DNA of 64,000 bases from the NCBI RefSeq assembly GCF_002222635.1, contig NZ_CP022415.1, forward strand, positions 992,001 through 1,056,000, written 5' to 3'. The position numbers were made by a program, and so were the translations under genes. Source of the DNA: Pseudosulfitobacter pseudonitzschiae (GTDB lineage Bacteria > Pseudomonadota > Alphaproteobacteria > Rhodobacterales > Rhodobacteraceae). Within the stretch, counting starts at the first letter, position 1. Each line of letters begins with the position of its first letter. The notes beneath the pieces are model-generated. The model was not told the origin of the DNA, did not search any database, and worked only from the letters and a program-made list of their open reading frames with translations. Shown in pieces: positions 1 through 64,000 of this stretch.

Positions 1-266
1 CCGGGATGGTCTGCGGGGTCTTCGTTTGCAGCGGGTGCCGCAACGGCGGCGGCGGAAGGGGCAGCAGCGGCAGGGGCTGCGGAAGTCTGGGCCGGGGCGG
101 GGGCATAGCCGGCCACGGGCGGGTGTTCGCGTGTGACGCGCACGTTCAGACTGTCATCTTCGGCATAGTCGCGTTTGACCTGAAGCTCTGTCAGATCGTT
201 TTCGCGCAGCAGCTCGGCCAGCGCCTTGATAAAGGCCACGTCGTCGTCGTGTTTGTTCTTTGTCAT
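1..266 (-). CDS. accB: Biotin carboxyl carrier protein of acetyl-CoA carboxylase (5' part, cut by window edge)
   Basis: The reverse-strand frame starts at an ATG at 266 and reads MTKNKHDDDVAFIKALAELL, followed by a helical segment ending around ELQVKRDYAEDD, then an Ala/Pro-rich linker that runs off the window. This is the usual N-terminus of AccB, which carries biotin between the biotin carboxylase and carboxyltransferase steps of malonyl-CoA synthesis. The biotinyl domain itself (MKM motif) lies outside the window, so identification rests on the N-terminal helix and linker. A 6-bp hairpin (289-294 with 300-305) lies in the leader. accC would be expected further left. Confidence 0.8.
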   Translation of the reverse strand, partial: MTKNKHDDDVAFIKALAELLRENDLTELQVKRDYAEDDSLNVRVTREHPPVAGYAPAPAQTSAAPAAAAPSAAAVAAPAANEDPADHP

Positions 267-423
267 TGTCGTCCTCGACCTCTTGTCAGGGGCGTTGAAC
301 GCCCCCTGTTCTGGGGTCAGGTTATAGGCCAGAAGTGCTGCATTGGAAAGCATGGCTTTGGCAGATTGAAGCAGGTGCCTGCCCAAGCCATAATGCGGGC
401 AATAGGCGTGCGGGGGGCAGGGG

Positions 424-1887
424 ATGAATCTGGCAACATGGCTTGAGCGGTCGGCGGCAGCAGACCCGCGTGCGCAGGCGTTGTATCTGGGCACCGAAGC
501 GGTGGCCGATTATGGCACATTCGATCGGCTGGCGCGCGAACTGGCAGGTTGGTTGGGCGCACAGGGTGTGGTGCCCGGTGACCGGGTGGCCATATTCATG
601 GCGAATGTGCCCGATTTCCTTGTGGTTATGTGGGGCTGTTGGTACGCGGGCGTTTGTGTTGTGCCGGTTAACGCCAAGCTGCACGGGCGCGAGGCGGCAT
701 TCATTCTGGAGGATTCCGGCGCAAAGGTGGTTTTTGCCACGACAGCGCAGGCGGGCGCTTTGCGCGCCGCCAAGGTGACTGTCCGAATTGTCGAGGATCT
801 GCCCCAAGCCACACCGGTCATCCGCCCTGTGGACCGCGCTGAATTTGATCTGGCGTGGCTGTTTTACACCTCGGGTACCACGGGCAAACCCAAGGGGGTT
901 ATGCTGTCGCATGGCAATCTGATGGCCATGGCGCTCAGCTTCTTTGCCGATGTGGATCAGGTTAAAGGCAGCGATGCAGCACTTTATGCGGCACCAATGA
1001 GCCACGGTGCGGGTTTGTATAACCTGATGCACGTGCGCGTGGGCGCGCGCCATGTCTGCCCCGCTTCTGGTGGCTTTGATCCGGCGGAAATCCTTGACCT
1101 GGCAGCATATTTTGGCGACGTTCATATGTTCGCAGCGCCCACGATGGTCTCCCGTTTGACGTCCTATGCGACTGCATCTGCCCGGTCCGGCCAAGGATTG
1201 CGCACGGTGGTTTACGCGGGTGGGCCGATGTATTTGGCTGATATTCTGGCCGCGCGCGCCGCTTTGGGGGATGTGTTCGTGCAGATATATGGGCAGGGCG
1301 AATGTCCGATGGCGATCACGGCCCTGTCACGGGCGGATGTGGCGGGCGATGATATGGCGCGGGTGGCCTCGGTGGGGCGGGCGCAGTCTTGCGTCGAAGT
1401 GGGGATTTGCGACAGCCACGGGGCGTTTCTGCCCGCTGGCCAACCGGGCGAGATTATGGTGCGTGGCGCGCCCGTTATGCTGGGCTATTGGAACAATCCG
1501 CGCGCCACGGCAGACGCCCTGCGTAACGGCTGGCTGATGACCGGCGACATCGGAATGCTGGACGCCCACGGCTATCTGACGCTTCAGGACCGATCAAAGG
1601 ATGTGATTATTTCAGGTGGAAGCAACATCTATCCGCGCGAAGTTGAAGAAGTGCTGCAAAGCCATCCTGATGTGCGCGAAGTGTCGGTTGTCGGGCGGCC
1701 ACATGCGGATTGGGGCGAGGAGGTCGTGGCCTTTGTGGTTGGCACAGCCACCAAAGCCGAACTGGACGCGCTTTGCCGCGACCGCATCGCGCGGTTCAAG
1801 GCACCCAAAGTCTATGTCCACGTCGATGCCCTGCCCAAGAACAACTACGGCAAGGTGTTGAAGACGGAATTGCGGGCGCTGCTCTGA
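424..1887 (+). CDS. AMP-dependent acyl-CoA synthetase / fatty-acid CoA ligase
   Basis: A 487-residue class I adenylate-forming enzyme, which activates a carboxylic acid with ATP to an acyl-AMP and then forms the acyl-CoA. The phosphate-binding loop YTSGTTGKPKG lies near residues 148-158. It is followed by a central YGQGECP-type A5 motif, the TGDIG hinge region, and a C-terminal lid with DRSKDVIISGGSNIYPREVE and the catalytic-lysine context PKNNYGKVLK. Length is typical for short/medium-chain or malonyl-type ligases; the substrate cannot be read from sequence. The start follows a G-rich ribosome-binding stretch. It is divergent from accB with about 157 bp between them and has no co-directional partner. 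Confidence 0.85.
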   Translation: MNLATWLERSAAADPRAQALYLGTEAVADYGTFDRLARELAGWLGAQGVVPGDRVAIFMANVPDFLVVMWGCWYAGVCVVPVNAKLHGREAAFILEDSGAKVVFATTAQAGALRAAKVTVRIVEDLPQATPVIRPVDRAEFDLAWLFYTSGTTGKPKGVMLSHGNLMAMALSFFADVDQVKGSDAALYAAPMSHGAGLYNLMHVRVGARHVCPASGGFDPAEILDLAAYFGDVHMFAAPTMVSRLTSYATASARSGQGLRTVVYAGGPMYLADILAARAALGDVFVQIYGQGECPMAITALSRADVAGDDMARVASVGRAQSCVEVGICDSHGAFLPAGQPGEIMVRGAPVMLGYWNNPRATADALRNGWLMTGDIGMLDAHGYLTLQDRSKDVIISGGSNIYPREVEEVLQSHPDVREVSVVGRPHADWGEEVVAFVVGTATKAELDALCRDRIARFKAPKVYVHVDALPKNNYGKVLKTELRALL

Positions 1888-1911
1888 CACACAGCCCGCA
1901 ATTCCAATGGC

Positions 1912-2148
1912 TTAGGCCGTGATCAACGCATCGTCCGGCGCCACAAAGTTGTCACCGGTCAACGCACCGTCGCCACCGTGGCCGTTCAACACGTCGTGGC
2001 CGTGCACCTTCGAGGCAAAGACGGTTGGGTTATTGAAGTTGCTGGCGTTCGTGCCATCCTGCACAGCGCTGTAAAAATCGTTGTCATCGCCCATGCGCAC
2101 TTCCCCACCGATGGGGTGCCATAGTTGTCTATAGACCGCTGCTGCCAC
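1912..2148 (-). pseudogene. Remnant of an RTX-type calcium-binding protein C-terminus
   Basis: A 78-codon reverse frame ends in a stretch reading GHDVLNGHGGDGALTG, which resembles the glycine/aspartate nonapeptide repeats (GGxGxDxLx) of RTX secreted proteins, followed by a short C-terminal tail. Only about two degenerate repeats remain and there is no recognisable upstream domain or convincing ribosome-binding site. It looks like the decayed 3' end of a larger secreted protein gene. It could alternatively be a chance frame. It fills most of the 363-bp space between the acyl-CoA synthetase and livF. Confidence 0.4.
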
Positions 2149-2202
2149 CCAAGGTCATGTCGGCTTGGATCAGGCGTGCGTTGTTCTGATAGTGTTCACC
2201 CA

Positions 2203-2225
2203 AAACCGGCCAACTTGGCCGGTTT
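2203..2225 (-). terminator. Hairpin terminator after the liv operon
   Basis: AAACCGGCCA (2203-2212) pairs perfectly with TGGCCGGTTT (2216-2225), a 10-bp stem with a 3-nt loop, 26 bp past the livF stop. On the minus strand the stem ends in a short T run (GTTTTGG). It probably also ends transcription arriving from the left. Confidence 0.7.
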
Positions 2226-2250
2226 CAGTTTATAGTTGTATAAGGCAAGG

Positions 2251-3006
2251 TTAGATCGCCAGATACTCTTCGCGCAGTTCCTTGTTTTCGAGAACTTCGG
2301 CGGCGGTGCCGTCAAAAACGATGCCCCCAGTGTCAAGAATCACTGCGCGATCCGCCAGTTCGAGCGCGCGCACAGCGTTCTGTTCGACGATCACTGTGGT
2401 GATGCCCTGATCCTTGATAATGCGCAGTGTCTTTTCGATCTCGTCGACGATGACGGGGGCCAGCCCCTCATAGGGTTCGTCCAGCAACAGCACTTTGATG
2501 TCGCGGGCCAGCGCGCGGGCTATCGCCAGCATCTGTTGTTCACCGCCCGACAGGGTCACGCCCTCTTGCATACGCCGCTCGCCCAGACGCGGGAACAGGT
2601 CATAAAGCCGCTGGATCGACCAGCCTACAGGGGGCGCGATCTGGGCCAACTTCAGGTTTTCCTCGACCGTCAGGCCAGGAATGATCCGCCGGTCTTCGGG
2701 GACCAGACCAAGACCGGCTTGTGATGCTTCATGGCTGGACATATTGTGCAGTGGCTTGTGATCCAGCCAGATTTCGCCCTTGCGCAGCTCGGGGTCCCCG
2801 ATGCGCGCGATTGACCGCAGGGTGGATGTCTTGCCCGCCCCGTTGCGGCCCAGAAGGGCCAGAATTTCGCCCTCGTGGACGTTAAAGCTGACGCCTTGAA
2901 CGATATAGCTTTCGCCGTAATACGCGTGCATGTCCCAGACCGAAAGAAAGGCGGGGGCGGTCGCCGCGTGGTTGGCGTTCTTCGAGAAGTCGGGTTTGGT
3001 GTTCAT
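2251..3006 (-). CDS. livF: Liv-type ABC transporter ATP-binding protein (LivF)
   Basis: 251 residues, the second nucleotide-binding subunit of a hydrophobic/branched-chain amino-acid (HAAT) importer. Walker A is GRNGAGKTS, the signature is LSGGEQQMLAIARAL, and Walker B is VLLLDEPYEGLAP. A VEQNA switch region is diagnostic of LivF rather than LivG. The protein carries about 20 extra N-terminal residues before the first strand. It is the last gene of a five-gene minus-strand operon, 11 bp after livG. The family also includes urea and amide importers, so the solute is not certain. Confidence 0.9.
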   Translation of the reverse strand: MNTKPDFSKNANHAATAPAFLSVWDMHAYYGESYIVQGVSFNVHEGEILALLGRNGAGKTSTLRSIARIGDPELRKGEIWLDHKPLHNMSSHEASQAGLGLVPEDRRIIPGLTVEENLKLAQIAPPVGWSIQRLYDLFPRLGERRMQEGVTLSGGEQQMLAIARALARDIKVLLLDEPYEGLAPVIVDEIEKTLRIIKDQGITTVIVEQNAVRALELADRAVILDTGGIVFDGTAAEVLENKELREEYLAI

Positions 3007-3017
3007 TCTGCCCGTCC

Positions 3018-3779
3018 TTATGCTGCTTGGGTTTCGCCAAGGTAGGCTTCGCGCACCTTGGGATGACCCTTGATTTTGTCGGGTGTGTCTTCGACCAGCG
3101 GTGTGCCCTGTGCCAGAACCGTGATCCGTTCGGCCAGCGAAAACACCACATGCATGTCGTGCTCGATGATCGCGATTGTAATGTCGCGCTCATCCTTGAT
3201 CTGCTTAAGCAGGTCGATGGTGTTGTTGGTGTCGGCCCGCGCCATGCCAGCGGTGGGTTCGTCCAACAGCAGCAGACGGGGTTCTTGCGACAGGCACATG
3301 CCGATCTCCAGCCGCCGTTTGTCACCGCGCGACAGCGATGCGGAATGCATATGTCGTTTGTCTGACATATTCATCTCTTCCAGCATATGTTCGGCCCGTT
3401 CCACGATGTCGCGGTCGTCCAACATGTTGGTCAGCGCGTTCAGCCCAAATGATCCGTCCCGCTTGGCAAAGCAGGGGATCATCATGTTTTCCATCACCGT
3501 CAGATCGCCAAATATTTCCGGTGTCTGGAACACGCGGCTGATGCCCATCTGGTTGATTTCATAGGGTTTGCGCCCCAATACCGACTGGCCGTCGAACAGC
3601 ACCGATCCGGTGTCGGGGATCAGTTTGCCGACCAGACAGTTTAGCAGCGTCGACTTCCCAGCTCCGTTGGGCCCGATGATCGCGTGCACACTGTTTTCCG
3701 CAATGCTCAGATTTACGTCCCCCAGCGCCTGCAACCCGCCAAAGCGCTTGCCGACATTCTTAACTTCGAGAATACCCAT
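3018..3779 (-). CDS. livG: Liv-type ABC transporter ATP-binding protein (LivG)
   Basis: 253 residues. Walker A GPNGAGKST near residue 37, Walker B RLLLLDEPTAGM, and IEHDMHVVFSLAERITVL at the switch, as in LivG. The ABC signature reads LSRGDKRRLEIG instead of the usual SGGQ or AYGQQRRLEI, a mild departure but still retaining Ser and Gly. It pairs with LivF below the LivH/LivM membrane pair. Spacing to livM is 12 bp and to livF 11 bp, so one transcript is expected. Confidence 0.9.
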   Translation of the reverse strand: MGILEVKNVGKRFGGLQALGDVNLSIAENSVHAIIGPNGAGKSTLLNCLVGKLIPDTGSVLFDGQSVLGRKPYEINQMGISRVFQTPEIFGDLTVMENMMIPCFAKRDGSFGLNALTNMLDDRDIVERAEHMLEEMNMSDKRHMHSASLSRGDKRRLEIGMCLSQEPRLLLLDEPTAGMARADTNNTIDLLKQIKDERDITIAIIEHDMHVVFSLAERITVLAQGTPLVEDTPDKIKGHPKVREAYLGETQAA

Positions 3780-3791
3780 CGTCTCTCTCTC

Positions 3792-5033
3792 CTATTCGGC
3801 TGCGGGGTTGCGCCGTTTGGCGGCGTCCGCCTCGGCTTCGGCTGTGTTGCGTTTGGGGCGGCCAAAGATCATGCGGCCCAGACGTTTGCCGCCTTCGACC
3901 AGACCACCGGGCAGGAAGATGATGACGATCATGAACAGCAGGCCCAGCGTCAGATGCCAGCCCTTGCCAACGAAGGGGTGGATGATAGTGACAAGAAAAT
4001 CTTCCACACCGTCAGGCAGAAAACCCAGCCATTGATGCAGCACGCCGTCGTTGATCTTGCTCAGGATGTTTTTGAAATACTCGTTAAAGCCTGCGCCAAG
4101 GATCGGCCCGATCAGGGTGCCGACACCGCCCAGAATGGCCATGATCACGATCTCGCCCGAGGCGGTCCAGTGCATCCGCTCGGCGCCCGCAAGCGGGTCC
4201 ATCGAGGACAGCAATCCGCCCGCCAGTCCGGCATAGATGCCCGAGATGACAAAGGCGGCCAATGTGTACGGCTTGGTGTTCAGGCCGGTATAGTTCATCC
4301 GTTGCTGGTTGGATTTCACCGCCCGCAGCATCATGCCAAAGGGCGAGCGGAAGATGCGGATCGAGATATAGAACGAGATCAGCATGATGATACCGCACAG
4401 GTAGTAACCCGCATTAAAGGTAAACAGCCAGTCACCAAGACGCAGCTCGAAGCTGTCGCGCATAGCGATGCCAAAGAAGTTGGTCACCGGCAGCGATCCG
4501 TCGACAGTTGTCGATTGCCCCAGCACGCGCGGATCGGTCAGCAGCAGTTGCAGGCCGGTTTCACCGTTGGTCAGATTGAAGTTCGACGCCGGGTTGCCCA
4601 GCACCGAATAGGCAAGGTTGTATGACATCTGCGCAAAAGCCAGCGTCAGGATCGAGAAATAGATGCCCGAGCGTCGCAGGCTGACATAGCCGATGGCCAG
4701 CGCAAAGATGCCAGCCACAACCATCGACAGCAGGATGCCGGGGATCACGTTCATGCCCAGCAGTTTGAACATCCAGACGGCCGAGTATGATCCGACACCC
4801 AAGAAGGCCGCGTGACCAAAGCTGAGATAGCCGGTCAGGCCGAACAGGATATTGAAACCGATCACCAGAATACCGAAGATCACGAACCGTTGCATCAGGT
4901 CGGGATAGCCTGCGTTGAACATCTGCGCGAGGCTGGACCCTTGGGGGAAGGGGTTCAGAATGAAGGGGGCCAGCGCCACCATCACCAGAACCACCATGAA
5001 CAGGTTAAAGTCTTTTTTGGTCAGTCCGAGCAT
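3792..5033 (-). CDS. livM: Liv-type ABC transporter permease (LivM)
   Basis: 413 residues of mostly hydrophobic sequence with about ten membrane segments. The family motif [16 protein letters not shown] follows the second segment, and the cytoplasmic loop [20 protein letters not shown] contacts the ATPase. Compared with many LivM proteins it has a central periplasmic insertion (roughly residues 170-215) and a charged C-terminal tail rich in Lys/Arg/Ala. It starts 3 bp after the livH stop. Confidence 0.9.
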
Positions 5034-5036
5034 GTC

Positions 5037-6068
5037 TTATTCCTCCATCACGCCTTTGCGGCCCATCAGGCCACGGGGACGGGTCAGAATGATAATGATA
5101 GCCACCACATAGATGATGATCTGGTCGATACCGGGGAAGATCGCCTTGATCTCGTTCATGGAGGCAAAGGCTTCGAGAATCCCCAGCAAAAAGCCTGCCA
5201 GCACCGCACCGGGCAAAGAGCCCATGCCGCCGACGACGACCACAACAAAGCTGAGCACCAGAAAATCCATGCCCATGTGATAGTTGGGCGAGTTGATGGG
5301 CGCATACATCACACCTGCCAGCCCTGCCACAGCGGCGGCGATGCCGAACATGATGGTAAAGCGGCGGTCGATGTTGATGCCCAGCAGGCCCACGGTTTCA
5401 CGGTCGGCCATGCCTGCGCGCACCACCATGCCGAAGGTAGTGAATTGCAGGAATGCAAAAACCGCCCCGATGATCACGGCGGCAAAGGCAAAGTAAACCA
5501 TGCGCCAGTAGGGATAGATGATCGCATTGGGATCAAAACCGATCAGCACGCCGAAATCGAATGATCCGCGGAACACTTCGGGCGCGCCGGTAGGGATCGG
5601 GTTGGCACCGTAGAACGCCTTGATGACCTCTTGCAACACGATTGCCAGGCCGAACGTTACAAGGATCTGGTCGGCGTGGGGGCGTTTGTAAAAATGTTTG
5701 ATCAGGCCGCGTTCCATGATGAAACCGATGGCAATCATGATCGGAATGGCAAACAGGATCGCCAGCGGCACCGACCAGTCGATCAGGGCAGCCCCCATTT
5801 CGGGGCCGAACCAGCTTTCGACATAGGGCGTGCTGATTTTTGCGGGATTGCCCAGAAAATCGGTTTTCGTCGGATCCTCGACGACGGTCGACAGGGTCAG
5901 GATGCGCTGCACAGTGACAGCACAAAAGGCGCCGATCATGAACAGGGCACCGTGGGCAAAGTTGACCACACCCAGCGTACCAAAGATCAGGGTCAGGCCA
6001 AGGGCGATCAACGCATAAGCGGAGCCTTTGTCCAAACCGTTGAGAAATTGAAGGATTATCTGATCCAT
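5037..6068 (-). CDS. livH: Liv-type ABC transporter permease (LivH)
   Basis: 343 residues, first membrane subunit of the importer. It starts MDQIILQFLNGLDKGSAYAL and carries the LivH motif GVVNFAHGALFMIGAF and the loop VVVVGGMGSLPGAVLAG. It is longer than E. coli LivH because of a loop after the second segment (residues about 55-85, containing the VEDPTKTDFLG stretch) that is probably periplasmic. It lies 93 bp after the binding-protein gene, a gap sufficient for a processing or attenuation site, though I see no clear terminator there. Confidence 0.9.
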   Translation of the reverse strand: MDQIILQFLNGLDKGSAYALIALGLTLIFGTLGVVNFAHGALFMIGAFCAVTVQRILTLSTVVEDPTKTDFLGNPAKISTPYVESWFGPEMGAALIDWSVPLAILFAIPIMIAIGFIMERGLIKHFYKRPHADQILVTFGLAIVLQEVIKAFYGANPIPTGAPEVFRGSFDFGVLIGFDPNAIIYPYWRMVYFAFAAVIIGAVFAFLQFTTFGMVVRAGMADRETVGLLGINIDRRFTIMFGIAAAVAGLAGVMYAPINSPNYHMGMDFLVLSFVVVVVGGMGSLPGAVLAGFLLGILEAFASMNEIKAIFPGIDQIIIYVVAIIIILTRPRGLMGRKGVMEE

Positions 6069-6161
6069 CGTCCCACTCGTTTTAATTTTCAGGAAAGCTG
6101 CGTGTGCAGGCGGCAGGGGGATGCGGGGCAGGCAGTTGCCCGCCCCGCACGTAGAACGGCT

Positions 6162-7526
6162 TTAGGCGCCGGGGTTGCACGAACCCAGTGCACCGCCCGA
6201 GAACATCGGGTGATCGTCGGGGTAGGTGACCTGTTCGGTCGGCGTGACTTCGACGATTTCCACGAGATCGTATTCGTTCTCGGGATTCTCTTTGCCGCGC
6301 ACAACAACGACGTCCTTAAAGCACTGGTGATCGCCGGCACGGTACAGGGTCGGGCCGTTGCCCAGACCGTCGAATTCAAAGCCTTCAAGGGCTTCGACGA
6401 CGGCACAAGGGTTGAACGAACCGGCACGTGTGACTGCGTCGGCATACAGCAGCGTTTGCGCATAGCAGGTCTGAGCGGCCTGGCTGGGCGGGAAGCCGTA
6501 TTTTTCACCAAAGGATTTGACGAAAGCGTTGGTGCCCGTATAGCGGTCGCCTTTTTCGTTTTCGAGTTTCCAGTCCCAGTTTTGCGAACCAACGATGCCG
6601 GCAATGTTTTTGCCCGCACCTTTTGCCATCAGTTCGGAGTAGAGCGGCACAACGATTTCAAAGTTCTTGCCATTGGCTTGCTTTTCACGCAGGCCGAACT
6701 GCACGGCGTTGGTCAGCGAGTTGACCATGTTCCCGCCGTAGTGGTTCAGAACCAGAACATCGGCACCCGAGTTCAGAACCGGCGCAATATAAGACGAGAA
6801 GTCGGTCGAGGCCAGCGGCGTGCGGACCTTCTCGACGGTTTCCCAACCCAAAGCTTCGGTCGCGGCTGCGATCGATTCTTCTTGCGTCCAGCCCCATGTA
6901 TAGTCGGCGGTCAGGTGGTATGCGCGGCGGTCCGAACCATACAGTTGCTCAAGCACGGGTGCGAGGGCGGCGGCGGACATATACGCGTTAAAAAAGTGGC
7001 GGAAACCGTTGGCTTTTTTGTCTTTGCCGGTGGTGTCGTTCGAGTGGGTCAGACCCGCCATGAAGATCACGCCAGCTTCTTGACACAGACCTTGCACAGC
7101 CACAGCCACGCCCGAGGAAGACCCGCCCGAAATCATGACGGCGCCGTCTTTTTCGATCATCGACTTGGCCGATGCGCGCGCCGCGTCCGATTTGGTTTGC
7201 GTGTCGCCGGTGACGAATGCGACTTTTTTGCCCAAGATACCTGTGCCGTCCAGAACTTTGGACGAGAAGGTGCTCAGCATACCGCCGTCGCCCTGGCCGT
7301 TCAGGTGTTCGACCGCCAGTTCAAAGGCGCGCAACTCGTCGGCGCCTTCATCGGCGTAGGGGCCGGATTGGGGTACGTTAAAGCCCAGCGTGACCGTGTC
7401 GCCGGTCGGTGCATTGGTAAAGCCCGCGTGGCTGGCCGCACTCAGATACGTCGGCAGCGCAAGGCCCGCACCGGCAATGGTGCCGGTTTTGAGCACGCCA
7501 CGGCGTGTGAAGTTCGAATTGGACAT
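6162..7526 (-). CDS. Liv-type ABC transporter periplasmic substrate-binding protein
   Basis: 454 residues from the ATG at 7526, which is preceded by a good GGGAGG ribosome-binding site; an earlier in-frame ATG at 7604 is rejected because the added residues do not look like a secretion signal. The N-terminus has a twin-arginine motif (TRRGVLKTG) followed by an Ala/Gly-rich hydrophobic core, so export by Tat is likely. The mature part is a type I periplasmic-binding fold of the LivJ/UrtA class (AWGWTQEESIAAATEALGW region). It heads the liv operon, divergent from an XRE regulator. The ligand is likely an amino acid, amide or related carboxylate. Confidence 0.88.
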   Translation of the reverse strand: MSNSNFTRRGVLKTGTIAGAGLALPTYLSAASHAGFTNAPTGDTVTLGFNVPQSGPYADEGADELRAFELAVEHLNGQGDGGMLSTFSSKVLDGTGILGKKVAFVTGDTQTKSDAARASAKSMIEKDGAVMISGGSSSGVAVAVQGLCQEAGVIFMAGLTHSNDTTGKDKKANGFRHFFNAYMSAAALAPVLEQLYGSDRRAYHLTADYTWGWTQEESIAAATEALGWETVEKVRTPLASTDFSSYIAPVLNSGADVLVLNHYGGNMVNSLTNAVQFGLREKQANGKNFEIVVPLYSELMAKGAGKNIAGIVGSQNWDWKLENEKGDRYTGTNAFVKSFGEKYGFPPSQAAQTCYAQTLLYADAVTRAGSFNPCAVVEALEGFEFDGLGNGPTLYRAGDHQCFKDVVVVRGKENPENEYDLVEIVEVTPTEQVTYPDDHPMFSGGALGSCNPGA

Positions 7527-7581
7527 GAAATCCTCCCAGTTGTTGAAAAGCGTCTGCCGACTCCTCCGTCCGCACAAACGC

Positions 7582-7604
7582 ATGCACCACGCCTGTTGGT
7601 GCAT
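7582..7604. repeat. Perfect inverted repeat in the liv/XRE divergent region
   Basis: ATGCACCA (7582-7589) and TGGTGCAT (7597-7604) form a perfect 8-bp inverted repeat with a 7-bp spacer. The right arm runs straight into TAGTGCAAAT, giving a third TGCA half-site. It sits 56 bp upstream of the binding-protein start and could be an operator for the neighbouring regulator or an mRNA hairpin in the liv leader. Confidence 0.45.
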
Positions 7605-7772
7605 AGTGCAAATATGTTATCGCCTGCTTTTGGAAAATTGCGCAATAACCCCCTTGAAATTCACAACTATTTTGTAAACAAATGAACAGAACGCAGGCTG
7701 TAATTGTAAAGTTTCTTATGTCGCGCCGCAGAAAGCCATTGATAAGGCGCAACAAAGCGATAGGGGCTGAAA

Positions 7773-9065
7773 ATGATCAAGGACTCGTTAACCGGCAGCC
7801 GTATCCGTGAACGTCGGGTGATTGCGGGGCTTAAGCAGGCAGATCTGGCGCGACAGATCGGAATCTCGGCCAGCTATCTCAATCTGATCGAACACAACCG
7901 GCGCAGAATCGGCGGGAAATTGCTGTTGAACATCGCCCATGTGCTGGGAGTCGAACCCTCGGCGCTGACCGAAGGGGCCGAGGCCGCATTGATTGCGTCG
8001 CTGCGCGAGGCGGCCAATGATGTGGGTCTGGGCGTGGCCGAGGTAGAACGGGTCGAGGAATTTGCAGGCCGCTTTCCCGGCTGGGCCGAGGTGCTGGCAG
8101 GCGCCCATCGCCGCGTGTTGTCGCTGGAACGCACGGTCGAAACACTCAGCGACCGTCTGACCCACGATCCGCAACTGGCCACTTCGATGCACGAAGTTCT
8201 CTCCACTGCCGCTGCCATCCGGTCCACGGCGTCCATTCTGGCCGATGACAGCAGCATCTCGCCTGACTGGCAGGCACGGTTTCACACCAACATTGATCAG
8301 GACAGCCGCCGTCTGGCCGACAGTGCCAAGGCATTGGTTACCTATCTGGATGCCAACCCCGAAGAAACGGCCCATGCTTCACCTCAGGAAGAGGTGGATG
8401 CGTTTCTGGATGCGCATGATTACGGCTTTGACGGGCTGGAGGCAGGCACCCAATCCGTTGCGGAGGTTCTGGCGCAGGCACCGCAGCTGGTTTCGGTTGC
8501 GGCGCAGCATCTGGCGCGGCAGGTTCTGATCCAGATCGAGGCCGACGCCCGCGCTGTCAGCCGTGATGCGCTGGCCGCTGCAGTGGGGCGCACAGGGATC
8601 GACCCTGTGGCTCTGGCCCAAGAGTTCGGCGTATCGGTCGCCCGCGTCCTGCGCCGTCTGGCGGCCCAACCCGGCACGCCGCGCGGGCTGGTGGTTTGCG
8701 ACCGCGCGGGCAGTCTGGTGTTTCGTCGCCCCGTCGAGCGCTTCTCGATTCCGCGTTTCGGGGCGTGTTGTCCGCTTTGGCCACTGTTTCAGGTGTTGAC
8801 GCATCCCGGTCAGGTGCTGCGCGAGCGTGTCCAGCAACTGGGCCGCAACGTGGCGACGTTCGACTGTTTTGCCGTGGCCGAGCCGATGGGGCCTGCACAA
8901 TACAACGCCCCGCCACTGGTCCATGCGACCATGCTGATCCTGCCGGTCAGCGCCCCCGATCAGGGGCAAACCAGCGGCCGCCCCGTCGGATCAACCTGCC
9001 GTGTCTGCCCGCGCACGCCCTGTGCTGGCCGCCGCGAGCCGTCGATTCTGAGCGCAGGCTTTTGA
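7773..9065 (+). CDS. XRE-family regulator of the short-chain acyl (ScfR/RamB-like) group
   Basis: 430 residues. The N-terminal Cro/C1 helix-turn-helix occupies about residues 8-65 (LKQADLARQIGISASYLN, then NLIEHNRRRIGG). A helical middle region follows. The C-terminal DUF2083-type domain ends in a cysteine cluster (CRVCPRTPC). Relatives with this layout sense acyl-CoA or related metabolites and control acetate, propionate or glyoxylate metabolism. It is divergent from the liv importer with 246 bp between start codons, so it may regulate that operon and itself. It starts after an AGGGGCTGAAA ribosome-binding stretch. There is no IrrE-like zinc site visible. Confidence 0.8.
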   Translation: MIKDSLTGSRIRERRVIAGLKQADLARQIGISASYLNLIEHNRRRIGGKLLLNIAHVLGVEPSALTEGAEAALIASLREAANDVGLGVAEVERVEEFAGRFPGWAEVLAGAHRRVLSLERTVETLSDRLTHDPQLATSMHEVLSTAAAIRSTASILADDSSISPDWQARFHTNIDQDSRRLADSAKALVTYLDANPEETAHASPQEEVDAFLDAHDYGFDGLEAGTQSVAEVLAQAPQLVSVAAQHLARQVLIQIEADARAVSRDALAAAVGRTGIDPVALAQEFGVSVARVLRRLAAQPGTPRGLVVCDRAGSLVFRRPVERFSIPRFGACCPLWPLFQVLTHPGQVLRERVQQLGRNVATFDCFAVAEPMGPAQYNAPPLVHATMLILPVSAPDQGQTSGRPVGSTCRVCPRTPCAGRREPSILSAGF

Positions 9066-9182
9066 CAGGCACAGCTTTTCGCTTAATAGTCTGCGATCAA
9101 GAGGAGATCCGCGCGCAGAAATGCCGCGCGGGGACGTCGTACAAAGTTGCGGCGGGGACCGTTCGGGGAGGAATGGACACCA

Positions 9183-9551
9183 ATGGACAAGCATGTGCTG
9201 CTGGTCGAAGACGAAGTGAATATCATCGAGGCCATGAGTTTTTTGCTGAAACGCGAAGGATGGAAGGTGGGCACCCATTCGGATGGGGCCACTGCTGTGT
9301 CGGCAATCCGCGACGCGCGGCCCGATCTGGTGGTGCTGGATTACATGCTGCCGGGCAAAAGTGGGATCGAGATTTTGACCGAATTGCGCGCCCTGCCTGA
9401 TTTCGCGGGGCTTCCGGTGCTGATGCTGACCGCACGCGGCCAGTCGCGCGACCGCGAAGAGGCCGAGCGGGCGGGGGTCAACCGGTTCATGACCAAACCG
9501 TTTTCCAACACCGAAGTGCTGAACGCGGTGCGCGATCTGGTGCGGGTCTAG
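9183..9551 (+). CDS. Receiver-only response regulator
   Basis: 122 residues, a stand-alone CheY-like receiver with no output domain. The acidic pocket is at E9/D10, the phospho-acceptor is D53 in VVLDYMLPG, T83 follows in LMLTARG, and K105 in FMTKPFS. The ATG at 9183 is chosen over an earlier frame extension because MDKHVLLVEDE begins the first beta strand directly. It lies immediately upstream of a small membrane protein and a symporter-like histidine kinase, which is its likely phosphodonor. Output must come from protein-protein contact or a phosphorelay. Confidence 0.85.
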   Translation: MDKHVLLVEDEVNIIEAMSFLLKREGWKVGTHSDGATAVSAIRDARPDLVVLDYMLPGKSGIEILTELRALPDFAGLPVLMLTARGQSRDREEAERAGVNRFMTKPFSNTEVLNAVRDLVRV

Positions 9552-9555
9552 CCCC

Positions 9556-9846
9556 GTGGCGCGCGGCCCGTCCTCTCCGGTATTTCTGGAACGGCGCAGC
9601 TATCGCCGCCGCCGGATGCAGGACGCGCAGCGGTTGTTGCCGGTCTTGGGCATGGTGCTGTGGATGGTGCCGGTTCTGTGGCCTTCGGGGGACGAGACGG
9701 GGCATGTCAGCATGTCGGCGGCGATCTGCTATGTGTTTGGCGTGTGGTGCGTGCTGATCGGTCTCAGCTTTGTTTTGTGGAGCGGGGTGCAGCATGGCGC
9801 GGACGACGCGACAGACACGGCATCAGATCCGGCGGGTGATCCTTGA
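9556..9846 (+). CDS. Small two-helix membrane protein in the sensor-kinase operon
   Basis: 96 residues from a GTG at 9556, only 4 bp after the response-regulator stop; an ATG at 9616 is an alternative start. A basic N-terminus (RRSYRRRRMQ) precedes two hydrophobic segments (about residues 28-43 and 52-74) and an acidic, Thr/Ala-rich tail. Its stop overlaps the kinase ATG as TGATG, so translation is probably coupled. The position matches small subunits (DUF4212-like) that accompany sodium-solute symporters, but I do not recognise the family with confidence. Confidence 0.6.
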   Translation: MARGPSSPVFLERRSYRRRRMQDAQRLLPVLGMVLWMVPVLWPSGDETGHVSMSAAICYVFGVWCVLIGLSFVLWSGVQHGADDATDTASDPAGDP

Positions 9847-12536
9847 TGGCGTCGCTTAACCTGCTGGTCGGCGTCTGTCTGGTCTATGTGGCATTTCTGT
9901 TCGCCGTGGCCTTTGCTGCCGAACGTGCCGCCGTGCGCGGGCGCAGCGGCTGGTTGCGCACGCCGCTGGTCTATACGCTGTCGCTGTCGATCTATTGCAC
10001 GGCATGGACGTTCTACGGCGCGGTCGGCTATGCGGCACGTTCGGGGATGGAATACGTCACCATCTATCTTGGCCCGTCTCTGGTGATGATCGGCTGGTGG
10101 TGGGTGCTGCGCAAACTGGTGCGCATCGGACGCAGCCAGCGGGTCACTTCGGTGGCTGATCTGATCTCGGCCAGATATGGCAAGTCGAACACACTGGCGA
10201 TCGTGGTGACGATCATGGCGGTGGTCGGGGTAACGCCCTATATTGCGCTTCAATTGCAATCGGTCACGCTGGCCTTGTCGACCTTTTCCGGGCCGCCGGA
10301 TGTGAACGGAAATTCGGGGCTGAACACGCTGTCTGCAGGGTTCTGGGTGGCCGCAGGTCTGGCCGTTTTCACCGTCCTGTTCGGCACCCGCAATCTGAAC
10401 GCCAATGAACGCCACGATGGTGTGGTCATCGCCATCGCCGTCGAGGCGGTGGTAAAACTGGTGGCGTTGATGGCCGTGGGAATCTTTGTGGTGTGGGGCG
10501 TCGCGGGTGGTATTGGCCCGATGATGGCCCGCATCGACGCCAGCGCGCTTGGCACATGGGAACTGGACCGCAGCCGCTGGGCCGCGCTGACCGTGCTGTC
10601 GGCGGCGGCGTTCCTGTGCCTGCCGCGCATGTTTCAGGTGCTGGTGGTCGAAAACGACGACGAACGCCATGTGCAGATCGCAAGCTGGGCCTTTCCCGTC
10701 TACCTGATGCTGATGAGCCTGTTTGTGGTGCCCATTGCCGTGGTCGGGTTGAACCTGTTGCCTGCGGGATCAAACCCCGACCTGTTCGTGGTCAGCGTGC
10801 CGCTGGCCCAAGGCCAGACCGGTCTTGCGGTGTTGTCCTTCCTCGGCGGGTTTTCCTCGGCCACGTCGATGGTGATCGTGGCGACACTGGCGCTGTCGAC
10901 GATGGTGTCGAACCATGTGGTCATGCCGATCTATCTCAGTCTGAAACCGGGCGGGGCCAGCATGTCGGGTGATGTGCGCAGCGTGATCTTGCTGGCGCGG
11001 CGGTTATCGATCCTGCTGATCATTGCGCTGGGCTATCTCTATTATGTGCTGTCGGGCGGCAGTGGCGCGCTGGCGGCCATCGGGTTGATCTCCTTTGCTG
11101 GCGTGGCGCAGTTCCTGCCCGCGATGCTGGGCGGCATCTTCTGGCGCGGGGCCACGCGGGTGGGCGCGCTGTCTGGGTTGTGTCTGGGGTTTGCCATCTG
11201 GGTCTATGCCTCGCTGCTGCCCAGCTTTGGTCAGGACGCGGTGCTGCCTGCGTCGTTCTTCGAGGTCGGACCCTGGGGCATCGGTTGGCTGCGGCCCTAT
11301 GCGTTCTTCGGGATCGAAGGCATGGACCCGACCGTTCATGCGGTGTTCTGGTCGCTGCTGTTGAACACAGGCTGCTTTGTTGTCGCCTCGTTGGTGAGCT
11401 TCCCGAAGCCGCTGGAGCGGCTGCAGGGTGCGCAATTTGTCAACGTGTTCGACCATTCGGGGCAGGCGCGCGGCTGGCACGCGTCCGTGGCCGCCTCGGA
11501 AGACCTGATGATCATGGCGCAGCGTATTCTGGGTGCAACCGAGGCGCAGGCGCTGTTTCGCGCCGCCGCGCTTGCGCAGGGGATGACCGGCCACCTGCCT
11601 GAACCGAACCCTGCGTTTCTGGAACGTCTCGAACGTGAACTTTCCGCTTCGGTTGGCACTGCGACGGCCCATGCGATGGTCAGCCAGATGGTTGGTGCGG
11701 CTTCGGTTTCGGTCGAGGATCTGTTGGCGGTGGCCGACGAATCGGCCCAGATGCTGGAGTATTCCAGCCAGCTTGAAGCCAAATCAAACGAGTTGAGCCG
11801 CACCGCCGGCCAGCTGCGCGAAGCCAATGAAAAGCTGACGCAACTTTCTGTGCAAAAAGATGCCTTTCTGGGTCAGATCAGCCACGAATTGCGTACACCA
11901 ATGACTTCGATCCGTGCGTTTTCGGAAATTTTGCGCGATGCCGACGGGCTGAGTGTGGCGGAAAAGACCAAATACGCCTCGATCATTCACGTCGAGGCGA
12001 TCCGTCTGACCCGTCTGCTGGATGATCTGCTGGACCTCAGCGTGCTGGAAAATGGTCAGGTTAGCCTGAACACCGCGACGGGGCGGCTGGATGCAGTGCT
12101 GGACCATGCGGTGATCACGGCGCAAGCCAGCGGCGACGGGCAGTTGCGGATTTTCCGCCATCCGGCTGCGGCAGACACGTCGCTGACCACAGATTTGGAC
12201 CGCTTGGGGCAGGTGTTCATCAACCTGATCACCAACGCCCAGAAATATTGCCGCGCCGACGCGCCGCTGCTCGAGATTTCGGTGCGGGCCGATGCAGACG
12301 CGCTGGCGGTTGAATTCCGCGATAACGGCACGCCCATTCCCGATTCAGCCCGCACGCTGATCTTTGAAAAATTCGCCCGCGTGGCCGAAGGAGACGGGTC
12401 CGGCGCGGGGCTGGGGCTGGCCATCTGCCGCGAGATCATGGCGCGTCTGGGTGGCGATATTTCCCATGTGCCACAAGCCTCTGGCAACCTTTTTGTGGTG
12501 CAGATGCCGCGCAACGCGGCGCTGGCAGCGCAATAG
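9846..12536 (+). CDS. Sodium:solute symporter-like sensor histidine kinase (CbrA-like)
   Basis: 896 residues from the ATG at 9846 (a TTG one codon earlier is possible). The first ~500 residues form a PutP/SSS-type transporter domain with about 13 membrane segments. A linker and coiled coil (YSSQLEAKSNELSRTAGQL) follow, then a HisKA domain with phospho-acceptor H680 in SHELRTPMTSIRAFS, and a HATPase with FINLITNAQKY and GAGLGLAIC boxes. CbrA-type kinases of this build sense nutrient or carbon status through the transporter part. There is no PAS domain. The receiver-only regulator upstream is the obvious partner. Confidence 0.88.
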   Translation: MASLNLLVGVCLVYVAFLFAVAFAAERAAVRGRSGWLRTPLVYTLSLSIYCTAWTFYGAVGYAARSGMEYVTIYLGPSLVMIGWWWVLRKLVRIGRSQRVTSVADLISARYGKSNTLAIVVTIMAVVGVTPYIALQLQSVTLALSTFSGPPDVNGNSGLNTLSAGFWVAAGLAVFTVLFGTRNLNANERHDGVVIAIAVEAVVKLVALMAVGIFVVWGVAGGIGPMMARIDASALGTWELDRSRWAALTVLSAAAFLCLPRMFQVLVVENDDERHVQIASWAFPVYLMLMSLFVVPIAVVGLNLLPAGSNPDLFVVSVPLAQGQTGLAVLSFLGGFSSATSMVIVATLALSTMVSNHVVMPIYLSLKPGGASMSGDVRSVILLARRLSILLIIALGYLYYVLSGGSGALAAIGLISFAGVAQFLPAMLGGIFWRGATRVGALSGLCLGFAIWVYASLLPSFGQDAVLPASFFEVGPWGIGWLRPYAFFGIEGMDPTVHAVFWSLLLNTGCFVVASLVSFPKPLERLQGAQFVNVFDHSGQARGWHASVAASEDLMIMAQRILGATEAQALFRAAALAQGMTGHLPEPNPAFLERLERELSASVGTATAHAMVSQMVGAASVSVEDLLAVADESAQMLEYSSQLEAKSNELSRTAGQLREANEKLTQLSVQKDAFLGQISHELRTPMTSIRAFSEILRDADGLSVAEKTKYASIIHVEAIRLTRLLDDLLDLSVLENGQVSLNTATGRLDAVLDHAVITAQASGDGQLRIFRHPAAADTSLTTDLDRLGQVFINLITNAQKYCRADAPLLEISVRADADALAVEFRDNGTPIPDSARTLIFEKFARVAEGDGSGAGLGLAICREIMARLGGDISHVPQASGNLFVVQMPRNAALAAQ

Positions 12537-12636
12537 GCGCGCGCCCGACGCTTGGGGTGAAACCCGCGCGTCTAAAGCGGTTGGTAACCATTAATGCGCT
12601 AGGACCAATGCAATCCATCCGCAGGGCAGGGGTGCC

Positions 12637-13785
12637 ATGAGCGCAAGTGATCCAAATTTATCCGTGTTGCACCGCAAGACGGTGGCGGGGCAGCAGCAAC
12701 ATCAGGCGCGGTCTGTCACCGTCGCCAAGGCGATGCGTCTGTCCGTGGCCAAGGTGGCGCTGGATGTCTTTGACATGGCGATGCAGGCGATTGGTCTGGT
12801 GGTCGAAGAACGCAGCCAAGAGGACTGCGTCGAGATGATGGCCGACGATGCGCTTTTGGTTCTGCTGGACGGGCCGCAAGGGCGCGTCGGCGCTGCGATG
12901 ATTGATGCGGGACTGGTGGGCGGGCTGATCCAGCAACAGACTATGGGTCGTGTAACGCCCGAACCGGGCAGTGCCCGCCCGATGACCGACACCGACGCCG
13001 CCATGTGCGCGCCGATGCTGGACGCGCTGTTCGCCAAAGCCGCCCAAGCGGTCGAGGATGAGGGTGACAAGCTGCTGTTGCGCGGCTTTACCTTTGGTGC
13101 GCGCGCGGACGAGCCCCGCCTTGTCGCGATGGCGCTGGAAGAGCGGGATTACCGCGTGATCCGTCTGACACTGGATATGGCCAAGGGCGCGCGGCAGGGC
13201 GATCTGGTGCTGTTTGTTCCGTCGGTGCCGGTGCCCGATCCAGATGGTGACGGTCTGGACGAGGCCGAACATACCGGTGCTGCCGACAGCGGGCCACGCA
13301 ATCTGACCGATGTCGTGATGCATCTTGAGGCGGAATTGATGGTGCAACTGTGCCATGTGCGTATGAACCTGTCCGATCTGACGCGGCTTTCGGCCGGCGA
13401 TACGCTGTTGCTGCCGCCGGGCACGTTCCCGAAAACCCGCATCATTGCACAATCCGGAAAATGTCTGGGTACGGGGACTTTGGGGCAGGTCGACGGGCAG
13501 CGTGCGCTCAAGATCGACCGCGAACCGTCCCATGCCAAACAACCGCAGCGCCGAGAGTCGGACCAACCTGATGTCGAGATGCCCCAAGTGGCGCCGATTG
13601 ACATGGGGCTGTCCGGAGATCCGGATTCGCCCGCCTCCATACCGCCTGAACTGCCGATGGCGGCACTTCCCGATTTTGATGACCTGCAATTGCCGGAACT
13701 GGACGACTTGCCCGATCTGAACAGCTTGCCGGACCTTGATAAGTTGCCCGATCTGGCGGCCCTGCCGGATTTGAAATCGGCCTAG
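12637..13785 (+). CDS. FliM/FliN-family flagellar motor switch-like protein with Leu-Pro-Asp repeat tail
   Basis: 382 residues. The N-terminal two-thirds resembles the CheC/FliM-like middle domain (AKVALDVFDMAMQ, then MTDTDAAMCAPMLDALFAKA). Residues about 225-285 are a FliN/FliM C-terminal (SpoA) domain (AELMVQLCHVRMNLSDLTRL, then LLLPPGTFPKTRI). The last ~40 residues are tandem LPDL/LPEL repeats spaced 6-7 residues. The protein would sit in, or imitate, the flagellar C-ring. No other motility gene is in the window, so a true flagellar role is inferred from homology only. It starts after AGGGGTGCC, 100 bp past the sensor-kinase stop. Confidence 0.75.
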   Translation: MSASDPNLSVLHRKTVAGQQQHQARSVTVAKAMRLSVAKVALDVFDMAMQAIGLVVEERSQEDCVEMMADDALLVLLDGPQGRVGAAMIDAGLVGGLIQQQTMGRVTPEPGSARPMTDTDAAMCAPMLDALFAKAAQAVEDEGDKLLLRGFTFGARADEPRLVAMALEERDYRVIRLTLDMAKGARQGDLVLFVPSVPVPDPDGDGLDEAEHTGAADSGPRNLTDVVMHLEAELMVQLCHVRMNLSDLTRLSAGDTLLLPPGTFPKTRIIAQSGKCLGTGTLGQVDGQRALKIDREPSHAKQPQRRESDQPDVEMPQVAPIDMGLSGDPDSPASIPPELPMAALPDFDDLQLPELDDLPDLNSLPDLDKLPDLAALPDLKSA

Positions 13786-13790
13786 CGCGC

Positions 13791-13818
13791 AAAAAAAAGT
13801 GCCTGTATCAGGACAGGC
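13791..13818 (-). terminator. Intrinsic terminator of the yeeE-yeeE-DUF442 unit
   Basis: Read on the minus strand, GCCTGT (13818-13813) pairs with ACAGGC (13806-13801) around a 6-nt loop and is followed by AC and a run of eight T (13798-13791). This is a classic rho-independent terminator for the minus-strand genes ending at 13861; it also lies just beyond the convergent FliM-like gene. Confidence 0.85.
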
Positions 13819-13860
13819 GCTGTGCCACGCCCTTCACAGTAACAGAAAATCCGGACGGTT

Positions 13861-14286
13861 TCAGGCTCCAGCCATCGCCGACAAGGTGGGCCGCAGCCCT
13901 TCCAGATCATAGCCACCCTTGCGGGCCGTCTCGAGGATGTCATCCACGCTTTGTGTTCCGGCCTGACCCAGCGCCCAGATCACTGTGCAGCGGGTGCCGG
14001 ACGCGCAATAGGCCAGAACCTTGCCCGGTGCATCGGCGACAAAACCCATTTGCGCGGCGACGTTGTCGGGCGTCATGGTCTGGTGCGTCAGCGGCAGAAT
14101 CTTGAACTCCAGCCCCGACTCTTTGGCCGCTTGGGCCATCACGTCGGCGTGATGGCTGGGTGGGATTTCCCCGTCGGGCCGGTTGCAGATCACGCAGGTG
14201 AAACCGGCCTCGGCGATTGCGGGCAGGTCTGCCGGATCAATCTGGGGCGACACGAAGTAGTCGGGGGTGATTTGACGAATATCCAT
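13861..14286 (-). CDS. TIGR01244 / DUF442 phosphatase-sulfurtransferase (Blh N-terminal-like)
   Basis: 141 residues, a dual-specificity-phosphatase-like fold seen alone or fused to persulfide-handling enzymes (Blh/CstB group). The active-site loop is CASGTR at C94-R99, and the N-terminus FTCVICNRPDGE is diagnostic of the family. It is the last gene after two YeeE-type membrane proteins, 9 bp from the previous stop, a setting that points to persulfide or thiosulfate sulfur handling. The persulfide dioxygenase often found with it is absent here. Confidence 0.8.
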   Translation of the reverse strand: MDIRQITPDYFVSPQIDPADLPAIAEAGFTCVICNRPDGEIPPSHHADVMAQAAKESGLEFKILPLTHQTMTPDNVAAQMGFVADAPGKVLAYCASGTRCTVIWALGQAGTQSVDDILETARKGGYDLEGLRPTLSAMAGA

Positions 14287-14295
14287 AGCGTCGGT

Positions 14296-14727
14296 TTAGG
14301 CCGACGCCGCGCGCGTGTCCAGCATTAGGCTGACGCGCGGTGCACTGGCCATGCCGACAAGCATCGCCACAAAAAACACTACGCCCGGCACACCGCCATA
14401 GCCAAGCGATGCCATCGCGGGGCCCGGACACAGGCCGACCAGTCCCCAGCCGATACCGAACAGCACCGATCCGATGACCAGCCTGCGGGTGATCGCGGGA
14501 TTGGGGCGCGGTGGAAACTGGCTGCCCGCCACCGGTGTGCGCCCGATCGTCAGCCGCCAAGCGATGGCCATCGGGAAAATGGCGCCGCCCATGACAAAGG
14601 CCAGCGTCGGATCCCACGCGCCGAAGATGTCCAGAAACCCCTGAACACGGTTGGTGTCGGTCATGCCCGACAGATGCAGGCCAATTCCAAACAGACCACC
14701 CGCGATGATCGCGATCAGCAACCGCAT
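14296..14727 (-). CDS. YeeE/YedE-family membrane protein, C-terminal half type (PmpB-like)
   Basis: 143 residues with four or five membrane segments and the motif GWGLVGLCPGPAMASLGYGG, the conserved cysteine-bearing pore signature of the second half of YeeE-type sulfur transporters. The ATG at 14727 lies 1 bp after the stop of the previous gene, so the two half-size proteins are probably made and assembled together. Family members carry thiosulfate or sulfur-containing ions across the inner membrane. The trailing sequence ends in a short Ala-rich tail. Confidence 0.82.
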   Translation of the reverse strand: MRLLIAIIAGGLFGIGLHLSGMTDTNRVQGFLDIFGAWDPTLAFVMGGAIFPMAIAWRLTIGRTPVAGSQFPPRPNPAITRRLVIGSVLFGIGWGLVGLCPGPAMASLGYGGVPGVVFFVAMLVGMASAPRVSLMLDTRAASA

Positions 14728-14728
14728 G

Positions 14729-15157
14729 TCACAACCCTCCGGCCAGTAGGCGCAGACAGGCCACTGTGGCCACACCCGCACCGATATAGAACAGCGTGGC
14801 AACGATGCCCCGCACACTCAGCCGCGAGATACCGCAGACCCCGTGCCCCGACGTGCAGCCATTGGCCAGTCGCGTGCCCAGACCCACGGCCAGACCGCCC
14901 GCGATCAGCAGCACAGGCGATGCGGTGGCATTGGTCCTGACGGTGCCGGTGCCCAGATAGTGCAGCAGTGCAGGCGTTGCGATCAGGGCCGCGACAAAGA
15001 CGACGGCTTCGATCCAGCCACGTCCTGCGGTGCCATCCAGCAATCCGCCCAGAATACCCGAGGCGCCCATGATCCGCCCGTTGCCCAACAACAGGATAGA
15101 CGCGGCCGTGCCGATGATCAGCCCGCCGAACAGGCCCCAAAGCCAAGAGACTTCCAT
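14729..15157 (-). CDS. YeeE/YedE-family membrane protein, N-terminal half type (PmpA-like)
   Basis: 142 residues from the ATG at 15157, preceded by AAAGGAACC; an in-frame ATG at 15190 is less likely. It carries the first-half signature NGCTSGHGVCGISR with its conserved cysteines, plus a glycine-rich first segment (WGLFGGLIIGTAASILLLG). Together with the next gene it rebuilds a complete YeeE-type transporter from two polypeptides. The pair plus the DUF442 protein form a small sulfur-transfer unit ended by a strong terminator. Confidence 0.82.
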   Translation of the reverse strand: MEVSWLWGLFGGLIIGTAASILLLGNGRIMGASGILGGLLDGTAGRGWIEAVVFVAALIATPALLHYLGTGTVRTNATASPVLLIAGGLAVGLGTRLANGCTSGHGVCGISRLSVRGIVATLFYIGAGVATVACLRLLAGGL

Positions 15158-15173
15158 AGTGGTTCCTTTGCAT

Positions 15174-15248
15174 TCAACCCATGAAGACATGCAGCAGCAG
15201 TGTCGTCAGACCCGCAGCAAGCAAGGCAGTCAGCCATTGGGAAAGCAT
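15174..15248 (-). CDS. Possible 24-residue hydrophobic small protein upstream of the YeeE pair
   Basis: A minus-strand frame from ATG 15248 to TGA 15174 encodes MLSQWLTALLAAGLTTLLLH plus VFMG, a single predicted membrane helix. It ends 16 bp before the PmpA-like start, with that gene's ribosome-binding site in the gap. No strong ribosome-binding site is seen for the small frame itself; an inverted repeat lies directly upstream. Hydrophobic composition and position make it plausible, but its length allows chance. Confidence 0.3.
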   Translation of the reverse strand: MLSQWLTALLAAGLTTLLLHVFMG

Positions 15249-15249
15249 A

Positions 15250-15272
15250 TGAACAACGCGGTGTGTTGTTCA
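15250..15272. repeat. Perfect inverted repeat upstream of the YeeE pair
   Basis: TGAACAAC (15250-15257) and GTTGTTCA (15265-15272) are perfect arms around a 7-bp spacer, about 95 bp before the PmpA-like start and just past the stop of the small membrane protein at 15284. It could be an operator or a T-tract-less terminator hairpin. Confidence 0.45.
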
Positions 15273-15283
15273 AGCGTTGGGTG

Positions 15284-15526
15284 TCAGCCGAGGAAAATAC
15301 CCAGCATCACCAGCATCAGCCCAAAGGCCGAAACGAACAACGCACCAAGGTTCATCGGCACTACGCTTTTCAACACGGCGCGCATCGCCTCGTCGTCCAG
15401 TTTCGCCCGCTTGGCGCGCGTCACGCGGATGATGCACCACACCAGCCCCAAAAGGCCGACAAGCGAGATTGCCGCACCGGCCCAGATGAGCAGGTCGAAA
15501 ATCGGGAATGAGGTCTGTTCTATCAT
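15284..15526 (-). CDS. Small membrane protein, unknown function
   Basis: 80 residues with two clear membrane segments (about residues 10-32 and 55-78) separated by a basic cytoplasmic loop (IIRVTRAKRAKLDDEAMR). I do not recognise a named family; proteins of this shape are common hypothetical proteins in Rhodobacteraceae. It lies 36 bp after tonB on the same strand and could be the last gene of the corrinoid operon, or a separate unit. Codon usage matches its neighbours. Confidence 0.6.
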   Translation of the reverse strand: MIEQTSFPIFDLLIWAGAAISLVGLLGLVWCIIRVTRAKRAKLDDEAMRAVLKSVVPMNLGALFVSAFGLMLVMLGIFLG

Positions 15527-15562
15527 GCGCCTGCGCTACTGCATTGCCGCGCGCAGGGCAAG

Positions 15563-16552
15563 TCAGCCGTTGAAATCCAGCGCGATGGTAAAGGTGTAGG
15601 CCGGTTTGGTCAGCCCCTTTGGCGCGCGGGCAAAGCGGCGGGCGCGTTTGACGGCTGACAATGCGGCCTGATCAAGTGTGGCATTGCCCGAAGATGCCAC
15701 CACGCGCACCGATTGCAACACGCCAGACGGGGCGATGGACAGGGCCAGTTTGGTGCGCCCCGCGCCTGCGCCGTGCGGAGACGTGGCGTTGCGGCGCACT
15801 TTGGACTGGATCGCGGCGCCCCATTGGGCCTGCAATGCGTTGGCGCGGGCGGCTGACACGCTTTGCGTCTGCGCAGCGCCGCCGGTGCCTGCGGTGGCGG
15901 ATGCGTGTGCGGTGCCTTTGGCGGTGGATTTGGCCTGCGGCACCGAGGCAGTGGTTTTGGGCTTTGGTTTTGGCGCAGGCTTTGCTTTGGCAGCCGGGGC
16001 CAGTTCACGCGGGCGCAGCACGGGGCGTTTCGATGTGCTGTCAGGTGTGGTCTGGTCCATCTGCGGCAGGGTGGGCGGCGGGGTGACAGCAGCCAGTTGC
16101 TGCGGCGCTGCTGGCGCGGGGCGCGTGTCTGTTTGCCGGTGTGGTGCGTCTTGGTCTGCGACTTCGGGCTGCGTTGGTTGCGCCACTTCGGTTTGGGGCC
16201 GGACGGGTGGCGTCGGGTCCGGTTTTGCGGGCAAGACGGGCGCAGTCATGTCGAACTGCGGGGCGTTCGGCAGGGCCGCGGTCATGGTCGGTGCCTCTGC
16301 CGTCGGGCGGGGCGGGGCGGTTTCGACAGGAGTTTCCACTCGGGGCATGGCAATGTCGGTGACAGTCTCGGGCGGTGTTTCCCACGCCTGCGCCAGTGCC
16401 GCCATCGCGGCCGATGCCGGTGCCACCGTTGCCGCTTCAGTGCCTTGATCCCCTGCGGATGACGCGCCATGGGGCGCAGGCACAACAGCCCAAAGGCCCA
16501 CATGCGCGCTGGCGGCCACAGACAGGAACACGGCGGCTTCGATCAGGCGCAT
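15563..16552 (-). CDS. tonB: TonB-family energy transducer
   Basis: 329 residues. An N-terminal membrane anchor (LIEAAVFLSVAASAHVGLWA) is followed by a long Pro/Ala/Thr-rich periplasmic spacer (roughly 40-230) and a C-terminal TonB domain (about 245-329, with LQSVRVVASSGNATLDQAA and KRARRFARAPKG). TonB passes inner-membrane proton-motive force to outer-membrane receptors. Its start overlaps the exbD stop (TGATG). As the last gene of a btu operon it is presumably dedicated to the BtuB receptor encoded at the operon's head. Confidence 0.88.
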   Translation of the reverse strand: MRLIEAAVFLSVAASAHVGLWAVVPAPHGASSAGDQGTEAATVAPASAAMAALAQAWETPPETVTDIAMPRVETPVETAPPRPTAEAPTMTAALPNAPQFDMTAPVLPAKPDPTPPVRPQTEVAQPTQPEVADQDAPHRQTDTRPAPAAPQQLAAVTPPPTLPQMDQTTPDSTSKRPVLRPRELAPAAKAKPAPKPKPKTTASVPQAKSTAKGTAHASATAGTGGAAQTQSVSAARANALQAQWGAAIQSKVRRNATSPHGAGAGRTKLALSIAPSGVLQSVRVVASSGNATLDQAALSAVKRARRFARAPKGLTKPAYTFTIALDFNG

Positions 16553-16938
16553 CAGTTTGCCCCCGTAATCAGTTCGACACCCGCAACGCCTGCCGCCGCC
16601 AGACGTGGCAACAGTGCGGTCAGCTTGGCGGCAGGCAGGGTGGCATCGGCGCGCAGGGACAAAACGCCATCATGACCGGACAGCGCTGCCAGTGCCGCAT
16701 CGCCGGTCACGCCGCTATAGGCCAGCGTGCCATCCGCCCCGACATAAAGTGCGTTCGGGTCCATTGGCGCCGCGTCTGCGGTACTGTCGGGCACGGTCAC
16801 CTCGATGGGATCGGGCGGGGCGATCTGGGCGCTCATCAGGAAAAAGATCAGCAGCAGGAAAACCACGTTGATCATCGGCACGATGTTTTCGGCGGTGTGT
16901 CTGGGGGGCGTTGCGGGCGAGAAATCCATAGCGTTCAT
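16552..16938 (-). CDS. exbD: ExbD-like protein with Asn at the essential Asp position
   Basis: 128 residues: a short cytoplasmic N-terminus, one membrane helix (MINVVFLLLIFFLMSA) and a periplasmic ExbD/TolR domain. In ExbD and TolR the helix begins with a conserved proton-carrying Asp (P-x-I-D-V); here that position is Asn24 (codon AAC). The preceding ExbD has the normal Asp. The start overlaps its stop (ATGA). The two probably form a mixed ExbD dimer inside an ExbB pentamer, with only one protonatable residue. Confidence 0.85.
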   Translation of the reverse strand: MNAMDFSPATPPRHTAENIVPMINVVFLLLIFFLMSAQIAPPDPIEVTVPDSTADAAPMDPNALYVGADGTLAYSGVTGDAALAALSGHDGVLSLRADATLPAAKLTALLPRLAAAGVAGVELITGAN

Positions 16939-17306
16939 TCCACCACGATCAGCCGTGTCAGGCCCGCAGCACGCAGATCGTCCAATATGCGCACCAGATC
17001 CTGCACCGTGGCCGCGCCCCGTGCGCGCAGCAAAACAGCATCGTCGGGGCCGGACATCAACGGGGCAAGGGCGGCTGCCAGATCGCTGACTGCCACGCCG
17101 TTCAGCGCCACGCCGCCTGCATCAATGTCCACCAGACGCGGCGGACCTGCATAGGCCGCACCGCTGCCCGCCGTCTGCAACGGCAGGGCAAAGTCGGTGC
17201 CGAACCGCGCGGCCAGCATAAAGAACACCAGCAGCAGAAACACCACGTCGATCATCGGCGTGAGGCTTGGCCTGCGGGCGGGCCGTATGGAGCCAAAGCT
17301 GAACAT
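16935..17306 (-). CDS. exbD: ExbD biopolymer transport protein (canonical)
   Basis: 123 residues with the standard ExbD build: N-terminal basic segment, helix MIDVVFLLLVFFMLAARFG with the essential Asp at D20, and a periplasmic domain. It works with ExbB to harvest proton-motive force for TonB. The start overlaps the exbB stop (TGATG), and its own stop overlaps the second exbD start, so all three motor genes are translationally coupled. Confidence 0.88.
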   Translation of the reverse strand: MFSFGSIRPARRPSLTPMIDVVFLLLVFFMLAARFGTDFALPLQTAGSGAAYAGPPRLVDIDAGGVALNGVAVSDLAAALAPLMSGPDDAVLLRARGAATVQDLVRILDDLRAAGLTRLIVVE

Positions 17307-17941
17307 CAGGGTGCCTTTGGTCCTCGGGTAAAGACGCGGGTGGCGGCGGTTTCCATGTCACCCTGAAGCCGTGCGGCGATGCTTTCGAACCATGTCAGTG
17401 CCACCCCTGCGGGGATCGCTACGGCCATCCCTGCGGCGGTGGTCAGCAGCGCCTCCCAGATGCCACCGGCAAGGGCTGCGGGATCGGCGCGGCTGCCTGC
17501 CTCTTGCAGCGCCTGAAACGCGTCGATCATGCCCACAACGGTGCCCAGCAGCCCCAGCAGCGGCGCGGTGGTGGCAATCAGTTCCAGCGCCCGCAGACCG
17601 CTTCGGGTTCGGGTCAGGTCAATGCGGGCATGGGCTGTGGTTTCCTCGCGGGCTTGCGCCTCGGTCAATGCCGGATCGTGACGTGCGGTCATCGCGGCCA
17701 GCGCCATACGGGCGCGGATGGATCGCCTGCCTTGCAACTTGGCGCGCGCCGCATCCACATCGCCCTGTGCCCAGTTCTCCAATGCCGCAGTTGTGGCCGC
17801 ACCCGACCACGCACCCAACCGCGCCAGTTGCCACAGTTTCCACAAAATCAGCGCCATCGTCAGCACCGACAGCGCCGCAATCAGCCACAGCACGGGGCCG
17901 CCGCGTTCCAGAAAGGCGATCAATGAGGGCGGCAATATCAT
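17306..17941 (-). CDS. exbB: MotA/TolQ/ExbB-family proton channel protein
   Basis: 211 residues from the ATG at 17941, which overlaps the stop of the upstream gene (ATGA); an ATG 15 bp earlier would overlap more. Three membrane segments are visible: residues about 15-35, then the conserved pair LIATTAPLLGLLGTVVGMID and GIWEALLTTAAGMAVAIPAG. These are the hallmarks of ExbB/TolQ, which forms the pentameric channel around the ExbD helices. No TolA/Pal genes are nearby; the context assigns it to TonB. Confidence 0.88.
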   Translation of the reverse strand: MILPPSLIAFLERGGPVLWLIAALSVLTMALILWKLWQLARLGAWSGAATTAALENWAQGDVDAARAKLQGRRSIRARMALAAMTARHDPALTEAQAREETTAHARIDLTRTRSGLRALELIATTAPLLGLLGTVVGMIDAFQALQEAGSRADPAALAGGIWEALLTTAAGMAVAIPAGVALTWFESIAARLQGDMETAATRVFTRGPKAP

Positions 17942-18720
17942 GGTGTATCTCCCCACAGGGCGGTCAGAATAGCATCAAGCCCGTCGGTCAGTGCCGCTGG
18001 GCCAGGTTGCAGGATCAGCGGCGATTTGATTTCGATAATGCGGCCTTGGGCCACGGCGGGGACGCTGTCCCAGCCGGGGCGGGCTGCGATCCGCTCAGAG
18101 CGCACCTTTTTGCCGCACCACGAGGCGATGATAACATCAGGCGCGGCGTCAATCACCTGTTGTGGGTCCAGAATACGCGCCCGCGCGCCCTGTTCGGCTT
18201 GCAGACGGGCAAACACATCCACACCGCCCGCAATCTCGATCAGCTCGGATGCCCAGCGGATGCCGGAAATGGGCGGATCGTCCCATTCTTCGAAGTAGAC
18301 GCGCGGTCGGGACGGACGCGGGGTATTGCGGATGGTCTCGATACGGGCGGCATAGCTGTCGGCCAGTGCATCGGCCTGCGCCGCGCAGCCCGTCAGCGCG
18401 CCAAGCGTGCGAATCATCTCAAGAATGCCCGCGACCGAACGCTGGTTGAACCCGTGTACCGTGATGCCTGCGCGGATCAGATCGGCGGCAATGTCGGCTT
18501 GCAGGTCAGAAAACGTCAGCACCAGATCGGGCTGCAATTCCAGTATCTTGGGCACATCTGCGGATGTAAACGCCCCCACGCGCGGCTTTTCGCGGCGCAC
18601 CTGTTCGGGCCGCACGGCATAGCCGGTGACGCCAACAATACGGTCCGATTGGCCCAGCAGATAAAGCGTCTCGACCGTTTCTTCGGTCAGGCAAACGATG
18701 CGTTCGTAGGGAAAGGCCAT
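17938..18720 (-). CDS. BtuF-like cobalamin-binding protein without signal peptide
   Basis: 260 residues from ATG 18720. It has the class III binding-protein fold used by BtuF: ERIVCLTEETVETLYLLGQ, an RPEQVRREKPRVGAF segment and KILELQPDLVLTFSDLQ. Unlike the periplasmic BtuF encoded earlier in the operon, it begins directly at the first strand with no signal sequence, so it should stay in the cytoplasm. Similar signal-less proteins are annotated as cobalamin-binding proteins in alphaproteobacteria but their role is unclear. It starts at the stop of cbiZ (TGATG) and overlaps exbB, so it is coupled to both. Confidence 0.75.
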   Translation of the reverse strand: MAFPYERIVCLTEETVETLYLLGQSDRIVGVTGYAVRPEQVRREKPRVGAFTSADVPKILELQPDLVLTFSDLQADIAADLIRAGITVHGFNQRSVAGILEMIRTLGALTGCAAQADALADSYAARIETIRNTPRPSRPRVYFEEWDDPPISGIRWASELIEIAGGVDVFARLQAEQGARARILDPQQVIDAAPDVIIASWCGKKVRSERIAARPGWDSVPAVAQGRIIEIKSPLILQPGPAALTDGLDAILTALWGDTP

Positions 18721-19379
18721 CACAGCACCTCCGCTCTGCGCACGGTCTGCATCCAAGTTTGAGCGCCCTCCAGCACGGCGGTGTAGACGGCGCGGCCCAC
18801 CGCCTCGCCCAGATCGGTGTGCATGCCTGCAAAGGCGACATCGCCCCGCGGAGCCGCAACCGCGATGCAGTCGGTTCCGGTGCCGGTGGCGCGCCCCGTG
18901 GGCAGCTGGTGGTTGACCTGCATAACCGCCACTGTACGGGCTTGGGCCGCGATTGCCATCATCTCGATCAATGCGGGCTGTGCCAGCGCCAGACCGGTCT
19001 GCACTGCGACGTTGATGGTGCCCCAATCCTTGCCCGAACGGTCCGCCCGCGTGCCGATATGTTCGGCGTTCGACAGGCCCACAGTGGCCACGGCACGCGC
19101 AGTGGCGGTGCCTGCGGTCGTGGTGTGTTCGGTCACGGCGCGGATGTCGCGCGAGGTCAGAAAGCAGACGTCTTGCGGGGTGCCGCGCGCGGCCAGCTGG
19201 TCGGTCAGCCAGTCCGGCACATCCAGTTCCGGTGTCAGATCGGCGTTGCGCACCTCGCGCCACGAGATTGCATCGGCGGTGACAAAGCCGGGACGGTTCA
19301 GCGCCCAGCTGAGCACCTGATGCGGGCCACCCAGATCAAAGCGCAGCCAAGGACGCTCGAGAATCAGCGGCGCGGTCAT
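18720..19379 (-). CDS. cbiZ: Adenosylcobinamide amidohydrolase
   Basis: 219 residues, CbiZ family. The enzyme removes the aminopropanol side chain of adenosylcobinamide (and in Rhodobacter of adenosylpseudocobalamin) to give adenosylcobyric acid, so that foreign corrinoids can be rebuilt with the cell's own lower ligand. Visible family blocks are TVGLSNAEHIG, GTINVAVQTGLALAQPALIE and ATGTGTDCIAVAAP. The start overlaps the btuD stop (ATGA at 19379-19376). Being joined to a corrinoid importer under a B12 riboswitch fits the salvage role well. Confidence 0.88.
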   Translation of the reverse strand: MTAPLILERPWLRFDLGGPHQVLSWALNRPGFVTADAISWREVRNADLTPELDVPDWLTDQLAARGTPQDVCFLTSRDIRAVTEHTTTAGTATARAVATVGLSNAEHIGTRADRSGKDWGTINVAVQTGLALAQPALIEMMAIAAQARTVAVMQVNHQLPTGRATGTGTDCIAVAAPRGDVAFAGMHTDLGEAVGRAVYTAVLEGAQTWMQTVRRAEVL

Positions 19380-20122
19380 TCCAGCGTGTCCAATGTCTGG
19401 AACACGGGGCCGCGGTCGGTCATCTCGTAGTGTGCAAGAATGCCGAAGACCTGCGCGAGGTTCGCGGGGGTCATCACCTCGACGGGTGGGCCATCCGCGA
19501 CGATGCCGCCATTGTGCAACAGGATCACGCGGGTGCAATGGCGCGCAGCAAGGCCAAGATCGTGCAACGAGGTCAGCACCGTGCGCCCCGATGCCGCCAG
19601 CGCGGAAAACACCCGCATGGTGGCAATCTGTGCCGCCGGATCAAGGCCTGCAATGGGTTCGTCCGCCATCATCAGCGGCGTATCCTGTGCCAGTGCGCGG
19701 GCGATCAGCACGCGGGCCTGTTCGCCACCCGACAGTTGCGTCGCGGTGCGCTGCGCATAGTTTTCCAGCCCCATCTGCACCAGCGCGTCCGCAACGGCGG
19801 CGGCGTTCTCGGTCTTGGTGCCGGAATGGGGCAGGCGGCCCAGAAGCACCAGCTTTTCCACGCTCACGGGCCATGCGATTTCGCGGGCTTGCGGCAGCCA
19901 TGCACAGGCGCGGGCCCGCTCCATGCTGGTCATTTGCGCCAGCGACGACGTGCCCTGGTGTGGCAGCAGGCCAAGGGCCGCGCGCATCAGGGTGGTTTTA
20001 CCAGCGCCGTTGGGGCCCAGCAGGCCCACACATTCGCCCGGCTGCAGGGTCAGCGACACGGTGTCGATCACCGGACAGGCGCCGCGCTTGACCGACAGGT
20101 TTTGCAGGTTCAGCAGCGTCAT
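19376..20122 (-). CDS. btuD: Corrinoid ABC transporter ATP-binding protein
   Basis: 248 residues. Walker A GPNGAGKTTLMRAALG near residue 36, signature LSGGEQARVLIARAL, Walker B PLMMADEPIAGLDP and switch histidine in LTSLHDLGLAARH. The sequence matches the FecE/BtuD/HmuV group. Overlaps btuC (ATGA) and cbiZ (ATGA). The riboswitch, BtuB and CbiZ context assigns it to corrinoids rather than iron-siderophores or heme. Confidence 0.88.
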   Translation of the reverse strand: MTLLNLQNLSVKRGACPVIDTVSLTLQPGECVGLLGPNGAGKTTLMRAALGLLPHQGTSSLAQMTSMERARACAWLPQAREIAWPVSVEKLVLLGRLPHSGTKTENAAAVADALVQMGLENYAQRTATQLSGGEQARVLIARALAQDTPLMMADEPIAGLDPAAQIATMRVFSALAASGRTVLTSLHDLGLAARHCTRVILLHNGGIVADGPPVEVMTPANLAQVFGILAHYEMTDRGPVFQTLDTLE

Positions 20123-21099
20123 TGCAATGTCCCCCGCGTTTTATAGATCAGGTGCAGGAACAGCGGCGCGCCGACCAGTGCCATCAGCACGCCCAGCTTC
20201 AGGTCGCGGTCGGGCAGGGCCACACGCACAGCGATGTCTGCCGCCAGCACCATCGCCGCTCCACCCAGCGCCGAGGCCCACAGCAGCCGCGACGGTTGTC
20301 CGCCCACGAAGGGGCGCAACACATGCGGGACCACTAGGCCGACAAAGCCGATGGACCCTGCCACAGCCGTGCCTGCCCCGACGCAAGCCGCAGTGCCAAT
20401 GACCAGCGCCAGCCGCAAGCGCGACAGGCGCACGCCCATCGCGGCGGCGGCATCTTCGCCCAGCGTCAGCGCATCTAGCCCGCGCCCAAGCGATCCCAGC
20501 AGCACCCAGCCCAACACCATGAACGGCAGGGCCAGCCATACGTGGGAAAAGGACCGGTCGGCCAGCGAACCCAGCATCCAGAACACGATTTCGGCGGCGG
20601 CAAAGGGGTTGGGCGACAGGTTCAACACCAGCGAGGTAAAGGCCGAAGCCAGCGCCGAAATAGCGATACCAGCAAGGATCAGCGTCAGCGCCGCCCCGCG
20701 CGGCCCCGCCAGCGTCAGGATCATCGCCACCGCGATCAGTGCTGCCAGCAGCGCAGACAGCGGCAGGGCCAGCGCAAAGGCAGCCGCCAGTCCGGTTTGC
20801 AATGCCAGCACCGCACCAAGTCCAGCCGCCGCCGACACGCCGATCAGTCCCGGCTCGGCCAGCGGGTTGCGCAGATAACCCTGCATCGCGGCCCCCGACA
20901 CGCCCAGCGACGCGCCGATCATCACCGCCAGCAGGGCGCGGGGCAGGCGGATTTGCTGCATCACCACGCTCATCGGGCTGCCGTCGGTGGCGAACAGGCT
21001 GGCTAAGGAATGCCAGACCGACACCGGCGTGGTGCCGGTGACCAGCGAGACCACGAACAGCACCGTACACAGGGTTGTCAGGATGGCAGTCAGCTTCAT
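20119..21099 (-). CDS. btuC: Corrinoid ABC transporter permease
   Basis: 326 residues, FecCD/BtuC family with about nine or ten membrane segments. Typical blocks are RLPRALLAVMIGASLGVSGA near residue 50, GYLRNPLAEPGLIGVSAAAG, and the C-terminal SIGFVGLVVPHVLRPFVGGQ. Forms the membrane channel with BtuD. Its start overlaps the btuF stop and its stop overlaps the btuD start. Confidence 0.9.
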   Translation of the reverse strand: MKLTAILTTLCTVLFVVSLVTGTTPVSVWHSLASLFATDGSPMSVVMQQIRLPRALLAVMIGASLGVSGAAMQGYLRNPLAEPGLIGVSAAAGLGAVLALQTGLAAAFALALPLSALLAALIAVAMILTLAGPRGAALTLILAGIAISALASAFTSLVLNLSPNPFAAAEIVFWMLGSLADRSFSHVWLALPFMVLGWVLLGSLGRGLDALTLGEDAAAAMGVRLSRLRLALVIGTAACVGAGTAVAGSIGFVGLVVPHVLRPFVGGQPSRLLWASALGGAAMVLAADIAVRVALPDRDLKLGVLMALVGAPLFLHLIYKTRGTLQ

Positions 21100-21932
21100 T
21101 GGCGGGCCTCGACCTGTTTGCGCAGGTCCACCATAGTGCGCACAGCGTTCAGCACGGTCGGCGTGCCGCAGACCCAGTCGCGGTCGGTCAACTCGCCCGC
21201 CATATAGGTGCCTTTCAGCGATGACAGGGCGGGGTGATCAAGATTGTCTTCGGCGCGCGCGGCACCGGGATAGTTGCGGCCCTGAATAATGACATCGGGG
21301 GCCAGCAACACCAGTTGCTCCAGCGGCAGCACCCCGACCGACCCAAGGCCTGCCTCTTCGGCGACATTGTCGAAACCGGCGGCATAGAGCACGTCACCGG
21401 CCAGCGAATGGCGGCCCGAGGAGTAATTGTTCACATAGGTCAGCGCCGCGCGTGGGCGGTGCGCAGGGGCCACGGACAGGGCCGCTAACTCGGCATTGAA
21501 ATGGTTGATCATCGCGCGGGCCTCGGCTTCGCGGCCCAGGGCCTCGCCCATTTGCGCCAGACGCTCGGGCACATCGGACAGCGCACGGGCAGGGGCGAAT
21601 TGCACCACTTCGATGCCCAGATTGCGCAGCATGGAAATCGTGGCCATCGAGGTAAAGGTGCCCGCCAGCACCAGATCGGGTTTGAGCAGATAGACTTCTT
21701 CGGCGCCTGACCCGTTGGCGGGCAGGGCGCGGGCCTGTTCGCCCATCACCGAATCTGTATCCTCGTGCGACAGCCGCGTGACCGACACCAATTGTCCGGG
21801 GGATGCCAGCAACAGCGCCAGTTGATCGGTGCACAGGTTGATCGACACCACCCGTTGCGGGGTGCCGGCCAAGGCGGTTGCGGCGCTGAACAGCAGCGCC
21901 GCAACCGATGTTATCAGATCAGAACGACGCAC
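21096..21932 (-). CDS. btuF: Periplasmic corrinoid-binding protein (BtuF-type)
   Basis: About 278 residues from a GTG at 21932; an ATG at 21968 lies deep inside btuB and is less likely. The start gives a plausible signal peptide (basic RRSDLITS, then AALLFSAATALAG). The mature protein has the class III fold: RVVSINLCTDQLALLLASPG, KPDLVLAGTFTSMA and LAPDVIIQGRNYPGAA. It captures corrinoid released by BtuB and hands it to BtuC/BtuD. Overlaps btuB by 14 bp and btuC by 4 bp, so it is translated by coupling; no separate ribosome-binding site is evident. Confidence 0.82.
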   Translation of the reverse strand: MRRSDLITSVAALLFSAATALAGTPQRVVSINLCTDQLALLLASPGQLVSVTRLSHEDTDSVMGEQARALPANGSGAEEVYLLKPDLVLAGTFTSMATISMLRNLGIEVVQFAPARALSDVPERLAQMGEALGREAEARAMINHFNAELAALSVAPAHRPRAALTYVNNYSSGRHSLAGDVLYAAGFDNVAEEAGLGSVGVLPLEQLVLLAPDVIIQGRNYPGAARAEDNLDHPALSSLKGTYMAGELTDRDWVCGTPTVLNAVRTMVDLRKQVEARQ

Positions 21933-23757
21933 GGACGCCAAAGTACACAGCACGGTCCGAAGTGCCATAGCCGAGTGAGGTCTGGTATTGCTCGTTGGTC
22001 AGGTTCTCCAGACGCATGTATCCTTGGGTGGTGTCGCTGAAATCATAGGTCGCCGAGGCGTTGATCACGGTGTAGTCAGCCATCGGGACCGGCGTTGCGG
22101 GGAATGTGCTAAAATCGCTTTCATTGGCGCGACCCGCGACGTGGTTCACCACCAACTGGCCCGACAATTTGTCAGTCAGATCGGCCTCGACCCCCAGAAC
22201 AAAGTCATGCTTGGGCACGCGGACAAGTTGGGCGCCGTTGGCGCCTGTGGCGTCGGTAAAGGTGTAGGACCCGAACAGATCGGTCCCCGCACCCAGTGCA
22301 ACCCGGCCCGACAGTTCGACCCCTTTGGATGTCGAGGTGCCCGGAACCTGAGTATAACCGGCGCCCGCGAAATCGATCAGGTTGTCGATCTCGGTGTAAA
22401 AGACCGTTGCCTTGACCACGGCGTTGTTGACAAAACGGTGTTCGACGCCGAATTCGGCGCTGCGGCTTTCTTCTTGTTCCAGCGTAGGGCTTCCGAAGGG
22501 GCCAAACAGTTCATACAGCGATGGCGCGCGGAAACCCGTCCCGATGGCCGCACGCAATGTGGTGTTTGCGGAGACGCGCCAGTTCGCCGCCAGCCGGCCG
22601 GTTGTGAATCCGCCAAAGGTCGAATGGTCATCGTGGCGCAGCGCAAAGCTGAGGTCGATGTCATTGGACACGGCATATTGCGCCTCGCCAAAGACCGAGG
22701 CGATCCGGTAGGTGCCGGTCACTGCGTCGGCTGCGAATTTTTCTTCGGAATAGCTGGCACCAAAGGCCAGATCGACCGCACCCGCCTGCGTGACGCCCTT
22801 GTACGAAAGCTCGGTGCGTTCGCCGCTGAATGCGTTGGTGGTACCGACGGGGTAATCGCGGTTGATCTCGGAATAGGCCAGCGACAGGGTGTGATCGACT
22901 GCACCTGACTCGATCTCGGCATAGATCCGTGCCCCCAAGCGGGTGGCAAATTCCTGATTTGCTGTATCAGTCAGAGTAAAGGCGGGCGCCGGAAAACCGT
23001 CCTGATCGGTTTCGCTGTCGATATAATTCAGCGCAAAGCCCAGCTTCACCTGTTCGGTCGCCTGATAGGCCCCCGTCAGGATCAGCGTTGTGCCCTTGTA
23101 TCCGTCTGCTTCGGTATTGCCGTCGTTTTCATCTGCGGCTGAAAATCCGTCGGTGCTGACATGGCTGATGGTAAAGGCCAGTTCGCCGCGATCTGATTTG
23201 GTTGCCACGCCAAAGCTGCTGGCAAAGGTGTTATAGCTGCCTGCCTCGAAGTTGTAGCGCAACTGTGTGCCGTTCTCCGTCGCGCGCAGGGTCGAGATAT
23301 TGATGACCCCGCCAATCGCTTCGGAGCCGTAAAGCGCCGATTGGGACCCTTTCAACACTTCGATGCTGCCGATGCCTGCAGTGGTGAGTGGCCCGAAACC
23401 AAAGGAGGTTTGCGTGCCGGAGGGGTCTGTCATATCGATGCCGTCGATATATACGGGTACATAGCGCGCAGGCAGCCCGCGAATGCGCAATGTCGACGCG
23501 GTGCCCAAACCGCCGTTGCCTGACAGCGAAATGCCCGGCAGTGTGTCCAGCGTATCGGCCACGCGAATACTTGTGCTGTTCTCGATCGTCTCCTGATCGA
23601 CAATCTCGACCACGGTGCCGGTGCGCGAAGTCTCGACCGGCGTCTGGCTGGCCGATACCGTGATGGTGCCCAGATCAAAAGCATCGTCTTGGGCGATTGC
23701 GGCGCGTGGCAGGGTGGCCAGTGCCAGTACGGATGCCGAAGCAAGCAGGTGTTTCAT
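21919..23757 (-). CDS. btuB: TonB-dependent corrinoid receptor
   Basis: 612 residues, the length of E. coli BtuB. A Sec signal peptide (to about AIAQ) is followed by a TonB box (DLGTITVSASQTP), a plug domain with TLRIRGLPARYVPVYIDGID and GSIEVLKGSQSALYGSEAIG, and a beta-barrel ending in aromatic Phe (YFGVRASF). It imports cobalamin-type corrinoids through the outer membrane using TonB. It is the first gene after a cobalamin riboswitch. A GGGGAC ribosome-binding stretch precedes the ATG. Confidence 0.9.
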   Translation of the reverse strand: MKHLLASASVLALATLPRAAIAQDDAFDLGTITVSASQTPVETSRTGTVVEIVDQETIENSTSIRVADTLDTLPGISLSGNGGLGTASTLRIRGLPARYVPVYIDGIDMTDPSGTQTSFGFGPLTTAGIGSIEVLKGSQSALYGSEAIGGVINISTLRATENGTQLRYNFEAGSYNTFASSFGVATKSDRGELAFTISHVSTDGFSAADENDGNTEADGYKGTTLILTGAYQATEQVKLGFALNYIDSETDQDGFPAPAFTLTDTANQEFATRLGARIYAEIESGAVDHTLSLAYSEINRDYPVGTTNAFSGERTELSYKGVTQAGAVDLAFGASYSEEKFAADAVTGTYRIASVFGEAQYAVSNDIDLSFALRHDDHSTFGGFTTGRLAANWRVSANTTLRAAIGTGFRAPSLYELFGPFGSPTLEQEESRSAEFGVEHRFVNNAVVKATVFYTEIDNLIDFAGAGYTQVPGTSTSKGVELSGRVALGAGTDLFGSYTFTDATGANGAQLVRVPKHDFVLGVEADLTDKLSGQLVVNHVAGRANESDFSTFPATPVPMADYTVINASATYDFSDTTQGYMRLENLTNEQYQTSLGYGTSDRAVYFGVRASF

Positions 23758-23851
23758 AAAAGTCGTGTCCCCTTACGGACGGGCCTGTTGCGGGCGGCCC
23801 TTGGTCGTCGGAATGGGAAAGGTTGAAGCGCCTTCCGCCGGTGAAACGCCA

Positions 23852-23913
23852 CCAAAGCGGTCAGGCCGCCGACACGCACGCCCCCCGCGTTCGTATCCGG
23901 GTGATCGCTTTGG
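23852..23913 (-). promoter_or_regulatory. Candidate riboswitch expression-platform stem
   Basis: CCAAAGCG (23852-23859) is perfectly complementary to CGCTTTGG (23906-23913). The latter overlaps the 3' edge of the B12 box, so this stem would compete with closure of the aptamer. No T run follows it, so action by another route, or by a further structure nearer the ATG, would be needed. Confidence 0.4.
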
Positions 23914-24085
23914 CAGGTCTCCTGACTTGCGGGTCGATGCGGGGCCGTGCCTTCCCGAGGGTGACCCCCCAGTGGCATATGACGGTCGCGCTCACCGCTT
24001 ACAGTTGCGGGGGCAGTCACGGATTTGGGGATGGTTTCCCGCACCGCGTTCCCTTTAACGACGGGTTACCCCGCCGAACCAAAGT
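23912..24085 (-). promoter_or_regulatory. Cobalamin riboswitch upstream of btuB
   Basis: On the minus strand the conserved elements appear in order: GGTTCGGCGGGGTAACCC, AAAGGGAACGCGGTG, CCGCAACTGTAAGCGGTG, then ATGCCACTGG, GGGAAGGC and the terminal B12 box AAGTCAGGAGACCTGCC (about 23911-23927). These are the hallmark blocks of the adenosylcobalamin aptamer. It lies about 155 bp before the btuB start, so B12 should repress the whole ten-gene operon. Boundaries are approximate. Confidence 0.95.
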
Positions 24086-24244
24086 AGGGGTGGCTTAGCC
24101 TGTGCATCGCTGCCGATCAAGACGCGAAAACGACCTTGCGGCAGAGTGGTGCGTCAAAGTTGTCTTGCAGGCGGCAAGTCGGGACGATAACGGTTGGGTC
24201 TTGCCAGACAAGCCCCGATTGGCCCCGAATGAAGGACGCGCCCC

Positions 24245-24508
24245 ATGACCGACACTGCCACCAACCCCGACAGCTACCGCGTAACAGCAGACGAACTGCG
24301 CCAGTTCATCGAGCGGATCGAACGTCTGGACGCCGAGAAAAAAGATATTGCCGAGCAGCAAAAAGAGGTGATGGCCGAAGCCAAAGGGCGCGGTTACGAC
24401 ACCAAGGTGATCCGCAAGGTCATCGCCCTGCGCAAGCGCGAGCCTGACGACATTGCCGAAGAAGAAGCGGTTCTTGAGATGTACAAAGAAGCGCTGGGAA
24501 TGTCCTGA
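24245..24508 (+). CDS. gapR: GapR-family nucleoid-associated protein (DUF2312)
   Basis: 87 residues, almost identical in layout to Caulobacter GapR: a long charged helix (ADELRQFIERIERLDAEKKD) followed by EVMAEAKGRGYDTKVIRKVI and LRKREPDDIAEEEAVLEMY. GapR dimers or tetramers clamp overtwisted, AT-rich DNA and help topoisomerases during replication and transcription. It is a stand-alone gene, divergent from the cobalamin operon and convergent with cysG. Confidence 0.92.
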   Translation: MTDTATNPDSYRVTADELRQFIERIERLDAEKKDIAEQQKEVMAEAKGRGYDTKVIRKVIALRKREPDDIAEEEAVLEMYKEALGMS

Positions 24509-24574
24509 CGCAAGTCGCGGGGCGCAGTTGCGCCCTGCACGCCCTTGCCCTGTTGCCAGTATCGCTTGTCGCAG

Positions 24575-25954
24575 TCATGCGATTTGAGCGATCGCCTGTG
24601 CGGGCTGGGATGCAATCCGCAGCATCACCAGCGCATTGCCGGTAATACCGCTCTGGTCCAGATCCTCTGGCAGATCGGCGAGCGTCGTGGACACGATACG
24701 CTGGTTTGATTTGCTGACATCTGCGGCGATGGTGATTTTTGTTCTGCGCGCGATGCCCTGTGCCAGCAAAGAGTGTCGGATTTTCTGCGCAGCCCCCACG
24801 CCCATGTAGAACACCAAAGTTGTGCCCGGCAGAGCGTGGCGCGCCCAGTCTGTCGTTTCGTCATCGTCTTCGCAGTGGCGTCCGGTGGTCAGGACCAGTG
24901 TATCGGTCTGTCTGCGTTCCGTCAGCGATTGACCCATGATTGCCGCCGCTGCACTCGCCGCAGTCACACCCGGTACAACTTCGACCGGAATATGTGCAAC
25001 ACGGGCGGCATTAAGTTCCTCGGTCGCGCGGCCGAATATGCCTGGATCACCGGATTTCAGACGCACAACGCGGCGGCCTTTGGCTGCTTCGGCAACGATC
25101 AGCGCGCAAATCCGGTCTTGCGGCCACAGGTGCGCGCCCACGGTTTTGCCGACAAAAACGCGCTCGGCGTCGCGGCGGGCCAGTTCCAGCACCTGTGGAT
25201 CGACAAGCCGATCATAAAAGATCACGTCGGCCTCTTGCAGGCGTTGAACGGCGCGCAAGGTTAGCAGATCGCGTGCACCGGGGCCTGCGCCGACCAGTGC
25301 GATATGGCCTTGCTGCGCAGGCACGTCGCGTGTGGAAACCGTCTGCTTCAGCAGGTCGGCAGCGGCGCGTTCCTGTCCGGTTTTGTGCAATTGCCAAGGG
25401 GCGTCGGCAAAGGCCCAACGCCAAAAGGCGCGGCGGTCGGTTTTCGGGATCTGTGCGGCCACCGCGCCGCGCAAACGGCCCGCTAGTGCGGCAAAGGTGC
25501 CAAGGCGCGGGTCCAGCATCTGTTCGACTTCGGTCTTGATCCGGCGGGCCAGCACGGGCGCCGTTCCTTCGGTGCCGATTGCCACGACCACGGGATCGCG
25601 GTCGACCAGTGATGGTGTGGTCATGTCGCACAAGGACGGCTGGTCAACGACGTTGACCTGCGCGTCCGCCTGTTTGGCCAGCGCATGCAGGGCCGCATCC
25701 AGTCCGGGGCAGCCCGTGGCGATGAACACCAGTGCGGCGTCGGCAAAACTGCGCGGGGTAACTGGCGCCGCATCCTGTACCGCGACGCCTGTTGCGACCA
25801 GATCAGCCAGCTCAGCATCCAGATCAGGCGCAAGCAGCACCAGCCGCGCGTCGGTTTTCAACATCAGGCGCGCCTTTTGTGCGGCCTGTTCGCCGCCGCC
25901 TGCAATGACAACGCGGCGGTTGGTGGTGCGGATAAACATTGGAAAGCTGTGCAT
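24575..25954 (-). CDS. cysG: Siroheme synthase (multifunctional)
   Basis: 459 residues. Residues 1-~205 are the precorrin-2 dehydrogenase/ferrochelatase half (VVIAGGGEQAAQKARLML near the start). Residues ~215-459 are the uroporphyrinogen-III methyltransferase half (GAGPGARDLLTLRAVQRLQE, VRLKSGDPGIFGRATEE, VVPGVTAASAAAA, TLVFYMGVG). It makes siroheme, the prosthetic group of the NirB encoded in the same operon. It is the last gene of the nitrate block, 9 bp after the previous stop, with an AGGATC ribosome-binding site. Start at 25954 is preferred; an ATG at 25939 is possible. Confidence 0.92.
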   Translation of the reverse strand: MHSFPMFIRTTNRRVVIAGGGEQAAQKARLMLKTDARLVLLAPDLDAELADLVATGVAVQDAAPVTPRSFADAALVFIATGCPGLDAALHALAKQADAQVNVVDQPSLCDMTTPSLVDRDPVVVAIGTEGTAPVLARRIKTEVEQMLDPRLGTFAALAGRLRGAVAAQIPKTDRRAFWRWAFADAPWQLHKTGQERAAADLLKQTVSTRDVPAQQGHIALVGAGPGARDLLTLRAVQRLQEADVIFYDRLVDPQVLELARRDAERVFVGKTVGAHLWPQDRICALIVAEAAKGRRVVRLKSGDPGIFGRATEELNAARVAHIPVEVVPGVTAASAAAAIMGQSLTERRQTDTLVLTTGRHCEDDDETTDWARHALPGTTLVFYMGVGAAQKIRHSLLAQGIARRTKITIAADVSKSNQRIVSTTLADLPEDLDQSGITGNALVMLRIASQPAQAIAQIA

Positions 25955-25963
25955 GATGATCCT

Positions 25964-26923
25964 CTAGGCGGCTTTGGCGTGGTGGCGGCGGGCCCAAAGG
26001 TCCAGTGCCAAGTGGTTTGCGTCGGCACGCCCGCAGGCACCAAGCACGAGCGCCGCCGTGCTGGTGATGATCGCAGTGGCAAATTCGTCTTGTACGGTGC
26101 CGTTCCAGACATCCGACAAGCGGCTGTCGGTTTCGGACAGGCGCAGGTGGCCGGTCAGCGCGGTGCCGGTCTGACCCTCCCATATCGCGCCGTTGTGCAA
26201 TCCGTGCAAGGTGATGTCTTTGGTGGGATGATGTTCGAATTCGCCCCCGCCGCCCTTCAGCACGCGCAAGCAGGGCTGGTTCAGCAGCAAGGACGCATCG
26301 CGCTGCAATTCGCGGTATGAGGGGTGAAAAACACCCTGCACCGCAATCGGAGCGCTGCCGGGGTTCAGCATACGCAGCACGGTGTTGATGCACGATCGCA
26401 AACCCAGCACATCACGCAAGCGCAGCAGATCCATCAGAGCGGGTGAAATACCCGCCAGCGGGACATATGCGATACCGCTCTGCGCCAAGGCGTCGGGCGC
26501 TTCGGTCCAAGCTACCTGTGCGATCCCGACGTCGGGCAGCGCCGCGCGCACGCTTGCACCTGTGGCCTGATGCGAATTCCAGCCATGCAACAGGACCGGA
26601 TGGCCCGCCTGCGCCACCAGCTTGGCCGCCGCCAGAAACCACGGCTGACCACGGGTGCGTCCGGCGGCATAGGATGGCCAGTCGATCGCGGGGGCCGCAC
26701 CCGCCCAACGGGGCAGGGACGCCCGCGCACCGGCTGTCAGTCCTGCTATTTCTTCGGCGGTTTCCCCCTTCATCCGCATCAGCATCAAAAGGGCGCCGAT
26801 GGCTTCGGGGGCTGCGTTCCCTGACAGGATCAGCGCAATCGCGGCCTCAGCCTCGGCCTGTGTCAGAGACCGCGCGCGGCCTTGACCGCGCCCGAGGATG
26901 GCAACATAGGGCGCAAGGGTCAT
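25964..26923 (-). CDS. Anthranilate phosphoribosyltransferase-like (glycosyltransferase family 3) protein in the nitrate operon
   Basis: 319 residues from ATG 26923, overlapping the nasA stop (ATGA). N-terminal helices match the TrpD/nucleoside-phosphorylase helical domain (SLTQAEAEAAIALILSGN, then LLMLMRMKGETAEEIAGLT). The central part holds VLLHGWNSHQATGA, in place of the canonical PRPP-binding GTGGD loop. It resembles the YbiB-like subgroup, whose members bind nucleic acid and lack transferase activity. Its fixed place between nasA and cysG suggests a role tied to nitrate or siroheme metabolism, but none is known to me. Confidence 0.7.
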   Translation of the reverse strand: MTLAPYVAILGRGQGRARSLTQAEAEAAIALILSGNAAPEAIGALLMLMRMKGETAEEIAGLTAGARASLPRWAGAAPAIDWPSYAAGRTRGQPWFLAAAKLVAQAGHPVLLHGWNSHQATGASVRAALPDVGIAQVAWTEAPDALAQSGIAYVPLAGISPALMDLLRLRDVLGLRSCINTVLRMLNPGSAPIAVQGVFHPSYRELQRDASLLLNQPCLRVLKGGGGEFEHHPTKDITLHGLHNGAIWEGQTGTALTGHLRLSETDSRLSDVWNGTVQDEFATAIITSTAALVLGACGRADANHLALDLWARRHHAKAA

Positions 26924-29562
26924 TCTGCCGCCTCGACGCGCTGGGCTGCGGCCAGAAGCACCGCAATCTCGGGCCTGCAAGAGCCGCAGTTTGTGCCCGC
27001 GCCGGTGCAGGCGCCCACCTGTGCGACGGTCGCCGCCTGTCCACTGTCGATGGCCGCACCGATGGTGTTCAGCCCGACGCCCAAACAGGCGCAGACGACC
27101 GGACCTGGGTCCGGCATATCGGCGCTGGGGCGTCCCGAGAGCGGCGCAGTTGCACCCTGTCCGAGTTGCGACACAAGGTGATCGCGCGACAGTGCGACCG
27201 GTGTTCTGGACACGAAGAGTGCCGCCAGCAGGCGGTTGTCCCCGTCCAGAAACGCCATGCGGGCGGTGCCGGTCGCGGGGTCTGCAATGCTTTGACAACG
27301 GGCATGGGGCAGGGCGAACAGACGGCGGGCGTCGGTCTCCCAATCCTGCGGGGCATGGTTGCCTGCCAGTTCGGCCCGCCAGCCGTGTTCAACGCGGCTG
27401 CGCGCCCAGTAAGGGCAGTCGGGGGCCAGCTTGTCGGTACTGGCCGCAAAGCCGAACCACGCGGCATCAAAGGGTGCCAGTGCCACAACAGCGGCCTTGC
27501 TTTCGGGTTGGCCCGAAACGGGGTCCACGATGCCCGGCACCAGCGCGTCGATGCGCCCCGTGGGGGCGGTTTCCCCGGTCCAGTGCATCGGGGCAAAGAC
27601 CTGACCACGCTGCACCCTGTCGGTGATCAGCGACCGCAGCACACAGCGCCCCGTGGGGCTGGTTGCAGTGACCAGCGTTGCAGGTGCGATGCCAAGGGCT
27701 GCGGCGTCCTGCGGGTGGATTTCCAGAAACGGTTCACCCAGATGCTGGTTCAGACGAGGGGCCTTGGCGGTGCGGGTCATCGTGTGCCACTGATCGCGGA
27801 TGCGGCCCGTGTTCAGAACGAATGGAAAGCGTGGGCTGGTGCGGGCCTCGGGCGGGCGTGCCGTGACGGGGATCATTCGGGCGCGTCCTTCGGGGGTAAA
27901 GAACCGGCCATCAGCAAAGAACCGTTCGGTGCCGCCATCTTTGGTGACAGGCCAGCGCGTCGGTTGCAAAGCGGCATAGCCCGCTTCGCCCAAACCGGTC
28001 AGGCCGGATATGTCAAAGTCGCGTCCGGTTGCCGCCGCCAGACCCGACAAGGCGGCATATTCATCGAATATCTGGGCAGGGGACGCAAAGTCGAACGCCT
28101 TGTGCCAGCCCATCTTGCGGCCAACCTCGGCCATGATCGCCCAATCGGGCCGCGTCGCGCCGGGGGCGGGCAGCGCAGCGCGTTGGCGGCTGATCGTGCG
28201 ATCGGAATTGGTGACGGTGCCGTTCTTTTCGCCCCAGCCTGTCGCGGGCAGCAGAACGTGGGCCAACCGCGCGGTGTCCGTCTTGGCGGTCAGGTCGCTG
28301 ACCACCACGAAATCGCAGCCCGCGATCGCATCGCGCACCGCATCCGCATCGGGCATCGACACGGCGGGGTTGGTGCAAACGATCCACAACGCCTTGATCT
28401 GGCCGGTGCGCACCCTTTCAAACAGATCGACAGCCTTTAATCCGGCGGCTTGCGGCATCGTTGGCGCGTCCCAGAAGGTGCGCACCAGATCGCGGTGCGC
28501 GGGGTCTTCTATGTCCAGATGACAGGCCAGCGCATTGGCAAGCCCGCCCACCTCGCGGCCACCCATCGCATTGGGCTGGCCGGTGACGGAAAACGGCCCC
28601 ATGCCAGGCTTGCCGATGCGGCCCGTGGCAAGGTGGCAGTTGATGATCGCGTTGACCTTGTCCGTGCCGGAAGAAGACTGGTTCACCCCCTGACTGAAGA
28701 CGGTTACGACCTTTTCCGTGCGCAGCCACAGATGGCAGAATGCGTCCAGCTGGTCCGCAGGCAAGCCCGCGACATTTCTGTCTTGGGCCCGAGCTGCGCG
28801 CAATGCCGCGTCAAAGCCATCGACATGGCGCAAAAAGGCAGTATCGAGGGCACCGCCGTCGTTGATCGCTGACAGCAGGCGGTTGAACAGGGCAACATCA
28901 CTGCCCGGAGCAAGCGCCAGATGCATATCCGCCAGATCGCATGTGGCCGTCCGGCGGGGGTCGATCACGACGACCTTCATGGCGGGCCGCGCTGCCTTGG
29001 CCGCAGCAAGCCGCTGGTACAACACAGGATGACACCACGCGAGGTTGCTGCCGACCAGAACCACCAGATCGGCCAGTTCCAGATCCTCGTAGGTGCCCGG
29101 AACGGTGTCGGTGCCAAAGGCGCGTTTTTGCCCTGCAACTGTAGAGGCCATGCAAAGGCGCGAGTTGGTATCAATGTTCGCCGAGCCGATAAAGCCTTTC
29201 ATAAGCTTGTTGGCGACGTAGTAATCCTCGGTCAGCAACTGGCCCGAGACGTAGAGTGCAACAGAATCAGGGCCATGTCTGGCGATGCTCTGCGAAAAGC
29301 GGTCCGCCACCAAAGACAGCGCCGTGTCCCAGTCCGTGTCGGTGCCGTTGACACGCGGCGACAACAGCCGGTCGTCCAGCGAAAGGGTCTCGCCCAAGGC
29401 AAAGCCCTTGGAACACAGCCGCCCGTGGTTGGCAGGATGGTCGGGGTCTCCGCGCACCGACAGGCCACCGTTACCGTCGGGCCGCACAAGCACGCCGCAT
29501 CCGACACCACAATAGGCGCAGGTGGTCCGGATTTCATCCCTGTGCGGCGTCCCGTCCATCAT
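26920..29562 (-). CDS. nasA: Assimilatory nitrate reductase catalytic subunit
   Basis: 880 residues, molybdopterin oxidoreductase family. The N-terminal [4Fe-4S] cysteines are C15, C18, C22 (CAYCGVGC) and C50 (GRLCSKGF). Mo-bisMGD binding domains follow (LVVLVGSNLAWCHPVLYQR, VFSQGVNQSSSGTDKVNAII, and the C-terminal molydopterin dinucleotide-binding domain with NTGRIRDQWHTMTRT). The last ~60 residues form a BFD-like [2Fe-2S] module (CACLG ... CTGAGTNCGSC), as in Klebsiella-type NasA. It reduces nitrate to nitrite in the cytoplasm. The start overlaps the nirD stop. Confidence 0.92.
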   Translation of the reverse strand: MMDGTPHRDEIRTTCAYCGVGCGVLVRPDGNGGLSVRGDPDHPANHGRLCSKGFALGETLSLDDRLLSPRVNGTDTDWDTALSLVADRFSQSIARHGPDSVALYVSGQLLTEDYYVANKLMKGFIGSANIDTNSRLCMASTVAGQKRAFGTDTVPGTYEDLELADLVVLVGSNLAWCHPVLYQRLAAAKAARPAMKVVVIDPRRTATCDLADMHLALAPGSDVALFNRLLSAINDGGALDTAFLRHVDGFDAALRAARAQDRNVAGLPADQLDAFCHLWLRTEKVVTVFSQGVNQSSSGTDKVNAIINCHLATGRIGKPGMGPFSVTGQPNAMGGREVGGLANALACHLDIEDPAHRDLVRTFWDAPTMPQAAGLKAVDLFERVRTGQIKALWIVCTNPAVSMPDADAVRDAIAGCDFVVVSDLTAKTDTARLAHVLLPATGWGEKNGTVTNSDRTISRQRAALPAPGATRPDWAIMAEVGRKMGWHKAFDFASPAQIFDEYAALSGLAAATGRDFDISGLTGLGEAGYAALQPTRWPVTKDGGTERFFADGRFFTPEGRARMIPVTARPPEARTSPRFPFVLNTGRIRDQWHTMTRTAKAPRLNQHLGEPFLEIHPQDAAALGIAPATLVTATSPTGRCVLRSLITDRVQRGQVFAPMHWTGETAPTGRIDALVPGIVDPVSGQPESKAAVVALAPFDAAWFGFAASTDKLAPDCPYWARSRVEHGWRAELAGNHAPQDWETDARRLFALPHARCQSIADPATGTARMAFLDGDNRLLAALFVSRTPVALSRDHLVSQLGQGATAPLSGRPSADMPDPGPVVCACLGVGLNTIGAAIDSGQAATVAQVGACTGAGTNCGSCRPEIAVLLAAAQRVEAAE

Positions 29563-29894
29563 GCCACCCGTCCACGGCGCAGGTTCTGGACATCAAGCAG
29601 GATACGCCCGCCTTGAACACGTATGGCATAGGTGTTGACTGCGCCCGTATCAGCGCCCTGCGCCAGTCCCGTGTCCAGCCGCAACACCATGTTGTGCAGC
29701 GGACAGGTGACAGACCGACCATGCACGATGCCCTCGCTTAGCGGGCCGCCCTTGTGCGGGCAGGCGTCGTCGATGGCGAACACCTCGTTTTCCGCTGTAC
29801 GAAAGATTGCGACGCAGCCCAGATGGGTTTTCACGACGCGGGCCCCCCGTTCGGGGATGTCTTCCAGCGCACCAATATCTGTCCAGTCGGTCAT
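29559..29894 (-). CDS. nirD: Nitrite reductase (NAD(P)H) small subunit
   Basis: 111 residues from ATG 29894, overlapping the nirB stop (ATGA). A Rieske-like fold with both cluster motifs intact: CPHKGGPL and CPLHNMVLRL, i.e. C-x-H and C-x2-H. Many NirD proteins, including E. coli, have lost these ligands, so this one may still carry a [2Fe-2S] centre and pass electrons, either to NirB or to NasA encoded next. A longer upstream in-frame extension lies entirely inside nirB and is rejected. Confidence 0.9.
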   Translation of the reverse strand: MTDWTDIGALEDIPERGARVVKTHLGCVAIFRTAENEVFAIDDACPHKGGPLSEGIVHGRSVTCPLHNMVLRLDTGLAQGADTGAVNTYAIRVQGGRILLDVQNLRRGRVA

Positions 29895-32335
29895 TCTGCG
29901 GCCTCCAGCGTAAGATCTGCCAGCGGCGCGTAAAGTGCGCGATAGGCAGGTTTGGTGCGCTCGGCCCACGGATCTTGCTGCATGAACTGCTGCGCGAAAT
30001 AGAACCGGTCGGCCAAGGCGCGGCGGCTGTCCGCGTCTGTCACGACGCGCGCAACGATGTGGTCGAGGCCTACGTTTTCCATCCACTTGTACATCCGCTC
30101 AAGATAGGCGGCTTCTTCGCGGTAGAGCTGAACAACTGCGGCAGTGTGTTCCAGAACCTCGTCCTCGGTCTTGACGGTACACATCACGACGGTGCCCTGA
30201 ATGTGCAGGCCCGCAGCGCCACCGATGTGCAAGACATAGCCGCTGTCTACGCAGATCACGCCCACGTCCTTGCAGGTGCTTTCGGCGCAGTTCCGGGGGC
30301 AGCCGGACACGGCCATCTTGACCTTGGCGGGTGTCCACGCCCCCCAAAGCGCCTTTTCCATTCGGATCCCAAGGCCGGTGCTGTCTTGCGTACCAAAGCG
30401 GCAATGATCGGTGCCGACACAGGTTTTCACCGTGCGCAGCCCCTTGGCATAGGCCTGTCCACTGACCATGCCCGCCGCGTTCAGATCGGCCCAGATGTCG
30501 GGCAGATCCTGCTTTTTCACGCCTAGCAGGTCGATACGCTGGCCGCCTGTCACCTTGACGGTCTGAACGGCGTATTTGTCCGCAGCATCCGCAATCGCGC
30601 GCAGCTCGTCTGATGTGGTGATCCCACCCCACATGCGCGGTACGACCGAATATGTGCCATCCTTCTGGATGTTGGAGTGCATCCGTTCGTTCACAAAGCG
30701 GCTTTGGTCGTCGTCCTGATATTCGCCGGGCCAATCGCACAGTAGGTAGTAGTTCAACGCCGGACGGCACGACGCACAGCCACAAGAGGTGGTCCACCCG
30801 CATTCCTGCATCACGGCGGCCATTGATTTCAGCGCGCGGCTTTTGATCAGGCGGCGCACGTCCATATGGGTCAGCGGCGTGCAGGGGCACATCGGCTTGA
30901 CGGTCTGTACTTCGAACCCGTCGCCCAAAGTCAGCGCCATGACCTGTTCGACCAGCCCTGTACACGATCCGCAAGAGGCGCTGGCTTTGGTCTGGGCACG
31001 TACATCGGTCAGGCTGGTTGCGCCGCCGTTGATCACATCGACAATTCTTGATTTGCAAACGCCGTTGCAGCCGCAGATTTCTGCGTCATCCGGTAAGGCT
31101 GCAACGGCTGCCAACGGGTCCGAGGGGGTGCCTCCCTGAAAAGCCGGACCAAATATCAGCGTGTCGCGCATGTCCGACACATCGCTGCGGTCTTTGATCA
31201 GTCCGTGAAACCATGCGCCATCTGCCGTGTCACCGTACATGACCGCACCGATCAGACGGGTGCCTTGCAGAACCAGACGTTTATAGATGCCGCGTGCCGG
31301 GTCGCGAAACACGATGTCGTCGCGTCCGTCACCTTCGGCAAAATCGCCCGCGCTGAACAAATCACAGCCCGTCACCTTCAGCTTTGTGGCGACCTCTTTG
31401 GGGATAAAGGCCGCGGTCCTTTCCCCCAGCGTATCGGCGGCCACTTTGGCCTGATCGTACAAAGGGGCCACAAGGCCAAAAACCGCGCCCTGATGTTCGA
31501 TACATTCGCCAAGGGCGAGGATATTGGCGTCTGATGTCACCATCGCGTCGTCCACGTGGATACCGCGCCCGACGGCCAGACCGGCATCATTTGCAAGGGC
31601 CACGTTCGGGCGGATACCAACCGCCATGACCAGCAGATCGCACGAAATCTCTGTTCCGTCGTCCAGACGCAGGCCGCTGACGCGACCGTCGGTGCCGAGT
31701 ATCTCTTTGGAGTTGGCAGAAGTCAGGACAGTAATGCCTTTTTCCTCCAACGACTTTTTCAGAAGATAGCCGGCAGCTTCGTCCAACTGGCGTTCCATCA
31801 GGTGGGCCATGACGTGAACAACCGTCACGTCGATGCCTTGTGCCTTCATGCCGGCCGCCGCCTCCAGCCCCAACAGGCCGCCGCCAATGACAATGGCCCG
31901 CGATCCGGGCGTGGCGCCAAGGGCCATCATGGTTTCGGTGTCGTCCAGATCGCGGTAGGGAATAACACCCTGCAGATCATGGCCGGGCAGCGGGATCATA
32001 AAGGGGTTCGATCCGGTGGCGATCACAAGACGGTCATAGGGCACCGCGCCATTCTCGCCGACGACAAGACGCGCGTCGCGGTCAATCCGCAGCACTTTTT
32101 CCCCGAAGCGGCAGGTGACGCCATTCGCTTCGTACCATTGAGCATCATGGGTCACGATGTCGGCAAAGGTCTTTTCGCCCGACAGAACGGGTGACAGCAT
32201 CAACCGGTTGTAGTTGCCACGGGGTTCGGCGTTGAACAGCGTGACATTCCACGCATCGGGTTGGGTTTCAAACAGATGCTCCAGCATCCGGCCCGAGGCC
32301 ATACCGGCCCCGATGATGATCAGATTTCTGGTCAT
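29891..32335 (-). CDS. nirB: Nitrite reductase (NAD(P)H) large subunit
   Basis: 814 residues. An N-terminal FAD/NAD(P)H oxidoreductase (IIGAGMASGRMLEHL at the start, AIVIGGGLLGLEAAAG near 150) is followed by BFD-type [2Fe-2S] domains (CGCNGVCKS; CGSCTGLVEQV) and a ferredoxin-like plus siroheme/[4Fe-4S] sulfite/nitrite reductase domain (C-x5-C in TCVGTDHCRFG and C-x3-C in GCPRNCAEST). It reduces nitrite to ammonium with six electrons from NAD(P)H. It starts 3 bp past the nrtCD stop. Confidence 0.93.
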   Translation of the reverse strand: MTRNLIIIGAGMASGRMLEHLFETQPDAWNVTLFNAEPRGNYNRLMLSPVLSGEKTFADIVTHDAQWYEANGVTCRFGEKVLRIDRDARLVVGENGAVPYDRLVIATGSNPFMIPLPGHDLQGVIPYRDLDDTETMMALGATPGSRAIVIGGGLLGLEAAAGMKAQGIDVTVVHVMAHLMERQLDEAAGYLLKKSLEEKGITVLTSANSKEILGTDGRVSGLRLDDGTEISCDLLVMAVGIRPNVALANDAGLAVGRGIHVDDAMVTSDANILALGECIEHQGAVFGLVAPLYDQAKVAADTLGERTAAFIPKEVATKLKVTGCDLFSAGDFAEGDGRDDIVFRDPARGIYKRLVLQGTRLIGAVMYGDTADGAWFHGLIKDRSDVSDMRDTLIFGPAFQGGTPSDPLAAVAALPDDAEICGCNGVCKSRIVDVINGGATSLTDVRAQTKASASCGSCTGLVEQVMALTLGDGFEVQTVKPMCPCTPLTHMDVRRLIKSRALKSMAAVMQECGWTTSCGCASCRPALNYYLLCDWPGEYQDDDQSRFVNERMHSNIQKDGTYSVVPRMWGGITTSDELRAIADAADKYAVQTVKVTGGQRIDLLGVKKQDLPDIWADLNAAGMVSGQAYAKGLRTVKTCVGTDHCRFGTQDSTGLGIRMEKALWGAWTPAKVKMAVSGCPRNCAESTCKDVGVICVDSGYVLHIGGAAGLHIQGTVVMCTVKTEDEVLEHTAAVVQLYREEAAYLERMYKWMENVGLDHIVARVVTDADSRRALADRFYFAQQFMQQDPWAERTKPAYRALYAPLADLTLEAAE

Positions 32336-32338
32336 GGC

Positions 32339-34027
32339 TTACTCCGCAGCGATGTTTTTGGGTTTCGGCGCAGGTTTCGCGCCGTGTTCGTATTCTGTCA
32401 GGAAATCAAGAACCTCCTGCCGGTAATTGTAGTAGTCAGGGTGGGCCAAAAGCGCCTTGCGGGTGCGGGGACGGGGCAGCTTCACCTCGGTGATCCTGCC
32501 GATCGTGGCCTGCGGGCCGTTGGTCATCATGACAACACGGTCAGCCAGCAAGATTGCCTCGTCCACGTCATGGGTCACGCAGACTGCCGTCACCTTGGTG
32601 CGCGACCAGACTTCCATCAGGACTTCTTGCAATTCCCAGCGTGTCAGGCTGTCGAGCATCCCGAAAGGCTCGTCCAGCAGCAGCAGTTTGGGGGACAGGG
32701 CAAAGGCACGCGCGATGCCGACACGTTGTTTCATGCCGTTCGACATCGAATGTGCGTCACGGTCCATTGCATCGCCAAGTCCCACGCGTTCCAGGTAGTA
32801 TTCCACCACCTCTTGCCGCTCGGCCTGCGACGCCTTGGGATAGACTTTTTCAACGCCAATCGCGACGTTCTGCTTGGCGGTAAGCCACGGAAACAGGTTG
32901 GGCGACTGAAAGACCACCGCACGTTCGGGGTCGGCCCCTTCGACGTGGCGCCCGTCCAGTTTGATTGCCCCTTTGGAAATTGCGTTCAAACCGGCGGCCA
33001 TGGTCAGCACTGTCGACTTGCCGCAACCGGAGTGGCCGATCAGGCTGATAAATTCGCCCTGATTCACCTTTAGATCGAAGTTTTCGACCACTGTCAGCGG
33101 CCCCTTGGGGGTCGGGTAAACTTTGTGAAGCTGGGAGAAGTCGAGAAAGCGTTCCGCGATCATGCCTTCGCGGGCGTCTTTGACCACGGCAGGGATCGTC
33201 TGGTGGATCGGCGTCACGTCGGGCAGGTGGCGTGTTTCCGTCACTTTGGCCGCGATGCCGACATCCATCAGATATTGGGTGATCTGCGCGCGCAGCTTTT
33301 TGAAACCGGTATCGTGGTTCATCGCATCGCGGTTGCGTGGTCTGGGGATATTCACCGCGACCGGATCGGCAAGCGTGCCATTGGGGTTCAGCACGATGAT
33401 GCGGTCCGCCAGCAATATCGCCTCGTCCACATCGTTGGTGATCAGGATACAGGTCTTTTTGTCGGCTTCCCAGATTTCCAGAATTTCGTCTGCCAGATTG
33501 GCGCGGGTCAGCGCATCCAGCGCCGACAATGGTTCGTCCAGCAGCAAAAGATCGGGCTCCATCGCCAGCGCACGCGCCACCGCAACCCGCTGGCGCATAC
33601 CACCAGACAGTTCTGCGGGGCGGCGGTGGGCGGCATGTGCAAGCCCGACCATCGCGATATAATGATCGGCCTTGGCCGTCTTTTCAGCCTTTGGTATCTT
33701 TCCGTGCACGGCTTCGATGGCCAGCATGATGTTTCCGCGCACGGTCAGCCACGGCATCAGGCTATAGCTTTGGAACACCAGACCCCGATCCGGTCCCGGT
33801 CCGGAAATGGGCGCGCCACGGAATGTCAGGGTGCCGCTGTCGGGCACCTCAAGTCCCGCGACCAGGTTCATCAGGGTGGACTTTCCGGTGCCGGAAAATC
33901 CGAGGATGGCAAGAAATTCGCCCTCTTTCACGCTCAGGGTGATGTCCTGAAGGACTTCGGCGCGGTGTGTGCCTTCGCCAAACCCCTTGTTTATGTTTTT
34001 GAAGTCGAGAATACCCATGTCGTTCAC
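32339..34027 (-). CDS. Nitrate ABC transporter ATP-binding protein with two fused ATPase domains
   Basis: 562 residues made of two complete NrtD-type ATPases in one chain. Domain 1 has Walker A GFSGTGKST, signature LSGGMRQRVAVARAL and Walker B LLLLDEPLSALD; domain 2 has GHSGCGKST, the altered signature MSNGMKQRVGIARAF and LLLLDEPFGMLD. The linker (~residues 235-300) matches neither a transporter nor a binding protein. Cyanobacterial importers use separate NrtC and NrtD; here one polypeptide supplies both sites. Start is GTG 34027 (GTGA overlap with nrtB) or ATG 34018; neither has a clear ribosome-binding site. Confidence 0.88.
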   Translation of the reverse strand: MNDMGILDFKNINKGFGEGTHRAEVLQDITLSVKEGEFLAILGFSGTGKSTLMNLVAGLEVPDSGTLTFRGAPISGPGPDRGLVFQSYSLMPWLTVRGNIMLAIEAVHGKIPKAEKTAKADHYIAMVGLAHAAHRRPAELSGGMRQRVAVARALAMEPDLLLLDEPLSALDALTRANLADEILEIWEADKKTCILITNDVDEAILLADRIIVLNPNGTLADPVAVNIPRPRNRDAMNHDTGFKKLRAQITQYLMDVGIAAKVTETRHLPDVTPIHQTIPAVVKDAREGMIAERFLDFSQLHKVYPTPKGPLTVVENFDLKVNQGEFISLIGHSGCGKSTVLTMAAGLNAISKGAIKLDGRHVEGADPERAVVFQSPNLFPWLTAKQNVAIGVEKVYPKASQAERQEVVEYYLERVGLGDAMDRDAHSMSNGMKQRVGIARAFALSPKLLLLDEPFGMLDSLTRWELQEVLMEVWSRTKVTAVCVTHDVDEAILLADRVVMMTNGPQATIGRITEVKLPRPRTRKALLAHPDYYNYRQEVLDFLTEYEHGAKPAPKPKNIAAE

Positions 34028-35106
34028 CGCTGTGCCGAGAAGGTAAAGAACGACTGCATCGCGAACATCACGCGGTCGAGCAAGAAACCGATGATCCCGA
34101 TTGTCAGCACTGCGACGATGATCCGTGCCAGCGATTGCGACGATCCGTTCTGGAACTCGTCCCAGACAAATTTGCCAAGGCCGGGGTTCTGCGCCAGCAT
34201 TTCAGCGGCGATCAACACCATCCAGCCCACGCCCAGCGACAGACGCAGTCCGGTGAATATCAGCGGCAGTGCAGAGGGTAGAACCAGCTTGGTGATCTTG
34301 GCGTAGGGGCTCATTTTCAGGACGCGGCTGACGCTGATCAGATCGCGGTCAATGGACGCCACGCCAAGTGCGGTGTTGATCAGGGTCGGCCAGAGCGAAC
34401 ACAGCGTCACCGTGATCGCGGAAACAAGAAAGGATTTGGAAAACATCCCGTCATTCGTTGCATAGACGGCAGAGACGACCATGGTAACGATCGGGAGCCA
34501 TGCCAGCGGCGACACCGGTTTGAAGATCTGGATCAACGGATTGAGCGCGGCATTGGCCGTGGGCGACAGGCCCGCAGCGATGCCCAGCGGGATCGCGATG
34601 ACCGAGGCGACCAGAAAGCCGAAAAACACAGTTTTGATCGAGGTCCATATCTGGTCGTAGTAGCTGGGTGCGCCGGTATAGGCGATCTGCTTGACCTCGT
34701 CAGCTCTGCCTGCCTCGATCAGGCGCGCATTGCGTTGATCCAGCCGGTCATAGAAAACAGCCGCTTTCTGGCGTTTGTCGATGGCATCTGCGTTCAACTC
34801 TTTGGCCTGATCCCAGACGGCAACAGGTCCGGGGATTGCGCCCAGCGATGTGACGACACGCGGCGCCAATGCGGCCCACAGCATCAGGAAAATCGCGATG
34901 GACAACAGCGGCACACCCAACAGCCGCCACACATCCCGCATCTGGCCGCGTGGATTGTCGCCCGCAGCGGCCTTGAGCAGGGGCGTGACCCATGCAAGGC
35001 CAAGAACAGAAAACCATGCATCGGCTTTATTGATGCGCGTGAACCAGACGGCGCGGCGTGCTTCTTTGTGCTTGGCTTCGAGGTGATCGGGGTCGACGAC
35101 GGTCAT
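34024..35106 (-). CDS. nrtB: Nitrate ABC transporter permease
   Basis: 360 residues. A cytoplasmic N-terminus (~70 residues), one helix (LSIAIFLMLWAALAP), a charged periplasmic loop (NADAIDKRQKAAVFYDRLDQ) and then the BPD-transporter core with five segments and the EAA loop (SAEMLAQNPGLGKFVWD region; read here as IAAEMLAQNPGLGKFVWDEF). It moves nitrate (or nitrite) across the inner membrane with the fused ATPase. Preceded by CGGAGAC, a good ribosome-binding site. It lies 66 bp after nrtA. Confidence 0.9.
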   Translation of the reverse strand: MTVVDPDHLEAKHKEARRAVWFTRINKADAWFSVLGLAWVTPLLKAAAGDNPRGQMRDVWRLLGVPLLSIAIFLMLWAALAPRVVTSLGAIPGPVAVWDQAKELNADAIDKRQKAAVFYDRLDQRNARLIEAGRADEVKQIAYTGAPSYYDQIWTSIKTVFFGFLVASVIAIPLGIAAGLSPTANAALNPLIQIFKPVSPLAWLPIVTMVVSAVYATNDGMFSKSFLVSAITVTLCSLWPTLINTALGVASIDRDLISVSRVLKMSPYAKITKLVLPSALPLIFTGLRLSLGVGWMVLIAAEMLAQNPGLGKFVWDEFQNGSSQSLARIIVAVLTIGIIGFLLDRVMFAMQSFFTFSAQR

Positions 35107-35172
35107 GGCGGTCTCCGGAACTGTAAAAGGGGTGGAAAATGCGCCGCCACGGTGTCGGGCGGCGCAGGTATA

Positions 35173-36525
35173 TCAGCCGCCAACGACCTCACCGGACTTC
35201 AATCCGATGGGCAGGCTGTCGATATAGGCATTCGGCGTTTTGCCATCGAAGGGGATTGCATCAATGATGTCGGCAGCGGGCGTTGGTGCCTTGTAGCCGT
35301 CGCTGTCCCAAGGGAAATCCGCCTCTGCGGCCAGATCGTCGTCTACCAGCAAGCGCGCTGCCTTCAGGTAGATGTCGGGGCGATAGACGGAACGGGCCGT
35401 TTCATCGAACCATGCGTCGTCTTTGGTCTGCGCAATCTGGCCCCAGCGGCGCATTTGCGTCAGGTACCAGACCGCATCGGAATAATAGGGATAGGTTGCA
35501 TTGTAACGAAAGAATACATTGAAATCAGGAACTTCGCGCACATCTCCCGGCTCGTATTCAAAGGTTCCGGTCATCGAGGCCGCGATTACAGCGGCATCTG
35601 CACCGACATATTCAGGGCGGCTGAGAATTTCGACCGCTTCGGCACGGTTGGCATTGTCGTTCTCGTCCAGCCAGATGGCCGCACGTATCAGCGCCTTGGT
35701 CAGGGCCAGCGTCGTGTTGGGGTTTTCTTTGGCGAAATCAGCGGTGATGCCAAAGACCTTTTCCGGGTTGTTCTTCCACAGCTCGTAATCGGTAATCACC
35801 GGCACACCGATGCCTTTGACTACCGCCTGCTGGTTCCACGGCTCGCCCACGCTGTAGCCGTCGATTGTGCCCGCCTCGAGCGTTGCAGGCATCTGCGGGG
35901 GCGGTGTGACGGAGAGGAACACATCGGCGCCAATCTGGCCCGACGTGTCGTCAGGGCTGTAAAGACCGGGGTTCAGCCCGCCAGCTGCAAGCCAGTAGCG
36001 CAGTTCGTAATTGTGCGTGGAGACGGGGAACACCATGCCCATGTTGAACGGCTTGCCCTCTGCGCGGTAGCTTTCGACCACGGGCAGCAAGGCGCTGGCA
36101 CTGATCGGATGCTGTGGCAGGCCGTCGGCGTTGGTGGGAATGTTCGGCTTCATTTCTGCCCAGACCGTGTTCGACACAGTGATCCCGTTGCCGTTCAGGT
36201 CCATCGAAAAGGGCGTGATAATATGCGCTTGCGTGCCGTACCCGATTGTCGCAGCCAGCGGTTGGCCCGCCAGCATATGCGCGCCGTCCAGTTGCCCGCC
36301 GATCACGCCGTCCAGCAGCACCTTCCAGTTGGCCTGTGCTTCGAGTGTGACAAACAGACCTTCATCAAGGAAATAACCGTTCTCATAGGCCACTGCGAGC
36401 GGGGCCATATCGGTCAGTTTAATGAAACCGAATGTCAGTTCGTCTTTTTCCAGATCCAGCATCTCGGCAAAAGCCGGGCCGGTAATCAGGGTGGTCGCCA
36501 GTAGGTAGGTTGCAAGTTTCTTCAT
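35173..36525 (-). CDS. nrtA: Nitrate ABC transporter substrate-binding protein
   Basis: 450 residues from ATG 36525, with AAGGGAC upstream; an ATG 84 bp earlier lies inside the leader terminator and is rejected. A Sec signal peptide ([20 protein letters not shown]) precedes the NrtA/CmpA binding fold: [59 protein letters not shown]. Captures nitrate in the periplasm. It is the first structural gene after a 264-bp leader carrying ANTAR hairpins and a terminator. Confidence 0.92.
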
Positions 36526-36543
36526 GAAATTGTCCCTTGTGAG

Positions 36544-36569
36544 GTCCGGGGCGGGAGGGCACCCCGGAC
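36544..36569 (-). promoter_or_regulatory. Hairpin beside the nrtA ribosome-binding site
   Basis: GTCCGGGG (36544-36551) pairs perfectly with CCCCGGAC (36562-36569) around a 10-nt loop. It ends about 18 nt before the nrtA ATG, next to the AAGGGAC ribosome-binding site. There is no T run, so it is more likely an accessory fold or mRNA-stabilising stem than a terminator. Confidence 0.5.
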
Positions 36570-36573
36570 AAAC

Positions 36574-36625
36574 GAAAAATAGCCGCTGACCAGCCTCGCG
36601 CATTTGCACGAAGGGTCGAGCGGCT
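36574..36625 (-). terminator. Leader terminator upstream of nrtA (probable NasT antitermination target)
   Basis: On the minus strand AGCCGCT-C-GACC (36625-36614) pairs with GGTCAGCGGCT (36591-36581): 11 pairs with one bulged C and a 22-nt apical part. It is followed by ATTTTT (36580-36575). It lies about 50 nt before the nrtA start, so transcripts would end here unless antitermination occurs. Confidence 0.7.
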
Positions 36626-36662
36626 GTGCTCGGATTACCCGGACTTTGGGAATTGGGAGTAG

Positions 36663-36705
36663 GGAGACGCCATTGTCTTCCTGCGTTTGTTCTGCCGCGA
36701 AGCAG
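36663..36705 (-). promoter_or_regulatory. Two-hairpin ANTAR (NasT) target element
   Basis: On the minus strand the first hairpin is CTGC-TTCGCG-GCAG (36705-36692) with a six-base loop. After a 10-base linker comes GGA(A)GAC-AATGGC-GTCTCC (36681-36663), also with a six-base loop. ANTAR proteins bind paired hairpins whose hexaloops have A at position 1 and G at 4. The second loop fits exactly; the first has G at 4 but T at 1. Position between nasTS and nrtA, upstream of a terminator, fits the NasR/NasT model. Confidence 0.65.
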
Positions 36706-36748
36706 TTGGTTGAATCAATGTCGAAGGCTGATTTGGCCTGATAGCGGG

Positions 36749-36778
36749 GCAGATTTCTGCGTTGCGGCGAAAATCTGC
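36749..36778 (-). promoter_or_regulatory. Stem-loop just after nasS
   Basis: GCAGATTT (36749-36756) pairs with AAATCTGC (36771-36778) around a 14-nt loop, 12 nt past the nasS stop. There is no T run. It may stabilise the nasTS message end or be the first fold of the nrtA leader. Confidence 0.5.
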
Positions 36779-36789
36779 TGCATTTTCGA

Positions 36790-37896
36790 TCACTCTTCCG
36801 GTGCGGGGCTGAATTCTTGACCGTCAAACGAATGGCCCATCGCAGCCTCGTGCGGGACATAGCCGGGAATCGCGAGCAAGGCATCGCGGTGCAGATCGGT
36901 GCGACAGGTGGCAACAGCGGCGGCCCGCGCCGTGGTCCTATCCAGCCCCAAACGCGCGGCAAGACGCTCTCCGATCCACGCGGCGTGGTCCGGTTGCGGG
37001 GTATAGCGGGTGAAATCGACAAAATCAGGCACGATCCGGCTTTCACCACGCGGCGTGATCGTGAAATGACCGGACAGGGCGCGGTCGATCACCTCGGCGG
37101 GCACATCAAGATAGTCGCGTTGGGCCAAAAATGCGCAGGCCGTCGTGCGGCTTTGCGGATCGGTCAGCCATTCACCCGCACGCCACAGGGTGCGGATCAT
37201 GGCGCGCAGGGGTTCGGGGTTGGCGTCTGCCAGTTCGGCGCGCACGCCCAGCACCTTTTCAGGCGCACCGGGCCAGACCGCGCAGCCCGGAAGCAACAAA
37301 GCGCCAGAGCCGGTTTCAACCGCCATCGACCCCCACGGCTCGCCCACGCAAATGGCGTCAAGCTCGCCTGCGGCAAGGGCTCCAGCCATCAACGGCGGTG
37401 GAACCGTGCGTATATCAAGTGCAGCAGGGGCGGGCAGACCAAGCGCCGTCAGCCAATGATACAATAACTCTGCGTGCATCGAAAAGGGAAACGGGACAGC
37501 GATCCGCAAAGGGCCGTCCGCCGCCGCGATCAGGGCCCGACCCGCCGCGTGGGCATCGCCAAAGCCGTCACCAAAGCTGTGACCGTTGCCTCTGATCCGC
37601 GTCGCCATATCATTGCTGACACCGATGATTTCGCCATTCGTCGACAGAACGGCCATGCTGGCAAGCGGCGCGCCGGTGCCGCCAAGCCCGAGGGCCGTTG
37701 CCACTGGCATGGGCGACAGCATCTGTGCCGCTGTGACCTGCCCGAATGACACCATATCACGCAAACTGGACCACGAATGTGCCCTGCGCAGGTCCAGCGT
37801 GATCCCCTCGGCCCTGTCGAAACCCAATTCAACCGCAACGATCAGCGGGGCGGCGTCGATCAGCGGCAGGAAGGCAACCGGCATTTTAGTGGTCAT
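36790..37896 (-). CDS. nasS: Cytoplasmic nitrate sensor, NrtA-like (NasS)
   Basis: 368 residues with the NrtA/CmpA binding fold (VAFLPLIDAAPLIVAVELGF, AQMLSPMPVATALGLGGTG, ELDAICVGEPWGSMAVETG) but no signal peptide, so it stays in the cytoplasm. In Azotobacter, Paracoccus and Bradyrhizobium, NasS holds NasT inactive until nitrate or nitrite binds. Its start overlaps nasT (ATGA), the standard nasTS pairing. It ends 264 bp before nrtA. Confidence 0.9.
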   Translation of the reverse strand: MTTKMPVAFLPLIDAAPLIVAVELGFDRAEGITLDLRRAHSWSSLRDMVSFGQVTAAQMLSPMPVATALGLGGTGAPLASMAVLSTNGEIIGVSNDMATRIRGNGHSFGDGFGDAHAAGRALIAAADGPLRIAVPFPFSMHAELLYHWLTALGLPAPAALDIRTVPPPLMAGALAAGELDAICVGEPWGSMAVETGSGALLLPGCAVWPGAPEKVLGVRAELADANPEPLRAMIRTLWRAGEWLTDPQSRTTACAFLAQRDYLDVPAEVIDRALSGHFTITPRGESRIVPDFVDFTRYTPQPDHAAWIGERLAARLGLDRTTARAAAVATCRTDLHRDALLAIPGYVPHEAAMGHSFDGQEFSPAPEE

Positions 37897-38477
37897 GACA
37901 ACAGTCCCGCCGTGGTAACCAGCGCCTCGGCGACATCAATGACCTTGCGGCCCTGATCCATTGCTGCACGGCGCAACAGATCATAGGCGGCTTGTTCATC
38001 AATGCCTTTGGCCTTCATCAGCAGACCTTTGGCGCGGTCGATCACCTTGCGTTCTTCCAACGCACGTTTGGTGGTGGCCAGTTCCGTGCGCATCTGGCGA
38101 AACAAGGTGAAGCGGGCAACAGCTGCGTCAATAATCGGCTTCAGCCGGTCCGCCCGCAGCCCGTCGACAACATAGGCCGACACACCGGCCTCGATGGCAA
38201 TTCTGGTAAGGTTCGCGTCGCTCTGGTCGACAAACAGCGCCACGGGGCGTTCCAGCGGGGCCGAAGCGAGAGTCAGTTCCTCAAGCGAGTCGCGTGAGGG
38301 GTTATCAAGGTCGATCAGAACAATATCGGGATTGTGTGCTGCAATGGCGGCAGTCAGGCGCGTCATGTCGCTGACGGTGTTCAACTCATATTGTCCGGCA
38401 CGCGCCAGACTTTCTTCGATCAGCGCGGCACGGGCCGGATCGGTCTCGACGATTGTGATTTTAAGCACCCGCTGCAT
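37893..38477 (-). CDS. nasT: ANTAR-domain nitrate response antiterminator (NasT)
   Basis: 194 residues from the start codon at 38477. A receiver-like N-terminus (ITIVETDPARAALIEESL; D54 region DIVLIDLDNPS) leads through a coiled coil to a C-terminal ANTAR domain (VIDRAKGLLMKAKGIDEQAA, then YDLLRRAAMDQG). ANTAR proteins bind paired hexaloop hairpins in leader RNA and prevent termination. The matching hairpins and terminator lie at 36574-36705. Upstream reading extends to 38594 but lacks family similarity. Confidence 0.92.
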   Translation of the reverse strand: MQRVLKITIVETDPARAALIEESLARAGQYELNTVSDMTRLTAAIAAHNPDIVLIDLDNPSRDSLEELTLASAPLERPVALFVDQSDANLTRIAIEAGVSAYVVDGLRADRLKPIIDAAVARFTLFRQMRTELATTKRALEERKVIDRAKGLLMKAKGIDEQAAYDLLRRAAMDQGRKVIDVAEALVTTAGLLS

Positions 38478-38579
38478 AGGGGAAACCGTCAGCAGACATG
38501 GGATTGATTGGCAATGCGAAAGCGGAACTTGCGCCACTATTTTCAGCAAGCGCCTTAAAATTAGGCGCGACCGGCAGTG

Positions 38580-38633
38580 CCAAGGCAAAATCACCGCCCC
38601 GTGATCGCGACCCAGCAGCGGTGTTTGCCTTGG
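38580..38633. repeat. Long imperfect palindrome upstream of nasT
   Basis: CCAAGGCAAAATCACCGC (38580-38597) is complementary to GCGGTGTTTGCCTTGG (38618-38633), 16 pairs with a 2-nt bulge, around a 20-nt centre. It sits about 100 bp before nasT. Neither side has a T run, so it is not a standard terminator; an operator or an RNA structure are options. Confidence 0.5.
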
Positions 38634-38764
38634 CTAAAGAGCTATGTTGAAGCGGGAGCTGATGGGGCAGCCGGACACGAAAAGACGACGCCGGACGGGG
38701 TCTCTGCTCGAGCCTTGCAAACAAAGCCTGATCTCGTGTCAGTCTACGTATCTGGAAATGAAAA

Positions 38765-38840
38765 TGGTGCCCCCACACGGACTCGAACCGCGGACCTACT
38801 GATTACAAATCAGTTGCTCTACCAGCTGAGCTATAGGGGC
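38765..38840 (-). tRNA. tRNA-Thr (anticodon UGU)
   Basis: A complete 76-nt cloverleaf on the minus strand. The acceptor stem GCCCCTA pairs with TGGGGGC, followed by discriminator A and an encoded CCA. D-loop AGCTGGTAGAGC, anticodon stem ACTGA/TCAGT around TTTGTAA (anticodon TGT), and T-loop TTCGAGT are all present. UGU reads ACA and, with wobble, other threonine codons. Confidence 0.95.
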
Positions 38841-38987
38841 ACTCGGGCGCTCGTTTACTGTGCTGTTACGAAACGCGCAAGATCAAAATGCACATCCGCA
38901 CGCAGTTTGTGTTTGGTGGTTTTCCCGACCGTCAAAACCGATATAACAGATGCACAGGCAAAGCCTTACGGGAGCCAACACACACCT

Positions 38988-39863
38988 ATGCAAATTGTTC
39001 TTCACACAGGCGCGCATTTCACCGAGGAGGAGCGGCTGGTCAAATGCTTGCTTCGCAACAAGGAAGACTTTGCATCCAAGGGTGTGGCAGTTCCTGGACC
39101 GTCACGGTATCGCAAATTGTTGCGCGATACTTTCGGGGCGATGCAAAATACGGCCCCCGCGCCGGGCGCGCGTGATGTGTTGCTGGATGCGATACTGGAT
39201 GCCGAAGATGCAGACCGTGTGATCCTGAGTCACGCGCATATTTTCGGCGCGCCGCGCGCCTCGGTGCGTGACGGGCGGCTTTATCCCAATGCACCCGAGC
39301 GGATGGCGCAGATGAGCCAGCTGTTTCCGAACGACCAGATCGAGATGTTCACGGCCCTGCGCAATCCGGCGGCGTTCTTGCCTGCGGTGTTCAAGGCATC
39401 GCCGCATGAGACTGTCGACGAGTTTCTGGGCGGCGTCGATCCGGTAGATGTGCGCTGGTCGGATATGCTGGAAGAGGTGCGCGCGGCGGCCCCCAAGGTG
39501 AACATCACCGTGTGGTGCAACGAGGACACGCCACTGATCTGGGCCGAAATCATTCGCGAGATGGCAGGGTTGGAGCATAACGAGAAGATCGTCGGCGGCT
39601 TTGACGTTCTTGGTGACATCATGTCACCCGAGGGCATGCAGCGGTTCCGAGCCTATCTCAAGAGCCATCCGGTGATGACCGAAATGCAAAAGCGGCGGGT
39701 GATTGCTGCGTTTCTGGACAAATACGCGCTGGAGGACGAGATCGAGGAAGAGCTAGATATGCCCGGCTGGACCGATGATCTGGTCGATGAGATGACCGAA
39801 ATTTACGACGAAGACATGCTGCGTGTGCAGCGATTGCCGGGGGTGACGCTGATCGCGCCCTAG
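38988..39863 (+). CDS. Conserved-looking protein of unknown function
   Basis: 291 residues from ATG 38988; an in-frame extension upstream runs across the tRNA and is rejected. It opens MQIVLHTGAHFTEEERLVKC, reminiscent of the first strand and loop of sulfotransferase-like or capsule-related P-loop folds (HTGAH in place of a Walker-type loop). A later block is HAHIFGAPRASVRDGRLYPN, and the C-terminus is acidic (DMPGWTDDLVDEM). I do not recognise a named family with confidence. No signal or membrane segment. It stands alone beside tRNA-Thr. Confidence 0.7.
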   Translation: MQIVLHTGAHFTEEERLVKCLLRNKEDFASKGVAVPGPSRYRKLLRDTFGAMQNTAPAPGARDVLLDAILDAEDADRVILSHAHIFGAPRASVRDGRLYPNAPERMAQMSQLFPNDQIEMFTALRNPAAFLPAVFKASPHETVDEFLGGVDPVDVRWSDMLEEVRAAAPKVNITVWCNEDTPLIWAEIIREMAGLEHNEKIVGGFDVLGDIMSPEGMQRFRAYLKSHPVMTEMQKRRVIAAFLDKYALEDEIEEELDMPGWTDDLVDEMTEIYDEDMLRVQRLPGVTLIAP

Positions 39864-40012
39864 TGCGTGGCGGCGGTCTTGCCCCCAAGCGCGTGTGGGG
39901 TGGTGTCACAAGCACCCTGAGGGATGCGCCAAGGCAACTTACGCGGTTTGGAGAGGCCAAGAAACTTCAGCCAGATTTCGAGTTACCTGCGCGATGCATT
40001 CCGCAATCTGAC

Positions 40013-40056
40013 CCGGATCAATGGCCGTCTTGAAAAATGAGCGGCCATTGATCCGG
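40013..40056. repeat. Perfect 15-bp inverted repeat downstream of eda
   Basis: CCGGATCAATGGCCG (40013-40027) and CGGCCATTGATCCGG (40042-40056) are exact complements around a 14-nt A/T-rich centre (TCTTGAAAAATGAG). It lies 52 bp past the eda stop in a 244-bp gene-free stretch. No T run adjoins either arm. It could end eda transcription in a rho-assisted way or be a mobile-element end. Confidence 0.6.
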
Positions 40057-40107
40057 ACAACGCTAATGCTCTGTTGTGCATGACGACATGTCAGGCGCGG
40101 TTCTGTC

Positions 40108-40749
40108 TTAGCGCTGCAATTGCGCTGCGGCGCGCGCCAATGCGGTGATGCCGTCCCAATCACCGGTCAGAACCATTTCTTTGGGGGCGACCCACGATCC
40201 GCCTGCGCAGACCACGTTCGACAGGTTCAGGTAATCGGCGGCATTGGCGGGGCTGACGCCGCCGGTGGGGCAGAACATCACCTGCGGGATCGGGGCACCG
40301 ATGGCCTTGATCGCGGCAGCCCCGCCCGAGGCTTCTGCGGGAAAGAATTTCAGCATCGTATAGCCGCGTTCCAGCAGGCGCATCGCTTCGGATGCGGTTG
40401 CGGCTCCGGGCAACAAGGGCAGGTCGGCCTCTTCGCAGGCATCCAGCAGGCGGTCGGTGGCACCGGGCGAGACACCGAATTGCGCGCCTGCGTCTTTGGC
40501 GGCTTGGACGTCCGCAGGTGTCAGCAGGGTGCCAGCCCCCACGATGCCGCCCTCAACACCTGCCATCTCGCGGATCACATCAAGTGCGGCAGGGGTGCGC
40601 AGCGTCACCTCAAGCGCGGGCAACCCTCCTGCCACCAATGCGCGGGCCAGCGGGGTGGCGTGGGCAATATCGTCGACCACCAGAACCGGAATGATCGGGG
40701 CCATTTGCGCAATGCGCAGGGCTGCTGCGCTGGCGTCTTGGGGTGTCAT
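40108..40749 (-). CDS. eda: 2-dehydro-3-deoxy-phosphogluconate aldolase
   Basis: 213 residues, KDPG aldolase of the Entner-Doudoroff pathway, splitting KDPG to pyruvate and glyceraldehyde 3-phosphate. The Schiff-base lysine lies in the MLKFFPAEASGG block, the catalytic Glu in GGLPALEVTLRT, and phosphate-binding glycines in CPTGGVSPANAADYL. Full length and in an operon 20 bp after edd; ribosome-binding site GGAGACAG. Confidence 0.95.
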   Translation of the reverse strand: MTPQDASAAALRIAQMAPIIPVLVVDDIAHATPLARALVAGGLPALEVTLRTPAALDVIREMAGVEGGIVGAGTLLTPADVQAAKDAGAQFGVSPGATDRLLDACEEADLPLLPGAATASEAMRLLERGYTMLKFFPAEASGGAAAIKAIGAPIPQVMFCPTGGVSPANAADYLNLSNVVCAGGSWVAPKEMVLTGDWDGITALARAAAQLQR

Positions 40750-40769
40750 TGTCTGTCTCCTGTTAAATC

Positions 40770-42575
40770 TTAAACCACGACGGCAGCGCCGGTGTCGGCC
40801 CCGCCAACTGTGGCGCGAAACATGGCGAAAAGCTCGCGGCCCACGCCGTTGGTGTTGCCGCTTAGATCGGCAGTTGCAGGGGCGCGGTCTTCGATTCCCT
40901 CTGCCAGAACCTCTAGGGTTCCGGCCTTGGCGTCCAGCCGGATCATGTCGCCATCGCGTACTTTGGCGATCAGCCCGCCATCAAGTGCTTCGGGGCTGAC
41001 GTGGATTGCAGCGGGCGTCTTGCCCGAGGCACCGGACATACGGCCATCAGTGACCAGCGCCACCTTTTGCCCGCGTCCCTGCATCACCGCCATCAGCGGG
41101 TTCAGCGCGTGCAGTTCGGGCATACCGTTGGCTTTGGGCCCCTGAAACCGCACCACGATCACGCAATCTTCGGTCAGGGTGCCCGCCTTAAAGGCTGCCT
41201 TTACCTTTTCCTGATCATGGAAGACGCGGGCAGGGGCCTCGATCAGCTGATGCTCGTCGGCCACGGCGGAAATCTTGATGACGCCGCGCCCAAGGTTGCC
41301 GTTCAGCTGTTTCAGCCCGCCTTGGGGGGCAAAAGGATCGCTGGCGGGGCGCAGGATGCGGGTGTTCTGGCTGTCACGCGGGGCATCTTGCCAGTGGACT
41401 TCGCTGCCGATCAGTTTGGGTTCTTGCGTATAGTCCTGAAGACCGTCGCCCATTACCGTGACGGTGTCGGGGTGCAACAGGCCGGCGTCCAGCAACTCTC
41501 CGATCATATAGGTCAGACCGCCAGCTGCGTGGAAATGGTTCACGTCCGCCAGCCCGTTGGGATAGACCCGCGCCATCAATGGTGTGGCATCCGAGATGTC
41601 GGACAGGTCTTGCAGGTCAAGCTGCACGCCCGCGGCGCGCGCCATTGCGATGATGTGGATGACAAGGTTGGTCGACCCGCCCGTTGCCATCAACCCCACC
41701 AGTCCGTTCACAAAGGTACGTTCGTCCAGAATATCGCAAACGGGGCGATAATCATTGCCAAGGTTGGTGATTTCCAGCGCGCGCTTGGCACCTGCATGGG
41801 TCAGTGCGTCGCGCAGGTCTGTGTCGGGGTTCACAAAGGATGCACCGGGCAGGTGAAGGCCCATGAATTCCATCAGCATCTGGTTCGAATTGGCGGTGCC
41901 ATAGAATGTGCAGGTGCCCGGCCCGTGATAGGATGCCATTTCGGCCTCCATCAACTTGTCGCGGCCCACTTCACCCGAGGCGTGCAGCTGCCGCACTTTG
42001 GATTTCTCCTCGTTCGGCAGGCCCGATGGCATCGGCCCCGCAGGCAGAAAGATCGACGGGATATAGCCAAAGGTGGCGGCGGCAATAATCAGCCCCGGCA
42101 CGATCTTGTCGCAGACACCCAGATAGACGGCGCTGTCAAATGTGTTGTGCGACAGGGCCACGCCCGCCGCCAGTGCGATGACATCGCGCGAGAACAGCGA
42201 CAGTTCCATGCCGGTCTGGCCTTGGGTCACGCCATCGCACATGGCAGGCACTCCACCTGCCACCTGGGCCGTGCCACCGTTGGCCAAAGCGGTCTGTTTG
42301 ATCAGATCGGGGAATCGCTGGAAAGGCTGGTGGGCCGATAGCATGTCGTTATAGGCCGTGACGATACCGATATTGGGGCTGATACCCTCGACCAGCGGGT
42401 TTTTTTCGGCGCCCATTGCGGCAAAGGCATGTGCCTGATTGCCGCAGGTTAGATGCGCGCGGCGTGGGCCGTCTTCGGCGGCGCGGCGCATCCGGTCAAG
42501 ATATTGCGCGCGGCTGTCCTCCGAGCGTTTGATAATGCGGGCTGTAACGTCCTGAATCTTAGGGTCGAGTGCCAT
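40770..42575 (-). CDS. edd: Phosphogluconate dehydratase
   Basis: 601 residues from ATG 42575; an in-frame ATG at 42647 would add 24 residues that run across the operator-like palindrome, so the shorter start is used. IlvD/Edd family with iron-sulfur cysteines, e.g. in [17 protein letters not shown] and [11 protein letters not shown], and [13 protein letters not shown]. It dehydrates 6-phosphogluconate to KDPG. The pathway partners zwf and pgl are not in the window. Confidence 0.94.
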
Positions 42576-42620
42576 GTTCGGCGCCCCCTTTGCGGATATG
42601 TGTCGTTTGGCTGCTGTCTT

Positions 42621-42632
42621 GTTAGCGCTAAC
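42621..42632. promoter_or_regulatory. LacI-family operator-like palindrome before edd
   Basis: GTTAGCGCTAAC is a perfect 12-bp palindrome with the central CG typical of LacI/PurR/GntR-type operators. It lies 46 bp upstream of the edd start, so a sugar-responsive LacI-family repressor, encoded elsewhere, probably controls edd-eda. Confidence 0.6.
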
Positions 42633-42806
42633 GGACTTTGTTTTCAACCCGTAGATAGATGCCGAATATGGGCCGCGCGCGATCAGGTTGCACTATAGCA
42701 GACCGCGCGCGTGAAAGCGAAACAGGCGCAGGTGCGGGCCCCGTGTGCGTTGGCAACTGGCCTATTTTTGCGTCACGTACTTGACGCAAGGGCTGATTTA
42801 AGTAAT

Positions 42807-42821
42807 TGACTGTTTTAATCA
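42807..42821. promoter_or_regulatory. Candidate iron-responsive operator before the iron-binding protein
   Basis: TGACTGTTTTAATCA has TGA and TCA ends nine bases apart with an A/T-rich core, resembling the iron-Rhodo-box/RirA-type sites of Rhodobacterales. It is 26 bp before the start of the ferric-iron binding protein. Low certainty from sequence alone. Confidence 0.35.
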
Positions 42822-42847
42822 GAATTTGCCGTAACAGGAGTTTACCT

Positions 42848-43864
42848 ATGCGCTTCGCACAACCGCTGACCCTTGCCTTTGCTTCGCTGTTGGCCCTTCC
42901 GGCCTATGCAGATGGTGAGTTGAACCTTTATTCCTCGCGTCACTACGACACTGACGAGCGGCTTTATTCCGACTTCACTGAGGCCACAGGCATCACCATC
43001 AACCGCATCGAAGGCAATGCCGACGAACTGATCGCGCGGATGCAGGCCGAGGGGGAAAACTCGCCCGCTGATGTGCTGTTGACAGTGGATACATCGCGCC
43101 TGCAACGGGCCAAGGACGCGGGCGTTCTGCAATCGGTGGACAGCGATGTATTGGAGCAACGTATTCCGGGTTATTTGCAAGATGCGGGCAACGAATGGTT
43201 TGCGTTCTCACAGCGTGCGCGGATCATCTTTTACGACAAGACGAACGTGACCAACCCGCCGCTAACCTATCTTGATCTGGCCGATCCGGCCTATAAGGGG
43301 CAGGTGTGTCACCGATCGTCCACCAACGCCTATGCGCAGACGTTGCTGGCTGCGATGATCGAAAACTTTGGCGAAGAAGAGGCCAAGGCTTGGGCCCAGG
43401 GTGTTGTCGACAACTTTGCCCGCGATCCGCAAGGTGGTGACACCGACCAGTTGCGTGGTCTTGTTTCGGGCGAGTGCGACATCTCGATTTCCAACACCTA
43501 TTACTTTGCCCGTGCGCTACGCACCGATGTAAAAGGACTGGAAGCAGAGGCGATTGCCAACATCGGTTGGGTGTTCCCGTCGCAAAACGCCGAAGGTGCG
43601 CACATGAACCTGTCGGGTGGCGGTGTGGCCGCACATGCGCCCAACCGTGACAACGCGGTGGCGTTCCTCGAGTATCTGGCATCGGACCAAGCGCAGCAGT
43701 ATTTCTCGGCTGGCAACGACGAATATCCCGCCGTGCCGGGTGTGGGTCTCAGCCCGTCGGTCGCGGCTTTGGGCATGTTTAAACCTGATGATGTCGATCT
43801 GTCGGCGGTGGCCGAAAACGTGCCTACCGCCCAGAAAATCTTTAACGAGGTGGGCTGGCAGTGA
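42848..43864 (+). CDS. Ferric-iron ABC transporter substrate-binding protein (FbpA/FutA-like)
   Basis: 338 residues from ATG 42848, with ribosome-binding site ACAGGAG. Signal peptide cleaved near AYADGELN. The mature protein starts ELNLYSSRHYDTDERLYSDF and contains the iron-ligand tyrosine pair region SNTYYFARALR, both typical of FutA/AfuA proteins. Carries Fe3+ in the periplasm. The usual permease (FbpB) and ATPase (FbpC) genes do not follow; a convergent terminator ends the unit, so this is an orphan component. Confidence 0.9.
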   Translation: MRFAQPLTLAFASLLALPAYADGELNLYSSRHYDTDERLYSDFTEATGITINRIEGNADELIARMQAEGENSPADVLLTVDTSRLQRAKDAGVLQSVDSDVLEQRIPGYLQDAGNEWFAFSQRARIIFYDKTNVTNPPLTYLDLADPAYKGQVCHRSSTNAYAQTLLAAMIENFGEEEAKAWAQGVVDNFARDPQGGDTDQLRGLVSGECDISISNTYYFARALRTDVKGLEAEAIANIGWVFPSQNAEGAHMNLSGGGVAAHAPNRDNAVAFLEYLASDQAQQYFSAGNDEYPAVPGVGLSPSVAALGMFKPDDVDLSAVAENVPTAQKIFNEVGWQ

Positions 43865-43892
43865 TCTGCTGACACGCGTTTGAAATGACAGC

Positions 43893-43919
43893 AAATGGCG
43901 CGGGAAACCGCGCCATTTT
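43893..43919. terminator. Bidirectional intrinsic terminator
   Basis: AAATGGCGCGG (43893-43903) and CCGCGCCATTT (43908-43918) form an 11-bp stem closed by a GAAA tetraloop, with T runs on the plus side (ATTTTG) and, via the opposing AAA, on the minus side. It separates the convergent iron-binding-protein and flavin-reductase genes. Confidence 0.88.
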
Positions 43920-43938
43920 GCGTTTCAAAGGTTGAAGA

Positions 43939-44445
43939 TCAAAACGCCTGAAACCGCCCGTATTGGCCCTGATCAAAGGCCAGCCCGACGCCGTCGGCCT
44001 TGGCAGCCACTTGCGTCACACGCCCCACGATGATGCTGTGATCGCCTGCCGCATGGGCGGCGAAATGCGTGCAATCAAAGCGCGCCAGACAGTCGTGCAA
44101 CAGCGGCACGCCGTGCTGGCCGATATCGTGCGGGTAGGCGTCAAAACCGTCGCCCCGATTGGCGAAATGCAGCGCCAGATCGGCTTGTGCGTCGGTGAGT
44201 ATGTGTATGCTGTAATGCTGCGCCTCGGCGAAGGCATCGTGCCGACGCGATGTGTTCGCCAGCGACCACAGCACCAAAGCAGGCTCAAGCGACACGGACG
44301 AAAACGAATTGGCGGTAAAGCCCAGCGGCCCGATCCTGGACGCGGTGGTGATCACGGTCACACCCGTGCCAAAGCGCCCGAAAGCGTGGCGCAGGGGCAC
44401 ACCGGTGTCAGGGCCGGGTGCAAATGTTTCGTCGTAAACGCTCAT
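43939..44445 (-). CDS. Flavin reductase-like (HpaC/NtaB family) protein
   Basis: 168 residues from ATG 44445; upstream in-frame sequence overlaps the divergent DUF992 gene and is dropped. Family blocks: LRHAFGRFGTGVTVITT, the FMN-binding GFTANSFSSVSLEPALVLWS and a late DHSIIVGRV. These proteins reduce FMN or FAD with NAD(P)H for two-component monooxygenases. No monooxygenase is adjacent, so the partner is unknown. Confidence 0.87.
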   Translation of the reverse strand: MSVYDETFAPGPDTGVPLRHAFGRFGTGVTVITTASRIGPLGFTANSFSSVSLEPALVLWSLANTSRRHDAFAEAQHYSIHILTDAQADLALHFANRGDGFDAYPHDIGQHGVPLLHDCLARFDCTHFAAHAAGDHSIIVGRVTQVAAKADGVGLAFDQGQYGRFQAF

Positions 44446-44596
44446 CCGACGACGGGTGCCATGTTCCGCCGGTGGTGTCCATATCCCATCAAGGCTTGCA
44501 CGGGCTGTCGCAAAGGCGCCGGAACATTGCAGTGCTTTGCCACGTTGTTCTGTCAGCGCGGGCAACATCAGCACCGCAAAATTATGGGAGACGAAT

Positions 44597-45118
44597 ATGA
44601 CACGCATCACCTCCAGAAATATCACCGCTGCACTGGCCCTGACAGCAGGCGTTGCCGCTGGTTCGTTCGGCATGGCCAGCACAGCACAGGCCCAAGCAAA
44701 AGACCGCGCCGAACTGGGTTTGCTGGATTGCAAGGTCGAGGGCGGTCAGGGCTTTGTGTTCGGATCGACCAAGGATCTGGCCTGCACATTCCATCCGGCT
44801 GCCGAAGGTCTGCCGAACGAGGTTTACACCGGTTCGATCGAGAAATTCGGCATTGATCTGGGCCGCAGCGATGGTGCGGTGATCAAATGGGTGGTTCTGG
44901 CCCCGACAGAGCAAGCGCACGTTACCGGCGCGCTTGCAGGCACCTATCGTGGTGTCAGCGCATCAGCTTCGGCCGGGGTGGGGCTGGGCGCCAACGCGAT
45001 GTTGGGCGGTTCGGACCAGACATATGCCCTGCAACCGTTCAGCATCTCGGGCGAGACCGGTATCAATCTGGCCGTCGCGGTAAACCGGATGGATCTGGTG
45101 GCCGTGCCTGCGCAGTAA
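44597..45118 (+). CDS. DUF992 secreted protein
   Basis: 173 residues. Signal peptide with cleavage likely after AQAQA (residues 1-~35). The mature part matches DUF992: AELGLLDCKVEGGQGFVFGS, then DLACTFHP with a likely disulfide pair, and glycine/serine-rich strands (YRGVSASASAGVGLGANAM). Alphaproteobacterial periplasmic or outer-membrane-associated protein of unknown role. GGGAGACG ribosome-binding site. Divergent from the flavin reductase, 151 bp apart. Confidence 0.88.
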   Translation: MTRITSRNITAALALTAGVAAGSFGMASTAQAQAKDRAELGLLDCKVEGGQGFVFGSTKDLACTFHPAAEGLPNEVYTGSIEKFGIDLGRSDGAVIKWVVLAPTEQAHVTGALAGTYRGVSASASAGVGLGANAMLGGSDQTYALQPFSISGETGINLAVAVNRMDLVAVPAQ

Positions 45119-45151
45119 GTTGACCGGCGCGATTTCGTAAGTGGATTGATC

Positions 45152-45183
45152 GATGGGGTCGAGCGGTTGCCTGACCCCATCGC
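45152..45183 (+). terminator. Hairpin after the DUF992 gene
   Basis: CGATGGGGTC (45152-45161) pairs with GACCCCATCG (45174-45183) around a 12-nt loop, 34 bp past the DUF992 stop. The following CATTTCC is only weakly T-rich. It lies between convergent DUF992 and adk and may serve both. Confidence 0.6.
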
Positions 45184-45240
45184 ATTTCCAAAGGTTGGTG
45201 TGTTGTGTAACCCAATTATACCCGCGTTAAACACGGTCGC

Positions 45241-45969
45241 TCAGGCCGAGCGCATGCTGCGGTTGCGCGTTGCCTCTGCCACGGCGCGGCTGACAGTTGT
45301 GGCGATCTCGTCGATGGCGCCCATCGCGTTGATGCGTTGCAGGGTGCCGCGTTTTTCATAATAGGTGATCAGCGGCGCCGTTTGCTTGTGATAGGCGGCC
45401 AGACGTTCGGCCACGGTTTCGGCGTTGTCATCCGACCGGCGCTTCATGTTGGTGGCACCGCAGACGTCGCAGACCCCTTCGACTTTGGGCTGTTTAAAGC
45501 TGTCGTGATACCCCTCGCCGCATGCACCACAAGTGAAACGGCCCGCAATGCGGTGGACCATCGCCTCGTCGTCGACTTCAAGGCTGATGGCCGCATCAAT
45601 CTGCTGGCCGCTTTCGGCCAGCAGATCGTCCAGCGCCTCGGCCTGAACAGTGGTGCGCGGAAAGCCGTCAAGGATCACGCCCCTGGCGGTGTCAGGATCA
45701 GCCAGACGGTCGCGCAGGATGGCGATTACGATGTCGTCACTGACCAGACCGCCCGACTTCATCACCTTATCTGCTGCTTTGCCTGCTTCGGACCCTTCGG
45801 CAACCGCTGCGCGCAGCAGGTCGCCTGTACTGAGTTGCACCAGCCCATAGCGCTGTTCAAGCATACGCGCCTGCGTGCCCTTGCCAGCACCCGGAGGCCC
45901 CAGCAGGATCAGCACGGGGGACGCGATGGCGGCGGCGGCAACATCTGCCGGGGTCTTGCTCTGGGTCAT
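45241..45969 (-). CDS. adk: Adenylate kinase
   Basis: 242 residues, with an extra ~17-residue N-terminal lead before the first strand (PVLILLGPPGAGKGTQA). Nucleoside-binding DGFPRT is intact, and the LID carries a zinc tetra-Cys site (CGACGEGYHD and CDVCGATN). It interconverts AMP + ATP and 2 ADP. It starts 5 bp after acs, so the two are probably co-transcribed: acetyl-CoA synthetase releases AMP, which this enzyme recycles. An additional adk copy in the ribosomal-protein region, common in this group, cannot be tested here. Confidence 0.93.
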   Translation of the reverse strand: MTQSKTPADVAAAAIASPVLILLGPPGAGKGTQARMLEQRYGLVQLSTGDLLRAAVAEGSEAGKAADKVMKSGGLVSDDIVIAILRDRLADPDTARGVILDGFPRTTVQAEALDDLLAESGQQIDAAISLEVDDEAMVHRIAGRFTCGACGEGYHDSFKQPKVEGVCDVCGATNMKRRSDDNAETVAERLAAYHKQTAPLITYYEKRGTLQRINAMGAIDEIATTVSRAVAEATRNRSMRSA

Positions 45970-45974
45970 GGGTG

Positions 45975-47918
45975 TCAGCCTTTGTTCATGCGGTTGGCGA
46001 TCAGTTCATCCACAACAGACGGATCGGCCAATGTCGAGGTGTCCCCCAGCGCGCCGAAATCGTCCTCGGCGATTTTGCGCAGGATGCGGCGCATGATCTT
46101 GCCCGAACGGGTCTTGGGCAGGCCGGGAGCCCACTGGATCAGGTCGGGCGAGGCAATGGGGCCGATCTCGTTGCGGACCCATGTACGCAGCTCTTTGCGC
46201 AGGTCTTCCGACGGTTCGTCACCGCTCATCAAGGTGACATAGCAATAGATGCCTTGCCCTTTGATATCATGGGGATACCCGACAACAGCCGCCTCGGCGA
46301 CTTTGGGGTGGGCAACCAGCGCGCTTTCAACTTCGGCGGTGCCCATGCGGTGGCCCGACACATTGATCACGTCATCGACGCGGCCCGTGATCCAGTAATC
46401 GCCATCTGCGTCGCGGCGGCACCCGTCGCCGGTAAAGTAATAACCTTTGAAGTCGCTGAAGTAGGTCTGCTCGAAGCGTTCATGATCGCCCCAGACCGTG
46501 CGCATCTGGCCCGGCCAGCTGTCTTTGATGCACAAGACGCCCTCGACGTCGTTGCCGTCGATAACGGAACCGTCTGTCGGGTCCAGAACCACGGGCTCGA
46601 TGCCAAAGAACGGCTTTTGCGCGGCGCCGGGTTTGGTGGCATGGGCGCCGGGCAGGGGGGTCATCAGGTGGCCGCCGGTTTCGGTCTGCCACCATGTGTC
46701 AACGATGGGGCAACGCCCGCCGCCTACCACGTCGTTGTACCAGTTCCATGCCTCGGGGTTGATCGGCTCGCCCACGGTGCCCAGCAGTTTAAGGCTGCTC
46801 AGGTCGGCCTTTTTGACGAAATCATCGCCCTGACCCATCAAGGCACGGATCGCGGTGGGGGCGGTGTAGAATTGCGAGACCTTGTGCTTTTCGCAGACCT
46901 GCCAAAAGCGGCTGGCGTCGGGATAGGTGGGCACACCTTCGAACATCACGGTGGTCGCGCCATTGGCCAGCGGACCATAGACGATATAGCTGTGGCCAGT
47001 GACCCAGCCCACATCGGCAGTACACCAATAGATGTCGCCATCGTGGTAATCAAAGGTGATCTGGTGCGTCATCGCCGCATAGACCAGATAGCCGCCGGTT
47101 GTGTGGACCACGCCCTTGGGCTGGCCGGTCGAGCCGGATGTGTACAGGATAAACAACGGGTCTTCGGCGTTCACCTCGGTCGGGGGGCAGTCGTCGGACG
47201 CAGCGGCGGCCAGCGCGTTGTAATCATGGTCGCGGTCGGACCACGGCACATCCGCACCTGTGCGCCGCACCACCAATGCCTGCACGGAATCGTCGCATTT
47301 GGCCAACGCCTTGTCTGCGTTGGTTTTCAGCGGCGTGTTGCGCCCGCCACGGGGAGCCTCATCGGCGGTGATGACCACTTTGGCGTTGCAGCCATTCACA
47401 CGGGCCGACAGCGCATCGGGCGAAAAGCCGGCAAAGACGATCGAGTGAATGGCCCCGATCCGTGCGCAGGCCAGCATGGCATAGGTTGCCTCGGGGATCA
47501 TCGGCATATAGATCACCACGCGGTCACCTTTTTCGACGCCAAGACCCTTTAGCACATTGGCCATCTTGCAGGTGGCCTTGTGCAGATCACGGTAGCTGAT
47601 GTGCAGCGCGTCGTCGTCGGGGCTGTCGGGTTCCCAGATAATCGCGGTCTGATCGCCGCGTGTTGCCAGATGGCGATCGATGCAGTTGGCAGCGACGTTC
47701 AGCGTGCCATCGTCATACCACTTGATCGAGACATTGCCGTAATCAAAGCAGACATCCTTGACGCGGCTATAGGGCTTGATCCAGTCGATGCGCTTGCCGT
47801 GCTCGCCCCAAAAGGCCTCGGGATCGGCGATGGATGCGTTATACATCTCTTCATAATCAGCGGCAGTGATATGCGCGTTCGCGGCCATGTCAGCGTGCGG
47901 AGCGTAGGTTTTCGACAT
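45975..47918 (-). CDS. acs: Acetyl-CoA synthetase
   Basis: 647 residues, full length for Acs. Activates acetate with ATP to acetyl-AMP and then acetyl-CoA, releasing AMP and pyrophosphate. The adenylation loop is [18 protein letters not shown], the A5 block is [11 protein letters not shown], and the C-terminal regulatory lysine lies in [10 protein letters not shown], a site acetylated in other bacteria. GGGAGGAAG ribosome-binding site. Leads a two-gene unit with adk. Confidence 0.95.
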
Positions 47919-48393
47919 CGGTGGCTTCCTCCCTTGCGATCTTGGTCGATCAGGGCAAGAGGGCGGACACGCCTTTGCGTGTCTGCTGGTCCATCCTCCC
48001 TGATGTGATCGTGATCATACCGTGAAGTGAAAAGAAGGGAATAACTTACGGGAATATAACGGTTTCGCTGTAAATTTTTTTCCGAGAGCGCGAACATTTT
48101 GTAAATTTGTCATCAAGGCGCGGCAATTTCCCCATATTTTCGGGCGATTGCATGTCAAACGGGAGTGGCACTGTCCGGGTCGGTTTGCGGCTCTCGGGGC
48201 ACCCCGACGCTGCACCGGCATCCAGCATGCCTGTGCCGTATGGCCGCAGGTGTCGCAAAATGCCAGAATCACGCAACAATATTTCGCGCCCCCCACGGCG
48301 GTCGTTGTAGGGTCACTGGGTATTGGCAGGACGCAAATCGCAGGTTAGCCTAGACCCAAGCGTGCCAAAGCAGGCGCGCATAGGGAGAGTATT
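47919..48393. other. 475-bp gene-free divergent region between acs and the TRAP operon
   Basis: No credible gene is seen. The acs leader holds a perfect 7-bp hairpin, GACACGC (47966-47972) with GCGTGTC (47977-47983), and a short palindrome TGATCGTGATCA (48006-48017) that could be an operator for either gene. The middle part is locally richer in A/T on the acs side (48040-48110), as expected of promoter DNA. The TRAP ribosome-binding site AGGGAGAG ends it. Confidence 0.5.
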
Positions 48394-49410
48394 ATGAACA
48401 AATATACGCTGGGCGCCGTCGCAGGCGCGCTGACATGTACCTTTGCACTTGAAGCTGCTGCAACCGAATGGAACGTCAGTGTCTGGGGCAAACGCCGCGC
48501 CTTTACCGAACACGTCGAAAAACTGGCCGAGCTGGTCTCTGAAAAGACCAACGGCGAATTCACCATGAACATCAGCTATGGCGGTTTGTCAAAGAACCGC
48601 GAAAACCTTGACGGTATCAGCATTGGTGCATTTGAAATCGCCCAGTTCTGCGCAGGCTACCACCCCGACAAGAACCGCGTGATCACCGTTCTGGAATTGC
48701 CGTTTCTGGGCGTCGAGAACCTAGAACAGGAAGTCGCCGTGTCCAACGCGGTTTATGCACACCCTGCCGCTGTCGACGAGATGGCGCAGTGGAATGCCAA
48801 GCTGTTGATGACGTCGCCGATGCCGCAATACAACATTGTGGGCACAGGCGAGCCACGCGACGAACTGGCCGAATTTGACGGTATGCGCGTGCGTGCCACG
48901 GGCGGCATCGGCGAAGCGTTCGAACTGGTGGGCGCCGTGCCGACATCGGTGACATCTGCCGAAGCCTATCAGGCAATGGAATCGGGTGTTGTGGATACGG
49001 TGGCGTTTGCCCAGCACGCGCACCTCAGCTTTGGCACGATCAATCAGGCCGACTGGTGGACCGCCAACCTGAATCCCGGCACAGTAAACTGCCCCGTGGT
49101 GGTGAACATCGACGCCTACGATTCTCTGAGCGATGCAGAGCGTGAAGCGCTGGACAGCTCGGTGTCCGAGGCGATCGACCATTACCTTGTCAACTACGGT
49201 GAGCTGTTGAAGCGCTGGGATACGGTTCTGGAAGAGAAGGGCGTTGAAAAAGTCATGCTCAGCGAAAAAGCGATCGCCGATTTCCGCGCCAAGGCGGCTG
49301 CCCCGATCCGCGACGCATGGATCGCAGACATGGAAAGCCAGGGCTTGCCGGGTCAAGATCTGTACGATCTGGTCGAAAAGACATTGGCCGAAGCCAAGTC
49401 TGGCAGTTAA
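48394..49410 (+). CDS. TRAP transporter substrate-binding protein (DctP family)
   Basis: 338 residues. Signal peptide cleaved about AAATEWNV. DctP fold with NRENLDGISIGAFEIAQF early and the family's carboxylate-clamp region (DGMRVRATGGIGEAFELVGA, VTSAEAYQAMESGVVDTVAF). Delivers an organic acid or similar solute to the small and large membrane subunits that follow. The long gap and terminator before dctQ suggest extra expression of this subunit. Substrate not readable; C4-dicarboxylate use is not shown. Confidence 0.9.
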   Translation: MNKYTLGAVAGALTCTFALEAAATEWNVSVWGKRRAFTEHVEKLAELVSEKTNGEFTMNISYGGLSKNRENLDGISIGAFEIAQFCAGYHPDKNRVITVLELPFLGVENLEQEVAVSNAVYAHPAAVDEMAQWNAKLLMTSPMPQYNIVGTGEPRDELAEFDGMRVRATGGIGEAFELVGAVPTSVTSAEAYQAMESGVVDTVAFAQHAHLSFGTINQADWWTANLNPGTVNCPVVVNIDAYDSLSDAEREALDSSVSEAIDHYLVNYGELLKRWDTVLEEKGVEKVMLSEKAIADFRAKAAAPIRDAWIADMESQGLPGQDLYDLVEKTLAEAKSGS

Positions 49411-49462
49411 GATACCACGGGGCTGCTCTGTTGAAATCGGGCAGCCCCGAACCGATACCGAC

Positions 49463-49494
49463 AAGCCACCGCAGCCCGTCTTGCGGTGGCTTTT
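49463..49494 (+). terminator. Attenuating terminator inside the TRAP operon
   Basis: AAGCCACCGCA (49463-49473) pairs with TGCGGTGGCTT (49482-49492), an 11-bp stem with 8-nt loop followed by TTTT. It lies between the binding protein and the membrane subunits and should lower expression of the latter relative to the former. Confidence 0.85.
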
Positions 49495-49566
49495 CACAAT
49501 CGGAAGAGAACCGCGTCAAAACCGGGCCTTAACGCCGGTCACACGACAGAATTAAAGGGGACAGAC

Positions 49567-50193
49567 ATGGCAGGAACGTCATCGGTTCTGGAAGACAGCA
49601 GTTTGCTCAGCAGACTGGACAGGGCCTTGTTGCCCATTGAATGGTTTTTTGCACTGATCAGCGGTATTGCCGTGTTTTCGCTGATGTTTCTGGCCACTTG
49701 GTCGGTGCTGGGGCGCAAGTTTTTTGGTAGCCCGCTGATGGGCTATGTCGACTATATCGAGGCGGCGATGCCGCTGATTGCGATCATGGGCGTGTCCTAT
49801 GTGCAGCGCAGCGGCGGACACATTCGCATGGACATGCTGGTCGGTGCGCTGAGCGGACGTGTCAAATGGCTGTTCGAGCTGGTTTCGATCCTGCTGATCC
49901 TTGTGCTGATCGTCGCGCTGATTTGGGGCAGTTGGGCGCATTTCGACCGTTCGTTCGACTGCGCGCGCCCGTTTTGCAGCCGCGACAGTTCCATTGACAT
50001 CGGCATTCCGATCTGGCCCAGCAAGCTGATCGTGCCGGCAGCGTTTTCGGTGCTGGCATTGCGGCTGGTTCTTCAGGCATGGGGCTACACCCGCGCGCTG
50101 GTGCTGGGGTTGGAAAATCCCGTGGCGGTGCCGCTGATCCTGACCGTGGCTGAACAGGCCAAACTTGAAGCCGAAGCGCTGGGAGACGACTGA
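49567..50193 (+). CDS. TRAP transporter small permease subunit (DctQ family)
   Basis: 208 residues from ATG 49567. Four membrane segments (about residues 20-45, 60-80, 95-120, 155-175) with the loop RSGGHIRMDMLVGALSGRVK typical of DctQ. It carries an unusual cysteine-bearing periplasmic insertion (DCARPFCSRDSSIDIGIPIW) before the last segment; this block is known in a subset of TRAP small subunits with larger substrates. Its stop overlaps the next start (TGATG). Confidence 0.88.
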   Translation: MAGTSSVLEDSSLLSRLDRALLPIEWFFALISGIAVFSLMFLATWSVLGRKFFGSPLMGYVDYIEAAMPLIAIMGVSYVQRSGGHIRMDMLVGALSGRVKWLFELVSILLILVLIVALIWGSWAHFDRSFDCARPFCSRDSSIDIGIPIWPSKLIVPAAFSVLALRLVLQAWGYTRALVLGLENPVAVPLILTVAEQAKLEAEALGDD

Positions 50194-51593
50194 TGGATCC
50201 GATTACAATTGGTCTGTGGACCACGGGTGGTATGCTGGTGCTGGTCGTGCTGGGTATGCGCGTGGCCTTTGCCGCTGGTCTTGCGGGCTTTGTCGGTCTG
50301 GTCTGGCTGCGCTGGAACGGATTTGACTATGCCCCCGAACGTTTTGGCAAAGCTGTGGAAATCAGCGTCAAGATCGCGGGGCAGGTGCCCCATTCCAAGG
50401 TCTCGTCGCAGGCGCTTAGCCTGATCCCGACCTTCATCCTGATCGGTTATCTGGCCTATTATGCCAAGCTGACAACGGCCCTGTTCGTGGCCGCAAAACG
50501 CTGGATTGCATGGGTGCCGGGGGGGCTGGCTGTCTCGACCGTCTTTGCCACTGCGGGCTTTGCTGCCGTGTCGGGCGCCTCTGTGGCCACCGCAGCGGTT
50601 TTTGCCCGTATCGCCATCCCCGAAATGCTGAAAATCGGCTATAACAAGCAATTTGCCGCAGGTGTTGTGGCGGCCGGTGGTACGCTGGCCTCGCTGATCC
50701 CGCCTTCGGCCATTCTGGTGATCTATGCGATCATCGTCGAACAGGACGTCGGCAAGCTGCTGTTGGCGGGGTTCATTCCCGGTGCTTTTTCGGCTGTGGT
50801 CTATGCGATCCTGATCATCGGCATTGCGGTGGTGTTCAAGAATGTGGGGCCTCCGGTTTCGGGGTTCACATGGCGTGAACGCTTTGCGTCACTGCCGCCC
50901 GCTCTGCCCATCGTGGCGGTGGTCGTGATCATCATCTTCTTTGTCTACAACCCCTTTGGCGAGGCATGGGGCACTCCGACAGAAGGCGGCGCCGTGGGTG
51001 CGTTCATCGTGTTCCTGATGGCACTGTATCGCGGTATGCGGCTGAGCCAGCTGAAAGATGCGCTGATCGAAACCGCCAAACTGACGGTGATGATCTTTAC
51101 CATCATCTGGGGCGTGCTGATCTATGTGCGGTTTCTGGGCTTTGCCGACCTGCCGGGGGCGTTTTCTGACTGGATCACCTCGCTGGACATGGCACCGATG
51201 CTGATCCTGATCTGCATCCTGCTGGCCTATGCGGTGCTGGGCATGTTTATGGACGCGATCGGAATGCTGCTGCTGACGTTGCCTGTTGTATATCCCGCCG
51301 TCATGGCGCTGAACGGGGGCGAGTTTGTATCGGCTGCCGAAAGTTCCTTTGGCATGTCGGGTCCGATGTGCGCGATCTGGTTCGGTATTCTGGTGGTGAA
51401 GATGGCCGAGTTCTGCCTGATCACCCCGCCCATCGGTCTCAACTGTTTTGTCGTCGCGGGCGTGCGTGACGATCTGACCGTGCAGGATGTGTTCCGGGGT
51501 GTGACACCGTTCTTTCTGGCTGATGCGGTGACCATCGGTCTGCTGGTGGCTTTTCCGGGCATTGTGCTTTGGCTGCCGTCACTGGCGGGCTGA
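50193..51593 (+). CDS. TRAP transporter large permease subunit (DctM family)
   Basis: 466 residues with about 12-13 membrane segments. Typical DctM features: an early GMRVAFAAGLAGFVGLVW, AAGGTLASLIPPSAILVIYA with its conserved proline pair, and the C-terminal FGILVVKMAEFCLITPPIGL. The sodium-driven transporter unit of the tripartite system. Translationally coupled to the small subunit; ends before a strong terminator. Confidence 0.92.
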   Translation: MDPITIGLWTTGGMLVLVVLGMRVAFAAGLAGFVGLVWLRWNGFDYAPERFGKAVEISVKIAGQVPHSKVSSQALSLIPTFILIGYLAYYAKLTTALFVAAKRWIAWVPGGLAVSTVFATAGFAAVSGASVATAAVFARIAIPEMLKIGYNKQFAAGVVAAGGTLASLIPPSAILVIYAIIVEQDVGKLLLAGFIPGAFSAVVYAILIIGIAVVFKNVGPPVSGFTWRERFASLPPALPIVAVVVIIIFFVYNPFGEAWGTPTEGGAVGAFIVFLMALYRGMRLSQLKDALIETAKLTVMIFTIIWGVLIYVRFLGFADLPGAFSDWITSLDMAPMLILICILLAYAVLGMFMDAIGMLLLTLPVVYPAVMALNGGEFVSAAESSFGMSGPMCAIWFGILVVKMAEFCLITPPIGLNCFVVAGVRDDLTVQDVFRGVTPFFLADAVTIGLLVAFPGIVLWLPSLAG

Positions 51594-51612
51594 TCATGTG
51601 GAAATAACGAAC

Positions 51613-51639
51613 AAAGGCCCGCATTCGTGCGGGCCTTTT
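51613..51639 (+). terminator. Intrinsic terminator of the TRAP operon
   Basis: AAAGGCCCGCA (51613-51623) pairs with TGCGGGCCTTT (51628-51638) around a TTCG tetraloop and is followed by T. A textbook rho-independent terminator 20 bp after the large permease stop. Confidence 0.92.
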
Positions 51640-51799
51640 GCGTTCGGAATGTCGCGTGGCATGATCGGGCGGGCGGCCTTCCGGTTTGTAGACTTCCGCT
51701 TCCTATTATAAAGGGGGCTGGTGCGCCCGAGACCGGCGGACAATGGATGCGCCTGAAATGGCCGCAAACGCCGATTGCGGACCATAGGAGACCGAGCGA

Positions 51800-52807
51800 A
51801 TGCCCCACACCACCGCCGCCCGGGCAGCGAAACTGTCTGTGGCACCCATGATGGATTGGACGGACCGGCACTGTCGGTATCTGCACCGTTTGCTGTCACG
51901 CAACGTGTTGCTTTACACCGAAATGGTGACGTCGCCCGCGCTGGTGCGGGGCGGGGCATTGCATTTGTTGCAGCATCATGCCGACGAACATCCCGTGGCA
52001 CTCCAGCTTGGTGGTTCGGATCCGGTCGAACTGGCGCAGGCGGCGCGGATTGGCGCTGTGGCAGGCTATGACGAGATCAACCTGAACGTCGGTTGCCCGT
52101 CTGACCGCGTGCAATCAGGCACCTTTGGCGCGGTGTTGATGCGGCAGCCCGCGTTGGTGGCAAACTGTGTGCGCGCGATGCAAGACGCGGTGGACATCGA
52201 AGTGACGGTGAAGTGTCGCATCGGTGTGGACGACCAGAACCCGCAAGAGGTATTGCCCGAGTTTCTGTCGCAAATGGTGGGTGCAGGGGTTGAACGTGTG
52301 TCGATCCATGCGCGCAAGGCGTGGTTGCAGGGCCTCAGCCCCAAGGAAAACCGCGATATTCCGCCACTGGATTACGATCTGGTGCGGCAGGTGAAGGGGC
52401 TGTTTCCCAATCTTCACATTTCGGTCAACGGCGGGATTACCACGCTGGATCAGGCGATTGAATTCCTTGACGGGGGGGTGGACGGGGTGATGGTGGGCCG
52501 TGCGGCCTATCATCAGCCTTGGGATATTCTAAGCAGCGCGGACCGTCGCATTTACGGGACGGGCGAAGACACCACTGCCGAAGCGGCTGTGGCCCGAATG
52601 TTACCCTACATCGAGGCGCATCTGACCGAGGGGGGCCGTCTGCATCAGGTCACCCGTCATATGCTGGGCCTGTTCGCGGGCCGCCCCGGTGCGCGCGGCT
52701 GGCGTCGGGCATTGTCCGAAGGGGCGCACCGCGAGCGCGCGGGGCCGGAACTGGTTGAACAGGCGTTGACCCATATCACCCAAGCCGCCGAAGTGGCACG
52801 CGCCTGA
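51800..52807 (+). CDS. dusA: tRNA-dihydrouridine synthase A-like protein (catalytic Cys position is Val)
   Basis: 335 residues. FMN-binding TIM barrel of the DusA type: LSVAPMMDWTDRHCRYLHRL at the start, LNVGCPSDRVQSGTFG near 95-110, KCRIGVDD and SVNGGITTLDQAIEFL. Dus enzymes reduce uridines 20/20a in tRNA D-loops with NADPH. In most DusA proteins the loop reads FGACLM and that Cys is the proton donor; here it reads FGAVLM, with Val112 (codon GTG). Otherwise complete and well placed for start (GGAGACC upstream). Activity may be changed. Confidence 0.88.
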   Translation: MPHTTAARAAKLSVAPMMDWTDRHCRYLHRLLSRNVLLYTEMVTSPALVRGGALHLLQHHADEHPVALQLGGSDPVELAQAARIGAVAGYDEINLNVGCPSDRVQSGTFGAVLMRQPALVANCVRAMQDAVDIEVTVKCRIGVDDQNPQEVLPEFLSQMVGAGVERVSIHARKAWLQGLSPKENRDIPPLDYDLVRQVKGLFPNLHISVNGGITTLDQAIEFLDGGVDGVMVGRAAYHQPWDILSSADRRIYGTGEDTTAEAAVARMLPYIEAHLTEGGRLHQVTRHMLGLFAGRPGARGWRRALSEGAHRERAGPELVEQALTHITQAAEVARA

Positions 52808-52810
52808 GCG

Positions 52811-53986
52811 CTATGCCCGCACGCGACGGGGCACGGTGAACAGGGCAAAGCCCATTGCCATCACGCCGCAGATCGCAATCGCCGCCAGCATCGGCAGTAC
52901 GGTGCCGTCAAAGAACGGCCCCGTGGCCGCGATCATCAGACCACCCGCCAGCATTTGCAGCGTGCCACCCAGAGACGAAGCCAGACCCGCCCGCTCGCCG
53001 TGCGCATCCAGCGCCAGCACCATCGTGGTGGGGATCACCACACCCAGACAGGCATTGGCGCAGAACAGTCCGGCGATGACCACAGGCAGGTTCTGGAACC
53101 CTGATGCCACGATCAGCAACAGCAGTAGCACGCAAAACGTAAATCCGGTCACGCCAAAGCGCACAAGCGGACGCATCCCCAGACGCTCGCCCAAGGGGGC
53201 GGCCATCTGCGACGCCGAGAAAAAGCCGATCGCGTTGACCGCAAAGGCCAGCGAGAATTGTGTGGGTGTCAGGCCGAATTCCTGCACGTAGACAAAAGGG
53301 GCCGAAGCGATAAAGACGAAAAAGCTGGCCATCCCAAAGCCGCCGATCATTGTCAGACCCATAAAGCCGCGATCGCGAAACAGAATACCGGCGTTTTGCA
53401 TCAGTGATTTTACCCGCACCGGCGTGCGTTTTTCAGGGGGCAGCGTTTCGCCCAGAGTTACGCCCATCACCATGGCTGCGATCAGCGCCGCACCCGCAAG
53501 CACCGCAAACACAGTGCGCCAGGATCCAAGCGAGATGACAAAGCTGCCCGCCAGCGGTGCCAGCATCGGCGAGACGGACATCACCAGCATCACCATCGCC
53601 ATCAGCCGCGTGGCCTCGTTGCCGGTGTGCAGGTCGCGCACGATGGCGCGGGGCATGACCATCATCGCAGCCCCGCCCAGCCCCTGAACCGCACGCCATC
53701 CGGTCAATGCTTCGACCGATCCGGCCAGCGTGGCACCCATCGACCCGATGAAGAACACGCCGAGCCCCAAAAACACAGGCAAGCGGCGCCCTGTCTGGTC
53801 CGACAGAGGCCCGTAAACCAGTTGCGCCACGCCAAGCGCCAGGAAATACGCGGTCAGCGTCATTTGCACCGCAGGCTCGTCCACTCCGAAATCGGCTGCA
53901 ATGTCGGGCATCGCAGGCAGATACATATCAATCGCAAATGGCCCGATCATGACCAGCAGCCCCAGAACAAGTGCTATGCGCAACAT
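52811..53986 (-). CDS. Bcr/CflA-family MFS multidrug exporter
   Basis: 391 residues from ATG 53986, with AAGGAGAC upstream. Twelve membrane segments. The Bcr/CflA signature lies at the N-terminus (GPFAIDMYLPAMPDIAADFG) and the MFS loop 2-3 motif is YGPLSDQTGRRLPVFLGLG. Exports drugs or metabolites with protons. The stop is 3 bp from the convergent dusA stop. Upstream in-frame sequence to 54130 is not family-like. Confidence 0.9.
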   Translation of the reverse strand: MLRIALVLGLLVMIGPFAIDMYLPAMPDIAADFGVDEPAVQMTLTAYFLALGVAQLVYGPLSDQTGRRLPVFLGLGVFFIGSMGATLAGSVEALTGWRAVQGLGGAAMMVMPRAIVRDLHTGNEATRLMAMVMLVMSVSPMLAPLAGSFVISLGSWRTVFAVLAGAALIAAMVMGVTLGETLPPEKRTPVRVKSLMQNAGILFRDRGFMGLTMIGGFGMASFFVFIASAPFVYVQEFGLTPTQFSLAFAVNAIGFFSASQMAAPLGERLGMRPLVRFGVTGFTFCVLLLLLIVASGFQNLPVVIAGLFCANACLGVVIPTTMVLALDAHGERAGLASSLGGTLQMLAGGLMIAATGPFFDGTVLPMLAAIAICGVMAMGFALFTVPRRVRA

Positions 53987-54144
53987 CGGTGTCTCCTTGG
54001 ATTGAAATGACAGGTCGCGGTTGTGCCGCGTTGCAGCAGGGGCATACGCCTGTGATTTCTGATTGCCAAGGTGGGCTTTGAACTTGTGGTTGCGCGTCAG
54101 CTGCGGTCTAGATGTGCGCAAATACACCAATGGGACAATTCAAG

Positions 54145-54966
54145 ATGCCGGACACCATGCTTTTGTTGCAAATGCTGATCATGCTGATGATCATCGGAGC
54201 CTTTGCCGGCGTGTTGGCAGGTCTTTTGGGGGTCGGTGGCGGCATCGTGCTGGTGCCTGCGTTTTTCTATGCGTTTCAGACCCTTGGCTATGACGGCCCG
54301 CAGTTGATGCAGATGTGTCTGGCGACGTCATTGGCAACGATCATCGTGACATCGCTGCGGTCGGTACACAGCCACAACAAAAAAGGCGCGGTTGACTGGA
54401 CGATCCTGCGCGGTTGGGCGCCGGGCATCGTGATCGGGGCTGTTCTGGGCATGTTGGTGGTCGCTCAACTGCGCTCGTCCACTTTGCAGGCAATCTTTGG
54501 TGCGCTGGCGTTGGTGGTGGGGCTGTATATGGGCTTTGGGCGCGCGCATTGGCGCTTGGCTGACGAGATGCCCAAGGGGCCGCGGCGGTGGACCTATTCG
54601 CCCTTGGTCGGGTTTTTGTCGGTGCTGATGGGGATTGGCGGAGGCAGCTTTGGGGTGCCGCTTATGAGCTTGCACAACGTGCCCATTCACCGCGCCGTGG
54701 CGACCGCTGCGGGCTTTGGTCTGTTGATTGCGGTGCCGTCGGTGGTCGGGTTTCTGACGGTGGACATGACCATGCCGGTGCCCCCGCTGACCATTGGTTC
54801 GGTGAACTTTGTGGCTTTTGGCATCATCATCGCGATGACGCTGGTTACGGCCCCTTGGGGGGTAAAGCTGGCCCATGCGATGGACCCCAAACCGCTCAAG
54901 CGGGTGTTTGCGGTGTTTCTGGTGCTGGTGGCGCTGAACATGCTGCGGCGCGCGATGGGATATTGA
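54145..54966 (+). CDS. TSUP-family (TauE/SafE) membrane transporter
   Basis: 273 residues from ATG 54145 (ATGs at 54112 and 54130 are possible; none has a clear ribosome-binding site). Two repeats carry the family glycine motif: FAGVLAGLLGVGGGIVLVPA near residue 20 and VLMGIGGGSFGVPLM near 165. About eight membrane segments. The family exports sulfite, sulfoacetate or related organosulfur anions. Divergent from the MFS exporter; no sulfur gene is adjacent to indicate substrate. Confidence 0.88.
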   Translation: MPDTMLLLQMLIMLMIIGAFAGVLAGLLGVGGGIVLVPAFFYAFQTLGYDGPQLMQMCLATSLATIIVTSLRSVHSHNKKGAVDWTILRGWAPGIVIGAVLGMLVVAQLRSSTLQAIFGALALVVGLYMGFGRAHWRLADEMPKGPRRWTYSPLVGFLSVLMGIGGGSFGVPLMSLHNVPIHRAVATAAGFGLLIAVPSVVGFLTVDMTMPVPPLTIGSVNFVAFGIIIAMTLVTAPWGVKLAHAMDPKPLKRVFAVFLVLVALNMLRRAMGY

Positions 54967-55186
54967 CGGGGCGAGCTTTAGGCCAATCGCACGTCGGTGT
55001 GCACAATCCGCGGCGCATATCTTGATAAAGCGGTGCCTGTATTAACAGCTTGATCGGGTTCAGCGCCGTTTTATATGGCGGTGAGAGCGTTGCGAAATAT
55101 CGTATCCATGGCATGGCGCGACCTTTGGAACCGGTGCCAGTTGTTTTGCGATAAAGTATAATCTGGATGTGATATAATGATCCGAA

Positions 55187-56359
55187 ATGCATGATTTAAA
55201 AGATGACATAGACGAAATCGGGCGCAATACGCTTGTTCCGTCCTTTCTGGAAACGGTTTCACTGGCAACCGGTATGGGGTTTGCGGCAGTTGCGCGCGTG
55301 ACTGAAACGCGGTGGGTAACCTGTTACGCAGTGGACAAGATCTCATTCGGCCTGACACCGGGCGACGAACTGGATGTCGAAACCATTCTTTGCCATAAAG
55401 TCCGGCAATCTGACATGGAAATCGTCATTGACGACGTTTCAAGTGACCCGGCCTTTTGCAAACATCACCCCCCCGCGCAATACAACATCCAAAGCTATGT
55501 TTCGATTCCGATCCGCAGGAACGACGGCACGTTTTTCGGCACGCTTTGTGCGATTGATACCGAACCGCGCAATGTAAAAGACGAGAACTTACTTGCCATG
55601 TTCCGGCTGTTTGCAAAGATGATCGGTGAAAGTCTGGAAACCAACGACACACCGCAAGAATGCGAAAACGCTGTCCGCGATGAACGGCAACTGACCAATT
55701 TGCAGCAAGAGTTTATTTCCATTCTGGCACATGATTTGCGCAATCCCGTCAGCGCCCTCGGGGCTGGTTTACGCATGTTCGAGCGTGCCGTGCAGGATGA
55801 ACGTACCTTGCAGATTGTGTCGTTGATGACTGCTTCACTGGGGCGGATGACCAACCTGATTGAAAACCTTCTGGATCAGGCGCGGCAACGGCAAACAGGT
55901 GGAATTATCATCAACCGCGACGCGTTAGAGCCATTGGAGCCGGTGATCGAACAGATCGTCCTGGAAATGAAAGCAATATCGCCGGATCATGTGATCGAAT
56001 GCGACATTGATCTGCCGCAGAACGTAGACTGCGACCGGGACCGTATTGCGCAGATGCTGTCCAATCTGCTTGGAAATGCGATCACCCACGGCGCGCAGGG
56101 CCGGCCGATCCGTATTGTGGCCAAAACCGATGACGGGTTTTTCCAGTTGTCCGTCACGAATGAAGGCGCGATGATCCCGCCAGAGCAGATTGCAGATTTG
56201 TTCCTGCCTTTTCATCAACGTGCGACCAACGCCGCTCACAATGGTCTGGGCCTTGGTCTGTATATCGCCTCGGAAATTGCGAAAGCACATGGCGGCACAC
56301 TGGATGTTACATCAGACGTCGATCGGACAGAATTCTCTTTCCGGATGCCGCTTGCCTAG
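55187..56359 (+). CDS. GAF-domain sensor histidine kinase
   Basis: 390 residues, no membrane segment. GAF domain at residues ~20-155 (YVSIPIRRNDGTFFGTLCAI), then HisKA with phospho-acceptor H182 in ISILAHDLRNPVSALG and HATPase with MLSNLLGNAITHG and GLGLGLYIASEIAKAHGG. A cytoplasmic sensor of unknown signal. TATAAT-like boxes occur at 55157 and 55173, but no ribosome-binding site is clear. No cognate regulator is adjacent. Its stop shares a CTAG palindrome with the convergent DUF1289 gene. Confidence 0.88.
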   Translation: MHDLKDDIDEIGRNTLVPSFLETVSLATGMGFAAVARVTETRWVTCYAVDKISFGLTPGDELDVETILCHKVRQSDMEIVIDDVSSDPAFCKHHPPAQYNIQSYVSIPIRRNDGTFFGTLCAIDTEPRNVKDENLLAMFRLFAKMIGESLETNDTPQECENAVRDERQLTNLQQEFISILAHDLRNPVSALGAGLRMFERAVQDERTLQIVSLMTASLGRMTNLIENLLDQARQRQTGGIIINRDALEPLEPVIEQIVLEMKAISPDHVIECDIDLPQNVDCDRDRIAQMLSNLLGNAITHGAQGRPIRIVAKTDDGFFQLSVTNEGAMIPPEQIADLFLPFHQRATNAAHNGLGLGLYIASEIAKAHGGTLDVTSDVDRTEFSFRMPLA

Positions 56360-56586
56360 CGCTTTAACCGTGCCGCCCGCCCGCCGCGTCGCCCTTTGGG
56401 GGCAACCTCGCGGTCGGGCAGTTCTGCCATAATCGCCGCGCGTTCCTCTGCGGTCATCCGTGACCAGCGACCGATCTCGTCGATGGACCGCGCGCAGCCC
56501 GTACACAGCCGGGTTTCGGGATGCACCACGCAGATGCGCACGCAGGGGCTTTCAATCTCGTTTCGGGTCCAGACGGGGTCGGTCAT
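56356..56586 (-). CDS. DUF1289 small cysteine-rich protein
   Basis: 76 residues with the DUF1289 pattern C-x3-C ... C-x2-C: SPCVRICVVHPETRLCTGCA, then RSIDEIGRWSRMTAEERAAI. A basic tail (KGRRGGRAARLKR) follows. Probably binds a metal or iron-sulfur cluster; function unknown. Lies 9 bp after ruvX in the ccmI-ruvX-DUF1289 unit. Confidence 0.88.
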   Translation of the reverse strand: MTDPVWTRNEIESPCVRICVVHPETRLCTGCARSIDEIGRWSRMTAEERAAIMAELPDREVAPKGRRGGRAARLKR

Positions 56587-56595
56587 CGGGTTTCC

Positions 56596-57072
56596 TCAAC
56601 CTTGGGCGCGCAGAACCCGCAAGCGGTCCAGCAACCCTTGCAGGATATAGGCAGCCGCCACATGGTCGATCACCTCCGAGCGACGCTTGCGTGTCGTATC
56701 CGCCTCAAGCAATGCGCGTTCGGCGGCCACGGTGGACAGGCGTTCATCCCAAAAGGTCACGGGGCCATCCCACAGCTTTTCGAAATTGCGGGCAAAGGCG
56801 CGGGTCGACTGGCACCGTGGCCCTTCGGACCCGTCCATATTGCGCGGCAGGCCCAGCACGATGCCACCCACGGTGCGGTGGGTGATGATCTCTTGCAAGC
56901 GGGCTGCGTCAACGCCGAATTTCTTACGCCGGACGGTTTCCAGCGGCGTGGCGACCGACAGGAACATGTCAGAGACCGCAACGCCGATGGTCTTGTCCCC
57001 CAGATCCAGCCCGATCAGTGACCGCATCGGCGGCAGGGCAGCCATAAATTCGGCGGTGTCATCGAAAATCAT
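56596..57072 (-). CDS. ruvX: Putative pre-16S rRNA nuclease / Holliday junction resolvase (YqgF)
   Basis: 158 residues, RNase H-like fold. First strand with catalytic Asp in LIGLDLGDKTIGVAVSD, central GGIVLGLPRNMDGSEGPR, and C-terminal FWDERLSTVAAERALLE plus DHVAAAYILQGLLD. YqgF proteins process pre-16S rRNA 5' ends. Start overlaps the ccmI stop (ATGA). Confidence 0.92.
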   Translation of the reverse strand: MIFDDTAEFMAALPPMRSLIGLDLGDKTIGVAVSDMFLSVATPLETVRRKKFGVDAARLQEIITHRTVGGIVLGLPRNMDGSEGPRCQSTRAFARNFEKLWDGPVTFWDERLSTVAAERALLEADTTRKRRSEVIDHVAAAYILQGLLDRLRVLRAQG

Positions 57073-58295
57073 TCCAGTTCCGCCTGTTCTGCGGCGCTGG
57101 TCAGGATGTCCAGCGCGGTCTGGTCATCGTCAAAGGTTGCGCGGGCATTGTCCAGCACCGCGCGGGCATCGTCCAATCGGCCCAGAACTGACAGCGCCGT
57201 GATCAGTCTGGCCCATTCGGAGGCAGGGCCGCCTTCGGTCGCCAGACGATCCGAAAGCGAAGCCACCATGCCTTCGATCATCTGCATCCGCTCTTGCGGC
57301 GTCATACTTGCGGCGTTGTTCATATCCTGCTGGCTGGGGCCACGCAAAGTATCGCTTTCCGGCAGGGTATAGCCTTGCACGCCCGCAAGATCGGCCAGTT
57401 CGGGCATCCGGTCGCGGATCGGCGCCATCCACGGTGCATCGGCGGGGCCTGCGCGCAGTAGCGCGTCCCAGATGCGAAAGCCCAGATCGGGCCGCCCGGT
57501 CTGGATCAGCATTTCACCCCAGTAGAACCGCGCACTGCCGTCTGTATCGTCGATGTTCAGTGCACGGCGCAACGCGTCCTCGGCCTCGGGCGAGACATAA
57601 CCGCCCGCCGCAAAGATCAGCAATTCGGCTTGGGTGATCAGATCGGCTGTGGTGACTGCGTCACCTTTCAGTCGCAGCACGACGGCTTGCGCCTTGGCAG
57701 CTTGCGAGAAATTGCCCAAACGCGCCTCGGTCTGCGCCAGCAGGATGTGACCTTGCAGATCGTCAGCGCGCTGCGCCACGGTGGCCCGCAACTGTTCAAT
57801 CAGGGCGGCGTAATCGGCGTTGTCCTCTTGTGCCAGCGGTTGCTGCGGCTGACCCGCTTCGGCCTGCGTCTGCGTGGGGCGTTCGGCGCGACGTTCGGCG
57901 GCCAGTTCGATCCGTGTTTTCAGGCCCCGATCAGCATAGCCCAAAGCACCCAGTTGCCAATACAGCACACCACTGCCTGCCAGCAACAGCATCCCCAGAA
58001 CCACGGCCAGTGCCACGCTGCCGCGCCCGCCCTTGTTGTCGGCCAGCCGCGCATCCTTGTCAGCGGCCAGAATACGACGCGACACTTCGGTGCGCACGCG
58101 CGCGGCATCTTCGGCGGCGATGGTGCCACGGGCCAGATCGCGGTCAACCTCGGCCAGTTGGTCGCGGTAGACCTGAACATCATAAGAGGCCGTCGGTTGC
58201 GCCTGCGCACGCCCCGCCCGCAGCGCTGCTGCCAGAAGGGCGGACACCACCAGTGCCAACCCTACCGCGATTATTCCGAAACCCCAGATGTCCAT
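57069..58295 (-). CDS. ccmI: c-type cytochrome biogenesis protein CcmI
   Basis: 408 residues. First helix GFGIIAVGLALVVSALLAA, cytoplasmic coiled-coil loop with YDVQVYRDQLAEVDRDLARG, second helix (SVALAVVLGMLLLAGSGVLY), and a periplasmic TPR domain (about 150-400, with ARFYWGEMLIQTGRPDLGFR). It holds apocytochrome c for heme ligation by CcmFH. The rest of the ccm set is elsewhere. Confidence 0.92.
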   Translation of the reverse strand: MDIWGFGIIAVGLALVVSALLAAALRAGRAQAQPTASYDVQVYRDQLAEVDRDLARGTIAAEDAARVRTEVSRRILAADKDARLADNKGGRGSVALAVVLGMLLLAGSGVLYWQLGALGYADRGLKTRIELAAERRAERPTQTQAEAGQPQQPLAQEDNADYAALIEQLRATVAQRADDLQGHILLAQTEARLGNFSQAAKAQAVVLRLKGDAVTTADLITQAELLIFAAGGYVSPEAEDALRRALNIDDTDGSARFYWGEMLIQTGRPDLGFRIWDALLRAGPADAPWMAPIRDRMPELADLAGVQGYTLPESDTLRGPSQQDMNNAASMTPQERMQMIEGMVASLSDRLATEGGPASEWARLITALSVLGRLDDARAVLDNARATFDDDQTALDILTSAAEQAELE

Positions 58296-58506
58296 ATTAG
58301 CCTTCTTTCATGTCCCACGGGGTGTATCCAAGCTGCCCTGTCATAAAAAGGGGCAAAAGGCCGCGCCCCCTGCGCACATGCGGCAATTGCTGCGCGTGTC
58401 GCAAACCTGTTAGAAAGTGCCGCCGAGAGTATCCTTTCAAATCGCAGTCTCACTCAATACAGAACCAGCCGACCGCCTAGCCCCGAATCCTGTCAGGACC
58501 GTGCCC

Positions 58507-59751
58507 ATGAAACGTTATTCAGCCTTTGCCATCGCCCGCGAGGCCGCGCGCCATCACACCGGATGGGACCGTGCATGGCGTGACGCCCAGCCCAAAGCCA
58601 AATACGATGTGATCATAGTTGGCGCAGGCGGGCACGGGCTGGCCACCGCCTATTACCTTGGCAAGAATTTTGGCATCACCAATGTGGCGATTCTGGAAAA
58701 GGGCTGGCTGGGCGGCGGCAACACAGGCCGCAACACCACGATCATCCGGTCGAACTATCTTCAGGATCCTTCGGCGGCGATCTATGAAAAATCCCGCAGC
58801 CTGTATGAAACCATGTCGCAGGATCTGAACTATAATGTCATGTTCAGCCCGCGCGGCGTCATCATGCTGGCCCAGACCCAGCACGAGGTGCGCGGTTATC
58901 AGCGCACGGCCCATGCCAATGCGCTGCAAGGGGTCACAACCCAGTTCATAGGCCCGCAAAAGGTCAAGGAACTGGTGCCGATCATCAACATCGACGGCCC
59001 ACGCTATCCGGTGCTGGGGGGACTGTATCAGGCCCGCGGCGGCACCGCGCGCCATGATGCGGTGGCGTGGGGCTATGCGCGGGCCTGTTCCGACATGGGC
59101 ATGGACGTAATCCAGCGCTGCGAAGTGACCGGCGTGCGCACCGAAGGCGGCAAGGTCGTGGGCGTCGACACCACGCGTGGGGCCATCGACTGTGACAAAC
59201 TGGGCGGCGTGGTTGCGGGGCATTCGGGCCACCTGTGCGAAATGGCGGGCTTTCGCCTGCCGATCGAATCCGTCGCCCTGCAGGCCCTTGTCAGCGAACC
59301 CATCAAACCCTGTATGGATGTGGTTGTCATGGCCAACACCGTCCACGGCTATCTGTCGCAATCAGACAAAGGCGAGATGGTCATCGGCGGTGGCACTGAC
59401 GGCTATAACAATTACACTCAGCGCGGCAGCTTCCACCACGTCGAGGAAACCGTGCGTGCGCTGATCGAAACCTTTCCGATGATCTCGCGGTTGAAGATGT
59501 TGCGCCAGTGGGGCGGGATTGTGGACGTGACGGGCGACCGGTCACCCATTCTGTCGAAAACCCCGATCGAGGGTATGTTCCTCAACTGCGGCTGGGGCAC
59601 CGGCGGGTTCAAGGCGATCCCCGGATCGGGTTGGGCGATGGCCGAACTGATGGCCAAGGGTCAGTCGCCGTTGACCGATGAATTCTCCATGCACCGCTTC
59701 CGCGAAGGCAAGTTTATTGACGAAAGCGTTGCCGCAGGGGTGGCGCACTGA
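58507..59751 (+). CDS. soxB: Sarcosine oxidase beta subunit
   Basis: 414 residues from ATG 58507. DAO-family flavoprotein: dinucleotide-binding VIIVGAGGHGLATAYYLGKN near residue 39, GNTGRNTTIIRSNYLQDPS, and C-terminal CGWGTGGFKAIPGSGWAMAE. In the heterotetrameric enzyme, the beta subunit oxidises sarcosine to glycine and passes the methyl group as formaldehyde or to tetrahydrofolate. Head of the sox cluster, unusually 523 bp from soxD. Confidence 0.93.
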   Translation: MKRYSAFAIAREAARHHTGWDRAWRDAQPKAKYDVIIVGAGGHGLATAYYLGKNFGITNVAILEKGWLGGGNTGRNTTIIRSNYLQDPSAAIYEKSRSLYETMSQDLNYNVMFSPRGVIMLAQTQHEVRGYQRTAHANALQGVTTQFIGPQKVKELVPIINIDGPRYPVLGGLYQARGGTARHDAVAWGYARACSDMGMDVIQRCEVTGVRTEGGKVVGVDTTRGAIDCDKLGGVVAGHSGHLCEMAGFRLPIESVALQALVSEPIKPCMDVVVMANTVHGYLSQSDKGEMVIGGGTDGYNNYTQRGSFHHVEETVRALIETFPMISRLKMLRQWGGIVDVTGDRSPILSKTPIEGMFLNCGWGTGGFKAIPGSGWAMAELMAKGQSPLTDEFSMHRFREGKFIDESVAAGVAH

Positions 59752-59854
59752 TGGCCGCTTTGGCAGATTTTCGCCGCTCTGTTTGGGGGGGCAGGAACCG
59801 GTTTGGTTGTTCTGACGTTCTACTTGCGACGTTGATCACGCAAGGAGACGACCA

Positions 59855-60172
59855 ATGGCCGACAATGAAACACCCCGCACAACACCCAACGAACCTGTCC
59901 ACACAACCACCACAAAGTCCAATTCGAGCATGGCCTTTATCGTCGGCGCACTTGTCGTCGTCGTCGGTGTGCTGGCCTATTTCATCTTTGGCGGCGACGT
60001 CGAAACCACGAGTGGCGCCAGTGACGTCAATGTCACCGTCGAAGGTGCAGGCGACGCCGCCCAAGATGCCGGTAATGCCATCGAAGGCGCAGCAGAAAGC
60101 ACAGGCCAAGCTATTGAAGGTGCTGCCGAAAGCGTCGGTGACGCTGCTGAAAGCGCAACCGACGGCAACTAA
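59855..60172 (+). CDS. Small membrane-anchored Ala-rich protein inside the sox cluster
   Basis: 105 residues from ATG 59855, with a strong AAGGAGACGA ribosome-binding site. A Thr/Asn-rich cytoplasmic head is followed by one helix (MAFIVGALVVVVGVLAYFIF) and a tail built of imperfect GAAES repeats (NAIEGAAES, QAIEGAAES, DAAESATDG). No family recognised. Low-complexity tails of this sort suggest a periplasmic, possibly membrane-stress or cell-envelope protein. It sits between soxB and soxD, where no gene is normally found. Confidence 0.75.
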   Translation: MADNETPRTTPNEPVHTTTTKSNSSMAFIVGALVVVVGVLAYFIFGGDVETTSGASDVNVTVEGAGDAAQDAGNAIEGAAESTGQAIEGAAESVGDAAESATDGN

Positions 60173-60274
60173 ACCCGCCGCCGCACGCGACATCACTTTT
60201 ACGCACTCCGATCAGGTCGCGCGCAGCAATGCGTGCGGCCTTGTCATGTCCGCACATCAAAACGAGGCCCGCCC

Positions 60275-60604
60275 ATGTTGATCCTGACCTGTCCCTGCTG
60301 CGGCATGACCGGCGAAGAGACCGAATTTCACGCAGGCGGTGAAGCGCACCTGCAACGCTTTGGCCCAGGATCGACCGAGGACCAGTTCGAAGAGTATCTG
60401 TTCATGCGCGAAAACCCAAAGGGCGTGCATTTCGAACGCTGGCGTCACGTCAACGGCTGCGGCAAGTGGTTTCACGCCGCGCGCAGCACCACCACGCTTG
60501 AGGTTTACGGCACCTATGCCGCCCAAACCCACGAGCCACCCCAAACCCTTCGTGACAAGATAACCGCCAAAGTTCCCGGCTGGACATGGAGAGAGTTCCA
60601 ATGA
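60275..60604 (+). CDS. soxD: Sarcosine oxidase delta subunit
   Basis: 109 residues from ATG 60275. Zinc-binding N-terminus (LTCPCCGMTGEETEFH) followed by EEYLFMRENPKGVHFERW and HVNGCGKWFHAARSTTT, all conserved in SoxD. Length matches the family. The stop overlaps a short open frame that ends at the soxA start. Confidence 0.92.
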   Translation: MLILTCPCCGMTGEETEFHAGGEAHLQRFGPGSTEDQFEEYLFMRENPKGVHFERWRHVNGCGKWFHAARSTTTLEVYGTYAAQTHEPPQTLRDKITAKVPGWTWREFQ

Positions 60605-60681
60605 CCCGTCTTCATCTTGCTGACAAAACTCCCGCCGGAGGCTCCCCAACCTTCCGCCCGCGCAAAGGTCTGAAACCATGA
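60601..60681 (+). CDS. Possible 26-residue linker ORF between soxD and soxA
   Basis: An open frame from ATG 60601 (overlapping the soxD TGA as ATGA) to a TGA at 60679-60681 that overlaps the soxA ATG (ATGA). It reads MTRLHLADKTPAGGSPTFRP followed by RKGLKP. Ribosomes could run through it to couple soxD and soxA. The middle (ACTCCCGCCGGAGGC) resembles a repeat family common in Rhodobacteraceae intergenic DNA, so it may be repeat rather than gene. Confidence 0.3.
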   Translation: MTRLHLADKTPAGGSPTFRPRKGLKP

Positions 60682-63600
60682 GCACTCGTCTTGCCACAGG
60701 CGGCCGCCTGCTGAACAAATCCCGCGCCGTGCCATTCACCTTCAATGGCAAACACATGAAGGGTTTCGAGGGCGACACGCTGGCCTCGGCCCTGTTGGCC
60801 AACGACCAGATGCTGGTGGGCCGCAGTTTCAAATACCACCGTCCACGCGGCATTGTCGCCAGCGGTGCAGAGGAACCCAACGGGCTGGTGAACCTCGGGC
60901 AGGGGGGCCGGTTCGAGCCGAACCAGCGCGTCACCACAACCGAGCTGTTCGACGGGCTGAGCGCCAAAAGCCAGAACCACTGGCCCAGTCTGGAATTTGA
61001 TGTGGGCGCGCTGAACACGCAAATGTCGCGATTCATGCCTGCGGGGTTCTACTACAAGACGTTCATGTACCCGCGTCCGCTGTGGAAACACGTCTACGAG
61101 CCGTTTATTCGCAAGGCCGCAGGTCTGGGCGCCGCACCCAAAGACCGCGACGCGGACACCTACGAACATTTCTACGCCTTTTGCGATGTTCTGGTGATCG
61201 GCGGCGGTGTGGCCGGTTTGCAGGCAGCCAAGGCTGCTGCCGACACCGGCGCACGCGTCATGCTGATTGAACAGACCGCCCACTGGGGCGGGCGCGCGCC
61301 CGTGGACGGCGGCGAGATCGCTGGCAAGCCTGTGGATAACTACGTGGATGAAACCGTGGCGGCCTTGCGTGCGATGGACAATGTCACGTTGCGACGCCGG
61401 ATGATGGGGGCGGGTGTTTACGACCACGGCTATGTTCTGGGCTACGAGCGTCTGACCGATCACGCGCCCGATACCGCAGGCCCGCGCCACCGGCTGTGGC
61501 GCATCCGTGCGGGGCAGATCGTGACCGCCACAGGGGCCATCGAACGCCCGCTCAGCTTTTCCGGAAACGACATTCCGGGGGTCATGTTGGCATCGGCTGT
61601 GCGCGACTATGTCACCAATTTCGGCGTGTCGCCGGGCGACCGCACGGTTGTTGTGACAAACAACGACAACGCTTACCTTACGGCAATCACCTTGAAACAC
61701 GCAGGATTAGACGTGTCGGCCATCCTTGATGCGCGGGTTCTGCCGACTGACAGCGCGCTGATGGAACAGGCCAAGGCTTTGGGCATTAGGGTGTTGATGG
61801 GCTACGGTGTCGCGACCGTCTTGGGGGGCAAGCGCGTGACCGGCGTTGCGGTCTGTTCGCAGGCTGGCGAAGGGTCGGTTCTGGAAGAGATTCCATGCGA
61901 TGTTGTGGCCATGTCGGGCGGCTGGTCGCCGGTGGTTCACCTGTGGTCGCACTGTGGTGGTAAACTGGTCTGGGACGCGGCCCAAGCGGCGTTCAAGCCG
62001 GATGTGGACAAAGCACCGACAGGCGCTGACGGTCTGCCCTTTGTGACCGCCGCAGGCAGTGCCAGCGGAATGTTGCTGCTGGGCGATGTGCTGGCCGATG
62101 CCGACGCCGCAGGCAAAGCCGCGGCAGCCGCCGCCGGCCACAAAACGGACCAAAATGCAGCCACTTCCCCCAAGTCCAACGATACCCCCGAGGCTCCGAT
62201 GGCCCCTGTCTGGCTTATGCCGCACGGGGCGGGGATCAAGCTGCGCAGCAAGGCGTGGCTGGACTATCAGAACGACGTCAAGGTCAGCGACGTGCAACTG
62301 GCCGCCCAAGAGGGATTCCAGTCGGTTGAACATGCCAAACGCTATACCACGCTGGGCATGGCGACGGATCAGGGCAAGCTGAGCAATATCAACGGTTTGG
62401 CGATCCTGTCGGACAGTCTGAATCAACCGATCCCGCAGACCGGAACCACCACCTTCCGCCCGCCCTATACGCCGATCTCGATGGGTGCCATCGGCGGCGA
62501 GGCGCGCGGCGATGTGTTCCAGCCCCTGCGCCGTACACCGATGCACGACTGGCACGATGAAAACGGTGCCGAATGGGAACCCGTCGGCCAGTGGCGTCGC
62601 CCTTATGCCTATGTGCGCAGCGGCGAAACCACCCATGATGCGGTAATGCGCGAGACCAAGAACACCCGCGAAGCGCTTGGCCTGCTGGACGCAAGCACGC
62701 TGGGCAAGATCATCGTGCGCGGGCCGGATGCGGGCAAGTTTCTGGACATGATGTACACCAACATGATGTCGACGCTGAAACAGGGCAAATGCCGCTATGG
62801 CCTGATGTGCGATGAAAACGGGTTTCTCATTGACGACGGCGTTGTGGCGCGCATCGACGACGACACATGGCTGTGCCATACCACCACCGGCGGGGCCGAG
62901 CGTATCCATGCCCATATGGAGGAATGGCTGCAAACCGAATGGTGGACGTGGCAGGTTTACGTTGCCAACGTGACCGAACAATACGCCCAGATCGCCGTGG
63001 TGGGCCCTAAGGCACGTGTCGCGCTTGAACATCTGGGTGGTATGGACGTCAGCGCCGATGCCCTGGGCTTTATGGATTGGGCAGATGGCACGCTGGGCGG
63101 GTTTGACGTGCGGGTTTACCGTATCTCGTTCTCGGGCGAGCTGAGCTATGAAATCGCGGTAAAGGCTTCGCAGGGGCAAGCGCTGTGGGATGCGCTGATG
63201 GCCGTTGGCGCGGGTTTGGGCGTGATGCCCTATGGCACCGAATGTCTGCACATCCTGCGCGCGGAAAAAGGGTTCATCATGATCGGTGACGAAACCGACG
63301 GCACCGTGATCCCGCAGGATCTGGGTCTGCACTGGGCGATTTCGAAGAAGAAAGAAGACTTTATCGGCAAGCGGGGCCAACAGCGCAGCCATATGGTCGA
63401 TCCGGCCCGCTGGCAGTTGGTGGGGCTGGAAACCGTTGATGGATCGACCCTGCCGGACGGGGCCTATGCTGTCGGCGAGGGCACCAATGCCAACGGCCAG
63501 CGCGAGACGCAGGGCCGTGTGACCTCGACCTATCACTCGCCCAATCTGGAGCGGGGGATTGCAATGGGTCTGGTGCTGAACGGTCCCGACCGCATGGGCG

Positions 63601-63698
63601 AGGTTCTGGGTTTTCCCGGCACCGATGGCACTGAGTATAAAGCCAAGATCGTCAGCCCCGTGTTTTATGATCCCGAAGGGGAGAAGCCGAATGTCTAA
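60678..63698 (+). CDS. soxA: Sarcosine oxidase alpha subunit
   Basis: 1006 residues. N-terminal ferredoxin-like region (FTFNGKHMKGFEGDTLASAL), NAD-binding domain with VLVIGGGVAGLQAAKAAADT near residue 175, a long Ala-rich helical segment around 480, then a C-terminal GcvT/aminomethyltransferase-like domain (VGQWRRPYAYVRSGE, HILRAEKGFIMIGDETDGTV). Works with SoxBDG to demethylate sarcosine using tetrahydrofolate. Stop overlaps the soxG start by 8 bp. Confidence 0.94.
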   Translation: MSTRLATGGRLLNKSRAVPFTFNGKHMKGFEGDTLASALLANDQMLVGRSFKYHRPRGIVASGAEEPNGLVNLGQGGRFEPNQRVTTTELFDGLSAKSQNHWPSLEFDVGALNTQMSRFMPAGFYYKTFMYPRPLWKHVYEPFIRKAAGLGAAPKDRDADTYEHFYAFCDVLVIGGGVAGLQAAKAAADTGARVMLIEQTAHWGGRAPVDGGEIAGKPVDNYVDETVAALRAMDNVTLRRRMMGAGVYDHGYVLGYERLTDHAPDTAGPRHRLWRIRAGQIVTATGAIERPLSFSGNDIPGVMLASAVRDYVTNFGVSPGDRTVVVTNNDNAYLTAITLKHAGLDVSAILDARVLPTDSALMEQAKALGIRVLMGYGVATVLGGKRVTGVAVCSQAGEGSVLEEIPCDVVAMSGGWSPVVHLWSHCGGKLVWDAAQAAFKPDVDKAPTGADGLPFVTAAGSASGMLLLGDVLADADAAGKAAAAAAGHKTDQNAATSPKSNDTPEAPMAPVWLMPHGAGIKLRSKAWLDYQNDVKVSDVQLAAQEGFQSVEHAKRYTTLGMATDQGKLSNINGLAILSDSLNQPIPQTGTTTFRPPYTPISMGAIGGEARGDVFQPLRRTPMHDWHDENGAEWEPVGQWRRPYAYVRSGETTHDAVMRETKNTREALGLLDASTLGKIIVRGPDAGKFLDMMYTNMMSTLKQGKCRYGLMCDENGFLIDDGVVARIDDDTWLCHTTTGGAERIHAHMEEWLQTEWWTWQVYVANVTEQYAQIAVVGPKARVALEHLGGMDVSADALGFMDWADGTLGGFDVRVYRISFSGELSYEIAVKASQGQALWDALMAVGAGLGVMPYGTECLHILRAEKGFIMIGDETDGTVIPQDLGLHWAISKKKEDFIGKRGQQRSHMVDPARWQLVGLETVDGSTLPDGAYAVGEGTNANGQRETQGRVTSTYHSPNLERGIAMGLVLNGPDRMGEVLGFPGTDGTEYKAKIVSPVFYDPEGEKPNV

Positions 63699-64000
63699 TA
63701 CTCTCAGCGCCTTGAACGGTGCAACTTATGCAGATGGAATCGCCCAAGTGCGCGAGATCGGCCTGCAAGGCATGCTCACCCTGCGCGGGGATCTGGCCAG
63801 TGCCGCGATCAAATCCGCAGCCACCGGTGCTGCGGGCATGGACATGCCTGCGCCCAATCACGCCAACTGCAAGGAGAATAACGGCATCTGCTGGATGAGC
63901 CCCGACGAGCTGTTGGTGCTGTGCCCGCGCGACACGGTCGCCGATACCCTCGCGCAGATGAACACCCGTCTGGCGAAAGCGTTTGCGCTGTGCGTCGATG
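63691..64000 (+). CDS. soxG: Sarcosine oxidase gamma subunit (5' part, cut by window edge)
   Basis: Reads MSNTLSALNGATYADGIAQV then REIGLQGMLTLRGD and later ICWMSPDELLVLCPRD, matching the start of SoxG, whose fold is GcvT-like. About 103 codons are inside the window, roughly half the usual length. It completes the soxBDAG set. Its ATG lies 8 bp inside soxA. Confidence 0.9.
   Translation, partial: MSNTLSALNGATYADGIAQVREIGLQGMLTLRGDLASAAIKSAATGAAGMDMPAPNHANCKENNGICWMSPDELLVLCPRDTVADTLAQMNTRLAKAFALCVD

Follow-up and report, generated by a model that had tools for sequence, protein, structure and literature searches.

Analysis of a 64,000-nt window from Pseudosulfitobacter pseudonitzschiae (the whole stretch of DNA considered here; assembly GCF_002222635.1, contig NZ_CP022415.1, positions 992,001–1,056,000 of the forward strand) revealed ten minus-strand open reading frames in the order btuB-btuF-btuC-btuD-cbiZ-btuF2-exbB-exbD1-exbD2-tonB behind a cobalamin riboswitch, each with the expected Pfam family (Table 1). 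The riboswitch and ten-gene operon described in an earlier note were borne out, as was its gene order, except that the riboswitch reaches position 24098, past the end of 24085 given there. The ExbB, ExbD and TonB domains lie side by side (PF01618, PF02472 twice, PF13103/PF03544). Junction sequences showed overlaps at all nine joins, of 14, 4, 4, 4, 1, 4, 1, 4 and 1 bp from btuB to tonB, in agreement with the 1–4 bp overlaps, and 14 bp at btuB-btuF, reported before.

Table 1 Features of the riboswitch-led operon in the window.
Feature	Position	Strand	Evidence
cobalamin riboswitch aptamer	23895..24098	-	RF00174, 123.8 bits, E 1.3e-30 (gathering threshold 31.5, exceeded)
btuB-like TonB-dependent receptor	21919..23757	-	PF00593, PF07715; TIGR01779 254 bits, below curated cut-off
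btuF (BtuF1), periplasmic binding protein	21096..21932	-	PF01497; GTG start at 21932, ORF opens at 21968
btuC, ABC permease	20119..21099	-	PF01032, 267.7 bits
btuD, ABC ATPase	19376..20122	-	PF00005
cbiZ, adenosylcobinamide amidohydrolase	18720..19379	-	PF01955, 138 bits (cut-off 27, exceeded)
btuF2, BtuF-like protein without signal peptide	17938..18720	-	PF01497, 144.7 bits
exbB	17306..17941	-	PF01618
exbD1, transmembrane Asp (PMIDVVF)	16935..17306	-	PF02472; aligned to E. coli ExbD Asp25
exbD2, Asn replaces transmembrane Asp (PMINVVF)	16552..16938	-	PF02472; aligned to E. coli ExbD Asp25
tonB	15563..16552	-	PF13103, PF03544

A consensus scan of positions 14900–24300, compared with shuffles, revealed a single promoter-like site, inside btuF2, which is no more than chance (1.5 in shuffles), and ten terminator-like sites, a number not clearly above that in shuffles (6.7, sd 2.6); no terminator-like site fell at a join between genes or in the leader of btuB. 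Since all nine joins overlap and no terminator-like site falls at them, exbB-exbD-exbD-tonB most plausibly belong to a single transcription unit headed by the B12 riboswitch, as the earlier note had proposed; of the separating terminator or promoter named there as contrary evidence, the scan gave nothing at the joins. From this layout we infer control of tonB by B12 and translational coupling across the joins. Two of the ten terminator-like sites are on the operon strand inside the operon, in the coding sequences of btuB (22219–22206) and exbB (17877–17849), and these hairpins count against a single unit, though they lie within translated sequence. The leader downstream of the aptamer folded no better than shuffles (z 0.18), and for this reason a description of the expression platform as visible was dropped.

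The transmembrane Asp of ExbD is thought to carry protons. At the position equivalent to E. coli ExbD Asp25, ExbD1 had Asp in all 63 pairs compared, whereas ExbD2 had Asn in 62, the sole exception (L136) being Asp/Asp. The ExbD2 sequences formed one group in a quick tree (SH-aLRT 98), and the paralogues co-occurred in 60 of 61 ExbB loci, with one exbB and two exbD in fixed order; no ExbD pair was obtained for L114. ExbB retained the equivalents of Thr148 and Thr181 in 61/61 aligned sequences and Glu176 in 52/61, the latter not in the heme type. Judged by these alignments, ExbD1 and ExbD2 are an old, non-equivalent pair, and the Asp of one and Asn of the other suggest a heterodimeric Ton motor with one proton site. 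The earlier note did not mention the difference at this essential residue. Alternatively, the two proteins might sit in separate complexes, with the Asn-bearing ExbD2 acting as a brake or as an assembly factor. An excerpt of PMC11658791 cites the Asn substitution at this position as one that leaves E. coli ExbD inactive, which gives this reading some standing. We nevertheless consider it doubtful, given the single exbB with two exbD per locus, their near-constant pairing, and the two ExbD helices per ExbB pentamer in the known motor (excerpt of PMC6778125). For the mixed dimer that we prefer, it is pertinent that, according to an excerpt of PMC11658791, the way in which protonation of the two ExbD Asp25 residues powers the Ton motor is not known.

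Of 120 genera sampled, at least 18 have a B12-riboswitch operon with a Ton motor, nine with cbiZ and nine without. The regions examined were those of CbiZ matches in 22 genomes besides the window's own and of 40 ExbB matches taken by identity, namely the 37 closest to the window's ExbB among the matches listed and three less alike. Contig ends cut 5 of the 18: one genus (G119, L090) has only a 39-residue ExbB piece, another (G098, L116) lacks the operon start, and in L104, L107 and L125 tonB is missing or partial. Riboswitches in relatives were sought first by a custom motif search, which recovered 5/5 known loci and that of the window, and then with Rfam, which re-confirmed the cobalamin riboswitch in 16/16 relatives' loci given. 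Control of a TonB motor by B12, previously called unusual, is thus no one-off, and the proposal that it is unique to this operon was dropped on account of this recurrence. The motor was not directly behind cbiZ in 14 of 23 CbiZ genomes. On the ExbB tree, with self-assigned labels that also served for the ExbD tree (B12, riboswitch or btu context, or btuF2 alone for L170; heme, an ExbB resembling the L018 type; other, the rest, only some with siderophore-type neighbours), the B12 label required 7 changes, at least 3 of them forced, and B12 motors were mixed with other loci. The idea that they are one clade was dropped in view of the 7 changes; by this tree, B12 operons evidently gained or exchanged the motor more than once.

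The P. pseudonitzschiae genome holds a second Ton motor in a heme-type locus, so that the operon does contain a motor, as claimed earlier, but not the only one. The motor genes could be imagined to be transcribed from a separate promoter and to energise every TonB-dependent receptor in the cell, with their position behind cbiZ and btuF2 only a matter of gene packing. A genome with seven plug-domain receptors but just two TonB_C genes would fit such sharing, as would the presence of the same motor type in other loci, one of them annotated as siderophore uptake, with B12 motors interspersed on the tree. Overlap at every join, a sole promoter-like site at chance level and repeated B12-motor linkage across genera make it unlikely, however, and we retain the motor as part of the B12 unit.

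The second BtuF-like protein, BtuF2, was analysed in the best 80 of 587 confirmed stretches, of which one was lost at the motif step. Among these best-ranked sequences, 77 of 79 lacked a hydrophobic N-terminal stretch in a simple hydropathy test; the possible N-terminal extension was hydrophobic in two and shorter than 11 residues in 31. By the same test, 28 of 29 BtuF1 proteins had such a stretch. Glu72 of BtuF, which we take to be the BtuC-docking residue, was replaced by Pro in 21/21 aligned BtuF2 sequences, and a motif count within the best 80 of 587 gave Pro in 72, Ala in 2 and Leu in 1 of 75, never Glu (4/79 missed the Trp66/Glu72 pattern, reading Pro and Phe by eye, and 7/79 the Trp85 pattern). 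BtuF1 retained the equivalents of docking Glu72 and Glu202 in 13/13 aligned. Pocket positions Y50/W66/W85 were Y/F/F in 21/21 aligned BtuF2 sequences, so that the aromatics are retained. Because the signal peptide and Glu72 are lost and the pocket aromatics kept, BtuF2 is probably a cytoplasmic corrinoid binder, and not simply one more uptake part as the earlier note had it.

The predicted BtuF2 structure (AF2 pLDDT 87.9) has the BtuF fold, with Foldseek TM scores of 0.77 and 0.74 to BtuF of V. cholerae and E. coli; the top match was an iron-binding-type protein (TM 0.84). Since the best PDB matches (Foldseek, profile) include iron- and heme-binding proteins besides BtuF, the ligand could be another tetrapyrrole. 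In all seven loci given in which no btu gene was found between a riboswitch and the btuF2 downstream of it, Rfam recovered that riboswitch. In six loci among the best 80 of 587 (L144, L145, L148 and L160, Marivita or Marivita-like; L163 and L188, Boseongicola), no BtuF-like gene other than btuF2 was found next to btuC and btuD, and no BtuB-like match in the stretch either, which speaks for a transport role, that is, for BtuF2 as the binding protein of BtuCD, exported by a non-standard route or acting at the transporter's inner face. Against this stand the missing hydrophobic N-terminus, the loss of docking Glu72, and the lack of any BtuC-type match in the stretches examined around btuF2 at loci titled Bradyrhizobium or Methylobacterium among the same best 80; we judge it improbable, and the cytoplasmic role remains our reading.

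BtuB has the plug and barrel domains of a TonB-dependent receptor (PF07715, PF00593) and scored 254.1 bits with the B12-receptor model TIGR01779, below its equivalog cut-off of 599.7; the name therefore rests mainly on context, and the protein is, by its scores, B12-receptor-like and not a certified equivalog. Import of another chelate, a siderophore or heme, might be read from this score and from a Phaeobacter copy whose receptor bears the GO term 'siderophore transport' beside an adjoining 'iron ABC transporter permease', but the cobalamin riboswitch, cbiZ and the fact that within NCBIfam BtuB and BtuC match the B12-receptor and B12-permease models best make it very improbable.

CbiZ begins cobamide remodelling in Rhodobacter sphaeroides (Gray and Escalante-Semerena 2009, via excerpts of PMC7733943 and PMC8620254), and in many bacteria cbiZ adjoins B12 transporter genes (excerpt of PMC8620254). 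The predicted CbiZ here fits such remodelling, as the earlier note had reasoned, and we infer this activity for the operon. Its description as self-contained was too strong, because remodelling would depend on cob genes located elsewhere, and a search of the window's own genome gave no BluB above cut-off. This genome has five cobalamin riboswitches, with other sites at nrdEF, at a weakly cbiM-like gene with cobF, and at cobW-cobN, which would together form a coherent B12-starvation regulon. BluB was present in 2/18 motor-operon genera vs 44/102 others (Fisher p 0.009), and in 2/15 vs 41/93 among 108 better genomes (p 0.025); as one of several tables, ignoring relatedness and multiple testing, this association of motor operons with missing BluB is suggestive only. 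With the same disregard of relatedness and multiple testing, CbiZ occurred in 9/18 motor genera vs 14/102 others (p 0.001), btuF2 anywhere in the genome in 8/18 vs 8/102 (p 0.0003), and CbiZ went with absence of a PF02514 match across the 120 genera (p 0.01). Across the same 120 genera, CbiZ was not linked to BluB (p 1), nor the motor to absence of a PF02514 match (p 0.48). PF02514 was dropped as a family-wide marker of B12 synthesis, since its name covers magnesium chelatase too, and the analysis therefore relied on CobN of the window's own genome alone.

Taken together, we consider it likely that this is a B12-starvation operon with its own ExbB-ExbD1-ExbD2-TonB motor, a probable Asp/Asn ExbD heterodimer, a probably cytoplasmic BtuF2 and CbiZ salvage, its motor module having been acquired by B12 operons on more than one occasion. 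Scarcity of adenosylcobalamin would let the riboswitch permit btuB expression, and the nine genes behind it would be co-made through translational coupling at the nine overlapping joins. Corrinoids would pass the outer membrane through BtuB, powered by the operon's motor, and enter the cytoplasm by BtuF1-BtuCD, where BtuF2 may bind them on arrival; CbiZ would hydrolyse cobinamide or unsuitable cobamides, yielding cobyric acid to be rebuilt by cob genes elsewhere. The ExbD dimer would be of a lineage-specific type, probably pairing a proton-carrying Asp subunit with a non-carrying Asn subunit, and the motor module may have joined B12 operons repeatedly from a type common to other loci, some siderophore-type. 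A broader proposal seems to us evenly balanced: that Rhodobacterales Ton motors of B12, siderophore-type and heme-type loci have an obligate Asp/Asn ExbD heterodimer with one proton-carrying subunit, as natural one-site 5:2 motors, one of which B12 starvation induces along with a cytoplasmic corrinoid-receiving protein. A lineage-retained Asp/Asn pair would make the question of one site or two testable in a natural construct, the putative cytoplasmic BtuF-like protein linked to the riboswitch hints that corrinoids pass through an uncharacterised handling step once imported, and the operon suggests that Ton energisation dedicated to a substrate is possible.

E. coli likewise has a cobalamin riboswitch on btuB and the same BtuB-BtuFCD import route, but there exbB adjoins a single exbD, and both are distant from btuF. 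Besides a CbiZ like that of the R. sphaeroides remodelling system, the present operon encodes a Ton motor and a BtuF-like protein without signal peptide, a statement made of the present operon alone. In the B12 regulon of Caldithrix abyssi, a riboswitch likewise precedes an operon containing btuB and btuF, and TonB-ExbB-ExbD is assumed for uptake, whereas motor genes within the riboswitch operon are not described in the excerpt of PMC5317091. The tonB1-exbB1-exbD1-exbD2 operon of Sphingobium SYK-6 shares the one exbB, two exbD and tonB, but keeps Asp25 in both ExbDs, and the excerpt of PMC8599685 describes no B12 link. A further likeness is on Phaeobacter inhibens plasmid pP92_a (NZ_CP010611), in the order riboswitch-btuB-F-C-D-cbiZ-DUF6925-exbB-exbD-exbD-tonB and with the same Asp/Asn ExbD pair; unlike the present operon, it has a DUF6925 gene where btuF2 stands here, its cbiZ is in two frames, its annotation is partly iron/siderophore transport, and it lies on a conjugative plasmid, which shows that the operon is mobile.

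The ten-gene corrinoid operon with its own Ton motor (ExbB-ExbD-ExbD-TonB), proposed in the earlier note from the sequence, is real and was accurately described. Rfam placed a cobalamin aptamer ahead of it, all ten minus-strand ORFs (btuB-btuF-btuC-btuD-cbiZ-btuF2-exbB-exbD1-exbD2-tonB) fit the expected Pfam families, and the junction sequences bore out the overlapping joins, of 14, 4, 4, 4, 1, 4, 1, 4 and 1 bp. In a consensus scan of the operon region, promoter-like sites were at chance level, no terminator-like site was found at any gene junction or in the btuB leader, and two of the ten terminator-like sites, on the operon strand, fell within btuB and exbB. An ORF of 80 codons with membrane-like sequence, matching no Pfam or NCBIfam family, follows tonB at a distance of 36 bp and may be a further member of the operon. 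On the other flank, a divergent GapR-like gene, scoring below the NCBIfam cut-off of 140 bits, adjoins the riboswitch.

The organism's genome (5.12 Mb, 8 contigs, listed as 100% complete) contains five cobalamin riboswitches, whose targets were assigned from position and family matches. Four of them precede the window operon, nrdEF, a weakly cbiM-like gene followed by cobF, and the cobW-cobN corrin cluster. The nrdEF genes, with nrdH and nrdI recognised by eye ahead of them, encode a ribonucleotide reductase of class Ib, which does not need B12; close to this riboswitch, on the opposite strand, there is a MetH-type gene. The fifth riboswitch, in stretch L020, is strong, with an ApbC/Mrp-like gene about 1.2 kb downstream. 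A MetH-type protein and CobT are present in the genome, and no BluB exceeded the cut-off (best match 41 bits, 150 required). The cob cluster and CobT, together with the sub-threshold BluB, suggest that the cell probably makes the corrin ring and may lack dimethylbenzimidazole synthesis. Ton-related genes of the genome comprise three of the ExbB/TolQ family, two with TonB_C and seven for receptors, these last counted by plug domain; the receptor at the second TonB system best matches a heme-receptor model, below the model's cut-off.

Recurrence of the motor was surveyed in one genome per genus from 120 genera of the family. CbiZ was found in 23 genera, the window's genome included, and the surroundings of the other 22 CbiZ genomes and of 40 ExbB matches were fetched (stretches numbered L) and their genes mapped with profiles of the window's proteins. 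The order riboswitch-btu genes-exbB-exbD-exbD-tonB occurs in at least 18 of the 120 genera; in five of these (L090, L116, L104, L107, L125) the contig breaks off at one end of the operon, and Rfam confirmed the riboswitch in all 16 motor-operon loci submitted. Fourteen of the 23 CbiZ genomes have no motor directly behind cbiZ; in two of these, L085 and L087, one stands some kilobases off. Motor-operon genera tend, suggestively, to lack BluB, which was found in 2 of 18 of them versus 44 of 102 others. Phaeobacter inhibens carries the arrangement on a plasmid of conjugative type, with a riboswitch of 139.3 bits, and its ExbB is present in nine Phaeobacter plasmid records. The B12-motor operons of L092 and of P. 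inhibens plasmid pP92_a (L243, NZ_CP010611) differ from that of the window in carrying a DUF6925 gene between cbiZ and exbB, in the place of btuF2. The cbiZ of pP92_a is split over two reading frames and is probably broken in that record.

Features and loci of the B12 operon, its relatives and the genome's riboswitches
Feature	Location	Score
Cobalamin aptamer of the operon (Rfam)	window 24098-23895, minus strand	123.8 bits
80-codon ORF	window 15284-15526	
GapR-like gene	window 24245-24508	85.2 bits
nrdEF riboswitch	L019, C2:288695-288886	
L020 riboswitch	C1:1999192-1999388	122.3 bits
DUF6925 gene (PF21973)	L092:10238-11278	>415 bits
DUF6925 gene (PF21973)	L243:7988-8986	>415 bits
Split cbiZ of pP92_a	L243:7335-8024	
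exbB-exbD-exbD-DUF4384 set	L249:3934-6820	
Motor operons with cbiZ (n = 9)	window, L084, L089, L091, L092, L093, L098, L100, L090	
Motor operons without cbiZ (n = 9)	L104, L105, L107, L116, L118, L120, L125, L132, L138	

In the 61-row ExbB tree the B12 label changed seven times (shuffled mean 19.9), at least three of them forced by well supported branches, so on more than one occasion B12 operons and other loci have acquired, lost or exchanged the module. Heme-type ExbBs formed a separate clade, the family-named relatives were Roseobacteraceae and Paracoccaceae, which suggests that the organism belongs to the Rhodobacterales, and an annotated Leisingera siderophore locus is one non-B12 locus with this motor type.

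BtuF2, encoded between cbiZ and exbB, was rejected as a second periplasmic protein, since it has no hydrophobic N-terminus and has lost Glu72 (E. coli BtuF numbering). Six family members start 5 or 6 residues before RIVCLTEE. The longest N-terminal extension that the reading frame allows was judged in 79 of the best 80 named relatives: it was hydrophobic in only two and under 11 residues in 31; 28 of 29 BtuF1 (btuF product) controls passed the same hydrophobicity test. In alignment with E. coli BtuF, the BtuC-docking residues Glu72 and Glu202 were retained in 13 of 13 BtuF1s; all 21 BtuF2s had Pro for Glu72, and Gln, Asp or Glu at the Glu202 place. Located by motif in 75 of the 79 best relatives, the Glu72 place held Pro in 72, Ala in two and Leu in one. 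The pocket positions Tyr50, Trp66 and Trp85 were Tyr, Phe and Phe in 21 of 21 BtuF2s and non-aromatic in BtuF1; Trp66 figures in cobinamide-bound mutant PDB entries. BtuF2 is taken for a probable cytoplasmic corrinoid binder that would receive imported corrinoid.

The ligand may instead be heme or another tetrapyrrole: the confident predicted structure of BtuF2 (pLDDT 87.9) resembles both BtuF and heme/iron binding proteins. Around btuF2 of Bradyrhizobium and Methylobacterium, where relatives are plentiful among the matches listed, the fetched stretches gave no BtuC-type match. Seven loci (L162, L164, L187, L199, L208, L215, L222) have a riboswitch, confirmed by Rfam, ahead of btuF2 at a distance of some 130 to 650 bases, and no btu gene was detected in the interval. 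Two of three plasmid BtuF2 matches are annotated 'cobalamin-binding protein'. The gene occurs in 16 of the 120 sampled genera. Six stretches (L144, L145, L148, L160, L163, L188) carry B12 operons with btuC-btuD-btuF2 and no btuB or btuF1 match; in L163 and L188 (Boseongicola) btuF2 is followed by tonB, with no exbB match.

The ExbD motifs are PMIDVVF (ExbD1) and PMINVVF (ExbD2), whose Asp/Asn position aligns with Asp25 of E. coli ExbD. Across 63 pairs from Rhodobacterales (26 from B12 loci, 2 from the vicinity of a B12 operon, 27 from other loci, 5 of heme type and 3 from plasmids), it was Asp in every ExbD1 and Asn in 62 ExbD2s, the exception being L136; two further plasmid pairs were Asp/Asn. 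The genome's TolR retains Asp at this position, and ExbB Thr148 and Thr181 were retained in 61 of 61. ExbD2 formed a single group, heme type included (SH-aLRT 98; quick tree, few columns), so the change to Asn probably predates the split of motor types. Judged from sequence, the likeliest arrangement would be a mixed ExbD1-ExbD2 dimer with a single proton site. A Qingshengfaniella plasmid has an exbB-exbD-exbD-DUF4384 set without tonB, its ExbDs being Asp/Asp.

According to excerpts of earlier papers, remodelling driven by CbiZ, the placing of cbiZ next to genes for B12 transporters (PMC7733943, PMC8620254) and transport genes under a cobalamin riboswitch (PMC3766115) are already known. The portions of full-text literature searched described no Ton motor inside a cobalamin-riboswitch operon, which Rodionov 2003, Vitreschak 2003 and Gray 2009 may mention, and the titles or abstracts searched described no cytosolic BtuF-like protein. 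The points worth following are the signal-less BtuF2 and the Asp/Asn split of the motor's ExbDs. In the known structure, as excerpted, two ExbD helices lie within the ExbB pentamer with Asp25 beside Thr148/Thr181 (PMC6778125); passages of another paper term ExbD(D25N) inactive and the link from Asp25 protonation to rotation unknown (PMC11658791). The Sphingobium two-exbD operon, in the available part of its report, has Asp25 in both ExbDs (PMC8599685), in contrast to the Asp/Asn pair here.
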